From a virus, in IMG/VR virus record IMGVR_UViG_3300032753_001573, positions 62,001 through 126,000 of that record: DNA of 64,000 bases, one strand, 5' to 3'. Positions 1-64,000 of the stretch are shown here, piece by piece. The position numbers and the translations under genes are program-made. The notes beneath the pieces are model-generated. The model was given only the letters and a program-made list of their open reading frames with translations. It was not told where the DNA came from and made no database searches. How positions within the stretch are numbered: position 1 is the first letter of the stretch; each line of letters starts with the position of its first letter.

Positions 1-1
1 G

Positions 2-199
2 TTAGTTGAACCTGGTAAGAGCTTCGTGCGTGTTATACAGAGCATTGGTCGTGGCTTACGCAAAGCGGATGATAAGGATGCAGTTGAAGTTTACGACATA
101 GCTAGCAAGTGTAAGTTTAGCAATAGACATCTGCTCAAGCGTAAGAAGTTTTATAAAGAAGTATCATATCCGTTTGATCAAGAAAAGATTATGTACTAA
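2..199 (+). CDS. uvsW: UvsW-like SF2 DNA/RNA helicase, C-terminal end (partial)
   Basis: The last 65 codons of a gene that starts before the window. The reading frame opens at base 2 and contains QSIGRGLRKADDK, which matches helicase motif VI of superfamily 2 as found in T4 UvsW, followed by a short basic tail. In T4 this helicase unwinds branched DNA and R-loops and drives the switch from origin- to recombination-dependent replication. Only the C-terminus is visible, so the assignment rests on motif VI and the T4-like context. Confidence 0.72.
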   Translation, partial: LVEPGKSFVRVIQSIGRGLRKADDKDAVEVYDIASKCKFSNRHLLKRKKFYKEVSYPFDQEKIMY

Positions 200-224
200 A
201 CCATTGATTATTTGTTAGATATGG

Positions 225-256
225 CATTGTTGACGGTTAAATAACTGTCAACAATG
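225..256 (+). promoter_or_regulatory. Start-codon hairpin with late promoter box in its loop
   Basis: A perfect 10-bp inverted repeat (CATTGTTGAC at 225-234, GTCAACAATG at 247-256) brackets a T4-type late box GTTAAATA (236-243). The last three bases of the 3' arm are the ATG of the next gene. Late initiation about 6 nt after the box would begin near 249, remove the 5' arm and leave a nearly leaderless mRNA. Readthrough RNA from upstream would keep the ATG paired. Confidence 0.65.
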
Positions 257-754
257 AAAATACTCACCAACGAAAATCAAGCTTACTCTATCAATCAAAT
301 ACCAGATGTAATCCAAGACATTAGATATTGTGTTTTGGATTACAGTGATCAATCCAACGTAGATTATTATTTCATGCCTCTTATATTCTTAGAGAGTTTT
401 AATAGTCCATGTGTTGATCTAAAGATAGGACCATATAACATACAGATGCCTCTTGATTGGAGTGTTGTGATAGGTGACATTAATCTAGGCGATCTAGAAA
501 TAATGCAACTGATTTACCTCAATGACAAAGACTTTGATGTTTTTGCATTTAATCCTATAAGCGGATATATGCCTAAGTATTTGAAACTTGAAGTTCTCAA
601 TATATGGCCAGATGTAAAATGGTACTTTCCAAAATTAAAAAATGGGCATTTGCTAGCAGTACCGTTACAAGATGGTGATTCTCCATTATGTGCTCTTTTT
701 ATTAAAGACATTGGTAAGATTACGGAGAGTTTAGATATAAGAAAGATGTTTTGA
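254..754 (+). CDS. Hypothetical protein, late-gated start
   Basis: A 166-aa acidic, aromatic-rich soluble protein with no signal peptide, membrane segment or motif that I recognise. No Shine-Dalgarno sequence precedes the ATG. The start codon lies in the arm of a hairpin whose loop holds a late promoter box, so it is expected to be made only from late-initiated transcripts. It stands alone between the helicase gene and a strong hairpin terminator. Confidence 0.7.
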   Translation: MKILTNENQAYSINQIPDVIQDIRYCVLDYSDQSNVDYYFMPLIFLESFNSPCVDLKIGPYNIQMPLDWSVVIGDINLGDLEIMQLIYLNDKDFDVFAFNPISGYMPKYLKLEVLNIWPDVKWYFPKLKNGHLLAVPLQDGDSPLCALFIKDIGKITESLDIRKMF

Positions 755-758
755 TAAA

Positions 759-796
759 CGAATCCCCTGGATTACTATGGTTCTCCAGGGGATTCG
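759..796. terminator. Hairpin between convergent genes
   Basis: A perfect 12-bp stem, CGAATCCCCTGG with CCAGGGGATTCG, and a 14-nt loop. It lies between the end of the forward gene at 754 and the end of the reverse gene at 831. Read on the reverse strand it is followed by TTTATC. A second stem GCTTGAT/ATCAAGC (806-824) is followed by TAGCTTTT on the forward strand, so the pair probably terminates both directions. Confidence 0.7.
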
Positions 797-830
797 CTCG
801 AGTCTGCTTGATTTCACATCAAGCTAGCTT

Positions 831-1928
831 TTACTGGCTACTTATATGAGCCCAGCCATATCCTGGTAGTGTTGTACCAGTGAATGCCCATTCATACTGA
901 TTTCCGCTCCATGTGTAAACGATTCTATCAGTTATCTTTTGAGCATATGCAGATTGTAGTGCTTCTGCAATTTTAACAGTTGGTACAGATGTATATGATC
1001 CGCCCGAATCTACCACAACACTTCTAACACTATTGCCTGACAATACAGTGTGTGCTGTAGCGCCTGCAGGTGTAAATGTTACCGCTGGAGCTACTTCATA
1101 ACCGCTACCGCCAGCTGTTAGGGTAACATTGCTTACATTCCAATTTAGGTTAGCCTGTGCACCTGTTCCTAGTGCGCTGCCAGTGAAAGATACTGGATTA
1201 GTAGGTAGGGCAGTATAATCGCCGCTGTTAACTACAGTGTTCATGCTGTATACACCAAAGCGCACATCGAACGTTGCTCCTACACCGCTGTTAGTGTTTG
1301 AAGAAGTTGGTGCAAATGGACCAGCTGGCAATGAGTTATTGGTAAACACACCGCTGTTAAGTATGCTGATGCTGGTAATAGCACCGCTTACATTGACGCT
1401 GTTGACTTTTATGGACACATTGGTAGCATATCCTGCACCAGCAAAGTTCAACACGTTGTCTTGTGCATAACCAGAACCCAAGTTGTGTGCAGCGGCATCT
1501 GACCAAGTAACAGCGGTAACGCTAACATTTGCCTGCTTCTTACTGACATATGTGCCGCCTACTACGTGTAGAGTTTCGCCTGGAACATAATTGGCACCAA
1601 GAGCACCTGTTCCGTTAGCAGTAACACCGGCTGATGTTACACTGAGGTTTGCAGTAGCAGTAGCACCTGTTCCTTGTGCACCATATGGAGTAACAGTGAT
1701 GTTACCCTGTCCTGGACCTGTTACTGGTCCATTTACTAGCTGTACTAATCCGCCGCCGGGAACACCAGTACCGTTTACACTAGCCATCTTGTAAAGGTGT
1801 GTGCCTTTCTGAGACACTATATAGCTCTGACGTGCCTGACTATCGCCTGCAGTCCATGCATATCCAACAAGCTGCTGCCCAGCTACGGCAGAATTGCCTA
1901 TGAATAATTTATTAATTGGTCGTCCCAT
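831..1928 (-). CDS. Virion-type repeat protein (MGRPI family)
   Basis: A 365-aa Gly/Ala/Thr/Val-rich protein of low charge, typical of phage fibre or decoration proteins. It opens with MGRPINK, the same start as its downstream paralogue at 2010. It carries repeats of the type GGSGYEVAPAVTF and SGGSYTSVPTVKI, the same repeat style as the 826-aa protein at 17346. It has a late box (1998-2005) and an AAGGAG Shine-Dalgarno in a leader that is nearly identical to the one before the paralogue. Role in the virion is inferred from composition and late control. Confidence 0.7.
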   Translation of the reverse strand: MGRPINKLFIGNSAVAGQQLVGYAWTAGDSQARQSYIVSQKGTHLYKMASVNGTGVPGGGLVQLVNGPVTGPGQGNITVTPYGAQGTGATATANLSVTSAGVTANGTGALGANYVPGETLHVVGGTYVSKKQANVSVTAVTWSDAAAHNLGSGYAQDNVLNFAGAGYATNVSIKVNSVNVSGAITSISILNSGVFTNNSLPAGPFAPTSSNTNSGVGATFDVRFGVYSMNTVVNSGDYTALPTNPVSFTGSALGTGAQANLNWNVSNVTLTAGGSGYEVAPAVTFTPAGATAHTVLSGNSVRSVVVDSGGSYTSVPTVKIAEALQSAYAQKITDRIVYTWSGNQYEWAFTGTTLPGYGWAHISSQ

Positions 1929-2005
1929 TTGTTTTTCTCCTTATGGTTGCCGTTCTAGGGCTACGAGGTTGGGATCCCCATAACTAATGAACTGCTCTAT
2001 TTATG
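1929..2005 (-). promoter_or_regulatory. Duplicated late promoter and leader, copy 1
   Basis: On the reverse strand the box CATAAATA (1998-2005) is followed by a leader of about 70 nt ending in an AAGGAG Shine-Dalgarno. The leader shares long identical blocks with the one at 2400-2473, including AACCTCGTAGCCCTAGAACG and AGTTCATTAGTTATGGGG. Confidence 0.7.
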
Positions 2006-2009
2006 GTGT

Positions 2010-2399
2010 TCAGTTCTGAACGTACCAGTTATAATCTACATATACGCCGTTAGTTTGATCTCCGTAGTATTGCATGTGCCAGGGGAATTCGCCACCTTTG
2101 AAATCTCTCAGAGTATGATCATTGATTCTGGCTGCATATCCGCTGCTACTGTTTGGATACGTAAAATGTATGTAACCGTCTCCGGGATTGGTATAAACTC
2201 CGTTAGTTAATGTTATAACACCAGATACTTTTGGACTAGTTTCTGACCAGGTTCTAACTAGATATTTGTTACTACCAACCTGTTTGATAATATCATACCA
2301 TCCAACAGTTCCATTAATATTGCCATATATTAGCAGTACGTTGGTATTTGGTGGAGGCGGTGTTGTGCCTATTGCATTTTTGGTAATTGGCCTTCCCAT
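2010..2399 (-). CDS. Small virion-type protein (MGRPI family)
   Basis: A 129-aa protein that starts MGRPITKNAIG, like the neighbouring 365-aa protein, but then has a different Tyr/Asn/Gly-rich body. It has its own late box (2466-2473) and a leader nearly identical to that of the neighbour. The shared leader and N-terminus suggest a duplication of the 5' end of one gene joined to a new body, or a conserved N-terminal docking peptide. Likely virion component; no specific function recognised. Confidence 0.62.
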   Translation of the reverse strand: MGRPITKNAIGTTPPPPNTNVLLIYGNINGTVGWYDIIKQVGSNKYLVRTWSETSPKVSGVITLTNGVYTNPGDGYIHFTYPNSSSGYAARINDHTLRDFKGGEFPWHMQYYGDQTNGVYVDYNWYVQN

Positions 2400-2473
2400 T
2401 TGTTTACTCCTTTGTTGCCGTTCTAGGGCTACGAGGTTGGGTTCCCCATAACTAATGAACTACAGTATTTATG
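2400..2473 (-). promoter_or_regulatory. Duplicated late promoter and leader, copy 2
   Basis: Late box CATAAATA on the reverse strand at 2466-2473, followed by a leader nearly identical to the one at 1929-2005 and an AGGAG Shine-Dalgarno before the 129-aa gene. Confidence 0.7.
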
Positions 2474-2549
2474 GACAACTATGCTATCCTTGTAGTCTTG
2501 TATAACCGATGTTATAGCGGCATAATATATACAATAGATGGAATGTGCG

Positions 2550-3044
2550 ATGGCAGAAAGTAAACATAAATTAGACATGTTTGGTAAAGTGCTACCTGCA
2601 CTTGATCGGAGAGATCGTAACTTTTATAATAATCTCACTGATGAAGAGAAGAAGGGTTATTCTGCATTGGTCTTGATGAGAGCTATGAGCAGTTTAGGTG
2701 ATCAAAATCCTCATGCTGAGTATGAGTTACTTGCAGTAAATGATATTGTAAACATTGGATTTTGGTCTCTCAGTAAACATACAGAACTGCAACATCTCTT
2801 GTTGTGTACTGCTGGATTAGGTAGTAAACAATATCATCCTTGGATATCTGCCAAAGGTAAAGTTACCAAAACCAATCTTATTGATCAGTTCTTTATGGAA
2901 ATGAACCCAGGAATGAATGAACAAGAACTTGAATTAATGCGGTCTCAACATGATCCTAAGAGTATTAAACGTCTAGCACAGGATGCTGGTAAGAGTGATT
3001 CTGAGATAAAGCGACTTGTTGAAGATGCTAAATCGCTCAAGTAA
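2550..3044 (+). CDS. Clamp-loader small subunit, T4 gp62-like
   Basis: A 164-aa protein. The order of features fits the small, non-ATPase subunit of the T4-type sliding-clamp loader: a stretch LVLMRAMSSLGD, then YELLAVNDIVN, then a His/Leu-rich LSKHTELQHLLL, then KQYHPWI, resembling the F-x-N-x-x-L-S-Y, NEMN and RFSKWIK blocks of gp62. gp62 with gp44 loads the gp45 clamp for the DNA polymerase. I chose the ATG at 2550 (MAESKHK); an in-frame ATG lies at 2538. The large subunit is not in the window. Similarity is remote, so the call is tentative. Confidence 0.5.
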   Translation: MAESKHKLDMFGKVLPALDRRDRNFYNNLTDEEKKGYSALVLMRAMSSLGDQNPHAEYELLAVNDIVNIGFWSLSKHTELQHLLLCTAGLGSKQYHPWISAKGKVTKTNLIDQFFMEMNPGMNEQELELMRSQHDPKSIKRLAQDAGKSDSEIKRLVEDAKSLK

Positions 3045-3735
3045 TAATAAACCTCATGTATGTGAATTTTGCAATCGAGGATTCGTTGAAGAAATCAACT
3101 TGATTAATCATAGTTGCGAGAAGAAGCGCAGGTGGTTTGGTAGAGACGAGCCTGCATCTAGATTGGCTTTTATGGCATGGGCTAGATTTTATGAACTTAA
3201 CAGTAGGTTAGTCAAGCATGGCGCAAAAAAACGCAGTTTTCGAGAGTTTATGGATAGCAAATACTATACAGCATTTGTGAAGTTTGCTAGACAGATCATA
3301 GACCTCAATGCAATGGAACCTGCTAAGTTTATTGATTATGTTATTAAAAATAACCTACCACTAGATAAATGGACACATGATTCTGTATATGAAGCATATG
3401 TGTCTGAGCTAGTTAAGCATGAAGATCCAGAGTCTGCACTAGCTCGTAATATTGAGTTGATGCAACAATGGAGTCAGCAAAGCGGAGAACCTTGGCAGGA
3501 TTTCTTTCGAAAGGTTAGTCCCATTCAAGCCGCTGCATGGATAAAAAATGGTCGAATTAGTCCTTGGGTGCTATATAATGCTGACAGTGCTGAATCACTG
3601 TTAGATCGTTGTGGTCCAGAACAATTGCAGATCATTCAAACTAGTGCTAAGGTACCGCAATGGAAAATACGCTTTAATAAAAATAAAGAAAGTGCAGATT
3701 GGATACGCAACACGCTACGACAAGCAGGTATATGA
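3025..3735 (+). CDS. Zinc-finger protein of unknown function
   Basis: A 236-aa basic protein. Near the N-terminus it has a C2H2-like pair, C-x2-C at CEFC, then H and C in LINHSC. The remainder is helical with many Trp residues and no enzyme motif I recognise. Its start overlaps the end of the clamp-loader gene by 20 nt, and the next gene follows within 13 nt, so it belongs to a replication-region operon. A DNA- or RNAP-binding role is possible but unproven. Confidence 0.65.
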   Translation: MLNRSSNNKPHVCEFCNRGFVEEINLINHSCEKKRRWFGRDEPASRLAFMAWARFYELNSRLVKHGAKKRSFREFMDSKYYTAFVKFARQIIDLNAMEPAKFIDYVIKNNLPLDKWTHDSVYEAYVSELVKHEDPESALARNIELMQQWSQQSGEPWQDFFRKVSPIQAAAWIKNGRISPWVLYNADSAESLLDRCGPEQLQIIQTSAKVPQWKIRFNKNKESADWIRNTLRQAGI

Positions 3736-3748
3736 TTGGAGATTAAAA

Positions 3749-4051
3749 ATGGCAGATGATATGGATATGTATGATACTGATGAATTTATAGCACCAGAAC
3801 CAAAGACTGTTGAACCAACTTTAACAGCTATAGATAGAGGTATGGTTACTGAGATTGAGATTATGGGTAAACGAATAGAAATTGTAAATCCAAGTTACGT
3901 GAGGGAGTTACAACGTATTATGCTAGATATGAGCAACAAACTTAGAGCAGCTGATAGAAACATCAATACATTGAATTCTAACATCAAGAAGATGAATTCT
4001 CAGATTAATGATCTAAGAGCTCAACTGGCAGGAAAAATTGATCGTGCTTAA
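3749..4051 (+). CDS. Small coiled-coil protein
   Basis: A 100-aa protein with a very acidic N-terminus (MADDMDMYDTDEF) and a C-terminal half with heptad-like spacing (VRELQRIMLDMSNKL, INTLNSNIKKMNSQI). The frame is open further upstream, but the ATG at 3749 has GGAG a few bases before it and does not overlap the preceding gene. It is co-oriented with clamp-loader and DnaE-like genes. No family recognised. Confidence 0.65.
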   Translation: MADDMDMYDTDEFIAPEPKTVEPTLTAIDRGMVTEIEIMGKRIEIVNPSYVRELQRIMLDMSNKLRAADRNINTLNSNIKKMNSQINDLRAQLAGKIDRA

Positions 4052-4676
4052 ACGAGGAGATATAGATATAGACCTAGCAGATCGAACACGAGCTCTTGCA
4101 GAGCTTCCGCATGTTTCGGCTAGCATTATCAAAGATGGAAAGATTACCAAACACAATACAGGTGTATATTTCCACGCGGTGCCCATCGATCCTGTAACAG
4201 GTCAATGCAGTTGGGATTATGAAGATGCTGACCGCAAGGGCATGTTCAAGATAGACATGCTCAATGTCAGCGTTTATGATATGGTTAGAAATGAACAACA
4301 CCTATTGGATCTTATGGAGAGACCTATAGATTGGACCGTCTTTGAAGATCCAATGTTTGTATCTAAGCTATTTCATCTTGGACATTATGGCAAATTGACT
4401 GCTAAACTGAAACCTCGCAGTATAGAACATATAGCTATGATTTTGGCTTTGATTAGGCCTGGCAAGAAACATCTGCAATCTCGTTGTCTAGAGTACGGTT
4501 TTGATAGTATACGTGATAGCATTTGGACGCACGATTCTGGAGAAGCGTACTCATTTAAGAAGGCCCATGCTGTAAGTTATGCAATGCTTGTTTATGTTCA
4601 TGCGCAAATTCTGGTTGAAAGTTCTGCACAAGATGCTATACTTTTTACTAGTGCTAATTCATCTGGAGCATTTTAA
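4044..4676 (+). CDS. Miniature DnaE-like (Pol III alpha-derived) protein
   Basis: About 210 aa. It carries short blocks that match landmarks of bacterial DNA polymerase III alpha in the right order: GDIDIDLADR (compare PDIDIDF, the catalytic Asp pair), MFKIDMLNV (compare the KFDFLGL block with the third Asp), KPRSIEHIAMILALIRPGKK (compare the FEDIxALxALYRPGP block) and FKKAHAVSYAMLVY (compare FNKSHSAAYALVSY). Full DnaE is over 1000 aa, so most of the enzyme is missing. I chose the GTG at 4044, with AGGA at good spacing, over the TTG at 4038. Activity is unknown. Confidence 0.55.
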   Translation: MLKRGDIDIDLADRTRALAELPHVSASIIKDGKITKHNTGVYFHAVPIDPVTGQCSWDYEDADRKGMFKIDMLNVSVYDMVRNEQHLLDLMERPIDWTVFEDPMFVSKLFHLGHYGKLTAKLKPRSIEHIAMILALIRPGKKHLQSRCLEYGFDSIRDSIWTHDSGEAYSFKKAHAVSYAMLVYVHAQILVESSAQDAILFTSANSSGAF

Positions 4677-5137
4677 TGCCTACTAAGAAACTGGTTCTCA
4701 ATAGCAAGACTAACATGTTTGGTACCAATCTCAAACTAAGCACTCGAGACGGCTCACATAAATTTTCTGTAGGTAATAATATCAGTTATGATCCTACAAA
4801 GAAACTCAGTAAAAAGCTAGAGACTGGATACCTGTTTAGGAGCCCAAAGTTGGATCCAACTGATCTTTCGGAAATTTGGGACACTGTCGAAGGCTTTGCG
4901 GGTGCTGCGTCGTTGACAGCAGAAATTGATACCAAGAGCAACGAAGTTACTGCCTACATGCGGATCGCCGAAAAGGGCGACGCTGGTATGTTTGCTTACA
5001 CTCATAGCTTGTTTGAAAAGTGGAGCGATGAGAAGACAGCAGAAGCCAAGAAGGACAAGAAGAAGGCTCCCAAGCTTGTTGTTAACAAGGACGGAACTGT
5101 TAAAGTTCGAGTACAAGTAGAATCCCTAGGCAACTAA
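4676..5137 (+). CDS. Hypothetical acidic/lysine-rich protein
   Basis: A 153-aa protein whose ATG overlaps the stop of the DnaE-like gene (TAATG), implying translational coupling. It is mainly beta-like in the first half with a Lys/Glu-rich segment (AEAKKDKKKAPK) before a short C-terminal strand. Codon use near the 3' end is richer in G+C than its neighbours. The position in a replication operon suggests a DNA-binding accessory role, but no family was recognised. Confidence 0.65.
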   Translation: MPTKKLVLNSKTNMFGTNLKLSTRDGSHKFSVGNNISYDPTKKLSKKLETGYLFRSPKLDPTDLSEIWDTVEGFAGAASLTAEIDTKSNEVTAYMRIAEKGDAGMFAYTHSLFEKWSDEKTAEAKKDKKKAPKLVVNKDGTVKVRVQVESLGN

Positions 5138-5139
5138 TA

Positions 5140-5520
5140 TCAATCAATTGCGCGGACCAAAGTTATGGTCCGCCTTTTAATCCTCTTATTAATCATATCT
5201 TTGAGATTAACTACCGGACCTTGTAAAATTTCAGTGTCCTTTTTGGCAAAAGTCTTTAGGTATTTCCTATAGGGCGAAAATCTGTTTTTTAGAAACATGT
5301 TAATAGGGATTGAGCGGTTGCTCTCCCACCACCATATTTCTCCGCATTCTAAGAAATCTCTTTTCATATCAGCAGTAAAACTGATATCCATTACATATAT
5401 GCTTACAAACAAATTGTCGGCATGCTGTATTATTCCTAAATGTTCTTTGCCTAAATGATTGATTATGGTTAAAAATGGGAATTTTTCTTGTAATAATTTA
5501 TAAGTATCTTTATTTGTCAT
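5140..5520 (-). CDS. Hypothetical protein
   Basis: A 126-aa protein on the reverse strand, convergent with the replication operon. It has a Trp cluster (GEIWWWES) and a basic C-terminus (NKRIKRRTITLVRAID). Its last codons overlap the hairpin terminator at 5152-5173. No family recognised. The similar length and context to small conserved proteins of T4-like phages is only suggestive. Confidence 0.6.
   Translation of the reverse strand: MTNKDTYKLLQEKFPFLTIINHLGKEHLGIIQHADNLFVSIYVMDISFTADMKRDFLECGEIWWWESNRSIPINMFLKNRFSPYRKYLKTFAKKDTEILQGPVVNLKDMINKRIKRRTITLVRAID
5152..5178 (+). terminator. Rho-independent terminator
   Basis: GCGGACC and GGTCCGC form a 7-bp stem with an 8-nt loop followed by CTTTT. 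It ends the forward operon that stops at 5137 and overlaps the 3' codons of the convergent gene. Confidence 0.75.
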
Positions 5521-5567
5521 TTTGAACTTTGCATGTTATAAAGCTAGGTTATTTAGTAATCTAATTT

Positions 5568-5575
5568 GCTAAATA
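5568..5575 (+). promoter_or_regulatory. T4-type late promoter box
   Basis: GCTAAATA 27 nt upstream of the ATG at 5602. It matches the late boxes found before other virion-type genes here, with one base different from GATAAATA. Confidence 0.5.
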
Positions 5576-5601
5576 TCTAATAACTGCATGAAGAAAAGCT
5601 T

Positions 5602-6447
5602 ATGCCACTTGTATACTTATTCAAATTTCCAGAATACATACATCTTGTCAAGGCTGATCCTCTTGCCCCCAACATTAACTGGCCCATGATACAGTATGAT
5701 ACCAAAGTCTTCAAAGGCGTTACGAACAATATTGATTTCGTAGTACGTAACAATGATCGAAAACCAATACAGCTTTTCAACTGTCAATTGGACGCGCAGA
5801 TTCAAAAGGTAAACACTCCTAGCAACAGTATGGATTTCTTACCAGAGCTACAGCTTATAAAACCTGTGATAATAACAGACGATGTTAATGGAAAGGCAAG
5901 ATTGACACTCTTACCTGAGGACATACAGCATTGGGACCCAGGTTACTATCAATATGTAATAAAGATATTAAGTGGTTCTGGACAGTCAGAATACTTGTAT
6001 ACTGATGTAAACAAGAACACTTTTGGTTCATTTGAACTTAAAGAAGGTGTTATAAGTAGTTTAGCCCCTGCTATAGAGATTGACAATTCTCAGTTTACTC
6101 CTACTCCCGTAAATTTATATGATTATACTATATGGGTGTCTGGTGCAGTTCAAGGTGATGCGCAAACAGGACGTGCGAATGGTACACATACTGTAGCTGT
6201 TTATCAAAATAACTTCTTAGGTAAATTTTGGGTACAAGGGAGTTTGAGTAGCGATGCTCCGTTACCAGATGAATGGTTTGAAGTCCCATTAACGCCCACG
6301 TTTAATTATTTTGAATTTACTCAATTCAACAATAATATAGGACCCACTCTCATTAATTTCAGTCTCAATGTCTATTGGCTGCGTTTTGTCTATAGACCAG
6401 ACGTAGCAAATACAGGTACTTTTGGTCGCGTCTTGTATAAGGGCTAA
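5602..6447 (+). CDS. Putative virion structural protein
   Basis: A 281-aa beta-rich protein. The N-terminal part contains NNIDFVVRNNDRKPI, reminiscent of the immunoglobulin-like N-terminal domains of phage baseplate and receptor-binding proteins, and the C-terminal half is Asn/Thr/Phe-rich. It has an AAGAAAAG ribosome site and a late box. It lies just before the primase gene but is under its own late control. Exact position in the particle cannot be told from sequence. Confidence 0.6.
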   Translation: MPLVYLFKFPEYIHLVKADPLAPNINWPMIQYDTKVFKGVTNNIDFVVRNNDRKPIQLFNCQLDAQIQKVNTPSNSMDFLPELQLIKPVIITDDVNGKARLTLLPEDIQHWDPGYYQYVIKILSGSGQSEYLYTDVNKNTFGSFELKEGVISSLAPAIEIDNSQFTPTPVNLYDYTIWVSGAVQGDAQTGRANGTHTVAVYQNNFLGKFWVQGSLSSDAPLPDEWFEVPLTPTFNYFEFTQFNNNIGPTLINFSLNVYWLRFVYRPDVANTGTFGRVLYKG

Positions 6448-6467
6448 GCTGCCATTATACTATCTAT

Positions 6468-7490
6468 ATGTCGTTGATACATGATGTGATAGCAAGACAC
6501 ATACCTGTAAAGCATCGAAACAGCAATAGAGGCTGGAGGATGTTCAATGCACCGTGCTGTCATCATAGAGGACATAGACCAGATACTAGGATGCGTGGTA
6601 ACATGCTGTTTGCATCTAATGGTGCTATAGCTTACAACTGTTACAACTGTGGTTTAAAGACTAAATTTGATGGTAGAAACCTAAGTAGGAATTTTGAAAA
6701 TTTAATGGTCTGGTTAGGTATACCAGATGACGATGTTAAAAATATCAAGTTAGAACTACTGCAACATCAACTGGATGGCACTAACAATCCCGTTGCGGTT
6801 CAAGATATACGATTTACAACAGACTTTGACGAAGTTGACCTTCCTGAAAATTCAATAGCATTTGATCACATTGCAGTTGAAGATGCAATACCTGAACAAT
6901 TTGTATCAGTGCTATCTTATTTGAATTCTAGAGGTGATGCTATATTGAATGGATGGGATTACTATTGGAGCCCTAGTACCAAATTGGATCTAAACAATCG
7001 AGTAATTATACCATTTTACCATTTTGATAAGATAGTAGGTTGGACAGCCAGATATGCCGGTAGTCCGCCTCACGGAACACCTAGATATTATAACAGTCAA
7101 TTACAACCTGGATATTTGTTCAATTGTGATGTACTAAACGATCGCAATAGGAAATTTGTTTTGGTTGCAGAAGGCCCATTTGATGCTATAGCTCTGTCTG
7201 GTATAGGTACGCTGGGAAGCGAATTGAGTAAGGAACAGATAGCTTGGTTGAATAGCACAGACGCTGAAAAGATAATAGTTCCAGATAGGCAGTTGAAGAA
7301 TCAAGGATTGATTGATGCTGCATTAGACCAAGGATGGTGTGTTAGCTTTCCAGAATGGGAAGATGATGTTAAGGATGCGGCACAGGCATCTCAGAGGTAT
7401 GGCAAGCTATATACTATACGCAGTGCAATAGCTAGCCGAACCAATAGTTCGTTAAAGATAGGTATAAAGAGGAAGATGTTTAGATCATGA
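6468..7490 (+). CDS. 61: DNA primase, T4 gp61-like
   Basis: A 340-aa primase. It has an N-terminal zinc site (C30-C31-H32-H33 and C58-x2-C61) and a TOPRIM region (LVAEGPFDAIAL near residue 232, then IIVPDRQ near 268). The family makes RNA primers for lagging-strand synthesis and works in a primosome with the gp41 helicase, whose gene follows two genes later. Length matches gp61-type primases. It overlaps the next gene by 4 nt (ATGA). Confidence 0.88.
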   Translation: MSLIHDVIARHIPVKHRNSNRGWRMFNAPCCHHRGHRPDTRMRGNMLFASNGAIAYNCYNCGLKTKFDGRNLSRNFENLMVWLGIPDDDVKNIKLELLQHQLDGTNNPVAVQDIRFTTDFDEVDLPENSIAFDHIAVEDAIPEQFVSVLSYLNSRGDAILNGWDYYWSPSTKLDLNNRVIIPFYHFDKIVGWTARYAGSPPHGTPRYYNSQLQPGYLFNCDVLNDRNRKFVLVAEGPFDAIALSGIGTLGSELSKEQIAWLNSTDAEKIIVPDRQLKNQGLIDAALDQGWCVSFPEWEDDVKDAAQASQRYGKLYTIRSAIASRTNSSLKIGIKRKMFRS

Positions 7491-7936
7491 AAATAGCTCT
7501 AGCAACTGGTGGGTTTGATCCGCCTCATAGTGGACACATTGACTATCTAAAAGCTGCTGCTACTCTAGGTGATAGATTGGTAGTAGGTATCAATTCAGAT
7601 TCTTGGTTGATACGCAAGAAAGGGCAACCTTTTATGCCTGCGCGCGATAGATTGGCAATCATACAGAATCTCAAGATGGTATCGGAAGTAATTGCATTTG
7701 ATGATCGAGATGGTTCTGGATCAGACGCAATAGCAAAGTTGCTATCGTTGTATCCAAACGATCAGATATTATTCTGCAATGGCGGCGATAGGCTTCCTTA
7801 CAATACAAGTGAGATGCGAGTGTTTGAAAATGATCCTCGAGTAAGATTTGAATGGGGTGTAGGCGGATTTGATAAGACAAATAGTAGTTCAAAGTTGTTG
7901 GACGATTGGGTTACCTATATGAATAATCGTACATAA
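7487..7936 (+). CDS. Cytidylyltransferase-like nucleotidyltransferase
   Basis: A 149-aa single-domain protein with GGFDPPHSGHIDYL at residues 8-21, including the H-x-G-H signature of the nucleotidylyltransferase superfamily (TagD/HldE-C/CoaD type). The family transfers NMP or AMP to small phosphorylated substrates such as glycerol-3-phosphate or heptose-1-phosphate. It overlaps the primase stop (ATGA) and precedes the helicase gene, so it is co-transcribed with replication genes. The substrate is unknown; sugar or cofactor metabolism are both possible. Confidence 0.75.
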   Translation: MKIALATGGFDPPHSGHIDYLKAAATLGDRLVVGINSDSWLIRKKGQPFMPARDRLAIIQNLKMVSEVIAFDDRDGSGSDAIAKLLSLYPNDQILFCNGGDRLPYNTSEMRVFENDPRVRFEWGVGGFDKTNSSSKLLDDWVTYMNNRT

Positions 7937-7974
7937 GAATTATAATTAAGATATAGCATTAGGAAAGACGGTCA

Positions 7975-9384
7975 ATGGCTCAAGAAGAACAAGATTATAC
8001 TAATGATTATGGTGAAGACAAGCAGAAGCTGTTGATAGATGTAATGCTCAGCAGCGAAGAGATATTCTCTCGATGCCAGAACATCATAAATCCAAAGTAT
8101 TTTGTCAACAAGTTTAGGCCTGCGGTTAGATTTATAATCAAGTACTCTAATGAATTTAGAGTACTTCCTAAAATTGAACATGTTAATGCCGAAACCGGTA
8201 TAAATTTTGTTAGAATTGATAATATATCTGTACAACATCAAGATAGCTTTCTCAAGGAGATAGAGGGATTCTGTAAGAATAAAGCTCTAGCATTAGCTGT
8301 TACTGATAGTGTTGAATTGATTGAGCATGGCAATTATGGAGAAGTAGAGAAGAGAGTTCGAGAAGCTATACTGATCAGTTTACAGAGTGATCTTGGTACA
8401 AACTACTTTGAAGATCCTCGTGCTCGATTGATGAAGATAAAGAGCAAGAACGGTCAGATGACTACTGGTTGGAAAACAGTTGATGATAAACTACATGGTG
8501 GTATCAATAGAGGCGAGATCACAATTTGGTGTGCAGGGTCAGGTGTTGGTAAATCATTGTTCCTGCAGAATCAAAGTTTGAACATGGTCAAGCAAGGGCT
8601 TAATGTTGTTTACATAACTCTTGAGCTTAGTGAAGAACTAACTAGCATGCGAATGGATAGTATGCTAACTGATGTTGGAACTAAAGAAATATTCCGTAAT
8701 CTTGATACAGTTGAGATTAAGGTCAAGCAAGCAGGATTTAAGAGTGGATTGCTGCACGTTAGGCAGTTACCGCAGGGCAGCAATTGCAATGACATCAAGG
8801 CATATCTAAAAAATTATGAAATTGAAACACAGAAGAGACCAGATGTATTGGTAGTTGACTATTTGGATTTGTTGTTTCCTAACAACAAGAAGATTAATCC
8901 TAGTGATCTGTTTATCAAAGATAAGTTTGTAACTGAAGAGCTACGCGGTCTAGCTGTTGAACGCAATATGGTATGTTTGACAGCATCTCAGTTAAACAGG
9001 TCTAGCGTAACTGAGCAGGAACATGATCAAAGCATGATCGCGGGCGGTATTTCAAAGATTCAAACTGCGGATAATGTGATATCTATTTTTGCTAGTGCGG
9101 CTATGAAGGAGCGCGGTCAATATCAGGTACAGTTTTTGAAGACACGTTCAAGTAGCGGTGTTGGTAGCAAAGTATATCTTGGGTTTGATCCTAATACTTT
9201 GCGTATATTTGACTTGGATGAGGATGCTGCTGCACTAGCTAGCAGCACCAACGGAGCCGATGTGTTTAATGAGCTTAGGAGAAAGAATACTGCGGCTACC
9301 AAGAAAGAAACTCAAACTCCTCCTCCGTCACCAATGGCTAGTGCAAAAGATCTAGAGAGTTTGAGAAGCCTTATTCGCAGGTGA
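7975..9384 (+). CDS. 41: Replicative DNA helicase, T4 gp41/DnaB-like
   Basis: A 469-aa RecA-fold hexameric helicase. The linker block TTGWKTVDDKLHGGINRGE is followed by Walker A (CAGSGVGKSLF, residues about 186-196). Walker B lies in DVLVVDYLDLL. The N-terminal domain is helical as in DnaB, and the Ser/Pro/Ala-rich tail is a likely linker. It drives fork unwinding 5' to 3' with the gp61 primase encoded just upstream. No intein is present, although gp41 genes of related marine phages can carry split inteins. Confidence 0.92.
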   Translation: MAQEEQDYTNDYGEDKQKLLIDVMLSSEEIFSRCQNIINPKYFVNKFRPAVRFIIKYSNEFRVLPKIEHVNAETGINFVRIDNISVQHQDSFLKEIEGFCKNKALALAVTDSVELIEHGNYGEVEKRVREAILISLQSDLGTNYFEDPRARLMKIKSKNGQMTTGWKTVDDKLHGGINRGEITIWCAGSGVGKSLFLQNQSLNMVKQGLNVVYITLELSEELTSMRMDSMLTDVGTKEIFRNLDTVEIKVKQAGFKSGLLHVRQLPQGSNCNDIKAYLKNYEIETQKRPDVLVVDYLDLLFPNNKKINPSDLFIKDKFVTEELRGLAVERNMVCLTASQLNRSSVTEQEHDQSMIAGGISKIQTADNVISIFASAAMKERGQYQVQFLKTRSSSGVGSKVYLGFDPNTLRIFDLDEDAAALASSTNGADVFNELRRKNTAATKKETQTPPPSPMASAKDLESLRSLIRR

Positions 9385-9774
9385 TTAGCTAGCCTTATGT
9401 ATACGTCGTAGCTGACTCAGAACCTTGCTGGTTGTGCTAGCATCTGCAGCCAATAGTCTATTAAATGCAATAGCTAGTTCTTTGAGCTGTGCAGTATTAG
9501 ATGGCAACTTACCGGCACGAAGATTATTAAATGCGGCTGCAAATAGTGCAGTGTTCTCAATTCCTAAAAGTTGAGCTAAACTTTTAATTTGTATAGATCC
9601 GGTTAGCTTTTCTGGTTTCTTTTCATGTGTCATAAGATCTGTTACAGTCTTATCGGCTTCGATATCAGCAGCATCATTTTGATCAACTTCTGGTTCTACA
9701 GCATCAGCTTCGACAATTGTATCTAACTGATTAGCTATTTTTCTGATATCTTCTGCTAAAAATTTATCACTCAT
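9385..9774 (-). CDS. Small late protein, acidic N-terminus and helical C-terminus
   Basis: A 129-aa protein starting MSDKFLAEDIRK. The frame stays open upstream, but this ATG has GGAG about 13 nt before it and a reverse-strand late box (9803-9810). The centre is Asp/Glu-rich, and the C-terminal half (IKSLAQLLGIENTALF, LRAGKLPSNTAQLKELA) is helical. The gene abuts the helicase stop. Late control suggests an assembly or virion role; no family recognised. Confidence 0.65.
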   Translation of the reverse strand: MSDKFLAEDIRKIANQLDTIVEADAVEPEVDQNDAADIEADKTVTDLMTHEKKPEKLTGSIQIKSLAQLLGIENTALFAAAFNNLRAGKLPSNTAQLKELAIAFNRLLAADASTTSKVLSQLRRIHKAS

Positions 9775-9802
9775 AATTATATGCTCCAATATGTAGTACT
9801 GG

Positions 9803-9810
9803 TATTTATC
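9803..9810 (-). promoter_or_regulatory. T4-type late promoter box
   Basis: GATAAATA on the reverse strand, 28 nt from the start codon at 9774. Confidence 0.6.
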
Positions 9811-9862
9811 AATTCCAAATGATCGCGCTAAATATCTAACATAATTGCGGACAGGATATATC

Positions 9863-10108
9863 GTGGCTAATATTAAAAACTTTATAGATGAACTTGACAA
9901 AGCTGTTCCAAATAAGAACAAGCACAATGTTATAGAAAGTCGAGCATCACATATTATTGCTAGTGCAGTTAATCTAGTGCATTTGATCAAAGAAAGTTAT
10001 CCAGAAGCAGAGGCTACTGATCTAGTAAAGAGATTGTATCGTAGCATTATGACAGAAGACGAAAGAAAGTTTTCTAGGAAGATAAGAGAACTAAGGAATC
10101 AAAAATGA
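9863..10108 (+). CDS. Hypothetical helical protein
   Basis: An 81-aa protein that most likely starts at GTG 9863 (reading MANIKNFIDELDK), with AGGA upstream; the frame is open to 9845. It contains RASHIIASAVNLVHLIKESY and a basic C-terminus. It overlaps the next gene by 4 nt (ATGA). Small proteins of this style are common near head and tail genes of T4-like marine phages, which is recollection and not a search result. Confidence 0.6.
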   Translation: MANIKNFIDELDKAVPNKNKHNVIESRASHIIASAVNLVHLIKESYPEAEATDLVKRLYRSIMTEDERKFSRKIRELRNQK

Positions 10109-10908
10109 GGGCTAGCGAATTCGTAACAGAAATGACTCTTAATGAGATTACTCTTGCAAATATTTCAAATTGGTTTCAAAAATATGCTCAGTCTCGTGCT
10201 ATAAATGCAGGCGAAAAAGAAGTTAGAAATTATACAAATGGTGTAATGATGAACTTTGCTCGGTTTATTGGACGATATAAATTAGATTGGCGAAATGTTA
10301 CATTGTACGTTATGTATACATTCTTACGTTTACAAATGAAATTATCTGACAGTTATATATTACGTATAGTAAATTCAATAATGAAAGATATAGGGGCTAA
10401 CGCTTTAACTATAGAGCAGATAAAAGATAAGAATAATGATACCCTAATAGCTAATTTAAAAAAGGTAGGTAATATTCCTTCACAATATGCACAAATAATA
10501 AGTGAAAAAATAATAGCAGCGGCTGTACTGCAAAAGCTCGAATTAGAATGGCATAGTCAAGCAAATGTTGCCAAAGATGATGAAGATGATTCAACACAAG
10601 ACCAAAAGGTTACAGCGCAAGCTCCTAAATCTAAAGAACCAATAGTAGTTAATGGTGAAAAGATTATGCCAGAGGATGAAAGATATGCGCCGATAGCTGC
10701 TGCACTTGCTAAACAGGGCATAGCTGAAGATTATGAAAATCTCAAAGAAACAGCTACAGGCGGTGCCACTGCATCAGGAAGTGTAGCTAGCATAGCTAAT
10801 CCAATGGGCGGAGTAATAAGCAGGACACCAAATCTTTTTGGTTATATACCGGCTAGCGAACCTGATACTCAAAAGAAACGCAAGAACAAACGCAAGAACG
10901 CACGTTAA
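10105..10908 (+). CDS. Hypothetical late-region protein (MRASEF start)
   Basis: A 267-aa protein opening with MRASEFVTEMTLNEI, an N-terminal sequence seen in several T4-like marine phage proteins and possibly a scaffold-type targeting or processing peptide. The N-terminal two thirds are helical. The tail is a charged linker ending in a Lys/Arg/Asn-rich run. It is translationally coupled to the upstream 81-aa gene. Function unknown. Confidence 0.6.
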   Translation: MRASEFVTEMTLNEITLANISNWFQKYAQSRAINAGEKEVRNYTNGVMMNFARFIGRYKLDWRNVTLYVMYTFLRLQMKLSDSYILRIVNSIMKDIGANALTIEQIKDKNNDTLIANLKKVGNIPSQYAQIISEKIIAAAVLQKLELEWHSQANVAKDDEDDSTQDQKVTAQAPKSKEPIVVNGEKIMPEDERYAPIAAALAKQGIAEDYENLKETATGGATASGSVASIANPMGGVISRTPNLFGYIPASEPDTQKKRKNKRKNAR

Positions 10909-10920
10909 CAATGCGATCGA

Positions 10921-10928
10921 TATAAATA
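10921..10928 (+). promoter_or_regulatory. Consensus T4-type late promoter box
   Basis: A perfect TATAAATA 38 nt before the ATG at 10967, followed by an AAAGGAG Shine-Dalgarno. This is the strongest late-expression signal set in the window. Confidence 0.8.
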
Positions 10929-10966
10929 ATCATGCAAAGAATTTTGCATATTAAAGGAGAAAAAAT

Positions 10967-11746
10967 ATGACAGATCTAGTCAATGGAGCAGTGCATGCCG
11001 GTGAGTTCCTCTCTGGTAAGATGGACTTCTTCAGTTTTGCTACAACTGTACCAGTTGGTCAGACCAATGTAGAAACACCTGTAGTTGATCTACCAGGATA
11101 TCAGACTTACCAGACACTTGGTGTTTGGTCAACTGTAACCGTTACCGACGCTTTTGGTAATGCAACATCATATAGCACACTCAACAGCTATCTAGATGCA
11201 TTCTATCAGCAGCTGAACCTCAACAATCTAATTGCATTGTTTGCCACCCGTGCAAACCCAGTTGCAGTTAGCGTGAAGACTTTCCCAGCTTCTGTAAACG
11301 GTTCTGCAGTTAATCCACACAGCAGCGCAATCTTCGCTGACATGGGTTATGCAAACAGCGTTGGTGCAACAGTGTTTGGTAGCTCATACAATAGCACCAG
11401 CGACGTTGTTTATGTTGTTAACATAGCAACTGAAAAGACCCTATTGTGGACAGCTAACGGTAATGGTAACTTCGCAGGTACTGCTGCTGACAACACCAAC
11501 ACCAATGGTTACAACGTACTCAGCAACAATGTTACATATGGTGGTCTTGATGGGCGTATAGCTTATGACATGCAGGATGCACAGGTAATTGGCGGTTCAC
11601 AGAGCTTCTCTGGTGCATCAACCAATTTCTACACACTGAAGAACACTGTTGCTCCATTCGTAAGCGCATGGAATGCAAGCAGCACATCTGCATGCAACGT
11701 GTTGGCTGCACAGAACCTCTATCTAGGCGGTTCACTGCTCGCTTAA
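10967..11746 (+). CDS. Probable abundant virion protein
   Basis: A 259-aa protein with few charged residues, rich in Asn, Ser, Thr, Ala and Val. It has a consensus late promoter, an AAAGGAG Shine-Dalgarno 9 nt from the ATG, and its own strong terminator (11775-11804), so it is a monocistronic, highly expressed late unit. Codon use is richer in G+C than in neighbouring genes, as in highly expressed phage genes. Decoration, head-fibre or whisker-type function is plausible. It does not resemble the T4 tube or sheath proteins as far as I can judge. Confidence 0.65.
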   Translation: MTDLVNGAVHAGEFLSGKMDFFSFATTVPVGQTNVETPVVDLPGYQTYQTLGVWSTVTVTDAFGNATSYSTLNSYLDAFYQQLNLNNLIALFATRANPVAVSVKTFPASVNGSAVNPHSSAIFADMGYANSVGATVFGSSYNSTSDVVYVVNIATEKTLLWTANGNGNFAGTAADNTNTNGYNVLSNNVTYGGLDGRIAYDMQDAQVIGGSQSFSGASTNFYTLKNTVAPFVSAWNASSTSACNVLAAQNLYLGGSLLA

Positions 11747-11774
11747 TAACTAAGGTTATTAAACTAGTTAAATT

Positions 11775-11804
11775 CAAAGGGTGCCGAAAGGCACCCTTTG
11801 TCTT
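11775..11804 (+). terminator. Rho-independent terminator
   Basis: An 11-bp perfect stem (CAAAGGGTGCC with GGCACCCTTTG) capped by a GAAA tetraloop and followed by TCTT. Confidence 0.85.
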
Positions 11805-11810
11805 ATCTAA

Positions 11811-11999
11811 ATGGCTAAATATCAAACCATGAACAATAAATCAACAGCACTAGATAACGTTTTTGATGAAGCAATACAAGTCAAGACACAGTTTGTGAGA
11901 CAAGACGGTAAGCTTAAAATGGTACGTCGCAAAGTTAAGAATCAAGAAATTAAACCTGCTAAGAAGCAGTTGTTCCCCATCAGTAAGGAAAGACAATGA
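11811..11999 (+). CDS. Small basic protein
   Basis: A 62-aa strongly basic protein (DGKLKMVRRKVKNQEIKPAK). Its stop overlaps the ATG of the following gene (ATGA), so the two are coupled. It begins right after the terminator of the preceding late unit. No family recognised. Confidence 0.6.
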   Translation: MAKYQTMNNKSTALDNVFDEAIQVKTQFVRQDGKLKMVRRKVKNQEIKPAKKQLFPISKERQ

Positions 12000-12775
12000 A
12001 ATCCCTTAAGACCTATTTCCAAGATTTAACCGCAACATCATCAGAAGGTGTTGCCAATTGTGTGGAGAATGAAGCCATGAGACCCCTCAAGAAATATGCA
12101 CAGGTTGATTTAAACGGTTCAGAAGGTCTGTATGACACTAATATTGACCGTTGGAGTCGTAATGCCAAACATCACATGGCTAAGAGTGAACTAGCAGGTG
12201 CAATGGATTTGCCTATCTTTGAAGAAGGTGATACAGCTATCTATGAGGGACAAGAAGTGTCTGTCAAGATCCCACAGGGACCAAAAGGTACTACTGGTAT
12301 TATGTTTGAAGGTCATCTCAAGATGGTACATCAAAGTAAACTAGAGAAGATTGAAGAAGGTGTAATGGGTGGATTGCAGAGTCTAAATCCTCTCAATAGA
12401 ATTATGCAGCTTGCTGGTTTAGAACATACCGGTGCTGTAAGCACTGACACTATTGAAGAAGCTGAAGTTGTGACAGAAGCAGATGCAGCAGGTATGTTGT
12501 CACAGTTGGTAGCTTCTGCACAGAATATGCCCCAGTACAAAAACAATGAAGAAGCTGCAAGATTATATGTCATTGGAAGTATACTCAGTGAGATATATCA
12601 AGATGTCACTACCAATAAGTTGCAGACTGTTGTTGGACAGGGCAAGATGACAGAATTAACTCCGTTGGGTGCAATGGGTGCTGATCTTATCAAGACTGCA
12701 CAGAGTTTGTCTCAAGGATCGACAGCGTCATCAACTCCTGCGCAGACACAGGGTCAATCCACAGCACAGGCATAA
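11996..12775 (+). CDS. Hypothetical protein, possible virion/assembly factor
   Basis: A 259-aa protein. A mid-region EEGDTAIYEGQEVSVKIPQ resembles a small SH3/KOW-like beta domain. The C-terminal third is helical and ends with a Ser/Thr/Gln-rich tail (SSTPAQTQGQSTAQA), typical of phage structural proteins. It is the second gene of a compact late-region operon running to the Fe-S carrier gene. Confidence 0.6.
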   Translation: MKSLKTYFQDLTATSSEGVANCVENEAMRPLKKYAQVDLNGSEGLYDTNIDRWSRNAKHHMAKSELAGAMDLPIFEEGDTAIYEGQEVSVKIPQGPKGTTGIMFEGHLKMVHQSKLEKIEEGVMGGLQSLNPLNRIMQLAGLEHTGAVSTDTIEEAEVVTEADAAGMLSQLVASAQNMPQYKNNEEAARLYVIGSILSEIYQDVTTNKLQTVVGQGKMTELTPLGAMGADLIKTAQSLSQGSTASSTPAQTQGQSTAQA

Positions 12776-12778
12776 TGC

Positions 12779-13000
12779 ATGAGATTTATAGAGATACAAG
12801 GCGGGCTAAGAGTTCCTGTTAGTAATGAGGAATTGGTTGTTGCGGACATCATCCGCAACAATCATGAGCCTATGCCTAAATCAAAATTAAACATAAGAGA
12901 ACAAGAATTAGCTCGTAATCTTGTACACAAGGGCATCATAGATAGAGTATTGATTGATGAAAAGATGCATTTTGTTTACAATGATATAAATGACTTCTAA
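12779..13000 (+). CDS. Small hypothetical protein
   Basis: A 73-aa protein, three bases after the preceding stop. The pattern NIREQELARNLVHKGIIDRV with a following beta segment resembles a short winged-helix-like fold, but no family is certain. Part of the same operon as its neighbours. Confidence 0.6.
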   Translation: MRFIEIQGGLRVPVSNEELVVADIIRNNHEPMPKSKLNIREQELARNLVHKGIIDRVLIDEKMHFVYNDINDF

Positions 13001-13014
13001 TAAGTGGAGAAACT

Positions 13015-13677
13015 ATGTCAGTATCACAGCAAGACAGAGATGCCATGAAACGGATATTAGGTGCATTAAATGGCGATCTCACATATGAAGAACCTTTGAA
13101 TTTGCACGAAAGCCAAACTTCTCAAGTAGAACTAGCTGGCCTAGGACAAGTCACTCAGAAAGACATAACCGCTATGGCAGATGTTCTCAAGAAGTTGAAC
13201 AATGTCACCGCGCAGGTTGTAACTGAGAGCAAGTTCAATCCTCAGTTAGCTGAAGCTGTTAATACTTCAAAGGTTGAAGATGGTGTTAAAGTAGGTAACT
13301 ATCAGATAATGATCAAAGAAGATGCCAAGAGAATGGCCGGTAAGCAATATTACAGCATTTATCACAGCCAAACACATGACGTTATAGCAGACGACATTAC
13401 CTTATATGAAACAGCATTATCGGTAGTTAAACTATTAAATTCTGGCAAGTTTGCAAATTCACCAATAGTTAGAAAACTATTTGAGGCTGATGATAGATAT
13501 ACAGCAAATAAAACTGATGCAATGAGATTTAAATCACTATCAAAGTCTGCTCAGAACAAGATGGATTTTAACAAGAGCGACTTATATGAGAGTCGATACC
13601 AATCTAGTGTCAACAATGCTATGGCGGCTAAGAGAGACATCAAGAAGATCATAGAAGAGAGCCGCAGGGGTAAGTGA
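13015..13677 (+). CDS. Hypothetical virion/assembly protein
   Basis: A 220-aa protein with GTGGAG ahead of the ATG. The first half includes a helical segment (ITAMADVLKKLNNV); the second half includes KQYYSIYHSQTHDVIADD and a basic C-terminus (AAKRDIKKIIEESRRGK). It is two bases from the Fe-S carrier gene. Function unknown. Confidence 0.6.
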   Translation: MSVSQQDRDAMKRILGALNGDLTYEEPLNLHESQTSQVELAGLGQVTQKDITAMADVLKKLNNVTAQVVTESKFNPQLAEAVNTSKVEDGVKVGNYQIMIKEDAKRMAGKQYYSIYHSQTHDVIADDITLYETALSVVKLLNSGKFANSPIVRKLFEADDRYTANKTDAMRFKSLSKSAQNKMDFNKSDLYESRYQSSVNNAMAAKRDIKKIIEESRRGK

Positions 13678-13678
13678 T

Positions 13679-13996
13679 ATGCCTGTGATCATAACTGAAT
13701 CTGCTGCAAACAGATTTAAATCAATGATAACTCCACTTGGTCCTATACCTAGGATTGAAATTGTAGCTGGAGGTTGCAATGGGTTTGAGAAACGATTCAG
13801 TATGGATAATCAACGAGAAGATGATATCTGCATTGATTTACCAAACGGTGCATGTGTCTTGATAGACGGCATGAGTTATGATCTATTGAGTAACAGTACC
13901 GTTGACTACAAGACTAGCCTAACTGGAAACTATTTCTCTATTGAAATACCAGAATCAACTAGCACATGCGGTTGCGGAACTAGTTTCAGCTTATAA
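13679..13996 (+). CDS. A-type iron-sulfur carrier (IscA/ErpA/HesB family)
   Basis: A 105-aa protein of typical family length. It has IVAGGCNGFEKRF (compare GGCSGFxY) and ends with CGCGTSFSL, giving the three conserved cysteines C-x(n)-C-G-C. A-type carriers bind and hand over Fe-S clusters to client enzymes. Possible clients in this window are the radical-SAM protein at 61520 and the host RNR or electron-transfer proteins. It sits at the end of a late-region operon, an unusual position for a metabolic gene. Confidence 0.82.
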   Translation: MPVIITESAANRFKSMITPLGPIPRIEIVAGGCNGFEKRFSMDNQREDDICIDLPNGACVLIDGMSYDLLSNSTVDYKTSLTGNYFSIEIPESTSTCGCGTSFSL

Positions 13997-14037
13997 GATT
14001 TGATAGGTTTCTTGATATCATCAAGGTCTTTGGCGTT

Positions 14038-14045
14038 GATAAATA
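14038..14045 (+). promoter_or_regulatory. T4-type late promoter box
   Basis: GATAAATA, followed by a second overlapping TAAATA, 44 nt upstream of the ATG at 14089. Confidence 0.65.
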
Positions 14046-14088
14046 AATACCATAGCATCATTATGGCCCGCAGTGGGAAAGGTTATCA

Positions 14089-16998
14089 ATGTTTATCAAC
14101 GATTTCGAAAACAGCAATGAATATAAGCTGCAACAAATCACACACACTCTAAAGAGTGTGCATGGTATAGAACTATCACTAGACGAAGCAACACAAGAAG
14201 ATCTCAATGCTATACAACAAAGCAGTGAGATCATAAAGAACAGCATAGTTAGTGAAAGCCAGTTTAACACATATAATACCAATCCCGAATATACCAAGCA
14301 CATGTTGATCATGGAAGCTATACGTTTGTACCTAACTGAGATAGCACCAAAGCGCAGCAAAAAGACCAAAGTCAAAGAAAATGCTGTACCTAGCACTCCC
14401 ACAACATCAACCACACAGGCACAGAATAAGCCACAGCCTGGCATGATAAATGTTCAGAAAGGTACTGACAAAAAGACAGTTCCCGCAGCACAGCTTGCCA
14501 ATCTACAACAGCAGGGGTATAGTGTAGTTGGTGACGATGAAATAGAAGAAAAATCACTAGAGGAAATGCCTAGTGTTCGATCAATGGATAGAGCAAGTAG
14601 GTCATGGGCCGACAAAATGAAATATTTAGATCGTCAACGCCGTGCGGTCTCTCCATATAAAATAGGCGACGACATTAAACGTCGCGATGCCGAAGCAGAT
14701 ATGGAAAAGGCAAAGGCAGAATATTTTGCAAAGGGCGGCACAGTAAAAAAAGTTGGCGAAACAAGTGATGTTGAATCTAATTCTGAACTTGCATCTCTTA
14801 TGAAGAAATATGGAATTGAAGAAGAAATTACTGACGAGGGTAATGAATTCTCTGGTGCATTAGCTGCTGCTAAAGCTGCTGGTAAAGACACCTTTGAAGT
14901 AGGCGGCAAGACTTATAATGTTAATGAGTCTGTACAGATCAATGAAGCTAAGTTTGATCACGATAGCTATCAGGCTAGCATGGCTCGCAGCGAGCTATAT
15001 CGCAATACCAAGTATGCGCTAGACATGATGAAGATGATCAAACCTGAAGATGACATACAGCCATGGATAGCAGCAAACCTAACCAAAGCTGCAAATTATC
15101 TCGACAAGATATTCCATTATCTAGATTATTACACTACATTTGAACCAAGCCAATTGCCGGAAGATATGGACATGGATCCAGAAGTCAGCAATATGGAGCT
15201 TGGAGAAACCAGCGGCAGCATTGCTCGTGAGAGCCTGTTGATGATTGTAGAGTACAGCACCAAATTGTTCAACATGATCCAGCCAGGAGATAAACTAGAA
15301 GGTTGGGTAGCTATGAAGCTAACTACTGCTAGCGAATGCGTTAGTAGCAGCAAGCACTATCTAGAATATGCACAGTTTGAGAAGCATGCCAGTGACATGC
15401 TGCACGACGTAGACGGCATGGAGCAGGAAGGTACAGATATGAAGAAGCCAATCAAAGAAAGTGTAGGCCAGATGCTATATCGCATGATGATCAATGAAGA
15501 TCAGGACCTTGCACAGGCACAGGTATTACTTGCAGCCAAAGCATTGAGTGATGATCTGCAAGACATGGCAGAGAAGCTAGCCAAGATGAGTGTTGAGGAT
15601 CTTATGCCTCTAGTAGATAGCATGAAGGATCAATTTGGTCCAGAGGCTGCTGACGGTTACAATTCTGCTATGAAGCAGTCTCTAGAGAGCTTGTTGAATG
15701 CAACTACAGAAGCTAAGGAAACCAGCGACAATGCTATTACCCAGCTACAGGGCGGGCAAATACCAGGTGCAGAAGACACAATGGGCGGGGAAGCTCCTGC
15801 TCCTGAAGTACCAGGTGAAGAAGGCGGAGAAGCTGCTATGCCAGAAGTACCAGAGGAACCACTTGGTCGTGCCAAGAAGGAAGAAGAGCCAGAAGCAGTA
15901 GCTGAAGCTTGGGGTACTACTATGAAGACCAAAGAAAAAGACAAGGGCATGTGGGACGGTTGGACCGTTGCAGAACTCAAAGCTGAAAAGGCCAAGCTCA
16001 TGAAGAAGGAAGAGCGCAGTGCAGCTGAGCAAAAGAAAGTCAAGCAGATTGACTTTGCTATCCGTGCTAAGCAGAAGAACAAGTGGGGCAAGATCAAAGA
16101 GAGCGAGCAGCTCGATGAGAAGAATAAAGAGAATGCTGCCAAAATGAAAGATCTCAAGCAGAAAGGTGTAGTCAAGAAAGATCCAACGGACAAGATCAGC
16201 AAGTTTGATCCTCGCACCGATCTAAAGTTAAAGAAGGACGGCAAAGTAGAGGAAGCCAAGAAGGCAAAGCCAGACTTCCTAGACGTTGACAAGGACGGCA
16301 ACAAGAAAGAGTCCTTCAAGAAGGCTGTCAAGGACAAAGCCAAAGCTGACAAGAACAAGAAGGTTGACGAAGCTGCTCTAAAAGAAGTTGCACCTCCAGG
16401 CAAGAAGGCTGAGGAATTCATCAAGGGCAACAAGGAGAGCTTCAAGAAGCGCTACGGCAAGCGTTGGCAGGAAGTACTGTATGCTACAGCTTGGAAGAAG
16501 TTTGGCGACAAGAGCGAGAGCTACGTCAAAGCTGAGAAGATGCTGGAAAGCAATCTAGCTTGGTTAGCCAAAATAGAATCAGCATTTGCTGCTCACAAGA
16601 AGCAGTTCTCACGTATGCTAAGCGAAGGTAAAGTTGACGATCCTTTGAATATGGGTTATGGCCTAGATGGCGAGCTTATGCTAGAGCAAATGACTGACAT
16701 GAACGCAGTTATTGCCAAGTTGCGTGAGATGATCAAGAATGAAGTCAAGCAGGGTACTATAGATTTGATAGTAGCCGAGCAGACTGCAGCAAAGATCAAA
16801 ACTGTTCAGGAAGCTAAAGCTGCTGCACCATATGGCGTAGCATGGAAGACTAAAGCAGGAAAGACTGAGGCCAAGTTCTTTGAGAACAGCAGCGATCGTG
16901 ATTACTGGCTAGGTTTAAAGAAGCTTAAAGAAGCCAAGCTGATCAACCCTGATCACTTTGACAAGCAAATCAACAAGCTATCTGGCAAGAAGGATTGA
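14089..16998 (+). CDS. Large charged late structural protein
   Basis: A 969-aa protein under a late box. The N-terminal third is helical; two related helical blocks follow (MMKMIKPEDDIQPWIAANL near residue 315 and LFNMIQPGDKLEGWVAMKL near 400), which look like an internal duplication. The C-terminal half is very rich in Lys, Glu and Ala. It includes an EF-hand-like loop FLDVDKDGNKKES near residue 730 and a block ESFKKRYGKRWQEVLYATAW. These Lys/Glu segments use codons richer in G+C. A prohead core, internal head or capsid-processed protein is plausible. Confidence 0.65.
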   Translation: MFINDFENSNEYKLQQITHTLKSVHGIELSLDEATQEDLNAIQQSSEIIKNSIVSESQFNTYNTNPEYTKHMLIMEAIRLYLTEIAPKRSKKTKVKENAVPSTPTTSTTQAQNKPQPGMINVQKGTDKKTVPAAQLANLQQQGYSVVGDDEIEEKSLEEMPSVRSMDRASRSWADKMKYLDRQRRAVSPYKIGDDIKRRDAEADMEKAKAEYFAKGGTVKKVGETSDVESNSELASLMKKYGIEEEITDEGNEFSGALAAAKAAGKDTFEVGGKTYNVNESVQINEAKFDHDSYQASMARSELYRNTKYALDMMKMIKPEDDIQPWIAANLTKAANYLDKIFHYLDYYTTFEPSQLPEDMDMDPEVSNMELGETSGSIARESLLMIVEYSTKLFNMIQPGDKLEGWVAMKLTTASECVSSSKHYLEYAQFEKHASDMLHDVDGMEQEGTDMKKPIKESVGQMLYRMMINEDQDLAQAQVLLAAKALSDDLQDMAEKLAKMSVEDLMPLVDSMKDQFGPEAADGYNSAMKQSLESLLNATTEAKETSDNAITQLQGGQIPGAEDTMGGEAPAPEVPGEEGGEAAMPEVPEEPLGRAKKEEEPEAVAEAWGTTMKTKEKDKGMWDGWTVAELKAEKAKLMKKEERSAAEQKKVKQIDFAIRAKQKNKWGKIKESEQLDEKNKENAAKMKDLKQKGVVKKDPTDKISKFDPRTDLKLKKDGKVEEAKKAKPDFLDVDKDGNKKESFKKAVKDKAKADKNKKVDEAALKEVAPPGKKAEEFIKGNKESFKKRYGKRWQEVLYATAWKKFGDKSESYVKAEKMLESNLAWLAKIESAFAAHKKQFSRMLSEGKVDDPLNMGYGLDGELMLEQMTDMNAVIAKLREMIKNEVKQGTIDLIVAEQTAAKIKTVQEAKAAAPYGVAWKTKAGKTEAKFFENSSDRDYWLGLKKLKEAKLINPDHFDKQINKLSGKKD

Positions 16999-17004
16999 TT
17001 GCTG

Positions 17005-17346
17005 ATGAGATATGCCGAGCTTACAGCACTGCCCGCAACGCCAGATGAAGCCAAAGCCAGCATATTGGATTTGGTCACGGTAGCTATAGGCAACGGAAAG
17101 ACTGAGATACCAATGGATGAGGTCCTAGACGTGTTACATCAACAGGGATGGGATCTCACTCGACGCATGATCATGGATATCCTCAAGGATAATGAAATGA
17201 TCAAGCGCACTACCAAAGACAAGATAATCCTCAAAGGCGACACTGAGGATACAGGCGACGCTTCTCAAGATGAAATTGAAAAGAGCAAGAAGCACGTTGA
17301 CAAGATGGCTAAGAAAGCTCTGAAGAACCAAGCAGGTAAGATGTAA
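17005..17346 (+). CDS. Small hypothetical protein
   Basis: A 113-aa protein starting at the ATG 17005, with AAGGA at good spacing (TTG 16999 is an alternative). The middle part (EVLDVLHQQGWDLTRRMIMDIL) resembles a winged-helix core. The C-terminus is Lys/Glu-rich, like that of the upstream 969-aa protein. Its stop overlaps the ATG of the next gene (TAATG), so all three are coupled late genes. Confidence 0.6.
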   Translation: MRYAELTALPATPDEAKASILDLVTVAIGNGKTEIPMDEVLDVLHQQGWDLTRRMIMDILKDNEMIKRTTKDKIILKGDTEDTGDASQDEIEKSKKHVDKMAKKALKNQAGKM

Positions 17347-19826
17347 TGGCCGGTAATATGATCTTCATAAATGCAACAGATGCTAGGCAGAATCCTATCA
17401 GAGAACATGTTATACACGATGAAGGTAAGGCGATTGAAAGTGCTGTTCTCGATGCAGTGCAAGCTGGATTGTATTCGGTTATTGTAAGCGATGGCACTCC
17501 CATGACACAAAGTACTGTTGTGGCTAGCTCTGTCACCAACGTTGATACATCTACTAGCACATTCTTTGTGCCCAATCATGGGTTCTCTACAGGCGATACT
17601 GTAAAGGTTAGCGGCACTGGAACATTGCCCAGTCCTCTTGTTAGCACATCTAGTTATTATGTGATATATGTAGATCCAAATAACATCAAATTAGCTGCTA
17701 CGATGCAGAATGCAATAAGCGGTAGACCTATACCTATAACTATTACTCAGGGTGTTAACAACGTACAATTGGTTGATCAGGGTAGCGGGTATTTGCTAGC
17801 TCCTACAATTACATTTACCGGCGGCAATCCAACGGTATCTGCTACAGCTCTTGCTAATCTAGCAAATTACGGTAGCGTTAGCAGCATAGCAGTGATAAGC
17901 AACGGTGGCGGATATACAGATGTACCAACAGTTAGCATAGTAGCACAAGGTGCTGGTGCAACTGCTGGTACAGTTAATATGGGAGTAGTAGCTGCTACAG
18001 TATCAGCTGGAGGTAGCAGCTATAGGCTAAATGATACGTTAACAGTGCTAGGTGGAACTGGTACCGCTGCTGTACTGACAATTACCGATGTTGACGATAC
18101 TGGTGCTGTGTTATCTGTAACAGTTACTAGTGCCGGAGCATACTCTGTATTGCCATCACTAAGCGGAGTGTCTACGATAGCTATACCAAGCGGCGGTAAT
18201 GGATGCACACTTAATCTCAACATGGGTGTAGCAAGTATATCAGTAGCTGCAGGTGGTGCAGGATATACTGCACAACCGTTTGTATCGATAATAAGCAATT
18301 CTGGCACAGGTACAACTGCTACTGCATTGGTAACAGCTGGTACAGTAGTACAAGTAAACATAACTAATCCTGGTAGTGGTTATACAGACATTCCCTCTGT
18401 AGAGTTTATCAGTGGTGAGAATGCATCTGCAATAGCAATATTACAACCAACCGAAGTAGGCAATATTACTGTCACTAATAATGGTGGCAATACATACACT
18501 GACATACCAGATGTTGGTATAATAGCAGCCGGTAGTGGTGCAACAGCTGGTCAAGTATATATGAGTGTTACCGCTGTAACACTAGATGCTAGTGGTGTTA
18601 ATTATACAGTTGGCGATACGTTGCTCGTAGCTGGAGGTGCAGGTAGTACAAATGCTACCATACAGGTTATGGGAGTTGGTGCTCAAGGACAAATAACTGG
18701 ATATGTGTTGACAACAGGCGGTATATACAGGCAATTACCTCCGTTGGTTAATAACAGCGTGCTAGGTGGTACAGGTACAGCCGCAACGTTTAACCTAACA
18801 ATGAGCGTGTATGGTGTAGATGTACAAAATCCAGGAAGTGGTTATGTTACACCACCAACTGTTGTTATAACTGATTCTACCGGATATGGTGCTAGTGTTA
18901 TATCAACAATTGAAAATGGACAAGTTACTGCATTAACAGTGGTAGCACCAGGCACAGCTTATACAGACATACCAACAATAACTATAACAAGTGGAGAAGG
19001 TGCTATAGGTATTCCTTACCTAGTACCAACCGGTGTTGCATCATTCAATATTGGAAATGTTGGATCAGGATATACCTACGCTACTGTGCAAATAACAGGT
19101 ACAGGAATCAATGCGTCTGCTGATGCCAACATAGTAGACGGTCAAGTAGTTGGATTAGTAGTAGATCAAGCTGGTACTGGATATACAAGCGCTCCTAACG
19201 TTACTATACAGGGTGACGGTGTTGGTGCAGAAGCTACAGCGGTCTTAATTCCAACAGCACTCAATTATATTGCTGTAACTGACGGCGGAGATGGATATAC
19301 AAGTCCGCCTAATGTTGTTATATCTGGTGCAGCAACAGCTACCGCTTCTCTAGCTCCAACCGGTATTGATCGTATTGATATAGTAAACGGTGGCGATACT
19401 TATACCAGTGTTCCTATCGTTAACATAATACCTGCAGATGATCAACAGGGATCGGTAACAGCACCTTCCACAAGTACCAGCATAGGATATAGTGTTGGTG
19501 CTATAAACATTACAAACAGTGGCACAGGATATCAATCTGCACCAACTGTAAACATCAGTGCACCTCAAGCAACTGACGGCAACATTGCTGTAGCAACTGC
19601 TACTATAGGCATTGGACAAGGAAGCCTTAGCATATCATTGTATCCAGCTAGTTTGGATTACTATGCTGTGTGGAAGAATCTAACTCCAAGCGATCCCAGT
19701 GTGGTTAGACCTTATTCTGATAGGATGACTACAGTAATCAATTATTTTACCAATCTAGGTTATACTATCACGCAACAGACTAACCCAGCAACCGGTAATA
19801 CAATGCAGTGGTTGGTGTCTTGGTAA
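17346..19826 (+). CDS. Repeat-rich virion fibre-like protein (GSGYT repeats)
   Basis: An 826-aa, almost uncharged protein made of many degenerate repeats of the form (N/P)GSGYT(D/S)(I/A)P(T/N)V(T/S)I, for example GSGYTDIPSVEF, GTAYTDIPTITI and GTGYTSAPNVTI. This is a beta-strand repeat architecture typical of adhesins and fibres. The N-terminal 70 residues and the last 70 residues (SLDYYAVWKNLTPSDPSVV onward) are non-repetitive and probably serve attachment. The 365-aa gene at 831 shares the repeat style. Confidence 0.75.
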   Translation: MAGNMIFINATDARQNPIREHVIHDEGKAIESAVLDAVQAGLYSVIVSDGTPMTQSTVVASSVTNVDTSTSTFFVPNHGFSTGDTVKVSGTGTLPSPLVSTSSYYVIYVDPNNIKLAATMQNAISGRPIPITITQGVNNVQLVDQGSGYLLAPTITFTGGNPTVSATALANLANYGSVSSIAVISNGGGYTDVPTVSIVAQGAGATAGTVNMGVVAATVSAGGSSYRLNDTLTVLGGTGTAAVLTITDVDDTGAVLSVTVTSAGAYSVLPSLSGVSTIAIPSGGNGCTLNLNMGVASISVAAGGAGYTAQPFVSIISNSGTGTTATALVTAGTVVQVNITNPGSGYTDIPSVEFISGENASAIAILQPTEVGNITVTNNGGNTYTDIPDVGIIAAGSGATAGQVYMSVTAVTLDASGVNYTVGDTLLVAGGAGSTNATIQVMGVGAQGQITGYVLTTGGIYRQLPPLVNNSVLGGTGTAATFNLTMSVYGVDVQNPGSGYVTPPTVVITDSTGYGASVISTIENGQVTALTVVAPGTAYTDIPTITITSGEGAIGIPYLVPTGVASFNIGNVGSGYTYATVQITGTGINASADANIVDGQVVGLVVDQAGTGYTSAPNVTIQGDGVGAEATAVLIPTALNYIAVTDGGDGYTSPPNVVISGAATATASLAPTGIDRIDIVNGGDTYTSVPIVNIIPADDQQGSVTAPSTSTSIGYSVGAINITNSGTGYQSAPTVNISAPQATDGNIAVATATIGIGQGSLSISLYPASLDYYAVWKNLTPSDPSVVRPYSDRMTTVINYFTNLGYTITQQTNPATGNTMQWLVSW
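17766..19550 (+). repeat. Degenerate GSGYT-type coding repeats
   Basis: DNA encoding roughly a dozen copies of a beta-strand repeat with a GGxGYTxxPxV core, spaced irregularly within the 826-aa protein. Repeats are diverged in DNA as well as protein, so this is an old expansion and not a recent slippage array. Confidence 0.6.
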
Positions 19827-19839
19827 TACAGATATTTAG

Positions 19840-20106
19840 ATGAGAAGCACGCTACACGGCCCCGACGAGTTCCTGCTAAAAAGCAAGAAACCTCATATAC
19901 AAGCATTGGTAGCTAGGGTCAACGATATGTCTATAGAGGACATTGAAAACCTTAATGAAAAATCTGATATCAAGCGTGGTTTGAAAGAACTCAAGAAGAA
20001 AAACAATCAAGCTGAGGCTGCACTAGTTGCAACACGCCTTGCAGATATCATGACAGCAAAACATCATCCTGAACTAGCTAGACAAACGGATCAATCTAAT
20101 ACATAA
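19840..20106 (+). CDS. Small hypothetical protein
   Basis: An 88-aa charged helical protein (MSIEDIENLNEKSDIKRGLKE region). It lies 13 nt after the fibre gene and six bases before the exonuclease gene. No family recognised. Confidence 0.55.
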   Translation: MRSTLHGPDEFLLKSKKPHIQALVARVNDMSIEDIENLNEKSDIKRGLKELKKKNNQAEAALVATRLADIMTAKHHPELARQTDQSNT

Positions 20107-20112
20107 TGATTT

Positions 20113-20793
20113 ATGAAATTAAATCAAATCTACACCTACAAGAAACTAGATAGACAGGACGGCGGCGCACAAGGTCGCGTTTATGTTGATGAAATTGGGA
20201 ATAAGATACCAAGTGTTACAACGATACTGGGTGCTACCAAAGACAAATCTCATTTGGTAGCATGGAGAAAGCGTGTCGGCGATGAAAATGCCAAACGCAT
20301 CACTGAAGAGTCGGCTGGACTTGGAACTACTATGCATGCCCATCTAGAAGCTCACATACTTGGTGAGCAAAGGCCGGGCGGCAACAACTATGGTAGATTG
20401 ATGGCCAAAAAGATGGCAGATACTGTTATCTCAGAAGGTCTCATAGACGTTGACGAAGTGTGGGGAGTAGAAGCTCATTTGCATTATGAAAATCTCTGGG
20501 CAGGTACTACAGATCTCGCAGGAGTTTTTCAAGGTAAGCCAGCTATTATGGATTTCAAAACTACTATCAAACCCAAGAAGCGTGAATGGGTTGAAGATTA
20601 TCAGATGCAGCTGACCGCATATGCTATGGCTCATGATTCTCTATACAAAACCAATATACAAACTGTTGTAGTGTTTATGGTTAGTCGAGAGTGCGAGTTT
20701 CAAAGATTTGTATGGACTGGTACTGAGTTTGAAGAAGGCAAACTCAAATGGGCTAACCGAGTAAGCGACTATTACGAAAAATATGTGTTATGA
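20113..20793 (+). CDS. PD-(D/E)XK exonuclease (RecB/Cas4/MGME1-like)
   Basis: A 226-aa nuclease. The start block IPSVTTILGATKDKSHLVAWRK is shared by phage RecB-like exonucleases. It is followed by GTTMHAHLEAHI (the His/Glu motif), then GTTDLAG and IMDFKTT, giving the D...D-x-K metal and catalytic residues, and QMQLTAYAMA (motif with Gln and Tyr). These enzymes trim DNA ends in recombination or repair. It converges with the zincin gene, whose stop is adjacent. Confidence 0.8.
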   Translation: MKLNQIYTYKKLDRQDGGAQGRVYVDEIGNKIPSVTTILGATKDKSHLVAWRKRVGDENAKRITEESAGLGTTMHAHLEAHILGEQRPGGNNYGRLMAKKMADTVISEGLIDVDEVWGVEAHLHYENLWAGTTDLAGVFQGKPAIMDFKTTIKPKKREWVEDYQMQLTAYAMAHDSLYKTNIQTVVVFMVSRECEFQRFVWTGTEFEEGKLKWANRVSDYYEKYVL

Positions 20794-21174
20794 TTAAGTT
20801 ATTGGCTTGCTCTTGAAAATTTCAGGATGTGCCTTATCAAAATGTCGCATGATGATGCCAGCTACAGCATGCGCCTGATTCTCAATATCACTGCCCGTCT
20901 CACCACTCTTTGAATCTATATCACCATTTAAGAATTGCTTGTAATGAGTCAATTCGTGGGCAAGAGTTCTCATTATGTCTAACGGATGACGGTTCTTGAT
21001 CTCTATGCTTATGGTTTGATCACCATTCTTGAACATTCCAAATGTTGGCTGTTTACCGGTGATCCCTCCAGTAGTCAACCATTTGATTTTTGGCAATTTA
21101 TCTAGATCTAATTCTTCCATACAGAGTTTAAGAAATTCTCTCATAGCTTCAATAAATGCTTGATGGTTTGTCAT
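20794..21174 (-). CDS. HExxH zinc metallopeptidase-like protein
   Basis: A 126-aa protein with LAHELTHYKQF, the H-E-x-x-H zinc motif, and a later ENQAHAVAG that may supply the third ligand, as in small phage SprT- or neutral-protease-like zincins. It may process a virion or host protein. It has a reverse-strand late box at 21197-21204. A second zincin-like gene is at 42087. Confidence 0.68.
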   Translation of the reverse strand: MTNHQAFIEAMREFLKLCMEELDLDKLPKIKWLTTGGITGKQPTFGMFKNGDQTISIEIKNRHPLDIMRTLAHELTHYKQFLNGDIDSKSGETGSDIENQAHAVAGIIMRHFDKAHPEIFKSKPIT

Positions 21175-21196
21175 AACTACAGTTCTCTTTTGTTGA

Positions 21197-21204
21197 TATT
21201 TATT
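21197..21204 (-). promoter_or_regulatory. T4-type late promoter box
   Basis: AATAAATA on the reverse strand, 22 nt upstream of the zincin start at 21174. It lies back to back with the forward late box at 21219. Confidence 0.5.
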
Positions 21205-21218
21205 AAATTTAGGGCACT

Positions 21219-21226
21219 GATAAATA
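21219..21226 (+). promoter_or_regulatory. T4-type late promoter box
   Basis: GATAAATA 25 nt upstream of the tailspike ATG at 21252, with TTGGAG as Shine-Dalgarno in between. Confidence 0.65.
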
Positions 21227-21251
21227 TCATACGCATTGGAGTTGAACTAAA

Positions 21252-22814
21252 ATGGCAATTACATCTATATCAAGGATACAGCATCGTAGAGGCATCAAGA
21301 CCGATTTACCTGCTAATTTATATGAAGGTGAGCTTGGCTGGTGCTTAGATACTCGAGAATTGTATATTGGTAATGGTCCAACAACCAATGGCAATAGCCA
21401 GATACTTAGTCAATATAGTGATAATGATCAATTGATTACACACGTTTATAGAGGTAGTGCATCTATACCTGCAACTACTAATTCTAGTACGGGTACACCA
21501 ATTGCTAGACCGTTGGGTGCTATATTAGACGATTGGATAAGTGTGAAAGATTACGGCGCTATGGGTGACGGTGTTACAGATGACACTGCTGCTATACAGC
21601 GTGCTATAAATGATAGATGGGCTACTCAAGATTTCAGTTGCATAAGGTTTCCTGCAGGTGTGTATTTGGTTAGCAATACCATATATGTACTACCTAATGT
21701 ATCTTTAATAGGAGAAGGGTCCCAAGCAACGATATTAAAAATGTTTTCAGCTGGGTCAAGCACAACTTGCGTTATTTCTACAGCAGACAGCATTGGCCAA
21801 ACAGGAACTAGCATTGGGTTGTCAAATGCAGTATTACCTAATAATATTACTATACAAGGTATTACTATTGATACTACTCAAAATTCTTCCATTGATGGTA
21901 TTAAATTACAGCGTAGTAGTGAGGTACTGATATCAGATTTATCTGTTATTGGCAATTGGACGACTGGTCAAAATCCTCAAATGAATAGTAATGTACCAAT
22001 GACCAATGGAATTTCTATAGAGACCTTAGGTAGTCTTTATCTAGCAGATGTAGTTAAGATAAGAAATTATAGCGCAAACGGATTTGCAAACGGTATCTAT
22101 TGTAATGATGTTGCTAGATATATTACTATAGATGTATTTGATATCAATAATTGCTTTAGAGGAGTTGTATTCGAAGCTAACATAGCTACAAACACCAATG
22201 GGCCGCGATATGTTAGAGTAACTAACGGCTCATTTAGAAACATAGATTTTTACGGGTTGGTTGTTAGCAGCAGTAACCCTGGCATCGTAAGTGGTAATAA
22301 TACATATGATACAGTAGGTAATGTATATAATTCTCCCCCAATATTTTTTGGAACATCGAGCAATAACTGCTCAAGTATAAACGATACTTTCTCTAATATT
22401 AATGGAAATTTAATAGAGATAGGAAATCCAATAAGTAACATCATAATATCTCCACAAAAAGTTAGTACAGCAATACAGGATGTTACACCAGTTGGACCAG
22501 TTGAATTGTTAGATAATTCAACAAACATGAGCACTGGTATTGAATGGAACAGTTCTATAAACAATACTTTGTTCCTTCATTACAGCATCAAAAGAGGTAC
22601 ATCTAGAAGAGCGGGAAAACTTACTGTAATAAGTGATGGCACTTCTGTTGATTTTGATGATGAAGGTGTTGACCTAAATCCAGATGTTTTGGGTACGGTG
22701 GGAGTAACTTGGTCTACAACTGTAGTTGATGGTATAATAAGTCTTATGTATAATACAACAAGCACCGGCACTAATGGAAATCTTTGGTATACACAAATGT
22801 CTTGGTTTATGTAA
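21252..22814 (+). CDS. Tailspike/tail fibre with pectate-lyase-like beta-helix
   Basis: A 520-aa protein. The N-terminus (ISRIQHRRGIKTDLP, then EGELGWCLDTRELYIGNG) is the virion-attachment block common in phage fibres. Residues about 98-115 (VKDYGAMGDGVTDDTAAI) are the start of a pectate-lyase-3 type right-handed beta-helix. The long Asn/Ser/Ile-rich body fits the helix coils, and the last 100 residues look like a trimerisation or binding domain. It probably binds or cleaves a surface polysaccharide. Confidence 0.85.
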   Translation: MAITSISRIQHRRGIKTDLPANLYEGELGWCLDTRELYIGNGPTTNGNSQILSQYSDNDQLITHVYRGSASIPATTNSSTGTPIARPLGAILDDWISVKDYGAMGDGVTDDTAAIQRAINDRWATQDFSCIRFPAGVYLVSNTIYVLPNVSLIGEGSQATILKMFSAGSSTTCVISTADSIGQTGTSIGLSNAVLPNNITIQGITIDTTQNSSIDGIKLQRSSEVLISDLSVIGNWTTGQNPQMNSNVPMTNGISIETLGSLYLADVVKIRNYSANGFANGIYCNDVARYITIDVFDINNCFRGVVFEANIATNTNGPRYVRVTNGSFRNIDFYGLVVSSSNPGIVSGNNTYDTVGNVYNSPPIFFGTSSNNCSSINDTFSNINGNLIEIGNPISNIIISPQKVSTAIQDVTPVGPVELLDNSTNMSTGIEWNSSINNTLFLHYSIKRGTSRRAGKLTVISDGTSVDFDDEGVDLNPDVLGTVGVTWSTTVVDGIISLMYNTTSTGTNGNLWYTQMSWFM

Positions 22815-22815
22815 G

Positions 22816-23283
22816 ATGTCAAATCCTTTCCTATGTAGCCCAAAGCAGTTGGGTCAGCATTGGCGTTCAGTTAGAGCACAGCTCACAGCTGAAAAAACAG
22901 ATTTAGAACACCTAAATATAGTAACAGACTTTTGGAGACATGCACCAATATCGGCACCTTTCTTAGATTGGGATCATCCCAACACATGGCCAGATCCTTG
23001 GGAATTGATGTCAGAGATGTCATTTGATCCGAGTGCTATAGCGCTTGGAATGGAATATACTCTATTACTAGCTGAAGATCAGAGATGGAATTCAAACAGA
23101 TTAGAGTTGGATCTGTCATGTTTTGTTGACGGGTCGCAGCAATTAATAGTTCTATCGGTTGATAACACCTATTTCTTAAACATAGAATATGGTAAAGTAA
23201 CTATGGCAATAAATGCTGCGAAAGAGCTTGTTATACAACAGCGTTACCATTATATTAATAAGACTCACAAGTTTAAAGATTAG
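22816..23283 (+). CDS. Hypothetical protein
   Basis: A 155-aa protein starting MSNPFLCSPKQLGQHW, one base after the tailspike stop (frame open further upstream, but that would overlap the tailspike). It has a Trp/Pro-rich block (LDWDHPNTWPDPWELM) and a mixed C-terminus. Downstream of a tailspike it could be a small tail or assembly protein. No family recognised. Confidence 0.6.
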   Translation: MSNPFLCSPKQLGQHWRSVRAQLTAEKTDLEHLNIVTDFWRHAPISAPFLDWDHPNTWPDPWELMSEMSFDPSAIALGMEYTLLLAEDQRWNSNRLELDLSCFVDGSQQLIVLSVDNTYFLNIEYGKVTMAINAAKELVIQQRYHYINKTHKFKD

Positions 23284-23352
23284 CTAAAGGTCTTAAAATA
23301 ATTTATAAACATGTACGAGAATATCATGATGAGGTGATGTAAATATGTGCTC

Positions 23353-23371
23353 AATGACGCAATACGTCATT
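23353..23371 (+). promoter_or_regulatory. Leader hairpin and possible leader peptide before nrdA
   Basis: AATGACG and CGTCATT form a 7-bp stem followed after five bases by TTTTT, an attenuator-like arrangement about 40 nt before nrdA. A 17-codon frame (ATG 23345 to TAA 23398) runs through it and ends just before the nrdA Shine-Dalgarno. Function is a guess. Confidence 0.3.
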
Positions 23372-23409
23372 CATGTTTTTCATCTCACGATTCTATAAGG
23401 AAGGTTCAA

Positions 23410-25059
23410 ATGTCACTGAGCAATAAGTCTGATATCATGGTTATCAAGAGAGAAGGCAGAAAAGAAACGTTAGATGTTGAAAAGTTACACAAAGTGGTAT
23501 TTTGGGCAACCGAAGGTATCAGCGGAGTTAGTGCAAGTGAAGTAGAAATTCGCAGCCAAATACAATTCTATCCTGGTATTACGACTACTGATATACAGGA
23601 AACTTTGATCAAAGCGGCTGCTGAGCTAATATCAGAAGAAACACCAAACTATCAATATGTAGCAGGGCGTTTAATTAACTATCATCTACGCAAACAAGTG
23701 TATGATCGATATGAGCCAAAAGGATTCTTAGACCATATCAAGAAAGTTATCAATGAAGGCTATTATGATCCAGAGATATTATCTTGGTATACAGAAGATG
23801 AAATCAAACACTTAGATTCTCATATCAATCACACTAGAGATTATGATATCACTTATGTAGGTATGGAACAGCTACGTGGCAAATATCTAGTAAAGAATCG
23901 CGTAACTGGACGCATCTACGAAACTCCGCAGATGGCATACATGCTGATAGCAATGGTGTTGTTCCGTCGTTATGGCGCAGATAGGCTAAAGTGGGTCAAA
24001 GATTTTTATGATGCTATCAGCACATTTGAGATCAGCTTACCAACTCCAATTATGGCAGGATTGAGAACACCTCAGAAGCAGTTTAGTTCCTGTGTGTTGA
24101 TTGAGACTGATGACAGCCTCGATAGTATCAGTGCTACTTCTAGCGCTATTGTCAAGTATGTGAGTCAGAAAGCTGGTATTGGAATTGGTGGCGGTCGTAT
24201 AAGAGCTATCAACAGTCCAATACGCAACGGAGATGCTAGCCATACTGGTGTAATTCCGTTCTACAAGCATTTCCAAAGTGCGGTAAAGAGTTGTTCTCAG
24301 GGAGGCGTTCGCGGCGGCGCGGCTACTCTGTACTATCCAATTTGGCACTTGGAAGTTGAAGACCTATTGGTCCTCAAGAATAACAAGGGCATTGAAGATA
24401 ACCGTATACGACACATGGATTACGGTGTTCAATTCAACAAGGTGATGTATGAGAGGTTATTGACTGGCGGTAACATAACCCTGTTTAGTCCTCACGACGT
24501 ACCAGATCTCTATGAAGCATTTTTTGTTGATGTTGATAAATTTAGAGATCTCTATGAAAAGTATGAACGCAGCAGTAAGGTAAGAAAAAAGTCTGTACCG
24601 GCTATAGAACTGTTTGGCAGTTTTATGCAGGAACGCAAGGACACCGGTCGTATCTATCTTATGAATGTAGATCATGCTAATGATCACGGGTCATTTATTA
24701 AAGAACTTGCTCCTATTAGACAGAGCAATTTGTGTCTAACAGGTGATTCTATGATTAACATCATGGGAACAGATGGTGCAATACAACATATCACACTTCA
24801 AAGCTTTGTAGAACAATACGAGCTTGGAGGAATGCATGGCGTTAAGGTTAAAAGTTACAACATAGATACTGATACAGTGACTTGGAATTTAGTAAGTAAT
24901 GCTGCAAAAACTGCAACGGTTACGACATTAATTGAAATTGAAGATGCGAGTGGTAAAATTATACGTTGTACTCCAGACCATCAGATTTTTACTAAAAATA
25001 GAGGATATGTTATGGCTAAAGACCTAAAAGAAACTGACGTGCTATGCACTGAAATATGA
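23410..25059 (+). CDS. nrdA: Ribonucleotide reductase alpha, N-extein + split-intein N-fragment
   Basis: 549 aa: residues 1-441 are the N-terminal part of class Ia NrdA, with an ATP-cone start (MVIKREGRKETLDVEKLH) and the redox cysteine in FSSCVLIETDDSLDSI (C228). Residues 442-549 are an intein N-fragment that begins at Cys442 after RQSNL and contains intein block A (CLTGDSMI) and block B (IRCTPDHQIF, with T-x-x-H). The frame then stops, so splicing must occur in trans with the fragment encoded at 26037. The ATG at 23410 follows AGGAAGG; GTG 23347 is less likely. Confidence 0.9.
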   Translation: MSLSNKSDIMVIKREGRKETLDVEKLHKVVFWATEGISGVSASEVEIRSQIQFYPGITTTDIQETLIKAAAELISEETPNYQYVAGRLINYHLRKQVYDRYEPKGFLDHIKKVINEGYYDPEILSWYTEDEIKHLDSHINHTRDYDITYVGMEQLRGKYLVKNRVTGRIYETPQMAYMLIAMVLFRRYGADRLKWVKDFYDAISTFEISLPTPIMAGLRTPQKQFSSCVLIETDDSLDSISATSSAIVKYVSQKAGIGIGGGRIRAINSPIRNGDASHTGVIPFYKHFQSAVKSCSQGGVRGGAATLYYPIWHLEVEDLLVLKNNKGIEDNRIRHMDYGVQFNKVMYERLLTGGNITLFSPHDVPDLYEAFFVDVDKFRDLYEKYERSSKVRKKSVPAIELFGSFMQERKDTGRIYLMNVDHANDHGSFIKELAPIRQSNLCLTGDSMINIMGTDGAIQHITLQSFVEQYELGGMHGVKVKSYNIDTDTVTWNLVSNAAKTATVTTLIEIEDASGKIIRCTPDHQIFTKNRGYVMAKDLKETDVLCTEI

Positions 25060-25066
25060 TTACCAA

Positions 25067-25096
25067 CATAAATACATGCAACGGAGAGGTTGCATG
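25067..25096 (+). promoter_or_regulatory. Late box plus Shine-Dalgarno-trapping hairpin of the HNH gene
   Basis: Late box CATAAATA (25067-25074) is followed at once by a perfect inverted repeat: CATGCAAC (25075-25082), loop GGAGAG, GTTGCATG (25089-25096). The loop is the Shine-Dalgarno sequence and the 3' arm contains the ATG. A late start near 25080 would drop most of the 5' arm. T4 homing endonuclease genes such as I-TevI use this arrangement to block translation of early and middle readthrough RNA. Confidence 0.75.
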
Positions 25097-26050
25097 TATA
25101 AGTTGCTGTATAAAGATATTATTGATAATGCTAAAGCTGAAAATAGGATTAAAAAACCTAGAGTATATTATGAATGGCATCATATCGTTCCAGATTTTTT
25201 ATTCAAACATCGATCAAGACGTGGGCCATCGGGGCATTTAGATGGTAATCCTAATTCAGTTGATAACTTAGTATTATTAACTTTCAAAGAACATCTTATG
25301 GCACATTACTATCTATATGAAATATACAAAGATACTAGATATGGTTATGCAGCAGGATCTGCATTGCAATTCTTTTATACAAAAGCTACAGGTAAACACA
25401 AAAGACAACAGAATTTATCTAAACCAGATGAAGAGTTTTTAAATGAAATGTTGCATTTAAGAGAAATTGGTATAAAAAGTATCTCTGCTGCAAAATCTGG
25501 TAAGATGCCAGCCGTTGACGCACATACTAGGGAAAAGATTGGATCTGTACCAGTAGATCATCCAAAGGTAATATCGGGTGAATGGATTCATCATTCGAAA
25601 GGACAACCTTATAAAGGAATCTTAAAAGATCAAAAAGGGTCTAACAACAATAATTTTAGAGAAATGACTTTTCAACGCAAGGAACGATTATTCGATTGCG
25701 TCTCAAAATCATTGATTGACGGTAACTATTTGTCAATAAAGGCGTTGGTGCAAAATTTAAAAGAAGAATTTACCGAATTTAAAAAAATATCATTGGTTTG
25801 GGTGTGTAATAATTTTGGTAACATTAATAATTTAGTAGACGAATTCAACAAGGCGCGCGGTAGATCTATTGTATATTTCAGTTATTATAGAGGTAAAAAT
25901 CAGCGTGCCGTGTTAAGGAACCATAGCTTAAACTATGTGTGGGTTACTAACGGGTATACCAATACAAAGATTAGACTAGATGAGATTGATGAATATCTAA
26001 ATAATAATCCAGCATATACGAGAGGTAGAATTAACTATGATAAAGATTAG
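25094..26050 (+). CDS. HNH homing endonuclease between split-intein halves
   Basis: A 318-aa free-standing HNH nuclease. The first metal-binding segment is EWHHIVPDFL (about residues 27-36) and the second His block is NLVLLTFKEHLMAHYYL. The rest is basic, with a C-terminal DNA-binding region. It sits exactly between the intein N- and C-fragments of nrdA, the place where an endonuclease domain would sit in a full-length intein. Start chosen at ATG 25094, after GGAGAGG. It probably promotes spread of the fractured locus. It overlaps the nrdA C-fragment gene by 14 nt. Confidence 0.82.
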   Translation: MYKLLYKDIIDNAKAENRIKKPRVYYEWHHIVPDFLFKHRSRRGPSGHLDGNPNSVDNLVLLTFKEHLMAHYYLYEIYKDTRYGYAAGSALQFFYTKATGKHKRQQNLSKPDEEFLNEMLHLREIGIKSISAAKSGKMPAVDAHTREKIGSVPVDHPKVISGEWIHHSKGQPYKGILKDQKGSNNNNFREMTFQRKERLFDCVSKSLIDGNYLSIKALVQNLKEEFTEFKKISLVWVCNNFGNINNLVDEFNKARGRSIVYFSYYRGKNQRAVLRNHSLNYVWVTNGYTNTKIRLDEIDEYLNNNPAYTRGRINYDKD

Positions 26051-27122
26051 AACTATAGAGATTAACCCAACTGATGTATACGACATTACTGTTCCAGAAA
26101 CCTCATGTTTCTTTGCTAATGATATATTAGTTCACAACTGTGCCGAGATCAGCTTACCAACTAAGCCGCTCAATGATATTAAAGATCCAGACGGAGAGAT
26201 TTCACTTTGTACCCTAGCTGCCGTAAATTGGGGCAAGATACGAGATCCACATGATTTTGAGCGTCCTTGTACTTTGGCTGTACGTGCGCTGGACGAACTG
26301 CTGGATTATCAGGACTATCCGGTACTTGCAGCTCGCAACTCAACTATGGCACGTAGACCACTTGGTATTGGTATTATCAATTTGGCCTATTGGTTGGCTA
26401 AGAATGATTTGAGCTATCAGGGCATCACAACAGATGGCCTAACCAAATTGCACAATTACACTGAAGCATGGAGCTACTATCTAATCAAGGCCAGCGTTGA
26501 TCTAGCCAAAGAGAAAGGTGCATGTCCAAAGAGCAATGAGACCAAATATGCTCAAGGTATTATGCCAATTGATACATACAAGCGCGATGTTGATGAGCTC
26601 GTAAATCCTATTTACAAGTTGGATTGGGATGCGTTGAGATCTGATGCAGTGGCATATGGCATCCGCAATAGCACGCTTATGGCATTGATGCCAGCAGAAA
26701 CATCTGCACAGATCAGCAACAGCACCAATGGTATTGAACCACCTCGCAGTTTGATAAGCATCAAGCAGAGCAAGGATGGGGTGCTCAAGCAGGTAGTTCC
26801 AGAGATACGTAGGCTCAAGAACAAGTATGATTTACTCTGGGATCAGAAAAGCCCAGTTGGGTATTTGAAGATCTGTGCAATTTTGCAGAAGTTCATTGAC
26901 CAATGTATAAGTGTAAATACATCATATAATCCCAAGCACTATGCAGAAGAGCAGATACCAATGAGCGAAATGCTACAACATTTGTTAATGCATTACAAGT
27001 GGGGAGGCAAGACTTTGTATTATTTCAACACCATGGACGGTGCTGGTGAAATTGATGTGAAGCTGCCAGAGCTAGCTGCAGGACAAGTTGACGACGAAAA
27101 TTGTGAAAGTTGCACTATATAA
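26037..27122 (+). CDS. nrdA: Split-intein C-fragment + ribonucleotide reductase alpha C-extein
   Basis: 361 aa: residues 1-34 are an intein C-fragment (block F VYDITVPETSCFFAN, block G DILVHN) ending in the His-Asn pair. Cys35 is the first extein residue. It lies in CAEISLPTKPL and equals the E. coli NrdA thiyl-radical Cys439; C58 in SLCTLAA keeps the same 23-residue spacing as Cys462. The radical-transfer Tyr pair (TLYYFNTMDG) and the C-terminal CESC redox pair are present. Joined exteins give about 768 aa, the normal length of NrdA. Confidence 0.92.
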   Translation: MIKIRTIEINPTDVYDITVPETSCFFANDILVHNCAEISLPTKPLNDIKDPDGEISLCTLAAVNWGKIRDPHDFERPCTLAVRALDELLDYQDYPVLAARNSTMARRPLGIGIINLAYWLAKNDLSYQGITTDGLTKLHNYTEAWSYYLIKASVDLAKEKGACPKSNETKYAQGIMPIDTYKRDVDELVNPIYKLDWDALRSDAVAYGIRNSTLMALMPAETSAQISNSTNGIEPPRSLISIKQSKDGVLKQVVPEIRRLKNKYDLLWDQKSPVGYLKICAILQKFIDQCISVNTSYNPKHYAEEQIPMSEMLQHLLMHYKWGGKTLYYFNTMDGAGEIDVKLPELAAGQVDDENCESCTI

Positions 27123-27125
27123 AAG

Positions 27126-28733
27126 ATGTTTAGTTATGTAGAATGGTTTAAAGAAACTCTCTTTAATGCTCGAGGAAAATTAAATCCTCGAGCAAGCTCG
27201 CCAGTCTGGTGGTCAAATTTTACAGATCAATATGTTGATTTTAAAGAATCAACTATTTGGCTAGATGCAGAAAGTAGCTTTGCAGAAAGATCTTATTGTT
27301 ATATCAATCTTTTAACAGAAAGACCAACTTGTAAGGTTTGTTCAAATTTTGTAAAGTACAGCAAAGTTAAGAGGGGGTATAGCGAATATTGTAGCTCCGG
27401 GTGTGTGACCAAAGACAAGTCTATATTGGAAAAAAGATGTAGAACTATGGTGGACAGATACGGATATGTGAAAAATTTTTCATCTGAAAAACACAGATCT
27501 GTCGCACAAGTTGCAATTGAAGAAAAATGGGGTGTTGATCATCCTATGAAGTCTCAAATATTGATAGACAAGTTAAAAAACAAACATATCAACAAATATG
27601 GAAGTCATTATACTCAAACTGAAGAATATCAGCAGAAACGTAAAAAAACTTGTATTGAAAAATACGGGGAAGACAGCCATATGAAGTTGCCCGCCTTTCG
27701 TGATACAATTGGAAATTTGAATCGTAAATTAACCGATAAAATAAAAGATGAAATAAAGCATGATTACACGTCTGGCATGGCAAAACAGACATTATCTGAA
27801 AAATATGACATCAGTTTGAGTCATATGAACAAGATTTTAACTCTTATGGGGTTAGAAACAGATCTTCCTCAGAACAAAATAAATTATAACAAATGTTGGA
27901 AATCTTCTGCTGAGTTAGAACTAGTACATTGGTTAACAGAATTTTATCGCGGTCAAATACTGACTAGTCAAAGGTCACTGATATGGCCCTACGAGGTTGA
28001 CATTTATTTGCCAGAGATCAAACTAGCAATTGAATTCAACGGTACATATTGGCATTCTGATATATTCAAAGATCGCAATTATCACAAAAACAAAATTGAA
28101 AAACTAGAATCAATTGGCATAGATTGCGTTATGATATTTGAAAATATTTGGAATGACAGGAAGGACCTAATAAAAAGTAAACTGCTATCAAAGATATTGA
28201 AGTTACCTTCTATAGGTGCTAGAAAGTGTATCATTAAACCAATAGATTATAAGATATTGTCTGAATTTACAGAAATCTATCATTTGCAAGGGTCCAGAAC
28301 TAGTAGAATAAATTACGGTGCATATAACCAAGGCGAACTTGTTGCTTGTGCATCATTTAATAAATTCAGAGATGGGTTAGAGTTGGTTAGATTTTGCTCC
28401 AAACAAAGAGTTGTGGGTCTATTACCAAAAATTTTAAAATATCTTAAGATTTCATTTAATGGTCCTGTTTATTCATTTGCTAACAGGTGTTACACTTACA
28501 GATATAAGAATTTATACTCGATGAATGGATTTTCTGAGATTGACGTAACTGACCCCAATTATTATTATGTAAAAGGCAAAACAGTTCTAACTAGAAATGC
28601 TTGTATGAAACACAAGTTATGTAATTTTTTAGAAAATTTTGATCCAAATATATCTGAATACGAAAATATGAAAAAAGATGGTTGGCATAGATATTGGGAT
28701 TGTGGTAATATACTTTACAAGATAGATATATAA
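27126..28733 (+). CDS. EDxHD/Vsr-like homing endonuclease
   Basis: A 535-aa protein between nrdA and nrdB. In order: a C4 zinc site (CKVC...YCSSGC), repeated KYG-type modules (EKWGVDHPMKS, NKYGSHYTQT, EKYGEDSHMK), a helix-turn-helix-like segment (LSEKYDISLSHMNKIL), and a nuclease core (YEVDIYLPE, then AIEFNGTYWHSD, then YHKNKIEKLESIGID and MIFENIW). The core matches the EDxHD family related to Vsr and found with fractured marine-phage genes. A C-terminal region of about 170 aa follows. Likely a mobile element between the RNR genes. Confidence 0.78.
   Translation: MFSYVEWFKETLFNARGKLNPRASSPVWWSNFTDQYVDFKESTIWLDAESSFAERSYCYINLLTERPTCKVCSNFVKYSKVKRGYSEYCSSGCVTKDKSILEKRCRTMVDRYGYVKNFSSEKHRSVAQVAIEEKWGVDHPMKSQILIDKLKNKHINKYGSHYTQTEEYQQKRKKTCIEKYGEDSHMKLPAFRDTIGNLNRKLTDKIKDEIKHDYTSGMAKQTLSEKYDISLSHMNKILTLMGLETDLPQNKINYNKCWKSSAELELVHWLTEFYRGQILTSQRSLIWPYEVDIYLPEIKLAIEFNGTYWHSDIFKDRNYHKNKIEKLESIGIDCVMIFENIWNDRKDLIKSKLLSKILKLPSIGARKCIIKPIDYKILSEFTEIYHLQGSRTSRINYGAYNQGELVACASFNKFRDGLELVRFCSKQRVVGLLPKILKYLKISFNGPVYSFANRCYTYRYKNLYSMNGFSEIDVTDPNYYYVKGKTVLTRNACMKHKLCNFLENFDPNISEYENMKKDGWHRYWDCGNILYKIDI
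27168..27193 (+). repeat. Perfect inverted repeat near start of EDxHD gene
   Basis: GCTCGAGGA and TCCTCGAGC flank an 8-nt A/T-rich loop, 15 codons into the gene. There is no T-run after it, so it is not a typical terminator. It could slow translation of the endonuclease or mark an insertion site. Confidence 0.5.
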
Positions 28734-28745
28734 GGGAACATAGAC

Positions 28746-29843
28746 ATGTCATACAGCGTTTTTGATTCTAATAACAAAAAGGATGCTACCAAGGTGCGAG
28801 CGTTCTTTGACGATCCTGTCACTATCGCGAGATATGATAGGCAAAAGTATCCGTTTTTAGAAAAACTCACTGAAAAACAATTGTCATTTTTCTGGCGGCC
28901 GGAAGAAATTGAAATCTATCGCGATGCTAAGGATTTCAAAGCATTGACGTCTCATGAACAGCATATTTTCACCAGCAACCTCAAGAGACAGATATTGTTA
29001 GACAGTGTACAGGGCCGCGCACCAACTTTAGCGTTTGGTCCAATTTGCAGTCTACCAGAGTTAGAAAATTGGATTTTGACTTGGGCGTTTTCTGAGAGTA
29101 TTCATAGCCGTAGTTATACATATATCATTCGTAACGTTTATCCAGACCCCAGCAAGATCTTTGATGAACTCTTAGATATACAGGAAATTGTAGATTGTGC
29201 AGGTGATATTAGCGAATGTTATGATCAGCTTATCAATCTAAATCAAATGCAAACTCTAGATCATCTATCTGAGAAGGAATATGAACACAAGAAGGCACTT
29301 TGGTTGTCATTGATGAGTGTTAATATTTTAGAAGGTGTGAGATTCTATGTGAGCTTTGCTTGCAGTTGGGCATTTGCTGAACTCAAGAAGATGGAAGGCA
29401 ACGCTAAGATCATCAAGTTTATTGCACGAGATGAGAATCTGCATCTAGCTGGTACTCAACAGTTGCTGAAAGTGTTACCTCAAGATGATCCAGACTTTGT
29501 TGCTATCCGCGAAGAGACTAAAGATCAAAGTATCAAAATGTTTATTGATGCTGTGAATCAAGAGAAAGTTTGGGCACATTATCTATTCAAAGATGGTAGT
29601 ATGATTGGACTTAATGAGCAGTTGCTGAACGATTATATTGATTGGATTGCCAACAAGCGCATGACTGCGGTTGGATTGCCTACTCCTTATAAGGGCGGTA
29701 GCAATCCTCTACCATGGACACAGAAGTGGATAGCTGGTAGTGAGGTACAGGTGGCACCTCAGCAAACGCAAATTTCTTCTTATACTGTAGGTGGTGTCAA
29801 GAAAGATGCCAGTGTAGACAGCTTCAAAGGATTTAGTCTATAA
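28746..29843 (+). CDS. nrdB: Ribonucleotide reductase beta, class Ia
   Basis: A 365-aa radical-generating subunit. It contains LLDSVQGRAP (Asp ligand), WAFSESIHSRSYTYII (Glu and His ligands and the stable-radical Tyr in SYTYI) and ARDENLHLAGTQ (second Glu/His pair). With NrdA it makes dNDPs for phage DNA synthesis, and the glutaredoxin encoded at 31583 is the likely reductant. It has AAGGGAAC upstream. Confidence 0.95.
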   Translation: MSYSVFDSNNKKDATKVRAFFDDPVTIARYDRQKYPFLEKLTEKQLSFFWRPEEIEIYRDAKDFKALTSHEQHIFTSNLKRQILLDSVQGRAPTLAFGPICSLPELENWILTWAFSESIHSRSYTYIIRNVYPDPSKIFDELLDIQEIVDCAGDISECYDQLINLNQMQTLDHLSEKEYEHKKALWLSLMSVNILEGVRFYVSFACSWAFAELKKMEGNAKIIKFIARDENLHLAGTQQLLKVLPQDDPDFVAIREETKDQSIKMFIDAVNQEKVWAHYLFKDGSMIGLNEQLLNDYIDWIANKRMTAVGLPTPYKGGSNPLPWTQKWIAGSEVQVAPQQTQISSYTVGGVKKDASVDSFKGFSL

Positions 29844-29846
29844 TTT

Positions 29847-30209
29847 ATGTGGACTATACCTATTGAAATAACACATGATATTATTGACTTCTGCCAAAAA
29901 TTAAATTGTGATTGGGTGGGAATGGTTCCAGTTGAATATCATGCTGCATACGATTATGGTAATTGTCATAACAGTGTTCATACACATGTGTCAATATACG
30001 GTGGTAGATCTGTGATTGGTTGGTATATTGTATCTGGTTTTGACACCTTACAGGCTGTACGACACACAGTATGGCAGACACCTGATAATGAGCTAATTGA
30101 CATCATACCTTATAAAGATAAAAGAACATATTGCGTTTTTGTTAGAAGCAAATCGCAAGAAAAAGATTACAGCATTAGTTGTTGTTTTAGTTGTGACATG
30201 CTAAAATAA
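29847..30209 (+). CDS. Hypothetical Cys/His/Trp-rich protein
   Basis: A 120-aa protein four bases after nrdB. It has a central block GWYIVSGFDTLQAVRHTVWQTPDNELIDIIPY that resembles a conserved phage/bacterial small-protein core, and a Cys-rich end (SCCFSCDMLK). No function recognised. Co-transcription with nrdB is likely. Confidence 0.55.
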   Translation: MWTIPIEITHDIIDFCQKLNCDWVGMVPVEYHAAYDYGNCHNSVHTHVSIYGGRSVIGWYIVSGFDTLQAVRHTVWQTPDNELIDIIPYKDKRTYCVFVRSKSQEKDYSISCCFSCDMLK

Positions 30210-30213
30210 ATAA

Positions 30214-30882
30214 ATGATAAAACTAGTACCGATGACTTTGGCTATGATCACCAGTAGAACTTCTTTTAACGAGTCCTGGTTGACAGAAATGCCAGAAGGA
30301 GTTGGATCTTTTGAATTGTTTGATATGTTAGAATACCGTATCAAACAGCTCGCAGCTTCTAGCAGCACAGTAATTGATCTTGGCAATAATCTAAAAAAGA
30401 TAGACGGCAACCAAGTTAAATTTTATTGGTATGAGAAAAATGGTGACATTGTCTTAGCAATAGAATTATCAGTTTCTCAACAATCTCTAACGGTAAATGC
30501 TACAGGAAAAAATCCAAAATATAAAGGCTGTCCACCTTTTGCATCAGATCTATATGATGCAATTCTCAAAGATACTGATCGTAGTATTAGAATAATGAGC
30601 GATACTCAGTTAAGTGATGAGGGATACGACATATGGAAGCGATTGTTTAATCAGGGGCATAAGATATCGGTTTATGATAGATTAAATCCAACAAAGACAT
30701 TTCACACATTTAAAAATCTATCAGATTTAGATAACTTTTTCAAAAAAGATGACAGTGATTATAGTCGTTATCAATTTGTCCTAAGTGAATCACGTGAAAT
30801 GTTTGCAGAAATGCAAAGTTTTTTCAATACAAGACGGTATAGAGAATTAGCAGGTTTATCTCTTGATGACAACTGTGAGTAA
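30214..30882 (+). CDS. Hypothetical phage protein
   Basis: A 222-aa protein with an N-terminal SWLTEMPEGVGSFELFDMLE block and a conserved-looking middle (GKNPKYKGCPPFASDLYDAI, then SDEGYDIWKRLFNQGHKISVYD). I recognise the pattern from T4-like phage hypothetical proteins but not a function. An AATAAATA late-like box lies directly before the ATG (30205-30212), so a late transcript could start inside the gene and use Met7 or Met11 instead. Confidence 0.6.
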   Translation: MIKLVPMTLAMITSRTSFNESWLTEMPEGVGSFELFDMLEYRIKQLAASSSTVIDLGNNLKKIDGNQVKFYWYEKNGDIVLAIELSVSQQSLTVNATGKNPKYKGCPPFASDLYDAILKDTDRSIRIMSDTQLSDEGYDIWKRLFNQGHKISVYDRLNPTKTFHTFKNLSDLDNFFKKDDSDYSRYQFVLSESREMFAEMQSFFNTRRYRELAGLSLDDNCE

Positions 30883-30883
30883 C

Positions 30884-31579
30884 ATGAAGGTAGCAGTAGT
30901 TACACCTTATTACCAAGAGTCCGAAGAGATCCTAACACGTTGCCACGACAGTGTGATGTCTCAAATAGATGCAAATGTTACTCATATCATGGTAGCTGAC
31001 GGTTATCCCAATTGGATATGTGATACATGGCAAATTCAACATATTAGAATGCCTAACAGTCACTCTGATGCCGGTGCAACACCCAGAGCAATTGGAGCAC
31101 TCAGCGCATTCAGTCAACAATTTGATGCAGTTGCATTTTTAGATGCAGACAATTGGTATGAACCCTATCATATCAGTGAAATGGTAGACAACATGGCAGC
31201 TAACGCTAGCGATGCTGTAATTGCTACTCGCACTATACATGCACTAGACGGTTCACCTTTATATGTTGATGATATAGAAAGTAATGGTGAGAACACTGTT
31301 GATACCAACAGTTGGTTCCTAGGTAAAAAAACTGTTAGATTGATGAGCTTTTGGATAACTGATCCTGCACAGCGGTTAGTTAGCGATAAGGTGTTCTTTC
31401 ATGCTTGTAAAATCAATAACGTAAAAATATCTAGGTGTCATAAACCAACTGTTGCATATGTAACACATTGGGGATGGCATTATCGACAAGCTGGTAAACC
31501 AATACCGCTTGATTCGGTTTGGATTGATACTGATCAATTTGGTAACTATATACATATTAAAGAAAGAGATAGGAGATAG
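30884..31579 (+). CDS. Family 2-type glycosyltransferase
   Basis: About 231 aa, starting MKVAVVTPYYQES at ATG 30884 (ATG 30863 is in frame and possible). The GT-A nucleotide-sugar fold is shown by VVTPYYQESEEIL and by the D-x-D-type metal site VAFLDADNWYEP near residue 88. It could modify phage DNA, virion glycans or host surface sugars. Two further GT-A genes are at 46775 and 49382. Confidence 0.78.
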   Translation: MKVAVVTPYYQESEEILTRCHDSVMSQIDANVTHIMVADGYPNWICDTWQIQHIRMPNSHSDAGATPRAIGALSAFSQQFDAVAFLDADNWYEPYHISEMVDNMAANASDAVIATRTIHALDGSPLYVDDIESNGENTVDTNSWFLGKKTVRLMSFWITDPAQRLVSDKVFFHACKINNVKISRCHKPTVAYVTHWGWHYRQAGKPIPLDSVWIDTDQFGNYIHIKERDRR

Positions 31580-31582
31580 ATC

Positions 31583-31852
31583 GTGAAAGCAGTCATTTAC
31601 ACCAAAGACAACTGCCCATATTGCACTAGGGCCAAGGCACTATTGAATAGCAAGGGTGTTACTTATGAAGAGCGCATACTGGATGTGTACGGTAGAGATG
31701 ATAGAGCTTTAACTGAAAGTCAACATTGGGTTACTAGAGATGACCTTCTAGCAGCATACCCTGCTGCAAAAACAGTTCCGCAGATTTGGTTAGATGATCT
31801 ACATATTGGAGGCTTTACTGATCTAGATGCATGGTTTAAAGAACACGGCTAA
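31583..31852 (+). CDS. Glutaredoxin
   Basis: An 89-aa protein with YTKDNCPYCTRAKALL (active-site CPYC at residues 11-14) and TVPQIWLDDLHIGGFTDL (cis-Pro and GG glutathione-binding motif). GTG start three bases after the previous gene, with AGGAG upstream. It is the probable electron donor for the phage ribonucleotide reductase, as T4 NrdC is for its own. Confidence 0.9.
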   Translation: MKAVIYTKDNCPYCTRAKALLNSKGVTYEERILDVYGRDDRALTESQHWVTRDDLLAAYPAAKTVPQIWLDDLHIGGFTDLDAWFKEHG

Positions 31853-31859
31853 TTTTTAA

Positions 31860-31867
31860 GATAAATA
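31860..31867 (+). promoter_or_regulatory. T4-type late promoter box
   Basis: GATAAATA 28 nt upstream of the ATG at 31896, which also has AGAGGAG as Shine-Dalgarno. Confidence 0.65.
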
Positions 31868-31895
31868 ACATAGCATTTAAGTTAAGAGGAGTGCT

Positions 31896-32702
31896 ATGCC
31901 GTTAAATCCCCCAGCCTATTTAGGTCAAGATGTTTGGTACAGTCCAAATGTTTATGCCAATATGTCTCCTGTTGCGTTGTGGAAGCCGCCACTTAATCAA
32001 AATAGTATTTTGTATAGGTTTACTTTGCCTGAACCAAGTGCAGCTCCTGCACCTGATCCAGGTTTTGCGTCGTCTTATAATGCTGCATTTTTACAACAAC
32101 ATCCTGATGCAGAAGACGGAGGTATACCTGCTTCCCCCGGTGCATCTTCTAACAATCCAAACGGTGTGGTCCCGCCAAACCCAACTAGTTTAAAGTTACC
32201 TCCTGGACAAACACCGTACGGGACATTAATAAGCAATTTGAACGGAACATATAATCAAAGAAATCTATGGGACGGCAGTGGTGGCGCTACACCTGAGATT
32301 ACTAAAGCATTCAGCGATATAGGATGTGGTGTATCACCGTTTGAATGGTGTGCTGCATATGTTGGATCAATGTTATATAGGTCCGGGATTGGAGGTTTGA
32401 AGAGTTCAAACGCATTCGATTGGGAGAAGTTTGGCAAACCGATACCAACACAAGATACAAAACAATGGAGAACAGGTGACATAGCTGTTTGGAGTTATGG
32501 TCACGTTAACTTCATACTTGCTCCTAGCAGCGGCGGCAGTGCGTTTTATCAAGGTGGTAATCAAAGGATTTATGGTTCAAATCGTCAAATTCTTAAAGAA
32601 CATCAACTTACGCGAGGCCATAATAGTGTTAACCAAATAATAGCTCTCCGCAGGGGTTGGGAAGTACCTGACAGCGTTACAGGACCGTTGATCACCGGTT
32701 AA
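31896..32702 (+). CDS. Late CHAP/TIGR02594-type peptidase, possibly virion-associated
   Basis: A 268-aa protein. The Pro/Ser/Asn-rich N-terminal 110 residues look like a linker or anchor. The C-terminal domain has FEWCAAYVGSMLYRSG (catalytic Cys) and GDIAVWSYGHVNFI (catalytic His), the pattern of papain-like CHAP amidases. There is no signal peptide, and the gene has a late promoter, so a tail- or hub-associated peptidoglycan hydrolase is likely. The related domain at 40036 does have a signal peptide. Confidence 0.72.
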   Translation: MPLNPPAYLGQDVWYSPNVYANMSPVALWKPPLNQNSILYRFTLPEPSAAPAPDPGFASSYNAAFLQQHPDAEDGGIPASPGASSNNPNGVVPPNPTSLKLPPGQTPYGTLISNLNGTYNQRNLWDGSGGATPEITKAFSDIGCGVSPFEWCAAYVGSMLYRSGIGGLKSSNAFDWEKFGKPIPTQDTKQWRTGDIAVWSYGHVNFILAPSSGGSAFYQGGNQRIYGSNRQILKEHQLTRGHNSVNQIIALRRGWEVPDSVTGPLITG

Positions 32703-32768
32703 GTATCTTGCAATATATATCAATGGTGGTGCATAATATGTTATACAATATAAATTATTGGAGACAAC

Positions 32769-33104
32769 ATGTTGCTATCAAAGACCATAACACAAGGTGA
32801 CATCGCCAGCCTCAAGCTGATAACTGGTGAAGAGATAATTGCTAAAGTAACCGACATCAATGCAGAATCAATGACCATAACTAAACCCATGCAGATTAGT
32901 ATTGGAATGGATGAACGCACAAGACAAGTTGGTATTCAAATGGTTCCATATTTCCTATTATGTGCAGAATCAGATGCTAAACTAACTATTAAGAATTCTC
33001 ATATCATAACATCAACGCTAGCTAACGAGCAAGCTAAGTCTGGTTATATACATAATACAACAGGTTTAACGTTGGCATCTGGTAATGGTGGTTTGACATC
33101 ATGA
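32769..33104 (+). CDS. Sm-like domain protein
   Basis: A 111-aa protein with DIASLKLITGEEIIAKV at residues 11-27, the Sm1-type strand pair (compare LxxGxxxxGxV), followed by a long insertion and a short second strand. Small Sm-like proteins are frequent in T4-like marine phages, and an RNA-binding ring is inferred. It follows ATTGGAGACAAC and overlaps the agmatinase start by 4 nt (ATGA). Confidence 0.68.
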   Translation: MLLSKTITQGDIASLKLITGEEIIAKVTDINAESMTITKPMQISIGMDERTRQVGIQMVPYFLLCAESDAKLTIKNSHIITSTLANEQAKSGYIHNTTGLTLASGNGGLTS

Positions 33105-34018
33105 TAGAAAAACCATTTCAGGGTAAAAGGACGTTTTGTAAGATCAGCGATCAAAACTTTCCAAATCATACCCATGCTGTAATTGGTATAGGTGTAGATA
33201 GCGGAACTACTTTCCGTAGTGGATCGAGGATGGCACCAACGGCGATCAGGGAAGCTAGCATGATGCTTACTGATGGAGTCAATGATGCATTCCCTGTTGA
33301 TATCAAGAAACACTGTGTTGATCTTGGTGATCTAGCCGTAACTAACGGTAATACGTCTAAAATGCTTGAACAGGTAGAAAACAGCGTAAGAAATACTATA
33401 GCATGGAAAAAGCATCCTGTTATACTTGGTGGTGAGCATACCATAACGTTGGCTGCATTAAGAGCTATGAATTCTAGCCATGGTAAGTTGGCTGTAATTC
33501 ATTTTGATGCACATTGCGATACGTGGAGCACACATTTTGACGAACCCATCGGACATGGTACTTGGTTATATAATGCAATCACAGAGGAATTGGTAGATCC
33601 CGCCAAGGTTGTCAGCATAGGGATACGTAGTCCTGCTGACCATAAGTCTAGGATGTTCTTGCATGAAAATGGTGGCACTACATTTACAGCTAGATATGCT
33701 AACCAAAATATGGATGCAGTTGTCTCTAACATCAAGAAATTGGTAGATGAATCACCTTGCTATCTCACATTTGACATAGATTGTCTAGATCCGGCATATG
33801 CTCCTGGTACTGGAACTCCCGAAGTAGGAGGACTCTCTACCATGTGGGTTCTAGAATGTTTGGAAAAATTGTATGATATTGATTTTGTTGGCATGGATTG
33901 TGTAGAGGTAGCTCCCGCATACGATCATTCAGACATAACATCTCTAGCGGCAGCTACAATATGTTGGACCTATCTCAGTATGGTGATTCATAAGCAAAAT
34001 GCCAGTTATAATACATAA
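33101..34018 (+). CDS. speB: Agmatinase/arginase-family ureohydrolase
   Basis: A 305-aa enzyme with all binuclear manganese motifs in order: GGEHTIT (first His), FDAHCDTW (D-A-H-x-D) and FDIDCLDPAYAPGTGTPE (D-x-D). Agmatinase makes putrescine and urea from agmatine. Putrescine neutralises packaged DNA in T-even phages, and this could raise its supply; arginase or guanidinobutyrase activity cannot be excluded. It is coupled to the Sm-like gene. This is an auxiliary metabolic gene uncommon in phages. Confidence 0.85.
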   Translation: MIEKPFQGKRTFCKISDQNFPNHTHAVIGIGVDSGTTFRSGSRMAPTAIREASMMLTDGVNDAFPVDIKKHCVDLGDLAVTNGNTSKMLEQVENSVRNTIAWKKHPVILGGEHTITLAALRAMNSSHGKLAVIHFDAHCDTWSTHFDEPIGHGTWLYNAITEELVDPAKVVSIGIRSPADHKSRMFLHENGGTTFTARYANQNMDAVVSNIKKLVDESPCYLTFDIDCLDPAYAPGTGTPEVGGLSTMWVLECLEKLYDIDFVGMDCVEVAPAYDHSDITSLAAATICWTYLSMVIHKQNASYNT

Positions 34019-34169
34019 TTATAGCACAGAAATTATTATACATTTGACTTGCGGTGCGTGCAGCAATTGGTGGAGCTATGCTACTACTGAAAACTATCGC
34101 CCGAAACAAATGTATTGCCCACATTGTGGTACGCTAGCACAATGCGAACTGGTTGACATACAGCATTAA
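33999..34169 (+). CDS. Small zinc-ribbon protein
   Basis: A 56-aa protein (ATG 33999, stop 34167-34169) overlapping the end of the agmatinase gene by 20 nt. It has two Cys pairs, TCGAC and CPHCG, 22 residues apart, forming a zinc ribbon. The start MPVIIHNYSTEIIIHLTC resembles short zinc-ribbon proteins of T4-like marine phages. Function unknown. Confidence 0.68.
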   Translation: MPVIIHNYSTEIIIHLTCGACSNWWSYATTENYRPKQMYCPHCGTLAQCELVDIQH

Positions 34170-34391
34170 ACATGCTAGATATAGTTGCCTTGCGCTTAGC
34201 AGAGTGATGTCTGCCATAGGGAAGAAGATAATAGGATGTAGGGAAAAGATAATGTCTCTCCCTATAATCCCGCAGGGCGCTTGTATTTTAATAGATACAT
34301 CTATAGTTGACATGCTAGATAAAAGAGTATACCATATTAGAAGAGTACATATTTGTCTTGTTCTAATATGTTCTCGTTTTCCATTATAGCA
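34170..34391. other. Intergenic stretch without a convincing gene
   Basis: No convincing coding frame (a 78-codon frame from 34153 has poor composition and no ribosome site). It holds a perfect 10-bp inverted repeat CATATTAGAA/TTCTAATATG (34333-34370) followed by TTCTCGTTTT, which may end transcripts before the tRNA-like gene. Confidence 0.5.
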
Positions 34392-34420
34392 TTGACAATC
34401 TTACGCCATTGTGCTATACA
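34392..34420 (+). promoter_or_regulatory. Sigma70 promoter of the tRNA-like gene
   Basis: TTGACA (34392-34397), 17-bp spacer, TATACA (34415-34420). The start would fall at about 34427, the first base of the tRNA-like sequence. Confidence 0.8.
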
Positions 34421-34426
34421 TATCGC

Positions 34427-34497
34427 GTGCTTGTAGTCTAATGGTAAGATATGTGACATCCCAGACACGATGAGAGGTTCGACTCCTTTCCTAGCAC
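34427..34497 (+). tRNA. tRNA-like gene with abnormal anticodon arm
   Basis: The 5' half is canonical: acceptor strand GTGCTTG, TA at positions 8-9, D-stem GTCT/AGAT and D-loop AATGGTA. The T-loop TTCGACT is canonical on a stem AGAGG/CCTTT, extendable by one pair. The 3' strand CTAGCAC pairs with the 5' strand with one T-T mismatch, and no CCA is encoded. The anticodon arm does not fold normally: TGTG/CACG leaves a 10-nt loop ACATCCCAGA, and the variable loop is very short. CCC is the most likely anticodon if it is charged. Could be a degenerate or specialised tRNA. Confidence 0.55.
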
Positions 34498-34514
34498 AAT
34501 TTAATTATAGGGTC

Positions 34515-34543
34515 TTTACATTCTCATAAACCTGTGCTATAAA
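34515..34543 (+). promoter_or_regulatory. Sigma70 promoter overlapping a late box, before tmRNA
   Basis: TTTACA (34515-34520), 17-bp spacer, TATAAA (34538-34543). The -10 is part of a perfect late box TATAAATA (34538-34545), so the tmRNA could be transcribed both early and late. Confidence 0.75.
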
Positions 34544-34550
34544 TAAAATA

Positions 34551-34886
34551 GCTGTTGTTGATACCAACGGAGATAGCTGGATCGGAAGCGGGAGGCAGAG
34601 CCCGCCCACTCCACCAAAGATACATCGTGAGGGGCTAGTTATACGGCGCATTTGAACAAAGTATAACCCACTGTGTAATAGTGATCATAAAGACAGTGAG
34701 CGGTGTATCTTTGATGGGGTGGAAACAGGATCGACGGACGTTGAAAAGGTTGGAGTAGATAGCCGTGCGCAAGCGACGTACCGCAAGAAAACTATAAGTG
34801 TCAACGATAACGTGGCACCTTATGAGATGAGCCTCGCGGTTTGACCTCAATGGGTTTGGTTTAGCCTGGAAACAGAATTAAACCAA
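34551..34886 (+). ncRNA. ssrA: Circularly permuted (two-piece) tmRNA
   Basis: The acceptor piece comes first and ends with CCACTCC-ACCA at 34606-34616 after a GCGGG/CCCGC arm. An intervening sequence follows, flanked by AAGATACA and TGTATCTT. The coding piece begins GGGGTGGAAACAGGATCGACGG-like at 34716; GGGGTGG pairs with CCACTCC. The tag frame after ACTATAAGT reads VNDNVAPYEMSLAV and stops at TGA 34842-34844. Permuted tmRNA is typical of alphaproteobacteria. tmRNA rescues stalled ribosomes and tags products for ClpXP; here the resume codon is GTC instead of the usual GCA, and the tag ends LAV instead of LAA. Confidence 0.88.
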
Positions 34887-34912
34887 AGAGGGCGGGAAAC
34901 CGTCCTCTTTTT
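34887..34912 (+). terminator. tmRNA terminator
   Basis: AGAGGGCGG and CCGTCCTCT form a 9-bp stem (one G-T pair) around a GAAA tetraloop, followed by a T-run. Confidence 0.85.
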
Positions 34913-34969
34913 ATTGACAAATATATCAATGATATCATAAACTACTATTGTTACATAGAAATTGTAACA

Positions 34970-34977
34970 TATAAATA
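34970..34977 (+). promoter_or_regulatory. Consensus late promoter box of the new small RNA
   Basis: Perfect TATAAATA, directly preceded by an inverted repeat TGTTACA/TGTAACA (34949-34969). The expected start is about 34983. Confidence 0.6.
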
Positions 34978-34982
34978 TGTTG

Positions 34983-35187
34983 GTGGTAATAGCAGACTAT
35001 TGCCATCCAACGAGAAATGATAGATACTGACTAAGAACTAGAAATATTATATTTAATTATGTATGGTTAGCCACGCGATGAGCGTAGAATTAACCAGATC
35101 TAAATGATGATGTTATTTAAAGTTTTATGAAATAAGTATTTGAAGCTATAGAGGTAACAACACTAGGTGTTGTTACCTCTTATCTTT
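34983..35187 (+). ncRNA. Candidate late structured small RNA
   Basis: A stretch of about 200 nt with no plausible gene. It has a consensus late box upstream and a very strong terminator at the end (13-bp stem, 35151-35179, then TTATCTTT). Inside are two folded elements: a hairpin of about 14 bp at 34979-35011 (GTTGG-TGG-TAATAG paired with CTATTG-CCA-CCAAC, loop CAGA) and a two-part hairpin at 35064-35096 (TGGTTA/TAACCA outside ACGC/GCGT). It looks like an RNA gene placed between the tmRNA and the topoisomerase. I do not recognise a known RNA family. Confidence 0.5.
35151..35187 (+). terminator. Strong terminator of the candidate small RNA
   Basis: GAGGTAACAACAC and GTGTTGTTACCTC form a perfect 13-bp stem with a TAG loop, followed by TTATCTTT. 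Confidence 0.85.
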
Positions 35188-35196
35188 GGTAGCTCA

Positions 35197-35226
35197 TTGA
35201 CAAATAACTATAATACATGCTATCTT
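35197..35226 (+). promoter_or_regulatory. Sigma70-type promoter of the topoisomerase operon
   Basis: TTGACA (35197-35202), 18-bp spacer, TATCTT (35221-35226), about 55 nt upstream of the gp39-like gene. Confidence 0.5.
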
Positions 35227-35280
35227 ATTATGATCATGTAAATTCAGTATAAAATAAAATAAACAGAAAGAATTATATAG

Positions 35281-37164
35281 ATGGTAACTGTGAAGAATGA
35301 TGAAATTGTCAAGCTGAGCGATTATTCTCATGCACGTCTGCGTACAGAAATGTACTTGGGTAGCAGGAGCCCGCATACTCAAATTATAGTAAATTGGGAT
35401 GGTACCAAATTGGCTCCCGTAGAGATGACGTGGACACCTGCTGTATATTGTGCATTCCGCGAAATACTAGACAATGCTCTAGATGAAGTAATCGGACACG
35501 GATTTGGCAGCAAGATAGATGTCACATATGATCCCAAGACTACTGAATTTACTGTAGCAGATGACGGCAGAGGTATTCCTATTGATTGGGATGAAACTGA
35601 GAGGATGCACAAGGCAACAATTGCCCTAACACAAGCTCGAGCTGGCCGTAACTTTGGAAATCGTGAGGAAGTCAGAGGAACCAATGGTATCGGAGCGTCT
35701 GTGGTTGTCAATTGCAGTGAATACTTTGATATAATAGTACATAGAGACAATCAAAGATTTGCTCAAAGTTTCCACGAGGGCAACGAAATATTTGACCAGC
35801 TTGATATCAAAGAACCAAAGATCACTAAGAGCGGTGCCAAGACAGGCACCGAGATAAAATTCAAACTCAGCAAGACTGTGTTCAAGAAGATCAAACTACC
35901 TATTGATTTTGTTAGGGCACGTATATTTGAGATAGCTGCCAACCATCCCAAGATACGAATCACTTTCAACAGTGAGCGAGTAGTTGTTAAGCCAACTATT
36001 GAAAAGACTATGTTTGCTAGCAACGATGTAATCACCATCGAAGTCAATGACAAGAAATTCAAGAGCAATTATTATCTAGTACCCGGGTTCTCTGCCGACG
36101 GCGAATATCTACATACAACTGTTAATGACATTCCTGCATTCAACGGAGGTCAGCATATTGATACGTTCAAGCGACTGTTCTACGGTGGATTGCTCAAGGG
36201 TTTAGAGCGAGAAAGCAAGCGCCGCGGATTAACACCCAATAGGTCAGACATTTCAGATGGTTTGTTGATCTACAATGTAACATTCATGCATTCCCCAAAC
36301 TTTGATAGCCAGAGCAAAACAAGATTAATCAATGATGATGTTGATGGTTATATCAAAACGGTACTAGAGAACGAGGATACGTTCAAAAAGATCATCAAGA
36401 GCAACAAAGAATGGATTGATCAAATCTATGCCCGATGTGCTGCTAGAACTCAAAAGAAAGACACTGCCGACCTTGCCAAATTGGGTCGCAAGCTTATGCG
36501 TAACAAAGTTCCCAAACTATTGGATGCTAACGGCAAAGACAGGACCAAGTGCATATTGATCATCACCGAGGGAGATTCGGCCAAGGGCATGATATCGGCT
36601 GTTCGCGATCCAGAAGTACACGGCGCATTGCCGCTACGAGGTAAGATTCTAAATGTCAGAGGTGAAGCGCCCAAGGTGATCATCGAAAATCAAATCATTC
36701 AGGATCTCATGACCAGTATTGGGTGTGTGCTGGGACAACCGGCTGAACGCAAAGATTTGAGATATGGTCGTGTCTATCTAGCTGCTGACCAAGATCCAGA
36801 CGGGGCCAATATCACAGCACTATTGGTTAATTTCTTCTATTTGCATTGGCCAGAACTATTTGATCCCAATCAAGAACCATTCTTCTATGCGTTCCAAACT
36901 CCTTTTATTATTCAAGAGAAGGGCAAGACCAGACACTATTGGTATGCTCACAACTATCACGAGTACAATCCTGCAGATTGGAAGAATTGTCCAAAGCCAA
37001 CTAGAGCCAAAGGTCTAGGTAGTTTAGAGGAAGCTGATTGGATACACAGTCTTGCTAATCCGCAGCTTATTGCGCTAGTAGATGACGGCAATCTTGGCGA
37101 AGTTTTGGATCTCATATTCAACCATGAGAAAGCTGATGCTCGCAAGGATTGGATATCTCTCTAA
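35281..37164 (+). CDS. 39: DNA topoisomerase II large subunit (T4 gp39/gp60-like)
   Basis: A 627-aa GyrB/ParE-type subunit. The GHKL ATPase has REILDNALDE near residue 62 (Mg-binding Asn), DDGRGIP near 98 and GTNGIGAS near 137. The TOPRIM domain has ITEGDSAKG near 430 and DQDPDGANI near 503. In T4 this region is split into gp39 and gp60; here it is one gene. The enzyme relaxes or decatenates phage DNA and supports fork initiation. The partner subunit gene is at 37551. Confidence 0.93.
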   Translation: MVTVKNDEIVKLSDYSHARLRTEMYLGSRSPHTQIIVNWDGTKLAPVEMTWTPAVYCAFREILDNALDEVIGHGFGSKIDVTYDPKTTEFTVADDGRGIPIDWDETERMHKATIALTQARAGRNFGNREEVRGTNGIGASVVVNCSEYFDIIVHRDNQRFAQSFHEGNEIFDQLDIKEPKITKSGAKTGTEIKFKLSKTVFKKIKLPIDFVRARIFEIAANHPKIRITFNSERVVVKPTIEKTMFASNDVITIEVNDKKFKSNYYLVPGFSADGEYLHTTVNDIPAFNGGQHIDTFKRLFYGGLLKGLERESKRRGLTPNRSDISDGLLIYNVTFMHSPNFDSQSKTRLINDDVDGYIKTVLENEDTFKKIIKSNKEWIDQIYARCAARTQKKDTADLAKLGRKLMRNKVPKLLDANGKDRTKCILIITEGDSAKGMISAVRDPEVHGALPLRGKILNVRGEAPKVIIENQIIQDLMTSIGCVLGQPAERKDLRYGRVYLAADQDPDGANITALLVNFFYLHWPELFDPNQEPFFYAFQTPFIIQEKGKTRHYWYAHNYHEYNPADWKNCPKPTRAKGLGSLEEADWIHSLANPQLIALVDDGNLGEVLDLIFNHEKADARKDWISL

Positions 37165-37174
37165 GGCAATTGAC

Positions 37175-37510
37175 ATGAATCACAAAGACCTACGTGCTGC
37201 AGTAACTAACAAATTTAATATCAAGCATCCTCCTGGATATTCTATCATTTATAGCGAATTATCTATTACATATATGGATATGTTAACAATTGTAGGTTTA
37301 GATATTAATGATCCGTTTAGAGAAGATATTCTAGCACTTAGAAGTTGGGCCAATGAGCACGGTGTTCTTGAAGATTTAAATGACAGACTATATACATGGG
37401 CATTATATGATGCGCCTAGTGATGCAATAAGAATTAGATTATTCTTAGATATACCGGATACAGAAACGCGAACAATCTTCGCACTATGTCATCCACACAT
37501 AAAATGCTAA
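37175..37510 (+). CDS. Hypothetical protein between topoisomerase genes
   Basis: A 111-aa protein from ATG 37175 (MNHKDLRAAV). The frame is open upstream, but a longer form would overlap the topoisomerase gene. It has a helical C-terminal part (LDIPDTETRTIFALCHPHIKC). Codon use is more A+T-rich than in the flanking topoisomerase genes, so it may be a later insertion between them. Function unknown. Confidence 0.6.
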   Translation: MNHKDLRAAVTNKFNIKHPPGYSIIYSELSITYMDMLTIVGLDINDPFREDILALRSWANEHGVLEDLNDRLYTWALYDAPSDAIRIRLFLDIPDTETRTIFALCHPHIKC

Positions 37511-37550
37511 ATGCAAATACTGTAAGTTGCAAACCAAGGGAATTAAAAAG

Positions 37551-38948
37551 ATGGCACGGGAAGAATTGCAAGAAAAACAAGTAGAAGTCCTCACAGCATA
37601 TGGGAATACAACTGACTATATAAAGAATACAAGTAGGGATTATTCTATATATGTATGTCAGAGCCGAGGTATTCCAAGCATCTGCGACGGTCTCAAGGAT
37701 GCACAAAGAAAAGCCTTGTTTATCATCAAACCTCTAACTGATAAGATTAAAACTATATCATTAGCAGGTTCTATGATATCCTCAAATATCTATCTACACG
37801 GAGACGCCAGTGCAGCAGAAACTTTAAGTTTGATGGCTGCTCTCTATTGTAATAATGTGCCATTCTTGCATGGTATAGGCGCGTTTGGCACCAAAGTTGG
37901 TCCAACTGACTGGGGTGCTCCTCGTTATACATATCTCAAGAAATATGCTATGACTGATTCTTTGATTTATCCAGATTATGACATCATACCTCTCAAAGAG
38001 AATTACGATGGTTCTGTCATGGAGCCTAAAAACTTCTTGCCTCTGATTCCTCTTGTACTACTCAATGGTATTAGTGGTATTGCAGTGGGATGGAGTACAG
38101 AAATATTACCTCATGCTCTAGATGATTTAATAAATGCAACTTTAGCAGCTATCGACGATGCACCGATACCAAAGTTGATACCCAAGTATGATTATCTTGA
38201 TTGTAATGTGCGTAACATAGCAGGTAATAGCTGGGAATTTACCGGCAAGGTACGTTTTGATGGCAACACTATCTGGGTAGAAGAACTACCTCCCGATCTT
38301 AGCTTGGAGAAATTTAAAGCTCGTTTGAATCAAATGGAAGACGAGGAACGCATCAATACCTACATTGATCGCAGTACCAAAGACATTAAAATTGAAGTAC
38401 GCTTCAAACGTGGTACTATAGCTGATTGGACAGAAGACAACGCTATAGATTTCTTCAAGCTGCGTAGCAAGGCAACCGAACGCATAGTTGTACTCGATTG
38501 GGCTGGCGATAGCATTAAACAATATGAGACTGCAGAACAATTGGTTAAGGAATTCGTCGAATGGCGGTTGGGATTCTACAAAGTACGTTACCAGCGTATG
38601 GTTGATGAGGTTACGGCTGATCTCTGCTATAATCTAGCGTTGAAAGCGTGTTTTGATGGAAACTTGCCAGCATTTTTACCAACTGCTGCAAACAAGAAAG
38701 CAATTGTAGAACAGATCAAGATACTAACTGATGGTATTCCAATTGGAGACGATCAACACAGCCAAATAGCAGCATTGCCCAGCTATAGATGGGCCAAAGA
38801 CAGTTATCAGGACATCTTGGATAATATTGATAAGCTTAGTAAAACTTTGGCAGATTACCAATCAATATTGGCTAGCCCAAAGAAACAGCGCGAAATCTAC
38901 AAGAAGGAAGTACAGGCTCTCAAGAAGTTACCAAAGATTGATAGGTGA
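37551..38948 (+). CDS. 52: DNA topoisomerase II medium subunit (T4 gp52-like)
   Basis: A 465-aa GyrA/ParC-type DNA cleavage subunit starting MAREELQEK (ATG 37551 after AAGGG). It has RGIPSICDGLKDAQRKAL near residue 42 (DNA gate), and the catalytic Tyr in APRYTYLKKYA near residue 126. GISGIAVGWSTEILPH near 174 matches the conserved GIAVG block. It forms the topoisomerase with the gp39-like subunit encoded upstream. The short C-terminus lacks the GyrA pinwheel, as in T4. Confidence 0.93.
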   Translation: MAREELQEKQVEVLTAYGNTTDYIKNTSRDYSIYVCQSRGIPSICDGLKDAQRKALFIIKPLTDKIKTISLAGSMISSNIYLHGDASAAETLSLMAALYCNNVPFLHGIGAFGTKVGPTDWGAPRYTYLKKYAMTDSLIYPDYDIIPLKENYDGSVMEPKNFLPLIPLVLLNGISGIAVGWSTEILPHALDDLINATLAAIDDAPIPKLIPKYDYLDCNVRNIAGNSWEFTGKVRFDGNTIWVEELPPDLSLEKFKARLNQMEDEERINTYIDRSTKDIKIEVRFKRGTIADWTEDNAIDFFKLRSKATERIVVLDWAGDSIKQYETAEQLVKEFVEWRLGFYKVRYQRMVDEVTADLCYNLALKACFDGNLPAFLPTAANKKAIVEQIKILTDGIPIGDDQHSQIAALPSYRWAKDSYQDILDNIDKLSKTLADYQSILASPKKQREIYKKEVQALKKLPKIDR

Positions 38949-38955
38949 TTGTTGG

Positions 38956-38984
38956 TTGACAATATATCACTTACAATGTAATTT
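38956..38984 (+). promoter_or_regulatory. Sigma70-type promoter of tilS
   Basis: TTGACA (38956-38961), 17-bp spacer, TAATTT (38979-38984). The -35 is perfect and the -10 weak. Confidence 0.45.
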
Positions 38985-39011
38985 CATTCTGAATTAACCA
39001 GAGAGGATAAC

Positions 39012-39947
39012 GTGAAAACTCCAACTTTAGGAGAATTGTTGGCTAATAGTCAACGTGTGCTAATCGGCGTTAGTGGTGGTGCAGACTCTATGGCATTGCT
39101 ACATATGATTCACCAAGAACGCGACAATTTAGCTAAAGATTTCAAAGTTCTGCATGTAGATCATCAGATTAATCCTAATAGTGCTGCATGGGCCAAGCTT
39201 GTGGAAGATTATTGCGCTAGCATTGACATGCCCTGCGAAGTGGTCACAGTTGACGTGTCGATGTGGGGAAATAATTTAGAGCAAGCTGCTCGAAAAAGCC
39301 GTTATGATGCATTTTCAAAACAAGATTGCGATACCATTGTGCTAGCTCACCACGCTGACGATCAGGTAGAAACATTCTTTCTCAAGTTGTTCAGGGGTAG
39401 CGGTCCCAAAGGGTTGAGGTGCATGAGCCCAAATTCCCCCTGTTGGTTTGACGAGAGCAAACGAGTCGTGCGACCATTGCTAGACATGTCTAAATCGCAA
39501 CTTGTTGAATATGTTCATGACAATAATATCCCTTATGTTACAGATCCCAGCAATGTTGATATCAGCTATGATCGCAATTGGATTCGACAGTGTCTAGTAC
39601 CAACCATTCAAGAGCGCAATGAAATTGCAGACATCAACATCCGCAAAGCTGCTGCTATTCAAGAAGAAGCTTATGGGTTGATGACTGATCTAGCTCGTAT
39701 TGATCTTGATAATGTAAAGATGTCAAATGGTGATTTAGATTGGAAGAAGCTGCGTTTGCTGAGCGTGCCACGAGTTAAAAATTTAGTGATGTTTGTTTGT
39801 GCAGAAAACAACATTATTGATGTCAGTATTCACCATGTTGAAGCCTTTGCTAGAGGTCTCATCAATGCAGACTACGACAGCAAGAATGAGCTAAGGCTAA
39901 GAGACTTTCACATGTATAAGCGCGGTCGCCGCGTTATCATTGACTGA
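39012..39947 (+). CDS. tilS: tRNA(Ile)-lysidine synthase-like PP-loop ATPase
   Basis: A 311-aa protein with the PP-loop SGGADSMALL near residue 19, HVDHQINPNS near 50, and LAHHADDQVETFFLKLFRGSG near 115, all diagnostic of TilS. TilS changes C34 of the CAU anticodon of a minor tRNA(Ile) to lysidine so that it reads AUA. GTG start after GAGAGG. A phage copy would help an A+T-rich phage that uses AUA codons. The host enzyme or phage tRNAs elsewhere are the possible substrates. Confidence 0.88.
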   Translation: MKTPTLGELLANSQRVLIGVSGGADSMALLHMIHQERDNLAKDFKVLHVDHQINPNSAAWAKLVEDYCASIDMPCEVVTVDVSMWGNNLEQAARKSRYDAFSKQDCDTIVLAHHADDQVETFFLKLFRGSGPKGLRCMSPNSPCWFDESKRVVRPLLDMSKSQLVEYVHDNNIPYVTDPSNVDISYDRNWIRQCLVPTIQERNEIADINIRKAAAIQEEAYGLMTDLARIDLDNVKMSNGDLDWKKLRLLSVPRVKNLVMFVCAENNIIDVSIHHVEAFARGLINADYDSKNELRLRDFHMYKRGRRVIID

Positions 39948-40035
39948 TTTCAACTATATATAGTATAATTATATTTGTGCATCGAGACAAGCCATGAGTG
40001 CTATACTCGAATGTGCTACCAAACAGGAGAGAACC

Positions 40036-40680
40036 ATGACTAAAAAACATGCTATCGCGTGTGTAATAGCGCTTTTGGCGTCTGCATCAACTATGCAAAT
40101 AAACACTGCATCGGCTATTGAGAATAATTCTATTGATATACATCATAAACATACCCGTCATATGAAAAATGAAGCTAATGAATCTGTAACAACAAATAAC
40201 ATTGGTCATAATAAACATGCAGTAGACAATACATTAAATTCTAACCAATTGTCAAACACAAATGATAATGTGCTGAATGTAGCAAGTAACTATATTGGTT
40301 TGAAATCCAGCACCAATCGATTTGAGCTTATGGATTTATTTAGGGGTGAGTTTTTACGTAATATAGATCCAACTCGTATACCATGGTGTGCAGCATTTGT
40401 TAATGCTATTTTGAAAAAGTCTGGTACCGATAGCACGCATAGCCTTGATGCAAACAGTTTTATGACATGGGGACATACCACCAACTCTCCTAAAACAGGC
40501 GATATAGTTCTTCTGAGGTTTGGTCGCCACACAGGTATTGATCACGTTGGTTTCTATCTTGATACTGTGGTTGTAGATGGAGAACATTATATCAGAGTTG
40601 TAGGCGGTAATCAGAGTCACCAAGTGCAGGTGTCTTATTTCAGGCCTACACAAGTAGTGTCATATAGAACTGCTAGTTAA
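40036..40680 (+). CDS. Secreted CHAP/TIGR02594-type endolysin
   Basis: A 214-aa protein from ATG 40036 (after AGGAGAG; an in-frame ATG at 39994 is less likely). It has a signal peptide (MTKKHAIACVIALLASAS...SA), a His/Asn-rich linker, and a C-terminal domain with PWCAAFVNAILKKSG (catalytic Cys), a GDIVLLRFG block and DHVGFYL (catalytic His). Export by the host Sec system would make it a holin-independent lysin. It shares its catalytic domain type with the gene at 31896. Confidence 0.78.
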   Translation: MTKKHAIACVIALLASASTMQINTASAIENNSIDIHHKHTRHMKNEANESVTTNNIGHNKHAVDNTLNSNQLSNTNDNVLNVASNYIGLKSSTNRFELMDLFRGEFLRNIDPTRIPWCAAFVNAILKKSGTDSTHSLDANSFMTWGHTTNSPKTGDIVLLRFGRHTGIDHVGFYLDTVVVDGEHYIRVVGGNQSHQVQVSYFRPTQVVSYRTAS

Positions 40681-40741
40681 TTAGGTACCTCGGTTAAATT
40701 TAACAACCATACTCTTAGCTACCCAACCAACAAAATTTAAT

Positions 40742-41992
40742 TTATTGTCTATACATATCATATAAACAATTATTGCATATCAGTGCATTTTGATTGTTCA
40801 TTAGGTTGGAGAGATTATGAAGGCAAGTTTCTCTAGATTCATCTATAAATCTAGAGAACTTATCGCTGGGCCAACTGGCTATATCTGATATCAAATCTAT
40901 GATCTTTTGCATTCTAATGTTACCATCCACAATATCGTCATAACTTTCATCTATCCAGTTGCCAAACGTCTTGTATCCTAGATTTCTAAGTTCTGCTAGA
41001 GATCCTGTAGAATTTAACATGATGAATGGTTGGCAATATCTAATAGGATGGAAGGTCTTCTCACTGAAGAATATCGAATCTTCATAAAACATAGTTTCAG
41101 TAACAATGCTCATACCGGTACGAGAATAATAATAACCAACATTGTTGTTTTCATGGTAATTGGCTAAGTTTGGTGTCCAGTTGTCTGTATCTACAATCAT
41201 TGGTAGTTTTGGATACAGTTTTTCTAATGATTCTATTGTGATTTTATAGTCGGGTGTGACTGAGGGTAATGCTATTCTAGCATAGTCTAATATATCAATG
41301 TCAAATGAATATTTGCTGAAGCTGATAACAAAATAATCTAACAGGTTTGCTTCGTATAATTTAGATAGTAGTAATAACCTGTGTGGTCTATGTATCCTAT
41401 TGAACGAAAGGAATCTTTTTATTAAAGGCAGCTTGATGTCAGACCGGTGTCCTTCTTTTGCCAAGTTTCGTGCTATTCTTTCAAAAGTTAAATTTACCAA
41501 AGGTCTAATATTGTAACCTTTATTGGCAAAATGGTCATTTGCATTAATTGACCCTGTAATAAACAATACTCTATCTAACGGTATATTTCTTTTGAGCATG
41601 AATGATTCTGCTGCATGTACCCGTGCATCATCATACCAACACTCTGATGCAAGATTAATAGCTATGAACCCTAATTTTTTGTGCAAACCGTCTATCAATA
41701 ATGGATTAGACAAAAACTTATCTAACATTGGACTATCTTCTGCGAAGATGTCTCTGTCATAATACCATTGCAATACATATATCCATTTGTCGTTCTGAGA
41801 TAGGTCTTGTACATTTTTATATTCAAATCTTGGATCGTGATCGAAGATGTCGTTTAACGTATCATCTTGGAAAAACCAATCTTTGTCCAAATCAATTGCC
41901 CATGGTCCTATTAAATTGTCGCCTATCCAGTTCCATTGAGGTTTACCTTCTTTGGATTCGTGGAACAATATATAAACTTTGTGATCGGACAT
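40742..41992 (-). CDS. Putative glycosyltransferase (GT-B-like)
   Basis: A 416-aa protein. The C-terminal half has IVTETMFYEDSIFFSEKTF then HPIRYCQPFIMLNSTGSL, the layout of donor-binding regions in phage glycosyltransferases of the fucosyltransferase/exostosin-like kind (Ser-Glu-Lys pattern). It has no D-x-D GT-A motif. A reverse-strand late box (41999-42006) lies 6 nt before the ATG, so the late mRNA would be nearly leaderless. Virion or surface glycan modification is plausible. Confidence 0.6.
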   Translation of the reverse strand: MSDHKVYILFHESKEGKPQWNWIGDNLIGPWAIDLDKDWFFQDDTLNDIFDHDPRFEYKNVQDLSQNDKWIYVLQWYYDRDIFAEDSPMLDKFLSNPLLIDGLHKKLGFIAINLASECWYDDARVHAAESFMLKRNIPLDRVLFITGSINANDHFANKGYNIRPLVNLTFERIARNLAKEGHRSDIKLPLIKRFLSFNRIHRPHRLLLLSKLYEANLLDYFVISFSKYSFDIDILDYARIALPSVTPDYKITIESLEKLYPKLPMIVDTDNWTPNLANYHENNNVGYYYSRTGMSIVTETMFYEDSIFFSEKTFHPIRYCQPFIMLNSTGSLAELRNLGYKTFGNWIDESYDDIVDGNIRMQKIIDLISDIASWPSDKFSRFIDESRETCLHNLSNLMNNQNALICNNCLYDMYRQ

Positions 41993-41998
41993 TTGTGA

Positions 41999-42006
41999 TA
42001 TTTACC
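41999..42006 (-). promoter_or_regulatory. Late promoter box adjacent to the start codon
   Basis: GGTAAATA on the reverse strand with six bases to the ATG at 41992. No Shine-Dalgarno sequence fits between. Confidence 0.55.
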
Positions 42007-42086
42007 AACTGTATATCACAAGAAAAATGTGCGTTTGACAGATCGCAGCACACGACGTATCATTATAACAGTGACGAGGTATCAAC

Positions 42087-42569
42087 ATGAATCTAAAAAT
42101 ATTTGGATTATCCAACAAAGTAAATCACAAGATGATACGTTGTGCATCCCATTATTATATTGATAAACTAATGACAGATCATTCTGATGTTAAAGTGAAT
42201 TTAAGGTTTATGAATGGACTTATTGATAAAATGAGTACCAAAGCACAAACCAAACAGAATCTGCATTCTTTTACTATCAACATTGACTGTGACATGGGCG
42301 TCAATCAAACTCTTAGATCTATTGCGCATGAAATGGTACATGTCAAACAATTTGCACAGAAGCAGTTGATATATCATGCTGATGACAATTTGGTATATTG
42401 GAGAGGTGACATTGTGTCGTGGAACCAGCAAGATTTAGAGGTCTATTATAATAGTCCATGGGAAGTTGAAGCAAACGGCAGAGAGATTGGACTATATGAG
42501 ATGTTCAAAATACACTGGAGAAAAATCAAACGCAAAGAACGTTTGAAAATTTCCAAAGCTAGCTGTTGA
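42087..42569 (+). CDS. HExxH zinc metallopeptidase-like protein
   Basis: A 160-aa protein with SIAHEMVHVKQF (H-E-x-x-H) near residue 82 and SPWEVEANGREIG about 50 residues later, which supplies a Glu in the SprT/neutral-protease manner. The basic C-terminus (KIHWRKIKRKERLK) may bind nucleic acid or a partner. It is a distant cousin of the zincin at 20794. Confidence 0.7.
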   Translation: MNLKIFGLSNKVNHKMIRCASHYYIDKLMTDHSDVKVNLRFMNGLIDKMSTKAQTKQNLHSFTINIDCDMGVNQTLRSIAHEMVHVKQFAQKQLIYHADDNLVYWRGDIVSWNQQDLEVYYNSPWEVEANGREIGLYEMFKIHWRKIKRKERLKISKASC

Positions 42570-42593
42570 CAAATACAAAATCAATGCTATATT
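42566..42593 (+). promoter_or_regulatory. Sigma70 promoter
   Basis: TTGACA (42566-42571), 16-bp spacer, TATATT (42588-42593). It drives the 42623 gene. Confidence 0.75.
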
Positions 42594-42622
42594 AAATGTC
42601 ACGCAGCAATAGGGAGTTTATC

Positions 42623-43039
42623 ATGGGTTTGGATATGTATCTTGAAGGTCGCAAATATCTAACTTCAGACTGGGACGATCCTCAACAGGATGTTACCGAA
42701 GATGGATTTAGACTCAAAGAGAAGACCCTAGAACTTGGCTATTGGAGGAAGCATCCAAATTTACATGGATATATTGTGAATAATTTTGCTGATGGTGCAT
42801 ATAACTGTCAGCCAATTGTTCTAAATGAGCCAGATATCAAAGATATCATTCACGCTATCAAGTACGATAGTTTGCCGCACACTACTGGCTTTTTCTTTGG
42901 TACTAGTACTGCACTTGACAGTCCTTCATACGAAGAAGAAAAACAAGAAGATATTGAGATTTTTAACAAAGCTTTGAAATGGCTAGAAGTTGATGAACCC
43001 AAGACACATAAGAGTGTAATTTATCAAGCAAGTTGGTAA
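42623..43039 (+). CDS. MGLDMYL-type phage hypothetical protein
   Basis: A 138-aa acidic protein starting MGLDMYLEGRKYL after AGGGAG (an upstream in-frame ATG at 42596 lies at the likely transcript start). It belongs to a widespread family of phage and bacterial small proteins recognisable by the MGLDMYL start and the ELGYWRKHPNLHGYI block. The biochemical role is unknown. Confidence 0.72.
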   Translation: MGLDMYLEGRKYLTSDWDDPQQDVTEDGFRLKEKTLELGYWRKHPNLHGYIVNNFADGAYNCQPIVLNEPDIKDIIHAIKYDSLPHTTGFFFGTSTALDSPSYEEEKQEDIEIFNKALKWLEVDEPKTHKSVIYQASW

Positions 43040-43046
43040 CAGGATA

Positions 43047-43205
43047 ATGTATACAGTATCAACTATATTGAAAACTATAGGAAGCGTTGTGCGCAATGTG
43101 TTCCTATATGGATTGTTTTGCGGGTTGATATTTCTAGTAGTTACGCATTATGCTAGAGAAGTATCTGTAATGTTGTTTATGCTGATGGCATTGTCTGTAC
43201 TGTGA
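43047..43205 (+). CDS. Small membrane protein
   Basis: A 52-aa protein (ATG 43047, TGA 43203-43205) seven bases after the preceding gene. It has two hydrophobic segments (FLYGLFCGLIFLVV and VMLFMLMALSVL). AGGA precedes the start. A membrane or takeover function is possible. It is followed by a strong terminator. Confidence 0.58.
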   Translation: MYTVSTILKTIGSVVRNVFLYGLFCGLIFLVVTHYAREVSVMLFMLMALSVL

Positions 43206-43229
43206 TCTTACATTTGATTAATGTACATT

Positions 43230-43266
43230 AATCTCGCGTATGTTATAAAAATACGCGAGATTTTGT
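43230..43266 (+). terminator. Rho-independent terminator
   Basis: AATCTCGCGTAT and ATACGCGAGATT form a perfect 12-bp stem with a 9-nt loop, followed by TTGTT and then a long T-run. Confidence 0.88.
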
Positions 43267-43279
43267 TAAATTTTTTTGG

Positions 43280-43307
43280 TTGACATATCTTCTGCAGATG
43301 CTAATAT
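43280..43307 (+). promoter_or_regulatory. Sigma70 promoter
   Basis: TTGACA (43280-43285), 16-bp spacer, TAATAT (43302-43307), 30 nt before the ATG at 43338. Confidence 0.78.
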
Positions 43308-43337
43308 CTAGCTTGAGGTTCGCAGGAGGACGTTAAT

Positions 43338-43538
43338 ATGTACAATGACAACCGTAATTTTGACCGTCAGTTCCGCTTGTTCAATATAATTTTCTGGACG
43401 TTTTTTGTTATTGTGGTTGTGGGAATTGGAACCATTTGGTATCTTACTATTAGCAATTTCCTTCATTATTCTCAGAATCCCGCCGAAATTGGGCATTTTA
43501 TGGGCGAAATTGTCAAGGGTTTCAATGACACAAAATAA
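43338..43538 (+). CDS. Small single-pass membrane protein
   Basis: A 66-aa protein with a basic N-terminal tail, one strong membrane segment (IIFWTFFVIVVVGIGTIWYL), and a short acidic C-terminal tail. AGGAGG precedes the ATG and a sigma70 promoter lies upstream. It is early-type by position. A holin-like or host-membrane role is possible but unsupported. Confidence 0.62.
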   Translation: MYNDNRNFDRQFRLFNIIFWTFFVIVVVGIGTIWYLTISNFLHYSQNPAEIGHFMGEIVKGFNDTK

Positions 43539-43596
43539 TGGTTGACCAAATATATTCAATGTGTTAATCATAGGCAAACGCAACGGAGACGCTACA

Positions 43597-43830
43597 GTGG
43601 TTACTCTCGATTACCTTCGTACGGAATTTCCAAGGCTCAAGATGGGTCAGGCAATCACAGGCCGTATTCCCATGTCGTACTTTGAAGCTAATGAAGCATA
43701 AATACGTCGCATTGCTAAGGATGCAGCCTTGAAAATCTTTTATCGAGGACCTCGCCGCAGCAATCGCAGCTTGGGTCGTCCTACCAATACACGCCGCTGC
43801 GATGCTGTGGCGGTTGTGCTCTCGGCTTAA
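43597..43830 (+). pseudogene. Small basic gene interrupted by an in-frame TAA
   Basis: One continuous frame from GTG 43597 (GGAG upstream) to TAA 43828-43830, broken only by TAA at 43699-43701. The first part is 34 aa (ending MSYFEANEA) and the second 42 aa (IRRIAKDAALKIFYRGPRRS...). Both parts read like one small basic phage protein with an IAKDAALKIFYRGPR core. The stop lies inside CATAAATA, a late-box match. Options are a decayed gene, readthrough, or a nested late-expressed C-terminal fragment. Confidence 0.6.
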
Positions 43831-43842
43831 GGAGTATCGCAA

Positions 43843-44055
43843 ATGTCTACAGATAATAACAGTTATCGCAGCAATATGGACTTTCCTGTTGAAGCCCTTG
43901 CTATTGCCATGTGGGGTGTTAGTAACAACGGACCTCGCGATCTAGAAGATCATGAGATTGTTGAGCGTGCTGCTCGAAAGATTGAAACTCTCAAGAAGAT
44001 GATTTTGGCAACTGGCTTCAGTGAAAAGATGCTCAATATCATCATGGAAGAATAA
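43843..44055 (+). CDS. Small hypothetical protein
   Basis: A 70-aa helical protein (FPVEALAIAMWGVSNNG, then ERAARKIETLKKMIL) with AAGGAG 9 nt upstream of its ATG. Its codon use is richer in G+C than most of the window. Function unknown. Confidence 0.62.
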   Translation: MSTDNNSYRSNMDFPVEALAIAMWGVSNNGPRDLEDHEIVERAARKIETLKKMILATGFSEKMLNIIMEE

Positions 44056-44118
44056 AATAGTTGACAGCACCCCATAAGGTGCTAGTGTGCAATATAACGA
44101 AACAAGGAGATACCCATC

Positions 44119-44286
44119 ATGTTGTATACCGTTTGGCTCGTTAATTTCAATACTGTTGTTTATGAGGGACCCGACCGTGATGCGGCTATGGCTGCTGCTA
44201 TTCGCACAGGTCTTGAATGTGCAATGGCCTTTGATAACAAGGTTATGAACTGGAGCCCCGTTGGTGGCTGGCGCTATCTTTGCTGA
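44119..44286 (+). CDS. Small hypothetical protein
   Basis: A 55-aa protein (ATG 44119, TGA 44284-44286) with AAGGAGAT at ideal spacing. Sequence pattern is MLYTVWLVNFNTVVYEG then DRDAAMAAAIRTG and NWSPVGGWRYL, a compact alpha/beta miniature. A TTGACA -35 at 44061 with a hairpin AGCACC/GGTGCT after it lies upstream. Function unknown. Confidence 0.62.
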   Translation: MLYTVWLVNFNTVVYEGPDRDAAMAAAIRTGLECAMAFDNKVMNWSPVGGWRYLC

Positions 44287-44302
44287 ATTACAGGAGAATC
44301 AA

Positions 44303-44473
44303 GTGGATTATCGCACTACTGAAATTGAAACTGAGTTTGACGAACAGGGTAACTGTACATATCTAGTCATGTGTTTTGTTAGGGATCAGAGAGAGCCTGT
44401 TGATATTCAGCGATTCTCTGAGCTCGCAGATGCACGTAAGTTCACTCGCCGTTGGTGTAACGGTACTGTGTAA
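44303..44473 (+). CDS. Small hypothetical protein
   Basis: A 56-aa protein starting at GTG 44303 after CAGGAG; the frame is open upstream within the preceding gene. It has an acidic N-terminal half and a basic end (DARKFTRRWCNGTV). Function unknown. Confidence 0.55.
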   Translation: MDYRTTEIETEFDEQGNCTYLVMCFVRDQREPVDIQRFSELADARKFTRRWCNGTV

Positions 44474-44501
44474 ATAGAAACATCAACTAGGAGAGAATTA
44501 T

Positions 44502-44764
44502 ATGACTGATCGCAAGACTGATGAAGAAGAACTAGTGCAGGATATGCCTATGAAGCTCTAGAAGAGGAATTTGGAGAGGGAGTTGACTCCTCCGTTGAAA
44601 AGTTGGTTATTCAGGCAAATGACTTTGAAGAACTCTATGCCAACTTGGTTAATGCTCTGGGATATGACCTAGCAAGTGCAGTATTTGAGCAGATATCTAG
44701 TGTACATGTGATTAATGGCAAACTTACAGAGTCTCCTGCCACTATTTACGATACTATCCACTAA
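44502..44764 (+). pseudogene. Small gene with a frameshift after codon 13
   Basis: ATG 44502 with GGAGAG upstream opens MTDRKTDEEELVQ and then stops at TAG 44559-44561. The -1 frame continues from the same place as GYAYEALEEEFGEGVDSS and stays open to TAA 44762-44764, with a natural acidic helical composition and no start of its own. Joined, they give a protein of about 86 aa. This is either a 1-bp deletion (real or a sequence error) or a -1 recoding event; no classical slippery heptamer is evident. Confidence 0.55.
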
Positions 44765-44822
44765 GGATTTGCCGCCAAGGTGTAGCGTTAAATTAAAATC
44801 ATTATTTTGAGGAGAACCGTGT

Positions 44823-45233
44823 ATGTTTGGAAAATTGTTTGGATCTTCAACTTTTTTGCCGCCGATGCCTAAACCGGTTGAGTTGCCACGAATGCCAAAG
44901 GTAGGAGGCAATTGGAAGGAGGATTTTGTCAAAACTCCTTATTTTAGGACAGACTGGTCTATAGCTTCGATTATCTGTGTGATTAGGACTATGGGATTGC
45001 TAGACACCGAAATAGTACCAGACGAGTTCTTTTGGGAATGGGCCAGGCAGTATGAGTTTAGAAACGGTATTACAGAAGGTGACCGAGAACTTGCTAACAA
45101 AATAATGAGTGTATATTCAGCTTGGCATTTTATGAAGGCAGAAAAAATTGAACGTAAAGATCTAGCCGATAGGTTGGTGAAGTTTTGGAATCTCTGTCAG
45201 CAGTATATTATAGATAACGATATTATTTTGTGA
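44823..45233 (+). CDS. Hypothetical protein
   Basis: A 136-aa protein. The N-terminus is Pro/Phe-rich (FLPPMPKPVELPRMP) and the rest is helical with many Trp residues. GAGGAGAA precedes the ATG. It is in the short-gene cluster of 42-53 kb. No family recognised. Confidence 0.6.
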   Translation: MFGKLFGSSTFLPPMPKPVELPRMPKVGGNWKEDFVKTPYFRTDWSIASIICVIRTMGLLDTEIVPDEFFWEWARQYEFRNGITEGDRELANKIMSVYSAWHFMKAEKIERKDLADRLVKFWNLCQQYIIDNDIIL

Positions 45234-45246
45234 GTTAAAATAACTG

Positions 45247-45274
45247 TTGACACAGTTCACAAAGATGCTATAGT
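45247..45274 (+). promoter_or_regulatory. Sigma70 promoter
   Basis: TTGACA (45247-45252), 16-bp spacer, TATAGT (45269-45274), 29 nt before the ATG at 45304. Confidence 0.78.
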
Positions 45275-45303
45275 TGCGACATAGGGCAATAGAGGAGCTT
45301 AGC

Positions 45304-46026
45304 ATGTATTACAGATATGCTGCGTACAATAGCAAGTCTAGCCGTAAGAAGACTCAATCACAAGTCCCTGTTGTTGAATATCCTATTGCAGATGTTTTTG
45401 CCGCAGCCGCTGCTGCTCAGCGTGTCAATGGCGAGTATGTAAAAGAATCACGTATTGAATACCGCAAGGTTGGCAATAACGAAGAAGCTGTGCAGATCAC
45501 GCCCAACAAGATTCTTATTCGCAAATTCCTTTCAGATAGTGCTGATCAAATTACTGATGATGATCGAAATGAAGGCGCGGCAGTCCGCAGCTATTGGAAG
45601 CTCAAGATGTTTGCGCTTCTGCAGGGTAATGCATCTGACTATATTTCAAAAGCCGTTGAACTAGCTAGCAAAGAGACTATTGCAAGCAATGATGCACTTA
45701 GCCTTGCGCTGATATCCAGCTTGCCTGCTGGTTATATTCGAGGCATGGAACGCGATGTTCGCGACGAGGTTAAACAAGATGCAGTGTTACTGAGTGAGTA
45801 TCAAGGCCGAGAAGGCGATCGCATTAAAGGTCGAGTGCAGGTACTTGATTGCATTTACAGTCAAAAATGGCTATGCTATTATGTCACTGGCAAGATTGGT
45901 AACAATGTGTTCATGTGGGCGTCAAAGTCTGAGATCAATAGTGGCTCTGAATTTGAATTGCAGGGACGTGTTAAACGACACCGTGACAATAACATTACGC
46001 AACTAAATTATGTAAGACTTAAATGA
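45304..46026 (+). CDS. Hypothetical protein with OB-like C-terminal domain
   Basis: A 240-aa protein from ATG 45304 (GAGGAG upstream). The C-terminal 70 residues (EGDRIKGRVQVLDCIY, then ELQGRVKRHRDNNITQLNYVRL) look like a small OB-fold or SH3-like nucleic-acid-binding domain that recurs in phage proteins. The N-terminal part is Ala-rich and helical. Its sigma70 promoter suggests early expression. Confidence 0.6.
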   Translation: MYYRYAAYNSKSSRKKTQSQVPVVEYPIADVFAAAAAAQRVNGEYVKESRIEYRKVGNNEEAVQITPNKILIRKFLSDSADQITDDDRNEGAAVRSYWKLKMFALLQGNASDYISKAVELASKETIASNDALSLALISSLPAGYIRGMERDVRDEVKQDAVLLSEYQGREGDRIKGRVQVLDCIYSQKWLCYYVTGKIGNNVFMWASKSEINSGSEFELQGRVKRHRDNNITQLNYVRLK

Positions 46027-46073
46027 GAACGCTAATGTACAGACAACCAATGCTCAATCCAGGAGATGTATCA

Positions 46074-46265
46074 ATGAAAGAACTAATGGTAATTGTAGGC
46101 GCGATAGTAGTTTTAGCAGCTATTATTCTGTCGCCGTTAGCTGTTATTTGGTCCGTAAATACCCTGTTCAAAACTGGTATTGAATACACATTTGTCAATT
46201 GGTTAGCTATGCTGGTATTGCAAGGTGCATTGACTGTTAGGTACAGTAATTCATCTAAGAAGTAA
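46074..46265 (+). CDS. Small membrane protein
   Basis: A 63-aa protein from ATG 46074 (AGGAG upstream). It has two membrane segments (ELMVIVGAIVVLAAIIL and FVNWLAMLVLQGAL) and a short polar tail. Its stop overlaps the next start (TAATGG). Function unknown. Confidence 0.6.
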   Translation: MKELMVIVGAIVVLAAIILSPLAVIWSVNTLFKTGIEYTFVNWLAMLVLQGALTVRYSNSSKK

Positions 46266-46744
46266 TGGCACACCTAGCATTTGCTATGGAATGGTGGTAC
46301 ATAGGCCATCGCGCCCGCCTATGTACTACCATTGTTAACGCTACATCATCAGAGAAATCTGCCATCAAAAAATGGTGCCAAACGCACGGGTTGAAATTTA
46401 AAAATTCTAAATCTTGGCAGGATTATTTAGAATCTGTGTGGTGCGAGAAGTTTGGAATTAAGAACTCCGATGACATTTGGTATAGTCATAGTGAATTTCA
46501 AGCATATGGTAGCGACAGCAAGCTAATTGAGCTAGATAAGTTTTTGAAGACATTCCCAACCAGACCTTACGAATTAATAGTGTCTGGTATGTCTGAAAAA
46601 GAACTAAAGGCAATTTGCAAAGGCTCCAATCACAACATAATCAAAGACCTTGAAAAAGAAGGTAGGTTCTGCGTTAGCTTGAGCGATGTCAATACATTCA
46701 TATACCTAACATTGAAAGCTGACATTAGATACAATATAAGTTGA
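46265..46744 (+). CDS. Hypothetical protein
   Basis: A 159-aa protein coupled to the upstream membrane protein gene. It has a Trp-rich N-terminus (AMEWWYIGHRAR) and a mixed alpha/beta body with scattered Cys. No family recognised. Confidence 0.58.
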   Translation: MAHLAFAMEWWYIGHRARLCTTIVNATSSEKSAIKKWCQTHGLKFKNSKSWQDYLESVWCEKFGIKNSDDIWYSHSEFQAYGSDSKLIELDKFLKTFPTRPYELIVSGMSEKELKAICKGSNHNIIKDLEKEGRFCVSLSDVNTFIYLTLKADIRYNIS

Positions 46745-46768
46745 CAGATACACAATACATCATATCAT
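46741..46768 (+). promoter_or_regulatory. Sigma70 promoter giving a leaderless message
   Basis: TTGACA (46741-46746), 16-bp spacer, TATCAT (46763-46768). The expected start coincides with the ATG at 46775, and there is no Shine-Dalgarno. Confidence 0.65.
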
Positions 46769-46774
46769 TATGAT

Positions 46775-47497
46775 ATGAGTAACCCTTCTGCATTAGTTGT
46801 CATACCAACTACAGGCGCACAACATCTATCTACTGCTATTGGTAGTGTACTAACCCAAACACACTCTAATGTAGAGTGTCTTGTGGTAATAGATGGTCCT
46901 GATTTTATTTCAGCAGCAAAGTCTATAACAGATCAGTTTCCTACAGTAAAGATCATGACGCTTCCTTGGAACACAGGGGCCAATGGTTTTTATGGGCACA
47001 GGATATATGCTGCTACCAGTTTCATCAATAATCATGACTATTGGCTAGCATTAGATCAAGACAACTATTTCAAACCAACACATGTTGAAGAACAAATCAG
47101 CAACTGTGAAAATAATCAGTTGGATTGGAGTTACAGCCTACGCAGCATCTATGATAAAGATGGCAATTATCTATTAGATGACAATTGCGAAAGTTTAGGT
47201 AAGTGGCCAATATTCTTAGGAGATCAGCATCATCTAGTTGATACCAGTTGTTATTGCATACGACGAGAAGTCTTAACTAGGATAGGCGGTGCATGGTATG
47301 GGGGTTGGGGCGGAGATCGTCAATTTTATGCCACCATAAGTCATTACTTCCCTAAATTCTCCACAACAGGGTTGCATAGTGTATGTTATAGATTAGACGG
47401 CAATCCCAATAGCGTAAATGCAGACTTCTTTGTCAAAGGCAATGCAGAGATGGCTAGAAAGTACGGAGGAATCTTCCCATGGATTGCGAAACATTAA
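46775..47497 (+). CDS. Family 2-type glycosyltransferase
   Basis: A 240-aa GT-A protein: VVIPTTGAQHLSTAIGSVLTQ at the N-terminus, LVVIDGPD, and the metal site YWLALDQDNYF near residue 90, followed by WYGGWGGDRQFY near 171 (acceptor-side Asp). The nucleotide-sugar donor is unknown. The message is probably leaderless. It overlaps the next gene by 19 nt. Confidence 0.78.
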   Translation: MSNPSALVVIPTTGAQHLSTAIGSVLTQTHSNVECLVVIDGPDFISAAKSITDQFPTVKIMTLPWNTGANGFYGHRIYAATSFINNHDYWLALDQDNYFKPTHVEEQISNCENNQLDWSYSLRSIYDKDGNYLLDDNCESLGKWPIFLGDQHHLVDTSCYCIRREVLTRIGGAWYGGWGGDRQFYATISHYFPKFSTTGLHSVCYRLDGNPNSVNADFFVKGNAEMARKYGGIFPWIAKH

Positions 47498-47742
47498 CAG
47501 CCAAAATTAAAGAAGGTCACCTAGTAATAAACATAACCTATCGTCTAAGCTTTGACGACGATAGCAACTTAGTGTCAGCTGAACCAGAAGACAATTACAG
47601 ATATGTATGGAGCGATAGCATGGACGACTTCCTAGCTAACTGTTTTGGCGAATATAAAGTCAACGCAACAGAGTTTACACTGACGTTTAGTGACAGCCGC
47701 GACTACATGCGTTATTGTTTGGCTATTGATAGTGAGTACTAA
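47479..47742 (+). CDS. Small hypothetical protein, possible paralogue of 48214
   Basis: An 87-aa acidic alpha/beta protein overlapping the glycosyltransferase end. Its last part (TLTFSDSRDYMRYCLAIDSEY) resembles the end of the 89-aa protein at 48214 (IGFESLEEKMQFCLSTDYMN), so the two may be paralogues separated by the GGCT-like gene. Function unknown. Confidence 0.55.
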   Translation: MDCETLTAKIKEGHLVINITYRLSFDDDSNLVSAEPEDNYRYVWSDSMDDFLANCFGEYKVNATEFTLTFSDSRDYMRYCLAIDSEY

Positions 47743-47755
47743 ATGCCGTCTTGGC

Positions 47756-47763
47756 GTTAAATA
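47756..47763 (+). promoter_or_regulatory. Late promoter box adjacent to the start codon
   Basis: GTTAAATA ends five bases before the ATG at 47769, with no Shine-Dalgarno between. A small hairpin AATGCC/GGCGTT lies just upstream. Confidence 0.5.
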
Positions 47764-47768
47764 ACATC

Positions 47769-48236
47769 ATGAAAGATTACATCAAATATTTTGCTTACGG
47801 CCACAATACCAACATTAGTGAATTCAAAAAGCGAGTACCCGGCGCTAGATTATTAGGTACCGGAACGCTGTTTGGGTGGAGACTGGAACTTAAACATTTT
47901 GCCAATATAGTGCGCGATGCTGATAGCAGTGTGCAAGGTGTTTTGTATAGCATGCTTCGTACACAACTAAAGAACTTAGATAAAGATGAAGATTATCACG
48001 ATCACTATGACAGAACTAGAGTAACAGTTGATGTAAGTGGCGAACGAGTATCAGCTATCACTTATGTTATGACAAATGATTACGAACATGCTCAATTACC
48101 AAACTCTAAAAAATTGCCAACTGCAAAATATATAAATTGGATTGCACAGGGATACCGAGAGAACCTTATCGGGCTAGCTCAGTTGATCACAGCATTAGAA
48201 GATAGAATTAACGATGCATACAACAAAAACTCATGA
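47769..48236 (+). CDS. Gamma-glutamylcyclotransferase-like (GGCT/AIG2 fold) protein
   Basis: A 155-aa protein with YFAYGHNTNISEFKKRVPGA (compare the YFAYGSN(M/L) start of the family), LLGTGTLFGWRLEL and VQGVLYSM, the layout of the BtrG/GGCT fold. The family cleaves gamma-glutamyl or related amides. In phages it often sits in accessory regions without known substrate. The start ATG 47769 lies right at the expected late transcript start. Confidence 0.72.
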   Translation: MKDYIKYFAYGHNTNISEFKKRVPGARLLGTGTLFGWRLELKHFANIVRDADSSVQGVLYSMLRTQLKNLDKDEDYHDHYDRTRVTVDVSGERVSAITYVMTNDYEHAQLPNSKKLPTAKYINWIAQGYRENLIGLAQLITALEDRINDAYNKNS

Positions 48237-48483
48237 AAGGTCTGATTGGGGTTATTCAAAGACCTTTTCATCCTACGACGATGCTAATTCTATTGATAGA
48301 ATCGAACTTGGTTATATAGTTAAGTTACCAGATGCTGTTGTGAGACGCGCTCTAACAGAATGGTGCAAATCTAACTGCAAATCCAAATGGGGATGGTGGT
48401 TTGATGCTGACAATGGCTATATAGGATTTGAAAGTTTAGAAGAGAAGATGCAGTTCTGCCTCAGTACTGACTATATGAATTGA
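48214..48483 (+). CDS. Small hypothetical protein, possible paralogue of 47479
   Basis: An 89-aa protein overlapping the GGCT-like gene by 23 nt. It contains WCKSNCKSKWGWWFDADNGY and ends EEKMQFCLSTDYMN, like the end of the 87-aa protein at 47479. Function unknown. Confidence 0.55.
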   Translation: MHTTKTHERSDWGYSKTFSSYDDANSIDRIELGYIVKLPDAVVRRALTEWCKSNCKSKWGWWFDADNGYIGFESLEEKMQFCLSTDYMN

Positions 48484-48535
48484 CAAATTTATGCAGTAGT
48501 AGACATACTCTATTATAAAAATAGAGGATGAATCT

Positions 48536-48919
48536 ATGAATCACACAGAGATGGTAGCAGAGTTCCATAAGACCTATTCAGCATATATTAGCGATAGGCC
48601 ACAACTTCCTTCGCCAGAAGTTCGAGAATTGCGTTATAAGCTACTAAAGGAAGAATGGGAAGAATATGTAGAAGCTGAGTCCAATCATGATCTAGTGGAA
48701 ATAGCAGATGCACTTGGTGATATGCTGTACATTATACACGGAACTGCAGTAAGCTATGGTATACCTATCAATGAGATATTTGAAGAGATACATCGCAGCA
48801 ATATGAGCAAGTTGGGCGAAGACGGTAAGCCTATACGCAGAGAAGATGGCAAGGTTATGAAGGGGCCAAACTATTTTAAACCTGATATTGCTGGAATAAT
48901 TAACTCAGTTGAACGATAA
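48536..48919 (+). CDS. MazG-like nucleotide pyrophosphohydrolase
   Basis: A 127-aa all-alpha NTP-PPase. LLKEEWEEYVEA supplies E-E-x-x-E, and EIADALGDMLYII supplies E-x-x-D, the magnesium-binding pattern of MazG/HisE/dUTPase-2 relatives. The C-terminal block NMSKLGEDGKPIRREDGKVM is typical of phage members. Possible roles are clearing of (p)ppGpp or non-canonical dNTPs. Its stop overlaps the next start (TAATGG). Confidence 0.8.
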   Translation: MNHTEMVAEFHKTYSAYISDRPQLPSPEVRELRYKLLKEEWEEYVEAESNHDLVEIADALGDMLYIIHGTAVSYGIPINEIFEEIHRSNMSKLGEDGKPIRREDGKVMKGPNYFKPDIAGIINSVER

Positions 48920-49167
48920 TGGCTACCATAATATATTACCATGCGGTGTGCGAGCGCTGTATGGTAAAATGCGTTAAACATCACAAAGATAATGGCAACT
49001 GGGGTATGATATCTTGGTCTGAATGTCCAATATGCGGCAACGGAGATCCACAACTTGATACAGATGATTGTGGATTAACGGACGACGAGTTAGAGAGCAA
49101 TCGCAGGTTCTTGATGTTTATGAAAGGTCAAGATCCAGATGAAACAATAGGTGAAACATGGGATTAG
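48919..49167 (+). CDS. Zinc-ribbon protein, tandem paralogue 1
   Basis: An 82-aa protein with CERC and CPICG pairs and a C-terminal ESNRRFLMFMKGQD block. The next gene encodes a protein with the same layout. Coupled to the MazG-like gene. Function unknown. Confidence 0.62.
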   Translation: MATIIYYHAVCERCMVKCVKHHKDNGNWGMISWSECPICGNGDPQLDTDDCGLTDDELESNRRFLMFMKGQDPDETIGETWD

Positions 49168-49385
49168 GCCCGCCAGTTTGTACTAAATGTAAGGTTATTG
49201 GCGTTGTAACACCAAAAGATGATCCTCGATACGGTGCTACAGTGCCGTGGGGTGCAAGTTATTGGCATTGTCCAATTTGCGATACGCCAAAATTAGACAA
49301 TCATCTATGGGAGTATCCTCAAGAACAACAAGATGAGATTGAGGGCAATACACTATTTTTGAAATTTATGAAAGGTATAGAATGA
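49158..49385 (+). CDS. Zinc-ribbon protein, tandem paralogue 2
   Basis: A 75-aa protein with CTKC and CPICD pairs and an EGNTLFLKFMKGIE end, parallel to the ending of its upstream neighbour, which it overlaps by 10 nt. A local tandem duplication is likely. Function unknown. Confidence 0.62.
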   Translation: MGLGPPVCTKCKVIGVVTPKDDPRYGATVPWGASYWHCPICDTPKLDNHLWEYPQEQQDEIEGNTLFLKFMKGIE

Positions 49386-50032
49386 ATATAATCCTATGCG
49401 TACCGGGTAAGCAATTTTCAGATAATTGGATACACAGTTGGAACGACACTATATCTGCTATCAGCAAGGCGGGGCACACATGGGGTTATAGCATGGCGTA
49501 TGATCCTGTTGTATATTATGCTCGTAACAGAGTGCTAGGTGGCAACAACACTGCAGGTAAATCGCAATATCCGTTTCAAGGTACAGCCAACTATGATTAC
49601 ATGATGTGGATAGATAGTGATATGGTATGGCGAGGAGAAGATGTACTGAAGTTAATCAACTTAGATAAGCCAATTGCGTCTGGTTGTTATGTTATGCAAA
49701 ACAACAACCAATATCCTATCGTAGAGACTTTAGATTATGATAAGTTAGCTACGCAAGGTACATTTGAATTTATGAGTCGATCTGATCTAGCTGCTAAAAC
49801 ATCGCCCTTCAAAGCTAGCTATGTTGGATTTGGATTTGTAGCTATCAAGAAGGGTGTTTTTGAAACTATGGAATATCCTTGGTTCCGTCCGCGATGGGTT
49901 GATTATAATAACTTCAGCGATTTCACTGCAGAGGATGTTGGATTCTGTTGGACAGCTCAAGAAAAAGGACATGCTATTTGGGTTGATCCTTCTGTTAAAG
50001 TAGGACATGAAAAGTTCATGGTATTGGGATGA
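49382..50032 (+). CDS. GT-A-type glycosyltransferase-like protein
   Basis: A 216-aa protein with MMWIDSDMVWRGED near residue 77 (the D-x-D metal site), IASGCYVMQ, VGFGFVAIKKGVFE and FTAEDVGFCWTAQEKG, the order seen in phage and bacterial GT2-like enzymes. It overlaps its neighbours by 4 nt on each side, so it is tightly coupled to the zinc-ribbon genes and the membrane protein. Confidence 0.75.
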   Translation: MNIILCVPGKQFSDNWIHSWNDTISAISKAGHTWGYSMAYDPVVYYARNRVLGGNNTAGKSQYPFQGTANYDYMMWIDSDMVWRGEDVLKLINLDKPIASGCYVMQNNNQYPIVETLDYDKLATQGTFEFMSRSDLAAKTSPFKASYVGFGFVAIKKGVFETMEYPWFRPRWVDYNNFSDFTAEDVGFCWTAQEKGHAIWVDPSVKVGHEKFMVLG

Positions 50033-50313
50033 TCAAAACAGTAAACAGATTCTTTTCTCTGAGTTATAGCAGTGATAAAGTAGCATTTTACTTAGAGATG
50101 CTCAATTTTACTGTGAGTGTGATAGCTAGTATGTGGTTAGCTATTACAGCCAATCATCCTGACATGCGTATTATCTATCCCATCTACTTAGTAGGTAGTG
50201 TAGCGCAGACTTATGCTAGCTATCGACGACAGGCTATTTGGGTTATGATGCTTACAGCATACTTTAGCTTCACTAATATACTTGGTTTAGTTAGAGCATT
50301 AAATTGGCTATAA
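50029..50313 (+). CDS. Small multi-pass membrane protein
   Basis: A 94-aa protein with three predicted membrane segments (FTVSVIASMWLAI, IIYPIYLVGSVAQTY, IWVMMLTAYFSFTNILGLV). The layout resembles part of small sugar/vitamin transporter-like proteins (PnuC or semiSWEET type), but no decisive motif is visible. It is coupled to the glycosyltransferase gene. Confidence 0.6.
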   Translation: MIKTVNRFFSLSYSSDKVAFYLEMLNFTVSVIASMWLAITANHPDMRIIYPIYLVGSVAQTYASYRRQAIWVMMLTAYFSFTNILGLVRALNWL

Positions 50314-50352
50314 ATTTATAACTTTTAAAAATTATTCAAAGAGGAATATGCA

Positions 50353-50880
50353 ATGGCAGAAAAGATAATGATAATTAGGCATGGAGAAAAACCTGCCAAA
50401 CATCAAAAAGGCATACTGTCTACAGGTCAAAAAAGCCTAGACAGTCTTACAGTTCGAGGCTGGCAAAGAGCGGGAGCATTGGCACAGATATTTTCTCATT
50501 CCAACGGTGGTATAGAACCCCCAACTAAATTGTTTGCCTGTTATAAGTCGAAACATGCTCAACGAGCATTGGATACTATTACGCCATTGGGAGAATTGCT
50601 GGGCATACATGTTAACACAGATATACCAAGAGATTCTGAAAAAGAAATGGCTAGAGTTGCTATGAATTCAGAAGGTATTGTATTGATTGCATGGGAACAT
50701 AAATGCATACACAAGATAGCCAATCACATAGTTGATAAAAGGCACGTTCCGCAAAAATGGCCAAATGATAGATTTGATATGATATATGTTTTTGATCGCC
50801 AATTAAACGGCGAATATGTTTTCTATCAAGTGCCTCAACTAGCACTCAAAGGTGACTCATCAACGATATTCAAAATATGA
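50353..50880 (+). CDS. Histidine phosphatase family protein
   Basis: A 175-aa protein with MIIRHGEKP (R-H-G, catalytic His near residue 9), LTVRGWQRAGALA, and a second His block in LIAWEHKCIHKIA, matching the phosphoglycerate-mutase-like (branch 1) fold. It is short, as in SixA-type phosphatases. GAGGA upstream. Substrate unknown. Confidence 0.75.
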   Translation: MAEKIMIIRHGEKPAKHQKGILSTGQKSLDSLTVRGWQRAGALAQIFSHSNGGIEPPTKLFACYKSKHAQRALDTITPLGELLGIHVNTDIPRDSEKEMARVAMNSEGIVLIAWEHKCIHKIANHIVDKRHVPQKWPNDRFDMIYVFDRQLNGEYVFYQVPQLALKGDSSTIFKI

Positions 50881-50941
50881 TATCGTTGATGCAAGTCCCG
50901 TAGGTTACAAACTCCCACTCTTCTACTGTGTAAATTGCCAT
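50870..50941 (-). CDS. Possible 23-aa peptide
   Basis: MAIYTVEEWEFVTYGTCIND-type peptide with GGAG before its ATG, overlapping the stop of the 54-aa gene's region by translational proximity. It ends inside the 3' end of the convergent phosphatase gene. It may be a truncated remnant of a longer small protein. Low confidence. Confidence 0.25.
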   Translation of the reverse strand: MAIYTVEEWEFVTYGTCINDIIF

Positions 50942-50944
50942 GTG

Positions 50945-51109
50945 TTATCTCCAATTTAGCTGATGGTGTCTTTCCCATTCTCTCTCTAGTGCTTCTAAAT
51001 GTACTCTGTCTTGTGCCTGAGATAGGAATTCATACATAGCCTTCTGATGGCGTTCTATCTTTGCTTCTGTACTGAAATGGTACAAAATCTTCTTAATCCA
51101 TGAAATCAT
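50945..51109 (-). CDS. Small helical protein
   Basis: A 54-aa protein (ATG at 51107-51109, stop 50945-50947) with AAAGGAG upstream on the reverse strand. MISWIKKILYHFSTEAK is followed by a charged helix HLEALEREWERHHQLNW. It is downstream of the 97-aa late gene and possibly co-transcribed past the hairpin at 51130. Confidence 0.5.
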   Translation of the reverse strand: MISWIKKILYHFSTEAKIERHQKAMYEFLSQAQDRVHLEALEREWERHHQLNWR

Positions 51110-51129
51110 TTCATAGTCTCCTTTGTGTT

Positions 51130-51154
51130 AGGGCTGCAATTTTTATGCAGCCCT
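51130..51154 (-). terminator. Hairpin after the 97-aa gene
   Basis: AGGGCTGCA and TGCAGCCCT form a 9-bp perfect stem with a 7-nt A/T-rich loop, 11 nt after the stop of the reverse-strand gene. The T-run is weak on both strands, so it may be leaky or act as an RNA stabiliser. Confidence 0.55.
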
Positions 51155-51165
51155 TTGAGTAATAA

Positions 51166-51459
51166 TTACTTGTTCCAGTTGTTAACAGAACCGGCCCAAT
51201 TTGCCCAAGTCTTAGCAACTGTGTCGTTTAGCTGGCGAACCTGCTCAGCAAAGTTTGATAAACCATACTGCTTGGCTATCTTGGTGTTTGCCTCAGTTAC
51301 AGCTTCTCCAAAGCTTACAAAATCCTTCAAAGTCTTGCTGCTAGCCTCTGTGAGGTTATAGGTTAGCTTGCGATTGAACTCGGTAGCGGCTTCGCCAATT
51401 GCCTTGAGATTGAAGACATCTTCCTGTGTCTCTGTTGTGGTATCTGTAGTCTTGGTCAT
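51166..51459 (-). CDS. Small amphipathic helical late protein, phasin-like
   Basis: A 97-aa, almost all-helical protein (FNLKAIGEAATEFNRKL, TLKDFVSFGEAVTEANTKI, FAEQVRQLNDTVAKTWANW) with the composition of phasins, which coat polyhydroxyalkanoate granules. It has a late box, an AGGAG Shine-Dalgarno and a hairpin at its end, so it is probably abundant late in infection. Phasin similarity is by composition only. A scaffold or granule-coating role is possible. Confidence 0.6.
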   Translation of the reverse strand: MTKTTDTTTETQEDVFNLKAIGEAATEFNRKLTYNLTEASSKTLKDFVSFGEAVTEANTKIAKQYGLSNFAEQVRQLNDTVAKTWANWAGSVNNWNK

Positions 51460-51514
51460 GTTAAGTCTCCTCGATAATTGAGCAGTGGGTTCTTCCCACG
51501 CTTATAGTGTATGG

Positions 51515-51522
51515 TATTTATT
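51515..51522 (-). promoter_or_regulatory. T4-type late promoter box
   Basis: AATAAATA on the reverse strand, 55 nt before the start at 51459. The leader contains a GTGGG/CCCAC hairpin. Confidence 0.55.
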
Positions 51523-51558
51523 GTTGCAGTGCAACATAAATTGTGCATCGCACATGCA

Positions 51559-51587
51559 TTGACAGCATACCAGGTGTGTTGTAATAT
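51559..51587 (+). promoter_or_regulatory. Sigma70 promoter giving a leaderless message
   Basis: TTGACA (51559-51564), 17-bp spacer, TAATAT (51582-51587). The expected start is at or next to the ATG at 51593. Confidence 0.7.
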
Positions 51588-51592
51588 GTGTT

Positions 51593-51940
51593 ATGGAACA
51601 GGAAGAGATTGAGAAACATATCTATCAACTTAATCAGAGCATAAGATCTCTGTACAAATTTGAAATAAACAAAAAAGCCAAGAACCATAGTAACTATTAT
51701 GAATGGCAAACTTGTATAGATGAGTTAGGAGCAAAAGTCTTAATCTCTATGAAGAGTGGGCTTCCTCATAACGAGTGGATGATAATTTCACATCCAAATT
51801 ATAAAGTATATTTTCATAGAACATGGCCTGATTATGATAAAACTGGCGCCGATAGAATACTTGGCAGTTTGAAATTTAGTTGGGTAGGAGATATGAATCT
51901 GATGAAGCAGCACAGCATTTTTATGCAACTAAAAAACTAA
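51593..51940 (+). CDS. Hypothetical protein
   Basis: A 115-aa charged protein with a helical N-terminus (MEQEEIEKHIYQLNQSI) and a Trp/Tyr-rich remainder. No Shine-Dalgarno; the promoter spacing predicts a leaderless message. It is convergent with the Smr gene. No family recognised. Confidence 0.6.
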   Translation: MEQEEIEKHIYQLNQSIRSLYKFEINKKAKNHSNYYEWQTCIDELGAKVLISMKSGLPHNEWMIISHPNYKVYFHRTWPDYDKTGADRILGSLKFSWVGDMNLMKQHSIFMQLKN

Positions 51941-51948
51941 AAATATTT

Positions 51949-52341
51949 TTATAAATTGTTACGTTGTTTTAAGTGTACTCTAAAGCTACCTGCAGGACCA
52001 TTCTTTCGACCTAGAGGTTCCCATTCTCTAATAGTTTTTGTAGCTCTGCACCAACTTTCAAATTCTCTAGCTATTTGGCCGCTTTTGCCAGTTATGACCA
52101 CAACACTCTTGTCGCCATTCTTGTGATGCTGATCTATAAACTCTTTGAATCGCAGCCACGCTTCGTTTACAGGAAATCCGTGCAGATCCAGCTTGCGAGT
52201 AGTAACTTCGCTATAGGTATATTTTGGTATGAACGTGTCTCTGATATCTCGCAAATGAGATATATACCGTTGCCACATATCTCGATCTCTAGGATTAAGG
52301 GTATCTGAGGACTCGTTCATTGAATATACCTTGTGTTGCAT
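51949..52341 (-). CDS. Smr-domain protein (MutS2 C-terminal type)
   Basis: A 130-aa protein with RKLDLHGFPVNEAWLRFKEF (the LDLHG signature), VVVITGKSGQIAREF (compare TGxGxx) and AGSFRVHLK (the GxxxVxL end). Smr domains nick DNA or cleave RNA and are found on MutS2 and as stand-alone proteins. The start codon lies in one arm of the palindrome shared with the divergent gene at 52355. Confidence 0.82.
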   Translation of the reverse strand: MQHKVYSMNESSDTLNPRDRDMWQRYISHLRDIRDTFIPKYTYSEVTTRKLDLHGFPVNEAWLRFKEFIDQHHKNGDKSVVVITGKSGQIAREFESWCRATKTIREWEPLGRKNGPAGSFRVHLKQRNNL

Positions 52342-52358
52342 CTATAAATAATAGATGC
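52338..52358. promoter_or_regulatory. Palindrome joining two divergent start codons, with late box
   Basis: GCATCTAT-AAATA-ATAGATGC. The left arm contains the start codon of the reverse Smr gene and the right arm the ATG of the forward gene at 52355. The centre forms a late box TATAAATA (52343-52350) on the forward strand, with an expected start at about 52356. No Shine-Dalgarno serves either start. Confidence 0.6.
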
Positions 52359-52783
52359 AGATGAGAGAATTAATCAAGATACTAGAACAAGTAAATGATA
52401 GCAGTAACAAAATAACACGTTCTGCATTCATATACCTGCCTCCAAAAACCCCCAAAGACAAATTCGCACAATGCAGTACCTGCCAATTGTTTTTACCAAA
52501 TGCACAACGTTGCGGAATTTTTGGTAAGAGTGATGTTGTAAAGGCATCTGCATCTTGCGGATTATATCTACATGGCAAACCGCATGATGATCAACCAATA
52601 CAAGACATTGTCACACCAGAACAAGCAGGATATGTTGATCATGCTGTTAGATGTGAAAATTGCAGTTGGTACAAAGATCGGCAATGCGATCTATTCAAAC
52701 TGTTGAATAGCAAAATACCAGATGCATTTGATTGCGATCCAAACGTTGAACCACAGGCTTGTTGCAATGCCTGGCAAGAATGA
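52355..52783 (+). CDS. Cysteine-rich protein
   Basis: A 142-aa protein (or 140 aa from ATG 52361). It has a first Cys group CSTCQLFLPNAQRCG...SCG and a second CENCSWYKDRQC...CDPN...CC, a duplicated four-Cys layout similar to metal or Fe-S binding proteins such as high-potential iron-sulfur proteins. The late box overlaps its start. Whether it binds zinc or iron cannot be told. Confidence 0.6.
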   Translation: MQMRELIKILEQVNDSSNKITRSAFIYLPPKTPKDKFAQCSTCQLFLPNAQRCGIFGKSDVVKASASCGLYLHGKPHDDQPIQDIVTPEQAGYVDHAVRCENCSWYKDRQCDLFKLLNSKIPDAFDCDPNVEPQACCNAWQE

Positions 52784-52878
52784 CATTTGTATAATTTCAA
52801 TATTTGAACTATAATATAAGAGAGGACACGACACTCAACCCTCATAAAATATTCTGGTGTCATCTTAGGAGAACATAG

Positions 52879-53058
52879 ATGGCAAAAATCATTATAACAA
52901 CTGATTCAGGTAAGACTTTTACAGTTGACACCCTAGACAAATATTTGATGGATACAAGTGATCTTGGATTGCAGTCTACAATTGAGTTGTTTAAAATTAT
53001 AGCAGAAGAAGTAGCAGCATTACATAATGCTGAAAAAGATTCTGTGGGAGTTAAGTGA
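52879..53058 (+). CDS. Small hypothetical protein
   Basis: A 59-aa protein (ATG 52879, TGA 53056-53058) after AGGAGAAC. It is acidic and helical in its second half (TIELFKIIAEEVAALH). Its stop overlaps the ATG of the QueD-like gene (TGATG), so the two are translationally coupled. Confidence 0.62.
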   Translation: MAKIIITTDSGKTFTVDTLDKYLMDTSDLGLQSTIELFKIIAEEVAALHNAEKDSVGVK

Positions 53059-53528
53059 TGGCCAAGTACGTATCGACAAAAACTTACAAGCAGCTAGGAC
53101 CAGTAGCATATAGGCAGTGGCGTGCAGACAGTCATTGTAATCAGATCCATGGATATGCACTCAGCTTCCATTTTGAGTTTGAATCAGATACACTTGATGT
53201 TAGAAACTGGGTAATGGATTTTGGTGGATTAAAGCCATTGAAGAGTTTGTTAGAAGATTGGTTTGACCATACTCTACTAGTAGCAGCCGATGATCCACAG
53301 CGCGAACACCTGCTCAATCTAGGCAAGCTTGGGCTAGCTAAAATTACAGAAGTAGAAAAGACTGGATGCGAAGGGCTAGCAGATTTCCTCTATGAATATG
53401 TAAACACTATATTTTTGCCAAATTACGGTGAGAAAGATCGCATATGGTGTAGCAGAGTTGAAGTAAGAGAGACTGATGCCAACATGGCCATGAGGATCGG
53501 CCATAGAGAAGATCGAGAATTTGATTAA
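53058..53528 (+). CDS. queD: 6-carboxytetrahydropterin/6-pyruvoyltetrahydropterin synthase-like
   Basis: A 156-aa protein with DSHCNQIHGYALSFHFEF (zinc His and catalytic Cys-like block), VMDFGGLKPLK (compare VMDFGDLK) and DHTLLV (zinc-site His), the family landmarks. QueD makes 6-carboxytetrahydropterin, the second step towards preQ0, used for queuosine and for 7-deazaguanine DNA modification in phages. No other preQ0 genes are in the window, so it may feed the host pathway or work with genes elsewhere in the genome. Confidence 0.82.
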   Translation: MAKYVSTKTYKQLGPVAYRQWRADSHCNQIHGYALSFHFEFESDTLDVRNWVMDFGGLKPLKSLLEDWFDHTLLVAADDPQREHLLNLGKLGLAKITEVEKTGCEGLADFLYEYVNTIFLPNYGEKDRIWCSRVEVRETDANMAMRIGHREDREFD

Positions 53529-53706
53529 ATTAAACGTTTACCATCTAAAATACTGATAAAATAATATATGCCCGGCTAATATTATGCGCGGGTATATATT
53601 TCTGCGTCACTGTCTTAAATACAGTTGATGTCGAACGTGAAGGACTATAAAACGCCGCAATATTTATATAATTTTCCAATGATATCAACAAGATATTTTT
53701 GTAATA

Positions 53707-53733
53707 TTGACAGGCAGTCCTGCGCAGTATAAA
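53707..53733 (+). promoter_or_regulatory. Sigma70-like promoter of the SleB-type gene
   Basis: TTGACA (53707-53712), 15-bp spacer, TATAAA (53728-53733), followed by AAAAAAGGAAG before the ATG. The rest of 53529-53757 has no convincing gene; a weak GCCCG/CGGGT hairpin lies at about 53568-53592. Confidence 0.5.
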
Positions 53734-53757
53734 ACGTAAAAAAAGGAAGATTTAAGC

Positions 53758-54291
53758 ATGATAAAATTGATGAACGTTGCAGCCATCTGCACCTTATTAT
53801 TAACTGCCGCTGCTAGTGCAGCTGGTTATGATAGCGAATTGGAGGCATTGAACAAGAGATTTGTCGTTACTGATCCAGAAATTGCAAATGCCGATGCGTC
53901 GTCTAAAAGACAGATGACTTGCATTGCTCTAAATGTTTATTTTGAATCTAGAGGTACAATTGAACGACAGCAAGAAGGTGTAGCTTGGGTAGTCAAGAAT
54001 AGATCTAAGTCAAATAAGTTTGCAGGATCAAATATGTGTGATGTAGTATTTCAGAGAATGGGAGGATTTCCGCAATTTGCATGGATCGCACATCCAAGTA
54101 AGGGATATGAATCTGGATCTTGGAAGCAAGCCCAGGCTATTGCAAAAGGTGTATTTTATGATAGAATACCGGATCCAACCCACGGCGCATTAAGTTTTCA
54201 TGAAGTTAATCTTCCTGCAAAGTTTAGGAAATATGACAGAGGCGGATTGAGAATTGGAAGCCACGTATTCTATAACATAGCTGCTAAATAG
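53758..54291 (+). CDS. Secreted SleB-type cell-wall hydrolase
   Basis: A 177-aa protein with a signal peptide (MIKLMNVAAICTLLLTAAAS) and the Hydrolase_2/SleB domain: CIALNVYFESRGTIERQQ, then GVAWVVKNRS and later GALSFHEVN. The Glu in YFESRG is the probable catalytic acid of this lytic-transglycosylase-like family, common in alphaproteobacteria and their phages. It is the third wall-degrading enzyme in the window. Confidence 0.82.
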   Translation: MIKLMNVAAICTLLLTAAASAAGYDSELEALNKRFVVTDPEIANADASSKRQMTCIALNVYFESRGTIERQQEGVAWVVKNRSKSNKFAGSNMCDVVFQRMGGFPQFAWIAHPSKGYESGSWKQAQAIAKGVFYDRIPDPTHGALSFHEVNLPAKFRKYDRGGLRIGSHVFYNIAAK

Positions 54292-54320
54292 TTGGCAATT
54301 ATCATCGAGGAATAAAGCCA

Positions 54321-55460
54321 ATGAGCATTTATCAGCCAATACCAACTTATTACAGAGTTACCTGGACAGCAAATAGCCCAACCGACTATACTGGTACAGG
54401 AGGTGTAACTCCATTCGGCAGTGTGCAGATGAATAACACTGTAGCAATCACTAGCACTGCTAGCAATCCCACTATGACCAACGGCGACATTATCATGTGC
54501 AACGATACTATGATAGGTCCGTTCACTGGTTCTAGCGGTTTAAGTGATGTGATTAACGCTTTCAACGCTATGACACAGTTTACAGGTGTAATGGCATCAC
54601 AAGACTTCACTGGTTATCTAACTCTGCAGAGCATTGATCCAGTGAGCGCATTTATCAGTCTCAGCAACTTCAGTGGTACACCGCTAACCACTTTGGGATT
54701 GCCAGATGGTGGATATGGTTTAGGTAATCCAATCTACGGCGGTAGTTTCTCAAGTCCAAATAATAATGATAATGTTGTTATTAACGGAACAACTGTTACC
54801 TTTGTTACCGGTTCACTGACTATAGCTGGTGTGATACGCACTATCAACAGTTACACGGCAAGCACCAATGTTGCTGCTATACAATTTGGTAACAGAATAC
54901 AACTTAACAGTCTAGATGGAGATCCAATATACTTTGGTGCAGGATCATCCGGAACCAGTGCTGCTATAGGATTTGCCGATAATACAGCATACGGCGGCAA
55001 CATGACTCTAGCACAAGCTGTTGCGATAGATCAAGGTAGGCTTCGTTGGAAAGGTATGGTAGATACCGTTGAAACCACTCTTACACCAGTCTATTGGGAT
55101 TCTATTGCTATGACAGGTAGTACTACAGACGGCGACAGTTTACCAACTACGCTTAGTTGGACTATAGGTGTCAGTCATCCAGAACAGTTGGTAACAGCTA
55201 CTCTTGCAGGCGAGCCAGAAACAGTTGGCACTATGCTGTATGGTACTGCTGCATTGACTCGTATGCTAGCTAGAGCATTAACTGGTACTTGGTCTGAGAA
55301 TAGGAAGGTATATAACAATACTTTAACTGTAAGGGGTGCGTATGCTCTTAGAGAGAATCCCATAATCATACAGTTTGTCACAGCTGGTCCTCTTGATACT
55401 CCTGCCAATATACATAAAATAGAAGGCAACTTGGACGTTGAGTTGATACCAAATACTTGA
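54321..55460 (+). CDS. Virion structural protein, fibre-like
   Basis: A 379-aa, weakly charged beta-rich protein. It contains two similar blocks, TIMTNGDIIMCNDT-style strands followed by IDPVSAFISLSNFSGTPL then GLPDGGYGLGNPIYGGSF, and later IQLNSLDGDPIYFGAGSSG, suggesting an internal duplication. Codon use and composition match the other virion-type genes here. Role in tail or head not determinable. Confidence 0.6.
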   Translation: MSIYQPIPTYYRVTWTANSPTDYTGTGGVTPFGSVQMNNTVAITSTASNPTMTNGDIIMCNDTMIGPFTGSSGLSDVINAFNAMTQFTGVMASQDFTGYLTLQSIDPVSAFISLSNFSGTPLTTLGLPDGGYGLGNPIYGGSFSSPNNNDNVVINGTTVTFVTGSLTIAGVIRTINSYTASTNVAAIQFGNRIQLNSLDGDPIYFGAGSSGTSAAIGFADNTAYGGNMTLAQAVAIDQGRLRWKGMVDTVETTLTPVYWDSIAMTGSTTDGDSLPTTLSWTIGVSHPEQLVTATLAGEPETVGTMLYGTAALTRMLARALTGTWSENRKVYNNTLTVRGAYALRENPIIIQFVTAGPLDTPANIHKIEGNLDVELIPNT

Positions 55461-55512
55461 TGTATTGCTATCACATGTGGTATAATAGCATCATTGTGAT
55501 TGGATAAATTTG

Positions 55513-57270
55513 ATGTTAACAACCATTTTGATGTTCATAGCTGCTGTTTGTCTAAGTGCTATAGCTGGTTATTACAGCGTAGTAGGAATGACCAGCATCT
55601 TCAGTGGAGCACTAATTCCTATCATATTGATGACAGGAACACTAGAAGCTAGCAAACTGATAGTAGCTAGTTGGTTATCAAACAATTGGAACAAAACGCA
55701 TCTAGTATTGAGGTCATATTTAACTGTAGCTGTTTTGATACTCATGTTTATAACCAGCATGGGTATATTTGGCTTCTTGAGTAAATCGCACCTAGAGCAA
55801 GCTGCTGCAGGTGCAGAGCAACAAGCTCAGATACAACGTATTAAGGAAGAAATTGATAGACAGAATTCTATAATATCTGCAGCCAAGCAGAAGTTGTCTA
55901 ATCTAAGTGCCGACAGCTCAGCTGGCGATGTTGCTATCGATGAACGTATAGCACAGGCCAACAAGATAATTGACGATGCTAATCAACGTGCGCAACCTCA
56001 AATAGATGCTCAGCAGAAGATTATAGATCAAGAAAACTCTAAAATTGAATTGAGAGTTAAAAGTGTACAGACACAAATTGATGATATAGACAAGCAAGTT
56101 GCTACTTTAGATAGCATAGTCAAATCATTAGTAGATCAAGGTAAAACTGGACCTGCGCAATACAAGCAGCAGCAGCAAAAATCAGATAGAGACCGTCTAG
56201 CAAAGCAAAAAGCTGATTTGATAAAACAGATAGATGATATACGTAATGCTCCAGACGGCATAATCGATGCTGCAAAATCTGAAATCGCAAAGGTAAGATC
56301 CAGTGTTGATACTGAAGTTAAACAGGCTAAGGATACTATCAACAAAATGACTGCCCAACTTGGGCAGAATGTTGATACCAACAAAGTACAGGTTGAATCT
56401 GATCAACTCAATGCCAAGATAAAAGAAGCCAACGATCAGTTAGATCAGTTAACAACTACAAAGTTTAAGTTAGAGAGTGATAATCGCAAACTGGAAGTAG
56501 AAGTTGGACCAATCAAATACATAGCCCAGATGATCTACGGAGACAGCATAGATCAGAACCTATTAGAACGGGCAGTTCGCTGGGTTATTATGACACTGAT
56601 ATTTGTGTTTGATCCGCTTGCAGTGCTGATGTTGATAGCCGCTAATCAAAATATCGCCAGATGGAAAAAATCTAGATTAGGACCTAATGAAAATGACGTT
56701 GATTTAGATCAAATTAAAGATATAAAAGAATCACAGCAGTTTGGTAACTCTTTAGCAATTGAAATAAATCTCAAAGAAGTATCGTATGAAACTGATGCCA
56801 TTTTGGTTAATGAGATTGAAAAAGCTTTATCTGATATACATGAATCTAATGTAGAAATATTGGAAGATCTAACACCAATGGAATTTCCAAGTATTTCAAC
56901 TGACATACAGAATTCTGCTGTCGATACACAAATTCAGGATGACAAATCTTCAAAAATAGTGTTTAATGATTTTGATGAGGAGCAGTCGAAGTATGTTACG
57001 ATTGAGCAGCAAGAACCAACTGCAGCTGACGGATTTAAATCTCCGGTTGAACAGCAAATTGTCGAAGAGCTTTCGGTAGTTGTTGCGGATACTGAACAAA
57101 TACTTGCTAAATTACAGCAGGACCATGCTGATGAAAATTTACCACAATCAACCAATATTATTGAACAACAGACTGTTGAAGAACTATCTGTTGCTGTGGC
57201 AGACACTGAAAAATTACTTGCTAAACTACAGCAGGCACATGCAGATCGTATGAGGAAATATACTCCTTGA
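55513..57270 (+). CDS. Large membrane protein with central coiled coil
   Basis: A 585-aa protein. The N-terminal 90 residues carry three membrane segments (TILMFIAAVCLSAIAGYY, IFSGALIPIILMTGTLEA, AVLILMFITSMGIFGFL), followed by about 240 residues of coiled coil. A fourth membrane segment (WVIMTLIFVFDPLAVLMLIAA) lies near 360, followed by an acidic cytosolic tail. The tail ends in two copies of a 28-residue repeat. Proteins of this layout recur in T4-like marine phages. A role in envelope remodelling is a guess. Confidence 0.68.
   Translation: MLTTILMFIAAVCLSAIAGYYSVVGMTSIFSGALIPIILMTGTLEASKLIVASWLSNNWNKTHLVLRSYLTVAVLILMFITSMGIFGFLSKSHLEQAAAGAEQQAQIQRIKEEIDRQNSIISAAKQKLSNLSADSSAGDVAIDERIAQANKIIDDANQRAQPQIDAQQKIIDQENSKIELRVKSVQTQIDDIDKQVATLDSIVKSLVDQGKTGPAQYKQQQQKSDRDRLAKQKADLIKQIDDIRNAPDGIIDAAKSEIAKVRSSVDTEVKQAKDTINKMTAQLGQNVDTNKVQVESDQLNAKIKEANDQLDQLTTTKFKLESDNRKLEVEVGPIKYIAQMIYGDSIDQNLLERAVRWVIMTLIFVFDPLAVLMLIAANQNIARWKKSRLGPNENDVDLDQIKDIKESQQFGNSLAIEINLKEVSYETDAILVNEIEKALSDIHESNVEILEDLTPMEFPSISTDIQNSAVDTQIQDDKSSKIVFNDFDEEQSKYVTIEQQEPTAADGFKSPVEQQIVEELSVVVADTEQILAKLQQDHADENLPQSTNIIEQQTVEELSVAVADTEKLLAKLQQAHADRMRKYTP
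57049..57246 (+). repeat. Two-copy coding repeat in the membrane protein tail
   Basis: Copies at 57049-57132 and 57163-57246 (period 114 nt) encode EQQ-x-VEELSV-x-VADTE-x2-LAKLQQ-x-HAD, 28 residues each, with few substitutions. Confidence 0.75.
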
Positions 57271-57281
57271 CCTCTTTGATC

Positions 57282-57289
57282 AATAAATA
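57282..57289 (+). promoter_or_regulatory. T4-type late promoter box before clpX
   Basis: AATAAATA, 14 nt before the first ATG of clpX at 57304. It suggests late expression of the protease subunit. Confidence 0.45.
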
Positions 57290-57303
57290 GAAATTATAGG
57301 AAA

Positions 57304-58569
57304 ATGAATATGGCAGGACAGAACAAGATCCTACGTCAATGCAGCTTCTGCGGCAAAAACCAGCTACAAGTGCAGAAACTAATCAATGGCAATGATGTGT
57401 ATATTTGCAATGAATGTGTAGATCTTTGTCACAGCATATTGTCGCAGGATGACGACTCAAAGCCGTCAAAGACTGACAAACGTATGATACCAGAGGTTAT
57501 CAAATCCTATTTGGATGAAAGAGTAATAGGCCAAGATACAGCAAAGACTATATTGAGTGTAGCAATTTACAACCACCTACAAAGGGTAGAGAATCCTATT
57601 GTAGACGGAGTAGAATTAGATAAGAGCAACCTATTGTTCATTGGACCCAGTGGTAGTGGTAAGACTTATTTGATACAAAATGTCAGTAAGCTACTTGATA
57701 TTCCTTTTGTAATTATCGATGCTACCAGTCTAACTGAAAGTGGTTATGTTGGATTAGATGTTGAGGATTGTATAGCACGTTTATATCAAGCATCAGGTGG
57801 GGATATTGATAAAACTCAGCGTGGCATTGTTTATATAGACGAGATTGACAAGAAAGGTCGTAAAGGAGAGAACGCTAGTATTACTCGCGATGTAAGCGGC
57901 GAGGGTGTGCAGCAAGCTCTTCTGAAAATGATCGAAGGTTGCGAAGTCAAAGTGCCTCCGCAGGGAGGTCGCAAGAATCCTCACGGCGAATATGTAACAG
58001 TGGATACCAAAAACATCTTGTTTATATTGGGCGGAGCGTTTGTTGGTATTGAAGATGTTGTTAGCAAGCGTCTAGATACCAATAACACTGGTATAGGATT
58101 TATGGCCACAATGCCTGGTGATAAACCAGACCCAGAACAAGTTCGCAAGATGATGAGGTCTGTAAAACATGAGGATGTAGCTAAGTTTGGTTTGATTCCA
58201 GAATTAATTGGACGTCTACCAATTATTGTTCCGTTTGATCACCTAAAAGAAGAGGATTTGATCAGAATTCTAACAGAGCCTAAGAATGCTGTAGTCAAGC
58301 AATTCCAAAAACAATTTGAACTTGATAATGTTAGGTTAGAGTTTAGGGATGCTGCATTGAAAGCGATAGCAGAACAAGCTATCGAAAAGAAAACTGGTGC
58401 TCGAGGATTGCGTAGCATCATAGAGAACATCCTGTTGCCCGCGCAGTTTGAATTACCGTCTCTGCAGGACAAGGGTGTAAGTACCGTGGTGGTCACGGAA
58501 AGCTGCGTCACTGATGGTCAGGACCCAGTTAAAATTTACAGGAGTGAAACAGAAGTTGCCAATAATTAA
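57304..58569 (+). CDS. clpX: ClpX unfoldase, full length
   Basis: A 421-aa complete ClpX. The N-terminal C4 zinc domain (C13, C16, C35, C38) binds adaptors. Walker A is GPSGSGKT (114-121), pore-1 loop GYVG (147-150), Walker [10 protein letters not shown], arginine finger in [11 protein letters not shown] and sensor 2 in GARGLR. The ClpP-docking loop GIGF (263-266) is kept, so it can dock on host ClpP. The loop that in E. coli reads RKH and contacts the ssrA tag terminus reads RKN (223-225). It overlaps infC. Phage tmRNA, ClpS and Hsp20 are also encoded nearby. Confidence 0.93.
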
Positions 58570-59134
58570 TGGTGTTGCGAATCCTAGAGACCGCAGGCAG
58601 GCTGGAGATCTAATAAAGGATCAATATGCTGCAAATTATAACATACGACATCCGCAAGTTCGGTTAGTTGGAGATGATGGTTCTAATCATGGTGTCATAG
58701 ATACAAAACAAGCTATTGCTATGGCTCAGTTAGAAGATTTGGATCTAGTGCTAGTAAATACTTCTGCAAATCCTCCTGTCGCAAGGATATGCGACTATAA
58801 CAAGTTCATCTATGAGCAAAAGCGACACAAGAAAGAGCAAGATCGCAAGCTCAGAGAGCATGCCATCGTTGTCAAAGAAATACAGTTGCGACCCAGCATC
58901 AGCAATCATGATCTAGATATCAAGCTACAGCATGCTCGAGAATGGTTGGCAGACAATTGCAAGATCAAGATTGTGGTCAAATTCAGAGGGCGTGAGATGG
59001 CCTACAAATCCAAAGGATTTGAGATGATCAACAACTTTGTTGACAAGCTCGGTTGCAAGATTGAAAAGGCACCCGATATGAATAACAATACTTTGATAGC
59101 TATGGTAGCACCTGGTGCCAAAACTACCAAATAA
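58556..59134 (+). CDS. infC: Translation initiation factor IF-3
   Basis: About 192 aa. It has the N-terminal domain block VRLVGDDGSNHGVIDTKQAI (compare VRLIGxDGEQxGVVS), LVLVNTSANPPVARICDYNKF, and the C-terminal domain KEIQLRPSISNHDLDIKL and VKFRGREMAYKSKGFEMI. No good ATG exists. TTG 58556 has AGGAG 11 nt upstream, and the frame is open to 58514 inside clpX. IF-3 binds the 30S subunit and checks start codons. With phage bS21 it could bias ribosomes to phage or leaderless mRNAs. Confidence 0.85.
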   Translation: MPIINGVANPRDRRQAGDLIKDQYAANYNIRHPQVRLVGDDGSNHGVIDTKQAIAMAQLEDLDLVLVNTSANPPVARICDYNKFIYEQKRHKKEQDRKLREHAIVVKEIQLRPSISNHDLDIKLQHAREWLADNCKIKIVVKFRGREMAYKSKGFEMINNFVDKLGCKIEKAPDMNNNTLIAMVAPGAKTTK

Positions 59135-59136
59135 AT

Positions 59137-59166
59137 TTGACAATCACTTGTTAGAAATGGTATACA
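59137..59166 (+). promoter_or_regulatory. Sigma70 promoter of the bS21 gene
   Basis: TTGACA (59137-59142), 18-bp spacer, TATACA (59161-59166), 28 nt before the ATG at 59195. Confidence 0.72.
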
Positions 59167-59194
59167 TAAACGATCCAATTAGGAATGAGGAATC

Positions 59195-59506
59195 ATGAGC
59201 GACGATATTTTCTTTGGCAAACGCGGCATATCAGTTAAGGTTTTTAATAATAACATTAACGGTGCCCTAACGCAGCTTAAACGCAAGGTTAATGCCGAAG
59301 GCATCAATAAGGAACTACGCAAGCGAGAATGCTTTGAACCAAACACTGCAAAACGTAGGCGCAAGTTGGCTGAAGCACAGATACGTTGGAAGAAGAAGTA
59401 CGATCAAATTATGGAAGTACCTAAGCCCAAACGCAAGCTGAAGAAGAGGCAGTTGAAACAGCAGCAGGCGTCTGCAAATAATTCTTCTACAACTGTTCAG
59501 ACATAA
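59195..59506 (+). CDS. rpsU: Ribosomal protein bS21-like
   Basis: A 103-aa, strongly basic protein. GISVKVFNNNINGALTQLKR, then KELRKRECFEP and AKRRRKLAEAQIRWKK match bS21 along its length (compare VxVxENEPFxxALRRFKR and the Arg/Lys-rich helix). It has an extra Lys/Gln-rich tail of about 25 residues. bS21 sits by the anti-Shine-Dalgarno of 16S rRNA. Phage copies are known from large and pelagic phages and probably replace the host protein. Confidence 0.88.
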   Translation: MSDDIFFGKRGISVKVFNNNINGALTQLKRKVNAEGINKELRKRECFEPNTAKRRRKLAEAQIRWKKKYDQIMEVPKPKRKLKKRQLKQQQASANNSSTTVQT

Positions 59507-59540
59507 TATCTAGTATCACAACAAAGTTTGTATCATGCTT

Positions 59541-59571
59541 ATGTGGACGAGATAAACTCGTCCACATTTTC
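59541..59571 (+). terminator. Rho-independent terminator after bS21
   Basis: ATGTGGACGAG and CTCGTCCACAT form a perfect 11-bp stem with a 5-nt loop (ATAAA), followed by TTTC. Confidence 0.85.
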
Positions 59572-59582
59572 TTATCTAGGTC

Positions 59583-59611
59583 TTGACAATTGTTACTTCA
59601 ATGACTACATA
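59583..59611 (+). promoter_or_regulatory. Sigma70 promoter of the Hsp20 gene
   Basis: TTGACA (59583-59588), 17-bp spacer, TACATA (59606-59611). Confidence 0.6.
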
Positions 59612-59673
59612 TATTGTGTAGGATGCCAATAGGGTCCTACATTAACTTTCTTGCTTAACAAAGGAGAAACACT

Positions 59674-60172
59674 ATGTACGATAACACACTTGATTCAATC
59701 ATCAATCATCAACCAGCACCTCCGCACGCTCAATCGCAACTTTATTGGTTTTGAACCAACTCTAAGGCGTTTGACGCTAAGCGACTCGTTAGAAAACTCT
59801 GGAGGATATCCTCCTTATAATCTTGAAGTGATTGCAGATAATCACTATAGGATTACACTTGCGGTTGCTGGATTCAAGATGGAAGAGCTTGATATCACAT
59901 TAGCCGACAACAAGCTAACCATTAGTGGTACCACATCTCAACGTAGCGACAACGATGTTAGAACATTTGTACACAAGGGTATAGCAGAACGTAGCTTTAC
60001 TAGAAGCTTTATCCTAGCTGATCATGTGAACATCACTGGTGCTGAGTTGGAAAATGGTCTACTCACTATCGATCTAGAACAGGAAATACCAGAGGCATTG
60101 AAGCCTCGAAAGATTGCGATCAAACACAAAGACGTTATTGACGCAACACCTGTTAAATCGTCAAAGGCTTGA
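59674..60172 (+). pseudogene. Hsp20/IbpA small heat-shock gene, frameshifted by a 7-bp repeat
   Basis: The only ATG with a good Shine-Dalgarno (AAAGGAGA, ATG 59674) opens MYDNTLDSIINHQ and stops at TGA 59752-59754. The +1 frame carries a full alpha-crystallin protein: RTLNRNFIGFEPTLRRL, YPPYNLEVIADNHYRITLAV, GFKMEELDIT, and ENGLLTIDL near the end. The switch lies at a tandem heptamer (TCAATCA)x2 at 59695-59708; removing one copy gives a continuous MYDNTLDSIINQHLRTLNRN start. TTG starts inside the second frame could give a shortened protein. Hsp20 holds unfolded proteins for DnaK. Confidence 0.75.
59695..59712 (+). repeat. Tandem heptamer at the Hsp20 frameshift
   Basis: TCAATCA twice, plus a partial TCAA. 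Loss of one 7-bp unit restores the Hsp20 frame. Confidence 0.7.
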
Positions 60173-60201
60173 TTGACACGCACCCATATGATGCCTACAA
60201 T
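60173..60201 (+). promoter_or_regulatory. Sigma70 promoter of clpS
   Basis: TTGACA (60173-60178), 17-bp spacer, TACAAT (60196-60201), 27 nt before the ATG at 60229. Confidence 0.78.
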
Positions 60202-60228
60202 TAGGCATATGAAATAAAGGATGGAGCC

Positions 60229-60540
60229 ATGGTAGAGACCAAGAATGATGTAGTTGTAGCTGTCATTGAAAAGGTTGCCATGGCTCCTCCTAGAATGTGG
60301 AATGTGGTATTATTCAATGATGAAAAGACCACAATGGAATTTGTAGTTCTTGTTCTGATGCAGATCTTCTATAAGAGTTTTGAAGAAGCTCAAGATATCA
60401 TGATGAGTATACATGAGAATGGCAAGGGAGTTGCTGGCACTTATTCACTTGAGGTAGCATCTGCTAAACGAGACGACACTCTCAGCGTAGCAAGAACTAA
60501 TGGATTTCCACTCGTAGCAGAAATTGAGCCTAACGAATGA
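60229..60540 (+). CDS. clpS: ClpS N-degron adaptor
   Basis: A 103-aa protein of normal ClpS length. PPRMWNVVLFNDEKTTMEFV matches the substrate-binding block (Asn-Asp pair and gatekeeper Met), and SIHENGKGVAGTYSLEVA carries the conserved His. ClpS delivers N-end-rule substrates to ClpA and also inhibits ClpA use of ssrA-tagged proteins. No ClpA is in the window, so it would work with host ClpA or steer tagged substrates towards ClpX. It overlaps the next gene by 4 nt. Confidence 0.88.
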   Translation: MVETKNDVVVAVIEKVAMAPPRMWNVVLFNDEKTTMEFVVLVLMQIFYKSFEEAQDIMMSIHENGKGVAGTYSLEVASAKRDDTLSVARTNGFPLVAEIEPNE

Positions 60541-60794
60541 TCAACGATTTTGACAAATTAAAATCTCAGCTCAATGAAGGTTGGGCTAGAGTAGAGTTTA
60601 CCAAAGTAGATGGCTCTAATCGCAGCATGCTCTGTACTCGAAATTTTGCTGAAATACCAGAGTCTCAAGTTCCTCATGGTACAGGAAAGAAACCAAATGA
60701 TTCTGTGCTAGGCGTGTTTGACCTAGAGAAGCAAGCTTGGCGTAGCATTCGAATTGATAACATACAGAGCTGGCAACCCGAACGCAACCTTTGA
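60537..60794 (+). CDS. Small SH3-like beta-barrel phage protein
   Basis: An 85-aa protein with ARVEFTKVDGSNRSMLCTRN, DSVLGVFDLEKQAWRSIRIDNI, the layout of a conserved phage small-protein family (VxFTKxDGxxRxMxCT ... VWDxExxxWRSFRxD). Coupled to clpS by ATGA. Probable nucleic-acid or protein-binding module; function unknown. Confidence 0.7.
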   Translation: MINDFDKLKSQLNEGWARVEFTKVDGSNRSMLCTRNFAEIPESQVPHGTGKKPNDSVLGVFDLEKQAWRSIRIDNIQSWQPERNL

Positions 60795-60802
60795 GGTCTA
60801 TT

Positions 60803-61015
60803 ATGGGGCACTATGATGATCAATATGAAGAAGATTATCGCTTAGAACGTGAAAGACGAGAGCGAATAGAAAAGGCTAAGATAGCCAAAGGATATGAAAA
60901 GGTTCCTGAACCTCTAAGAGATTTTCTAAAACAAGAATGGATTCATGCGGATCAATTAAAGACGTTGAGGCGTTGGTTGAATACGTGTCCTTACTGTAAA
61001 TTAGTAGACGATTGA
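60803..61015 (+). CDS. Small charged protein with C-terminal CPYC
   Basis: A 70-aa protein from ATG 60803 (GAGG upstream; TTG 60791 possible). Its first half is very charged (DDQYEEDYRLERERRERIEK) and it ends with NTCPYCKLVDD. Function unknown; part of the clpS operon. Confidence 0.58.
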   Translation: MGHYDDQYEEDYRLERERRERIEKAKIAKGYEKVPEPLRDFLKQEWIHADQLKTLRRWLNTCPYCKLVDD

Positions 61016-61040
61016 GCACGCGATATAGCAGGAGAATTTT

Positions 61041-61487
61041 ATGGATAACCCAATTTTGAGAATGGACCTACCAGCCGGTATGGTTCTGATAGAATGCTTT
61101 CCAGATCTAGCACCCAATCATGTAGCGCAGATACTAGATCAAGCCAACAGAGGATTATACGACGGTACGGTTTTCCATAGAGTGATATCTGGATTTATGG
61201 CACAGGGCGGATGGACAAAACAGCAATTGCCGCAACTTCAGGCAGAGTTCAATGACTATCCTCATGTTGAGGGTACTTGCAGCATGGCTCGTACCAATGA
61301 CCCTAATAGTGCTAGTGATCAATTCTTCATCTGTTTCAATGACTGCAGATTCCTTGATCGGAATTATACAGTTTGGGGTAAAGTCATATATGGCATGAAG
61401 CATATACACGATGGTATTGCTAAGGGTGAACCGCCGGCGGAACCCACTCCAATTGTTCGCATGCGTCATGTAGGTACCATTAATTGA
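61041..61487 (+). CDS. Cyclophilin-type peptidyl-prolyl isomerase
   Basis: A 148-aa single-domain cyclophilin: YDGTVFHRVISGFMAQGG (catalytic Arg and Phe), GTCSMARTNDPNSASDQFFI (active-site Met/Ala and Gln-Phe-Phe) and NYTVWGKVIYGM (compare YTVFGKVVEGM). It lacks a signal peptide, so it acts in the cytoplasm. It speeds proline isomerisation in folding. CAGGAG precedes the ATG. Next to chaperone genes, it fits a folding module. Confidence 0.88.
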   Translation: MDNPILRMDLPAGMVLIECFPDLAPNHVAQILDQANRGLYDGTVFHRVISGFMAQGGWTKQQLPQLQAEFNDYPHVEGTCSMARTNDPNSASDQFFICFNDCRFLDRNYTVWGKVIYGMKHIHDGIAKGEPPAEPTPIVRMRHVGTIN

Positions 61488-61504
61488 TATGTTATTATTA
61501 TAAC

Positions 61505-61512
61505 AATAAATA
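61505..61512 (+). promoter_or_regulatory. Late promoter box adjacent to the start codon
   Basis: AATAAATA ends seven bases before the ATG at 61520; no Shine-Dalgarno sequence is present, so the late mRNA would be nearly leaderless. Confidence 0.5.
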
Positions 61513-61519
61513 ATTTGCT

Positions 61520-62149
61520 ATGAAAGCAATTGAGAGAATACATTTAGAAATAACGAGCAGATGCACGTTAGCTTGTCCACAATGTCCTCGCACCGAATTT
61601 AAGGATTTAAATATTATATCTGATATGCCTATAGAGACAGCAGCAGCGGCATGTAAAGGATATAATCATATGTACATAGTTGGAAATCATGGAGATCCTA
61701 TATATCATCCTAAGTTTCATGAACTAATGTCTAGATTAAGGGAGGATAATCCTCTTTTGACATTTTATTTTCATACTAACGGAAGTTTCAGAAGTGAAAA
61801 ATGGTGGATAAAAACAGCTAATATACTCAATCATCTAGATGAGATAGTTTTCAGTATAGATGGTTTACCTGGTAATGATCTGTATAGAGTTAATTCTAGA
61901 TGGTCCTCTATAGAATTGGGTATCAAAACTTTACGTAAGCATAATACAAAATTAAAGATGACTTGGAAGTGGATACATTTCAAATATAATCAAAATGATG
62001 TAGAATCTGCTATAGATATTGCTAAAGATCTAGGTTTTGATCAATTCTGTTTCGTTGAGAGCGACAGGACTCAGGACGGACATTGGTTAACACCGGAGAT
62101 TTCCTGGAAATCAGTGAAGGATAAGTTATATGCCAGTTGTAGAAGCTAA
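61520..62149 (+). CDS. Radical SAM enzyme core
   Basis: A 209-aa protein with HLEITSRCTLACPQCPR, the C-x3-C-x2-C cluster motif for the [4Fe-4S]/SAM site, at about residues 16-23. GNHGDPIYHP and FHTNGS follow, matching the barrel core of MoaA/PqqE-like enzymes. The C-terminal auxiliary domain is encoded by the next, overlapping gene. The reaction is unknown; peptide modification is typical for SPASM-type members. Confidence 0.8.
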   Translation: MKAIERIHLEITSRCTLACPQCPRTEFKDLNIISDMPIETAAAACKGYNHMYIVGNHGDPIYHPKFHELMSRLREDNPLLTFYFHTNGSFRSEKWWIKTANILNHLDEIVFSIDGLPGNDLYRVNSRWSSIELGIKTLRKHNTKLKMTWKWIHFKYNQNDVESAIDIAKDLGFDQFCFVESDRTQDGHWLTPEISWKSVKDKLYASCRS

Positions 62150-62489
62150 ATGCGCAAGAGGAGATTCTTCACCTTTTGTTAATCCGGATGGGTATTATTT
62201 TCCTTGCTGTTGGGTAATGAATATTCCTGAAGTTATAACTCTAAAAGAGTTTCTCGGCGATACATTTGAAGAGTTAAACATTAACAATTCTAGCTTAGAA
62301 GAGGCTATGAATAGCAATGCTATGAAAAGAATAAGAGATAGCTGGGAAGATGGTAGTTTTCAACCATGTGTATGGTATTGCAAACAAAAAAATAATTTGT
62401 ATAATGTACAAAATGAGCGAGAGTTTTTTATAGATTTGAAAAAATGGTCTAACCTAGAAGATTATAAAAATCTTAATTCCGGCTCTTGA
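62130..62489 (+). CDS. Detached SPASM-like auxiliary cluster domain
   Basis: A 119-aa protein in the +1 frame, overlapping the radical SAM gene by 20 nt. It has KCARGDSSPFVNPDGYYFPCCW and, near the end, CVWYCKQ, a Cys pattern like the SPASM/twitch auxiliary Fe-S domain that normally follows a radical SAM core in one chain. Either the two are a natural split pair coupled by overlap, or a frameshift has split one gene of about 320 aa. Confidence 0.68.
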   Translation: MPVVEAKCARGDSSPFVNPDGYYFPCCWVMNIPEVITLKEFLGDTFEELNINNSSLEEAMNSNAMKRIRDSWEDGSFQPCVWYCKQKNNLYNVQNEREFFIDLKKWSNLEDYKNLNSGS

Positions 62490-62577
62490 AATTCACTAAT
62501 AAGTTTATTATATCTAATTATGTAACAGTGCTTGAATAAGGCTGTTGCAAGCGATCTTGCTTCAAAAGGAGACAAAC
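62490..62577 (+). promoter_or_regulatory. dnaK upstream region
   Basis: It contains CTTGAA (62531-62536), which resembles a heat-shock sigma32 -35 element without a clear -10, a GCAAG/CTTGC hairpin (62548-62561), and AAAGGAG before the ATG. Neither a clear sigma70 promoter nor a late box is visible. Confidence 0.35.
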
Positions 62578-64000
62578 ATGGGTAAAGTGATAGGAATAGA
62601 CCTTGGAACTACTAATAGCTGCGTTGCTGTTATGGAAGGCAGTAAAGCTAAAATTATAGAGAATGCTGAAGGCGCAAGAACTACTCCCAGTATAGTGGCA
62701 TACTTAGACAACGAAAAGCTTGTTGGTGTAGCAGCAAAACGTCAAGCAGTTACTAATCCTCAAGGGACTGTATATGAGTCAAAACGACTAATTGGTCGCA
62801 GATATGATGACCCAGTTGTAGCTAAAGATAAAACTACATTATCGTATGAAATAACCTCTGGTCCAAATGGTGATGCATGGATACAGGTTAATGATAAGAA
62901 AATAAGTCCGCAAGAGGTTGGTGCAGCAATACTTAAGAAAATGAAGGATTCGGCAGAAGAATATTTAGGGCAACCTGTTACACAAGCCGTAATTACGGTA
63001 CCGGCATATTTCAATGATGCACAGCGACAAGCTACTAAAGATGCAGGTAAGATTGCAGGGTTAGAGGTATTGCGTATTATCAATGAACCAACCGCTGCAG
63101 CTATGGCATTTGCTGTTGATAAGAATGGCAATGGTAAAGTAGTTGTCGTAGACGCAGGCGGCGGCACACATGACGTTTCTGTGTTAGATATAAGTGACGG
63201 TGTGATCGAGGTACTTAGTACCAATGGCGACACCCACTTAGGTGGAACTGATTTTGACGAAGCGATATTTAGATACCTAGTTGATAATTTTAAAAAAGAA
63301 CAAGGTGTAGATTTATCCAAAGATAAGATGGCAGTACAGAGACTTAAAGAAGCTGCTGAAAAAGCTAAGATTGAATTATCATCTACGGTAGAAACTGAAA
63401 TTAACTTACCTTATATAACTGCAGATAGTAATGGTCCAAAACATTTAGTTACAAAATTGACTAGAGCTAAATTTGATCGGTTGACTGAAGACCTTGTTAA
63501 GAGGATCATATCACCTTGCAAACTAGCATTGAAAGATGCTAACTTGACTGTGAATGATATCAAAGAAGTCTTATTAGTTGGAGGATCTACTAGAATACCT
63601 GCAGTTAGATCTGCTATTAAGGAATATTTTGGTAAAGATCCAAACACAAGTGTAAATCCAGACGAGGTTGTTGCTCTAGGTGCTGCTGTACAGGGCGGTG
63701 TTCTAAAGGGCGAAGTCAAGGACGTACTCTTGCTAGATGTTACTCCGCTGTCATTGGGTATCGAAACTCTAGGTGGGGTGTTCACTCGATTGATCGAGCG
63801 CAATACCACAATACCTGCCAAGAAGAGTCAAACCTTCAGCACCGCAGAAGACAATCAGCCTGCTGTGACCATTAGAGTGTTCCAGGGTGAACGCGAGATG
63901 GCTGCAGACAACAAGCTGCTGGGTAATTTTGATCTAACTGGCATTGCTCCTGCTCGCAGAGGTGTTCCACAGATTGAAGTGACCTTCGACATCGACGCCA
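62578..64000 (+). CDS. dnaK: DnaK (Hsp70) chaperone, N-terminal part (runs off the window)
   Basis: 474 codons visible from ATG 62578. The ATPase domain has [61 protein letters not shown] (host forms have GGGTFD; the Phe is His here) and [12 protein letters not shown]. The linker [19 protein letters not shown] leads into the substrate-binding domain. No GrpE or DnaJ is in the window, so it would use host co-chaperones. Phage-encoded full DnaK is rare. It could serve virion assembly with the phage Hsp20 and cyclophilin. Confidence 0.93.

Follow-up and report, generated by a model that had tools for sequence, protein, structure and literature searches.

A rare valine-ended tag in a phage-encoded permuted tmRNA, and a phage ClpX clade with asparagine at the H230 position

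The question raised by this locus is whether a phage tmRNA with a deviant proteolysis tag and a ClpX altered at a tag-contacting residue, both encoded by one phage, form a matched pair. The DNA analysed (the window) is a stretch of 64,000 nucleotides comprising bases 62001–126000 of an IMG/VR virus record of 155,688 bases. An earlier note on this DNA had proposed that tag and ClpX together make up an orthogonal system, which would route phage-tagged products to phage ClpX on host ClpP or protect them from the host proteases. Our approach was to define the tmRNA gene with Rfam covariance models, to compare its tag with those of other phages and alphaproteobacteria, and to determine whether the ClpX change and the tag change occur together in related genomes.

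The gene was matched on the plus strand by the alpha_tmRNA model RF01849 at 34511–34887 (90.2 bits, E 3.7e-23; cut-off 50) and by the permuted model RF04321 at 34554–34844 (67.6 bits; cut-off 47). The earlier note had thus placed it correctly except for its boundaries, 34551–34886, which are slightly off. ARAGORN reported no tmRNA here, so the gene is easily missed. The features of the locus are as follows.

34515 to 34543, plus strand: putative sigma70-type promoter of the tmRNA gene (TTTACA, 17-nt spacer, TATAAA), at a conserved position
34544 to 34616, plus strand: tRNA-like 3′ part, which comes first in this permuted gene
34588 to 34592 and 34601 to 34605, plus strand: T stem GCGGG/CCCGC, enclosing an 8-nt T loop at 34593 to 34600
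34606 to 34612, plus strand: acceptor 3′ strand CCACTCC, followed by ACCA at 34613 to 34616
34617 to 34715, plus strand: intervening segment, presumably cut out in processing, whose ends form a long stem extending the acceptor helix
34716 to 34884, plus strand: 5′ part of the mature tmRNA, with the acceptor 5′ strand, D-loop region, tag frame, and 3′ hairpin
34800 to 34844, plus strand: tag reading frame, resume codon to stop, placed by covariance-model alignment
About 34886 to 34912, plus strand: rho-independent terminator of the tmRNA gene, with a 10-bp stem, GAAA loop, and T run

The acceptor 5′ strand GGGGTGG (34716–34722) bears the G of the G3-U70 pair and forms all seven pairs with CCACTCC, that one included; the T stem forms five of five. 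These acceptor pairs covary across related tmRNAs, the paired bases changing together, and the tRNA-like part as a whole is formed far better than expected by chance. The fold of the precursor across the intervening segment had a z-score of −4.70, and none of 200 shuffled sequences was equally stable; the terminator region (34840–34915) folded at −30.8 kcal/mol with a z-score of −4.18. Because a generic promoter scan did not list the exact TTTACA/TATAAA pair, the putative promoter rests on conservation: in an alignment, the window elements coincide with TTGACA...TATAAATA at the same place ahead of most related phage tmRNAs. We conclude that the gene is a permuted, two-piece tmRNA of the alphaproteobacterial type.

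One structural feature, absent from the earlier note, is unusual. The T loop, AGGCAGAG, has 8 nt on its 5-bp stem in place of the usual 7, a length shared by all 38 parsed bacterial tmRNAs and by 20 of the 23 others from phages; we treated the 7-nt loop as a usual feature of permuted tmRNAs and not as a strict criterion. The three other phage tmRNAs without the 7-nt loop form (L101, L103, and L104) have a longer T stem, so that within the ClpX clade described below the T arms differ in length, the window having the 8-nt loop and these three the longer stems.

A weak tRNA-like sequence lies directly upstream of the tmRNA at 34427–34497 on the plus strand (22.4 bits; cut-off 29), and ARAGORN found no tRNA in the whole 155-kb record. 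Just upstream of the tmRNA, 33101–34018 encodes an arginase-family protein (PF00491, E 8.2e-82). The product of 39012–39947 is a PP-loop ATPase (PF01171) that may modify tRNA in the manner of TtcA or TilS.

Alignment to the covariance model placed the resume codon at 34800–34802, where it is GTC and the alpha consensus is GCA. The tag is VNDNVAPYEMSLAV, 14 codons followed by the stop codon TGA (34842–34844); its last sense codon is GTT (34839–34841), so that it ends Leu-Ala-Val and lacks the canonical C-terminal Ala-Ala. The GTC resume codon and the LAV end given in the earlier note were thereby confirmed. Another resume codon or frame yielding LAA was considered and excluded by this alignment together with the aligned relatives.

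To assess how unusual this tag is, tags were read at the 3′ end of each covariance-model hit for 23 other phage and 39 alphaproteobacterial tmRNAs, the latter set omitting four loci that were unreadable from their hit ends (L336, L354, L360, and L364). All 39 alphaproteobacterial tags start with alanine and end AA. Among the other phage tags, 22 of 23 end AA, mostly as LAA, and one ends AVA (AANDNAPFLQAVA, in L102); a single one, that of L104, has a non-alanine resume codon, GAC. The tag therefore does deviate from a near-universal ending, as the earlier note had stated. The IMG/VR collection was also searched with the pattern ATAANTGYNAAYGAYAAY...YTNGCNGTNTRA, which overlooks divergent tmRNAs such as that of Sinorhizobium phage Phosso. 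The NDN...LAV form matched no other contig and the NDN...LAA form at least 120, among which all 80 readable LAA tags had a GCN resume codon. From the survey and these counts we concluded that valine at both ends of a tag is very rare.

The protein proposed as the partner of this tag, and the genes near it, are listed next.

57304 to 58569, plus strand: phage ClpX, 421 aa, identified by Pfam domains zf-C4_ClpX and AAA_2 and by its motifs
58514 to 59134, plus strand: translation initiation factor IF3, adjoining clpX
59195 to 59506, plus strand: homologue of ribosomal protein bS21 (PF01165, E 1.1e-13)
60229 to 60540, plus strand: phage ClpS (PF02617, E 4.9e-28)

The ClpX is complete and has the zinc finger, the AAA+ domain, GYVG, the GIGF loop, and the SITRDV pore-2 loop. 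In the alignment with the E. coli protein, GGRKHPQ corresponds to GGRKNPH in the window, RKN being residues 223–225; the other tag-contacting residues, pore-1 GYVG and pore-2 SITRDV, are the same as in E. coli. The earlier note was thus accurate in describing an RKN loop beside intact GYVG and GIGF motifs, and in pointing to a place where ClpX is known to read the ssrA tag. H230 of the E. coli protein contacts the tag, and substitution H230A raises the KM for GFP-ssrA from 1.3 to 140–240 μM (PMC7652416). Human ClpX has Leu both at this position and at T199, and it leaves ssrA-tagged proteins undegraded (PMC7652416).

RKH was present in 79 of 80 bacterial ClpX proteins. The only bacterial RKN protein found, from a Bathymodiolus symbiont, occurs with the tag ANDENYSMALAA, which ends LAA. 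In a tree of 93 ClpX sequences, 20 distinct phage RKN proteins (that of the window included) and one KKN protein formed a single clade with support 97/86. All 21 have Asn at the H230 position, and they include the proteins of Phosso and Agrobacterium phage Atu_ph07; a search for more members added one close relative, L381, on a 14.7-kb contig. The simplest account is that Asn arose once in this phage clade. As judged from the tree, it is an old, independent, clade-wide trait, older than LAV and not peculiar to the window phage.

To determine whether RKN goes with LAV, we looked for permuted tmRNAs in 50 phage records that encode ClpX. Twenty-three contained one, 10 of them in the RKN clade, with the following tags.

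ANDNVAPSYALAA, in L003/L099, the record nearest to the window ClpX that has a tmRNA: ends LAA
ANDNVAFEEVRLAA, in one record: ends LAA
AANDNAAFENELLAA, in two records: ends LAA
ANDNVAFEETALAA, in three records: ends LAA
DNDNIAFGDMLLAA, in one record: ends LAA
ANDNVSTKVALAA, in Phosso: ends LAA
AANDNAPFLQAVA, in L102: ends AVA

Nine of the 10 therefore end LAA. The Phosso tmRNA (L318, PV764938.1, 349596–350198, minus strand; 113 bits) lies in a stretch without an annotated feature. Because RKN coexists with LAA in these nine phages and in the bacterial RKN case, RKN does not go with LAV. The same counts and the clade-wide Asn removed the matched pair as the leading reading, and with it the coupling that the earlier note had suggested. 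The departures are nonetheless not scattered: among the 63 tags, non-AA ends (LAV and AVA) and non-alanine resume codons (GTC and GAC) were found in the RKN clade and nowhere else. There, 2 of 11 tags have a non-AA end, against 0 of 52 elsewhere (Fisher p ~0.03, uncorrected for kinship); against RKH phages alone the p value was 0.20, and both tests, which ignore kinship, are descriptive only. This confinement would fit a relaxed or broadened reading of the tag in the clade and is a weak hint, as the genomes are few and related.

Hsp20 and cyclophilin genes lie near clpX, along with those for IF3 and bS21. The phage ClpS reported in the earlier note was recovered, and its N-degron pocket residues are largely kept (NDE...MEFV...H), the Asn-Asp, Met, and His being common to solved ClpS proteins in an alignment from the PDB. 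ClpS was present in all 16 phage records searched, mostly within a few kilobases of clpX. ClpP was found in 7 of 15 phage records, namely all those longer than 240 kb, and not in this 155-kb fragment; open reading frames with a Clp_N domain (ClpA-like, 737–781 aa) were present in four of nine records, and SmpB in none of 15. Because near-whole genomes of relatives encode their own ClpP, the suggestion that the phage ClpX works on host ClpP is doubtful, and the system may use a phage ClpP.

The explanation that we think probable is that the window phage, a jumbo phage whose relatives include Atu_ph07, AP-J-162, and Phosso, encodes a working two-piece tmRNA that uses host SmpB and carries a lineage-specific, likely weaker tag, with no matched change in ClpX. 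The G3-U70 pair makes it probable that the tmRNA is charged with alanine by the host enzyme. Because SmpB was absent from the phage records searched, host SmpB would most likely bring the tmRNA to stalled ribosomes, which it would free during infection while adding A-VNDNVAPYEMSLAV to the unfinished proteins. For E. coli ClpXP, exchanging the final alanine of ssrA for another residue increases KM and changes Vmax little, and GFP bearing the AAV tag variant is broken down more slowly than its LAA-tagged counterpart (PMC9382460); weaker binding of LAV to an E. coli-type ClpX is therefore to be expected. The two lineage-specific changes from alanine to valine, at the tag end and at the resume codon, would then most likely yield a weaker or slower degron. 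The tmRNA would belong to a phage kit for translation and quality control that comprises IF3, bS21, Hsp20, cyclophilin, ClpX, and ClpS, to which relatives add ClpP and ClpA-like proteins. Three observations count against this explanation: the 8-nt T loop could impair function, decay of the gene could account for the two deviant tag codons, and the restriction of non-AA tags to the RKN clade hints at some link between RKN and the tag.

An unlikely alternative is that constraint on the tag was relaxed, either after ClpX acquired Asn or because the tmRNA was kept for ribosome release and not for destruction of its products, so that tag ends and resume codons drifted. The clade-restricted departures described above agree with it, and phage DS6A, whose tmRNA has no tag frame (PMC11915505), provides a precedent. 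These departures are, however, few and come from related phages, most of the clade has retained LAA, and the rest of the window tag frame is well kept (NDN, LA).

It is improbable that the RKN ClpX of the phage prefers LAV and that phage-tagged products are thereby channelled to phage ClpXP, out of reach of host ClpXP and ClpA. This orthogonal pairing is suggested by the presence of two departures from the norm in one phage, by the contact of H230 with the tag in E. coli ClpX (PMC7652416), and by the fact that both non-AA tags belong to the RKN clade. Nevertheless, nine RKN relatives, L003/L099 and Phosso among them, keep LAA, as does the bacterium with an RKN ClpX, and no change is seen at the pore-1 and pore-2 positions in contact with the last residue and its carboxylate. 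Moreover, RKN originated long before LAV, which argues that it is not the partner of LAV. A variant likewise has only a small chance of being correct. In it, Asn in this ClpX clade loosens or shifts the reading of the C-terminus, and the window phage has gone further than its relatives by changing its tag to LAV; phage ClpXP, its ClpP encoded in the part of the phage genome not covered here, would handle the tagged products, and host ClpXP would spare them.

A sequencing or assembly error hiding a true LAA tag, or a decaying gene with an inactive RNA, is very improbable. In its favour, a single C-to-T change separates each deviant codon from one for alanine (GCC and GCT), the T loop is unusual, and neither a DNA search of phages nor the IMG/VR tag pattern supplied a second close copy confirming LAV. 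Against it, an otherwise clean RNA is unlikely to contain two errors within one 45-nt frame, and all of its other elements are intact: the acceptor and T stems, the precursor stem, the position of the promoter, and the terminator.

A limited search of the open-licence literature found no description of a valine-ended tag or of a clade-wide change from His to Asn in phage ClpX. The valine-ended tag is rare, with no other in the set that was read, and a whole clade of jumbo-phage ClpX lacks the histidine that E. coli ClpX needs for the standard tag, yet occurs alongside standard tags. Together these two facts allow a natural test both of degron reading by ClpX and of the purpose of phage tmRNAs, be it protein destruction or simply the freeing of ribosomes.

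The window tmRNA shares with the alphaproteobacterial permuted tmRNAs (RF01849/RF04321) its gene order, acceptor stem with G3-U70, encoded CCA, precursor stem, position of the tag frame, and ANDN-like tag start; it differs from them in the valine at the resume codon and tag end, in the 8-nt T loop, and in lying on a phage contig. Permuted tmRNAs were already known in phages. That of Melnitz is likewise of the alphaproteobacterial type, but the Melnitz ssrA gene has a glutamine riboswitch (PMC9004378), and no riboswitch reached the Rfam cut-off within the window. Also close are the jumbo phages Atu_ph07, AP-J-162, and Phosso, in all of which clpX stands next to IF3 as it does here (PMC11242549; PV764938.1). 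For AP-J-162, a tmRNA, six Clp open reading frames, and clpX beside IF3 have been described (PMC11242549), and that phage also has bS21. Phosso shares the tmRNA, and both Phosso and Atu_ph07 have ClpS and an RKN ClpX 52–55% identical to that of the window; Phosso differs in its LAA tag end. The tmRNA of phage DS6A, which inhibits the endogenous tmRNA in E. coli (PMC11915505), resembles that of the window in departing from the standard degradation role, whereas the tag frame that DS6A lacks is present and complete in the window.
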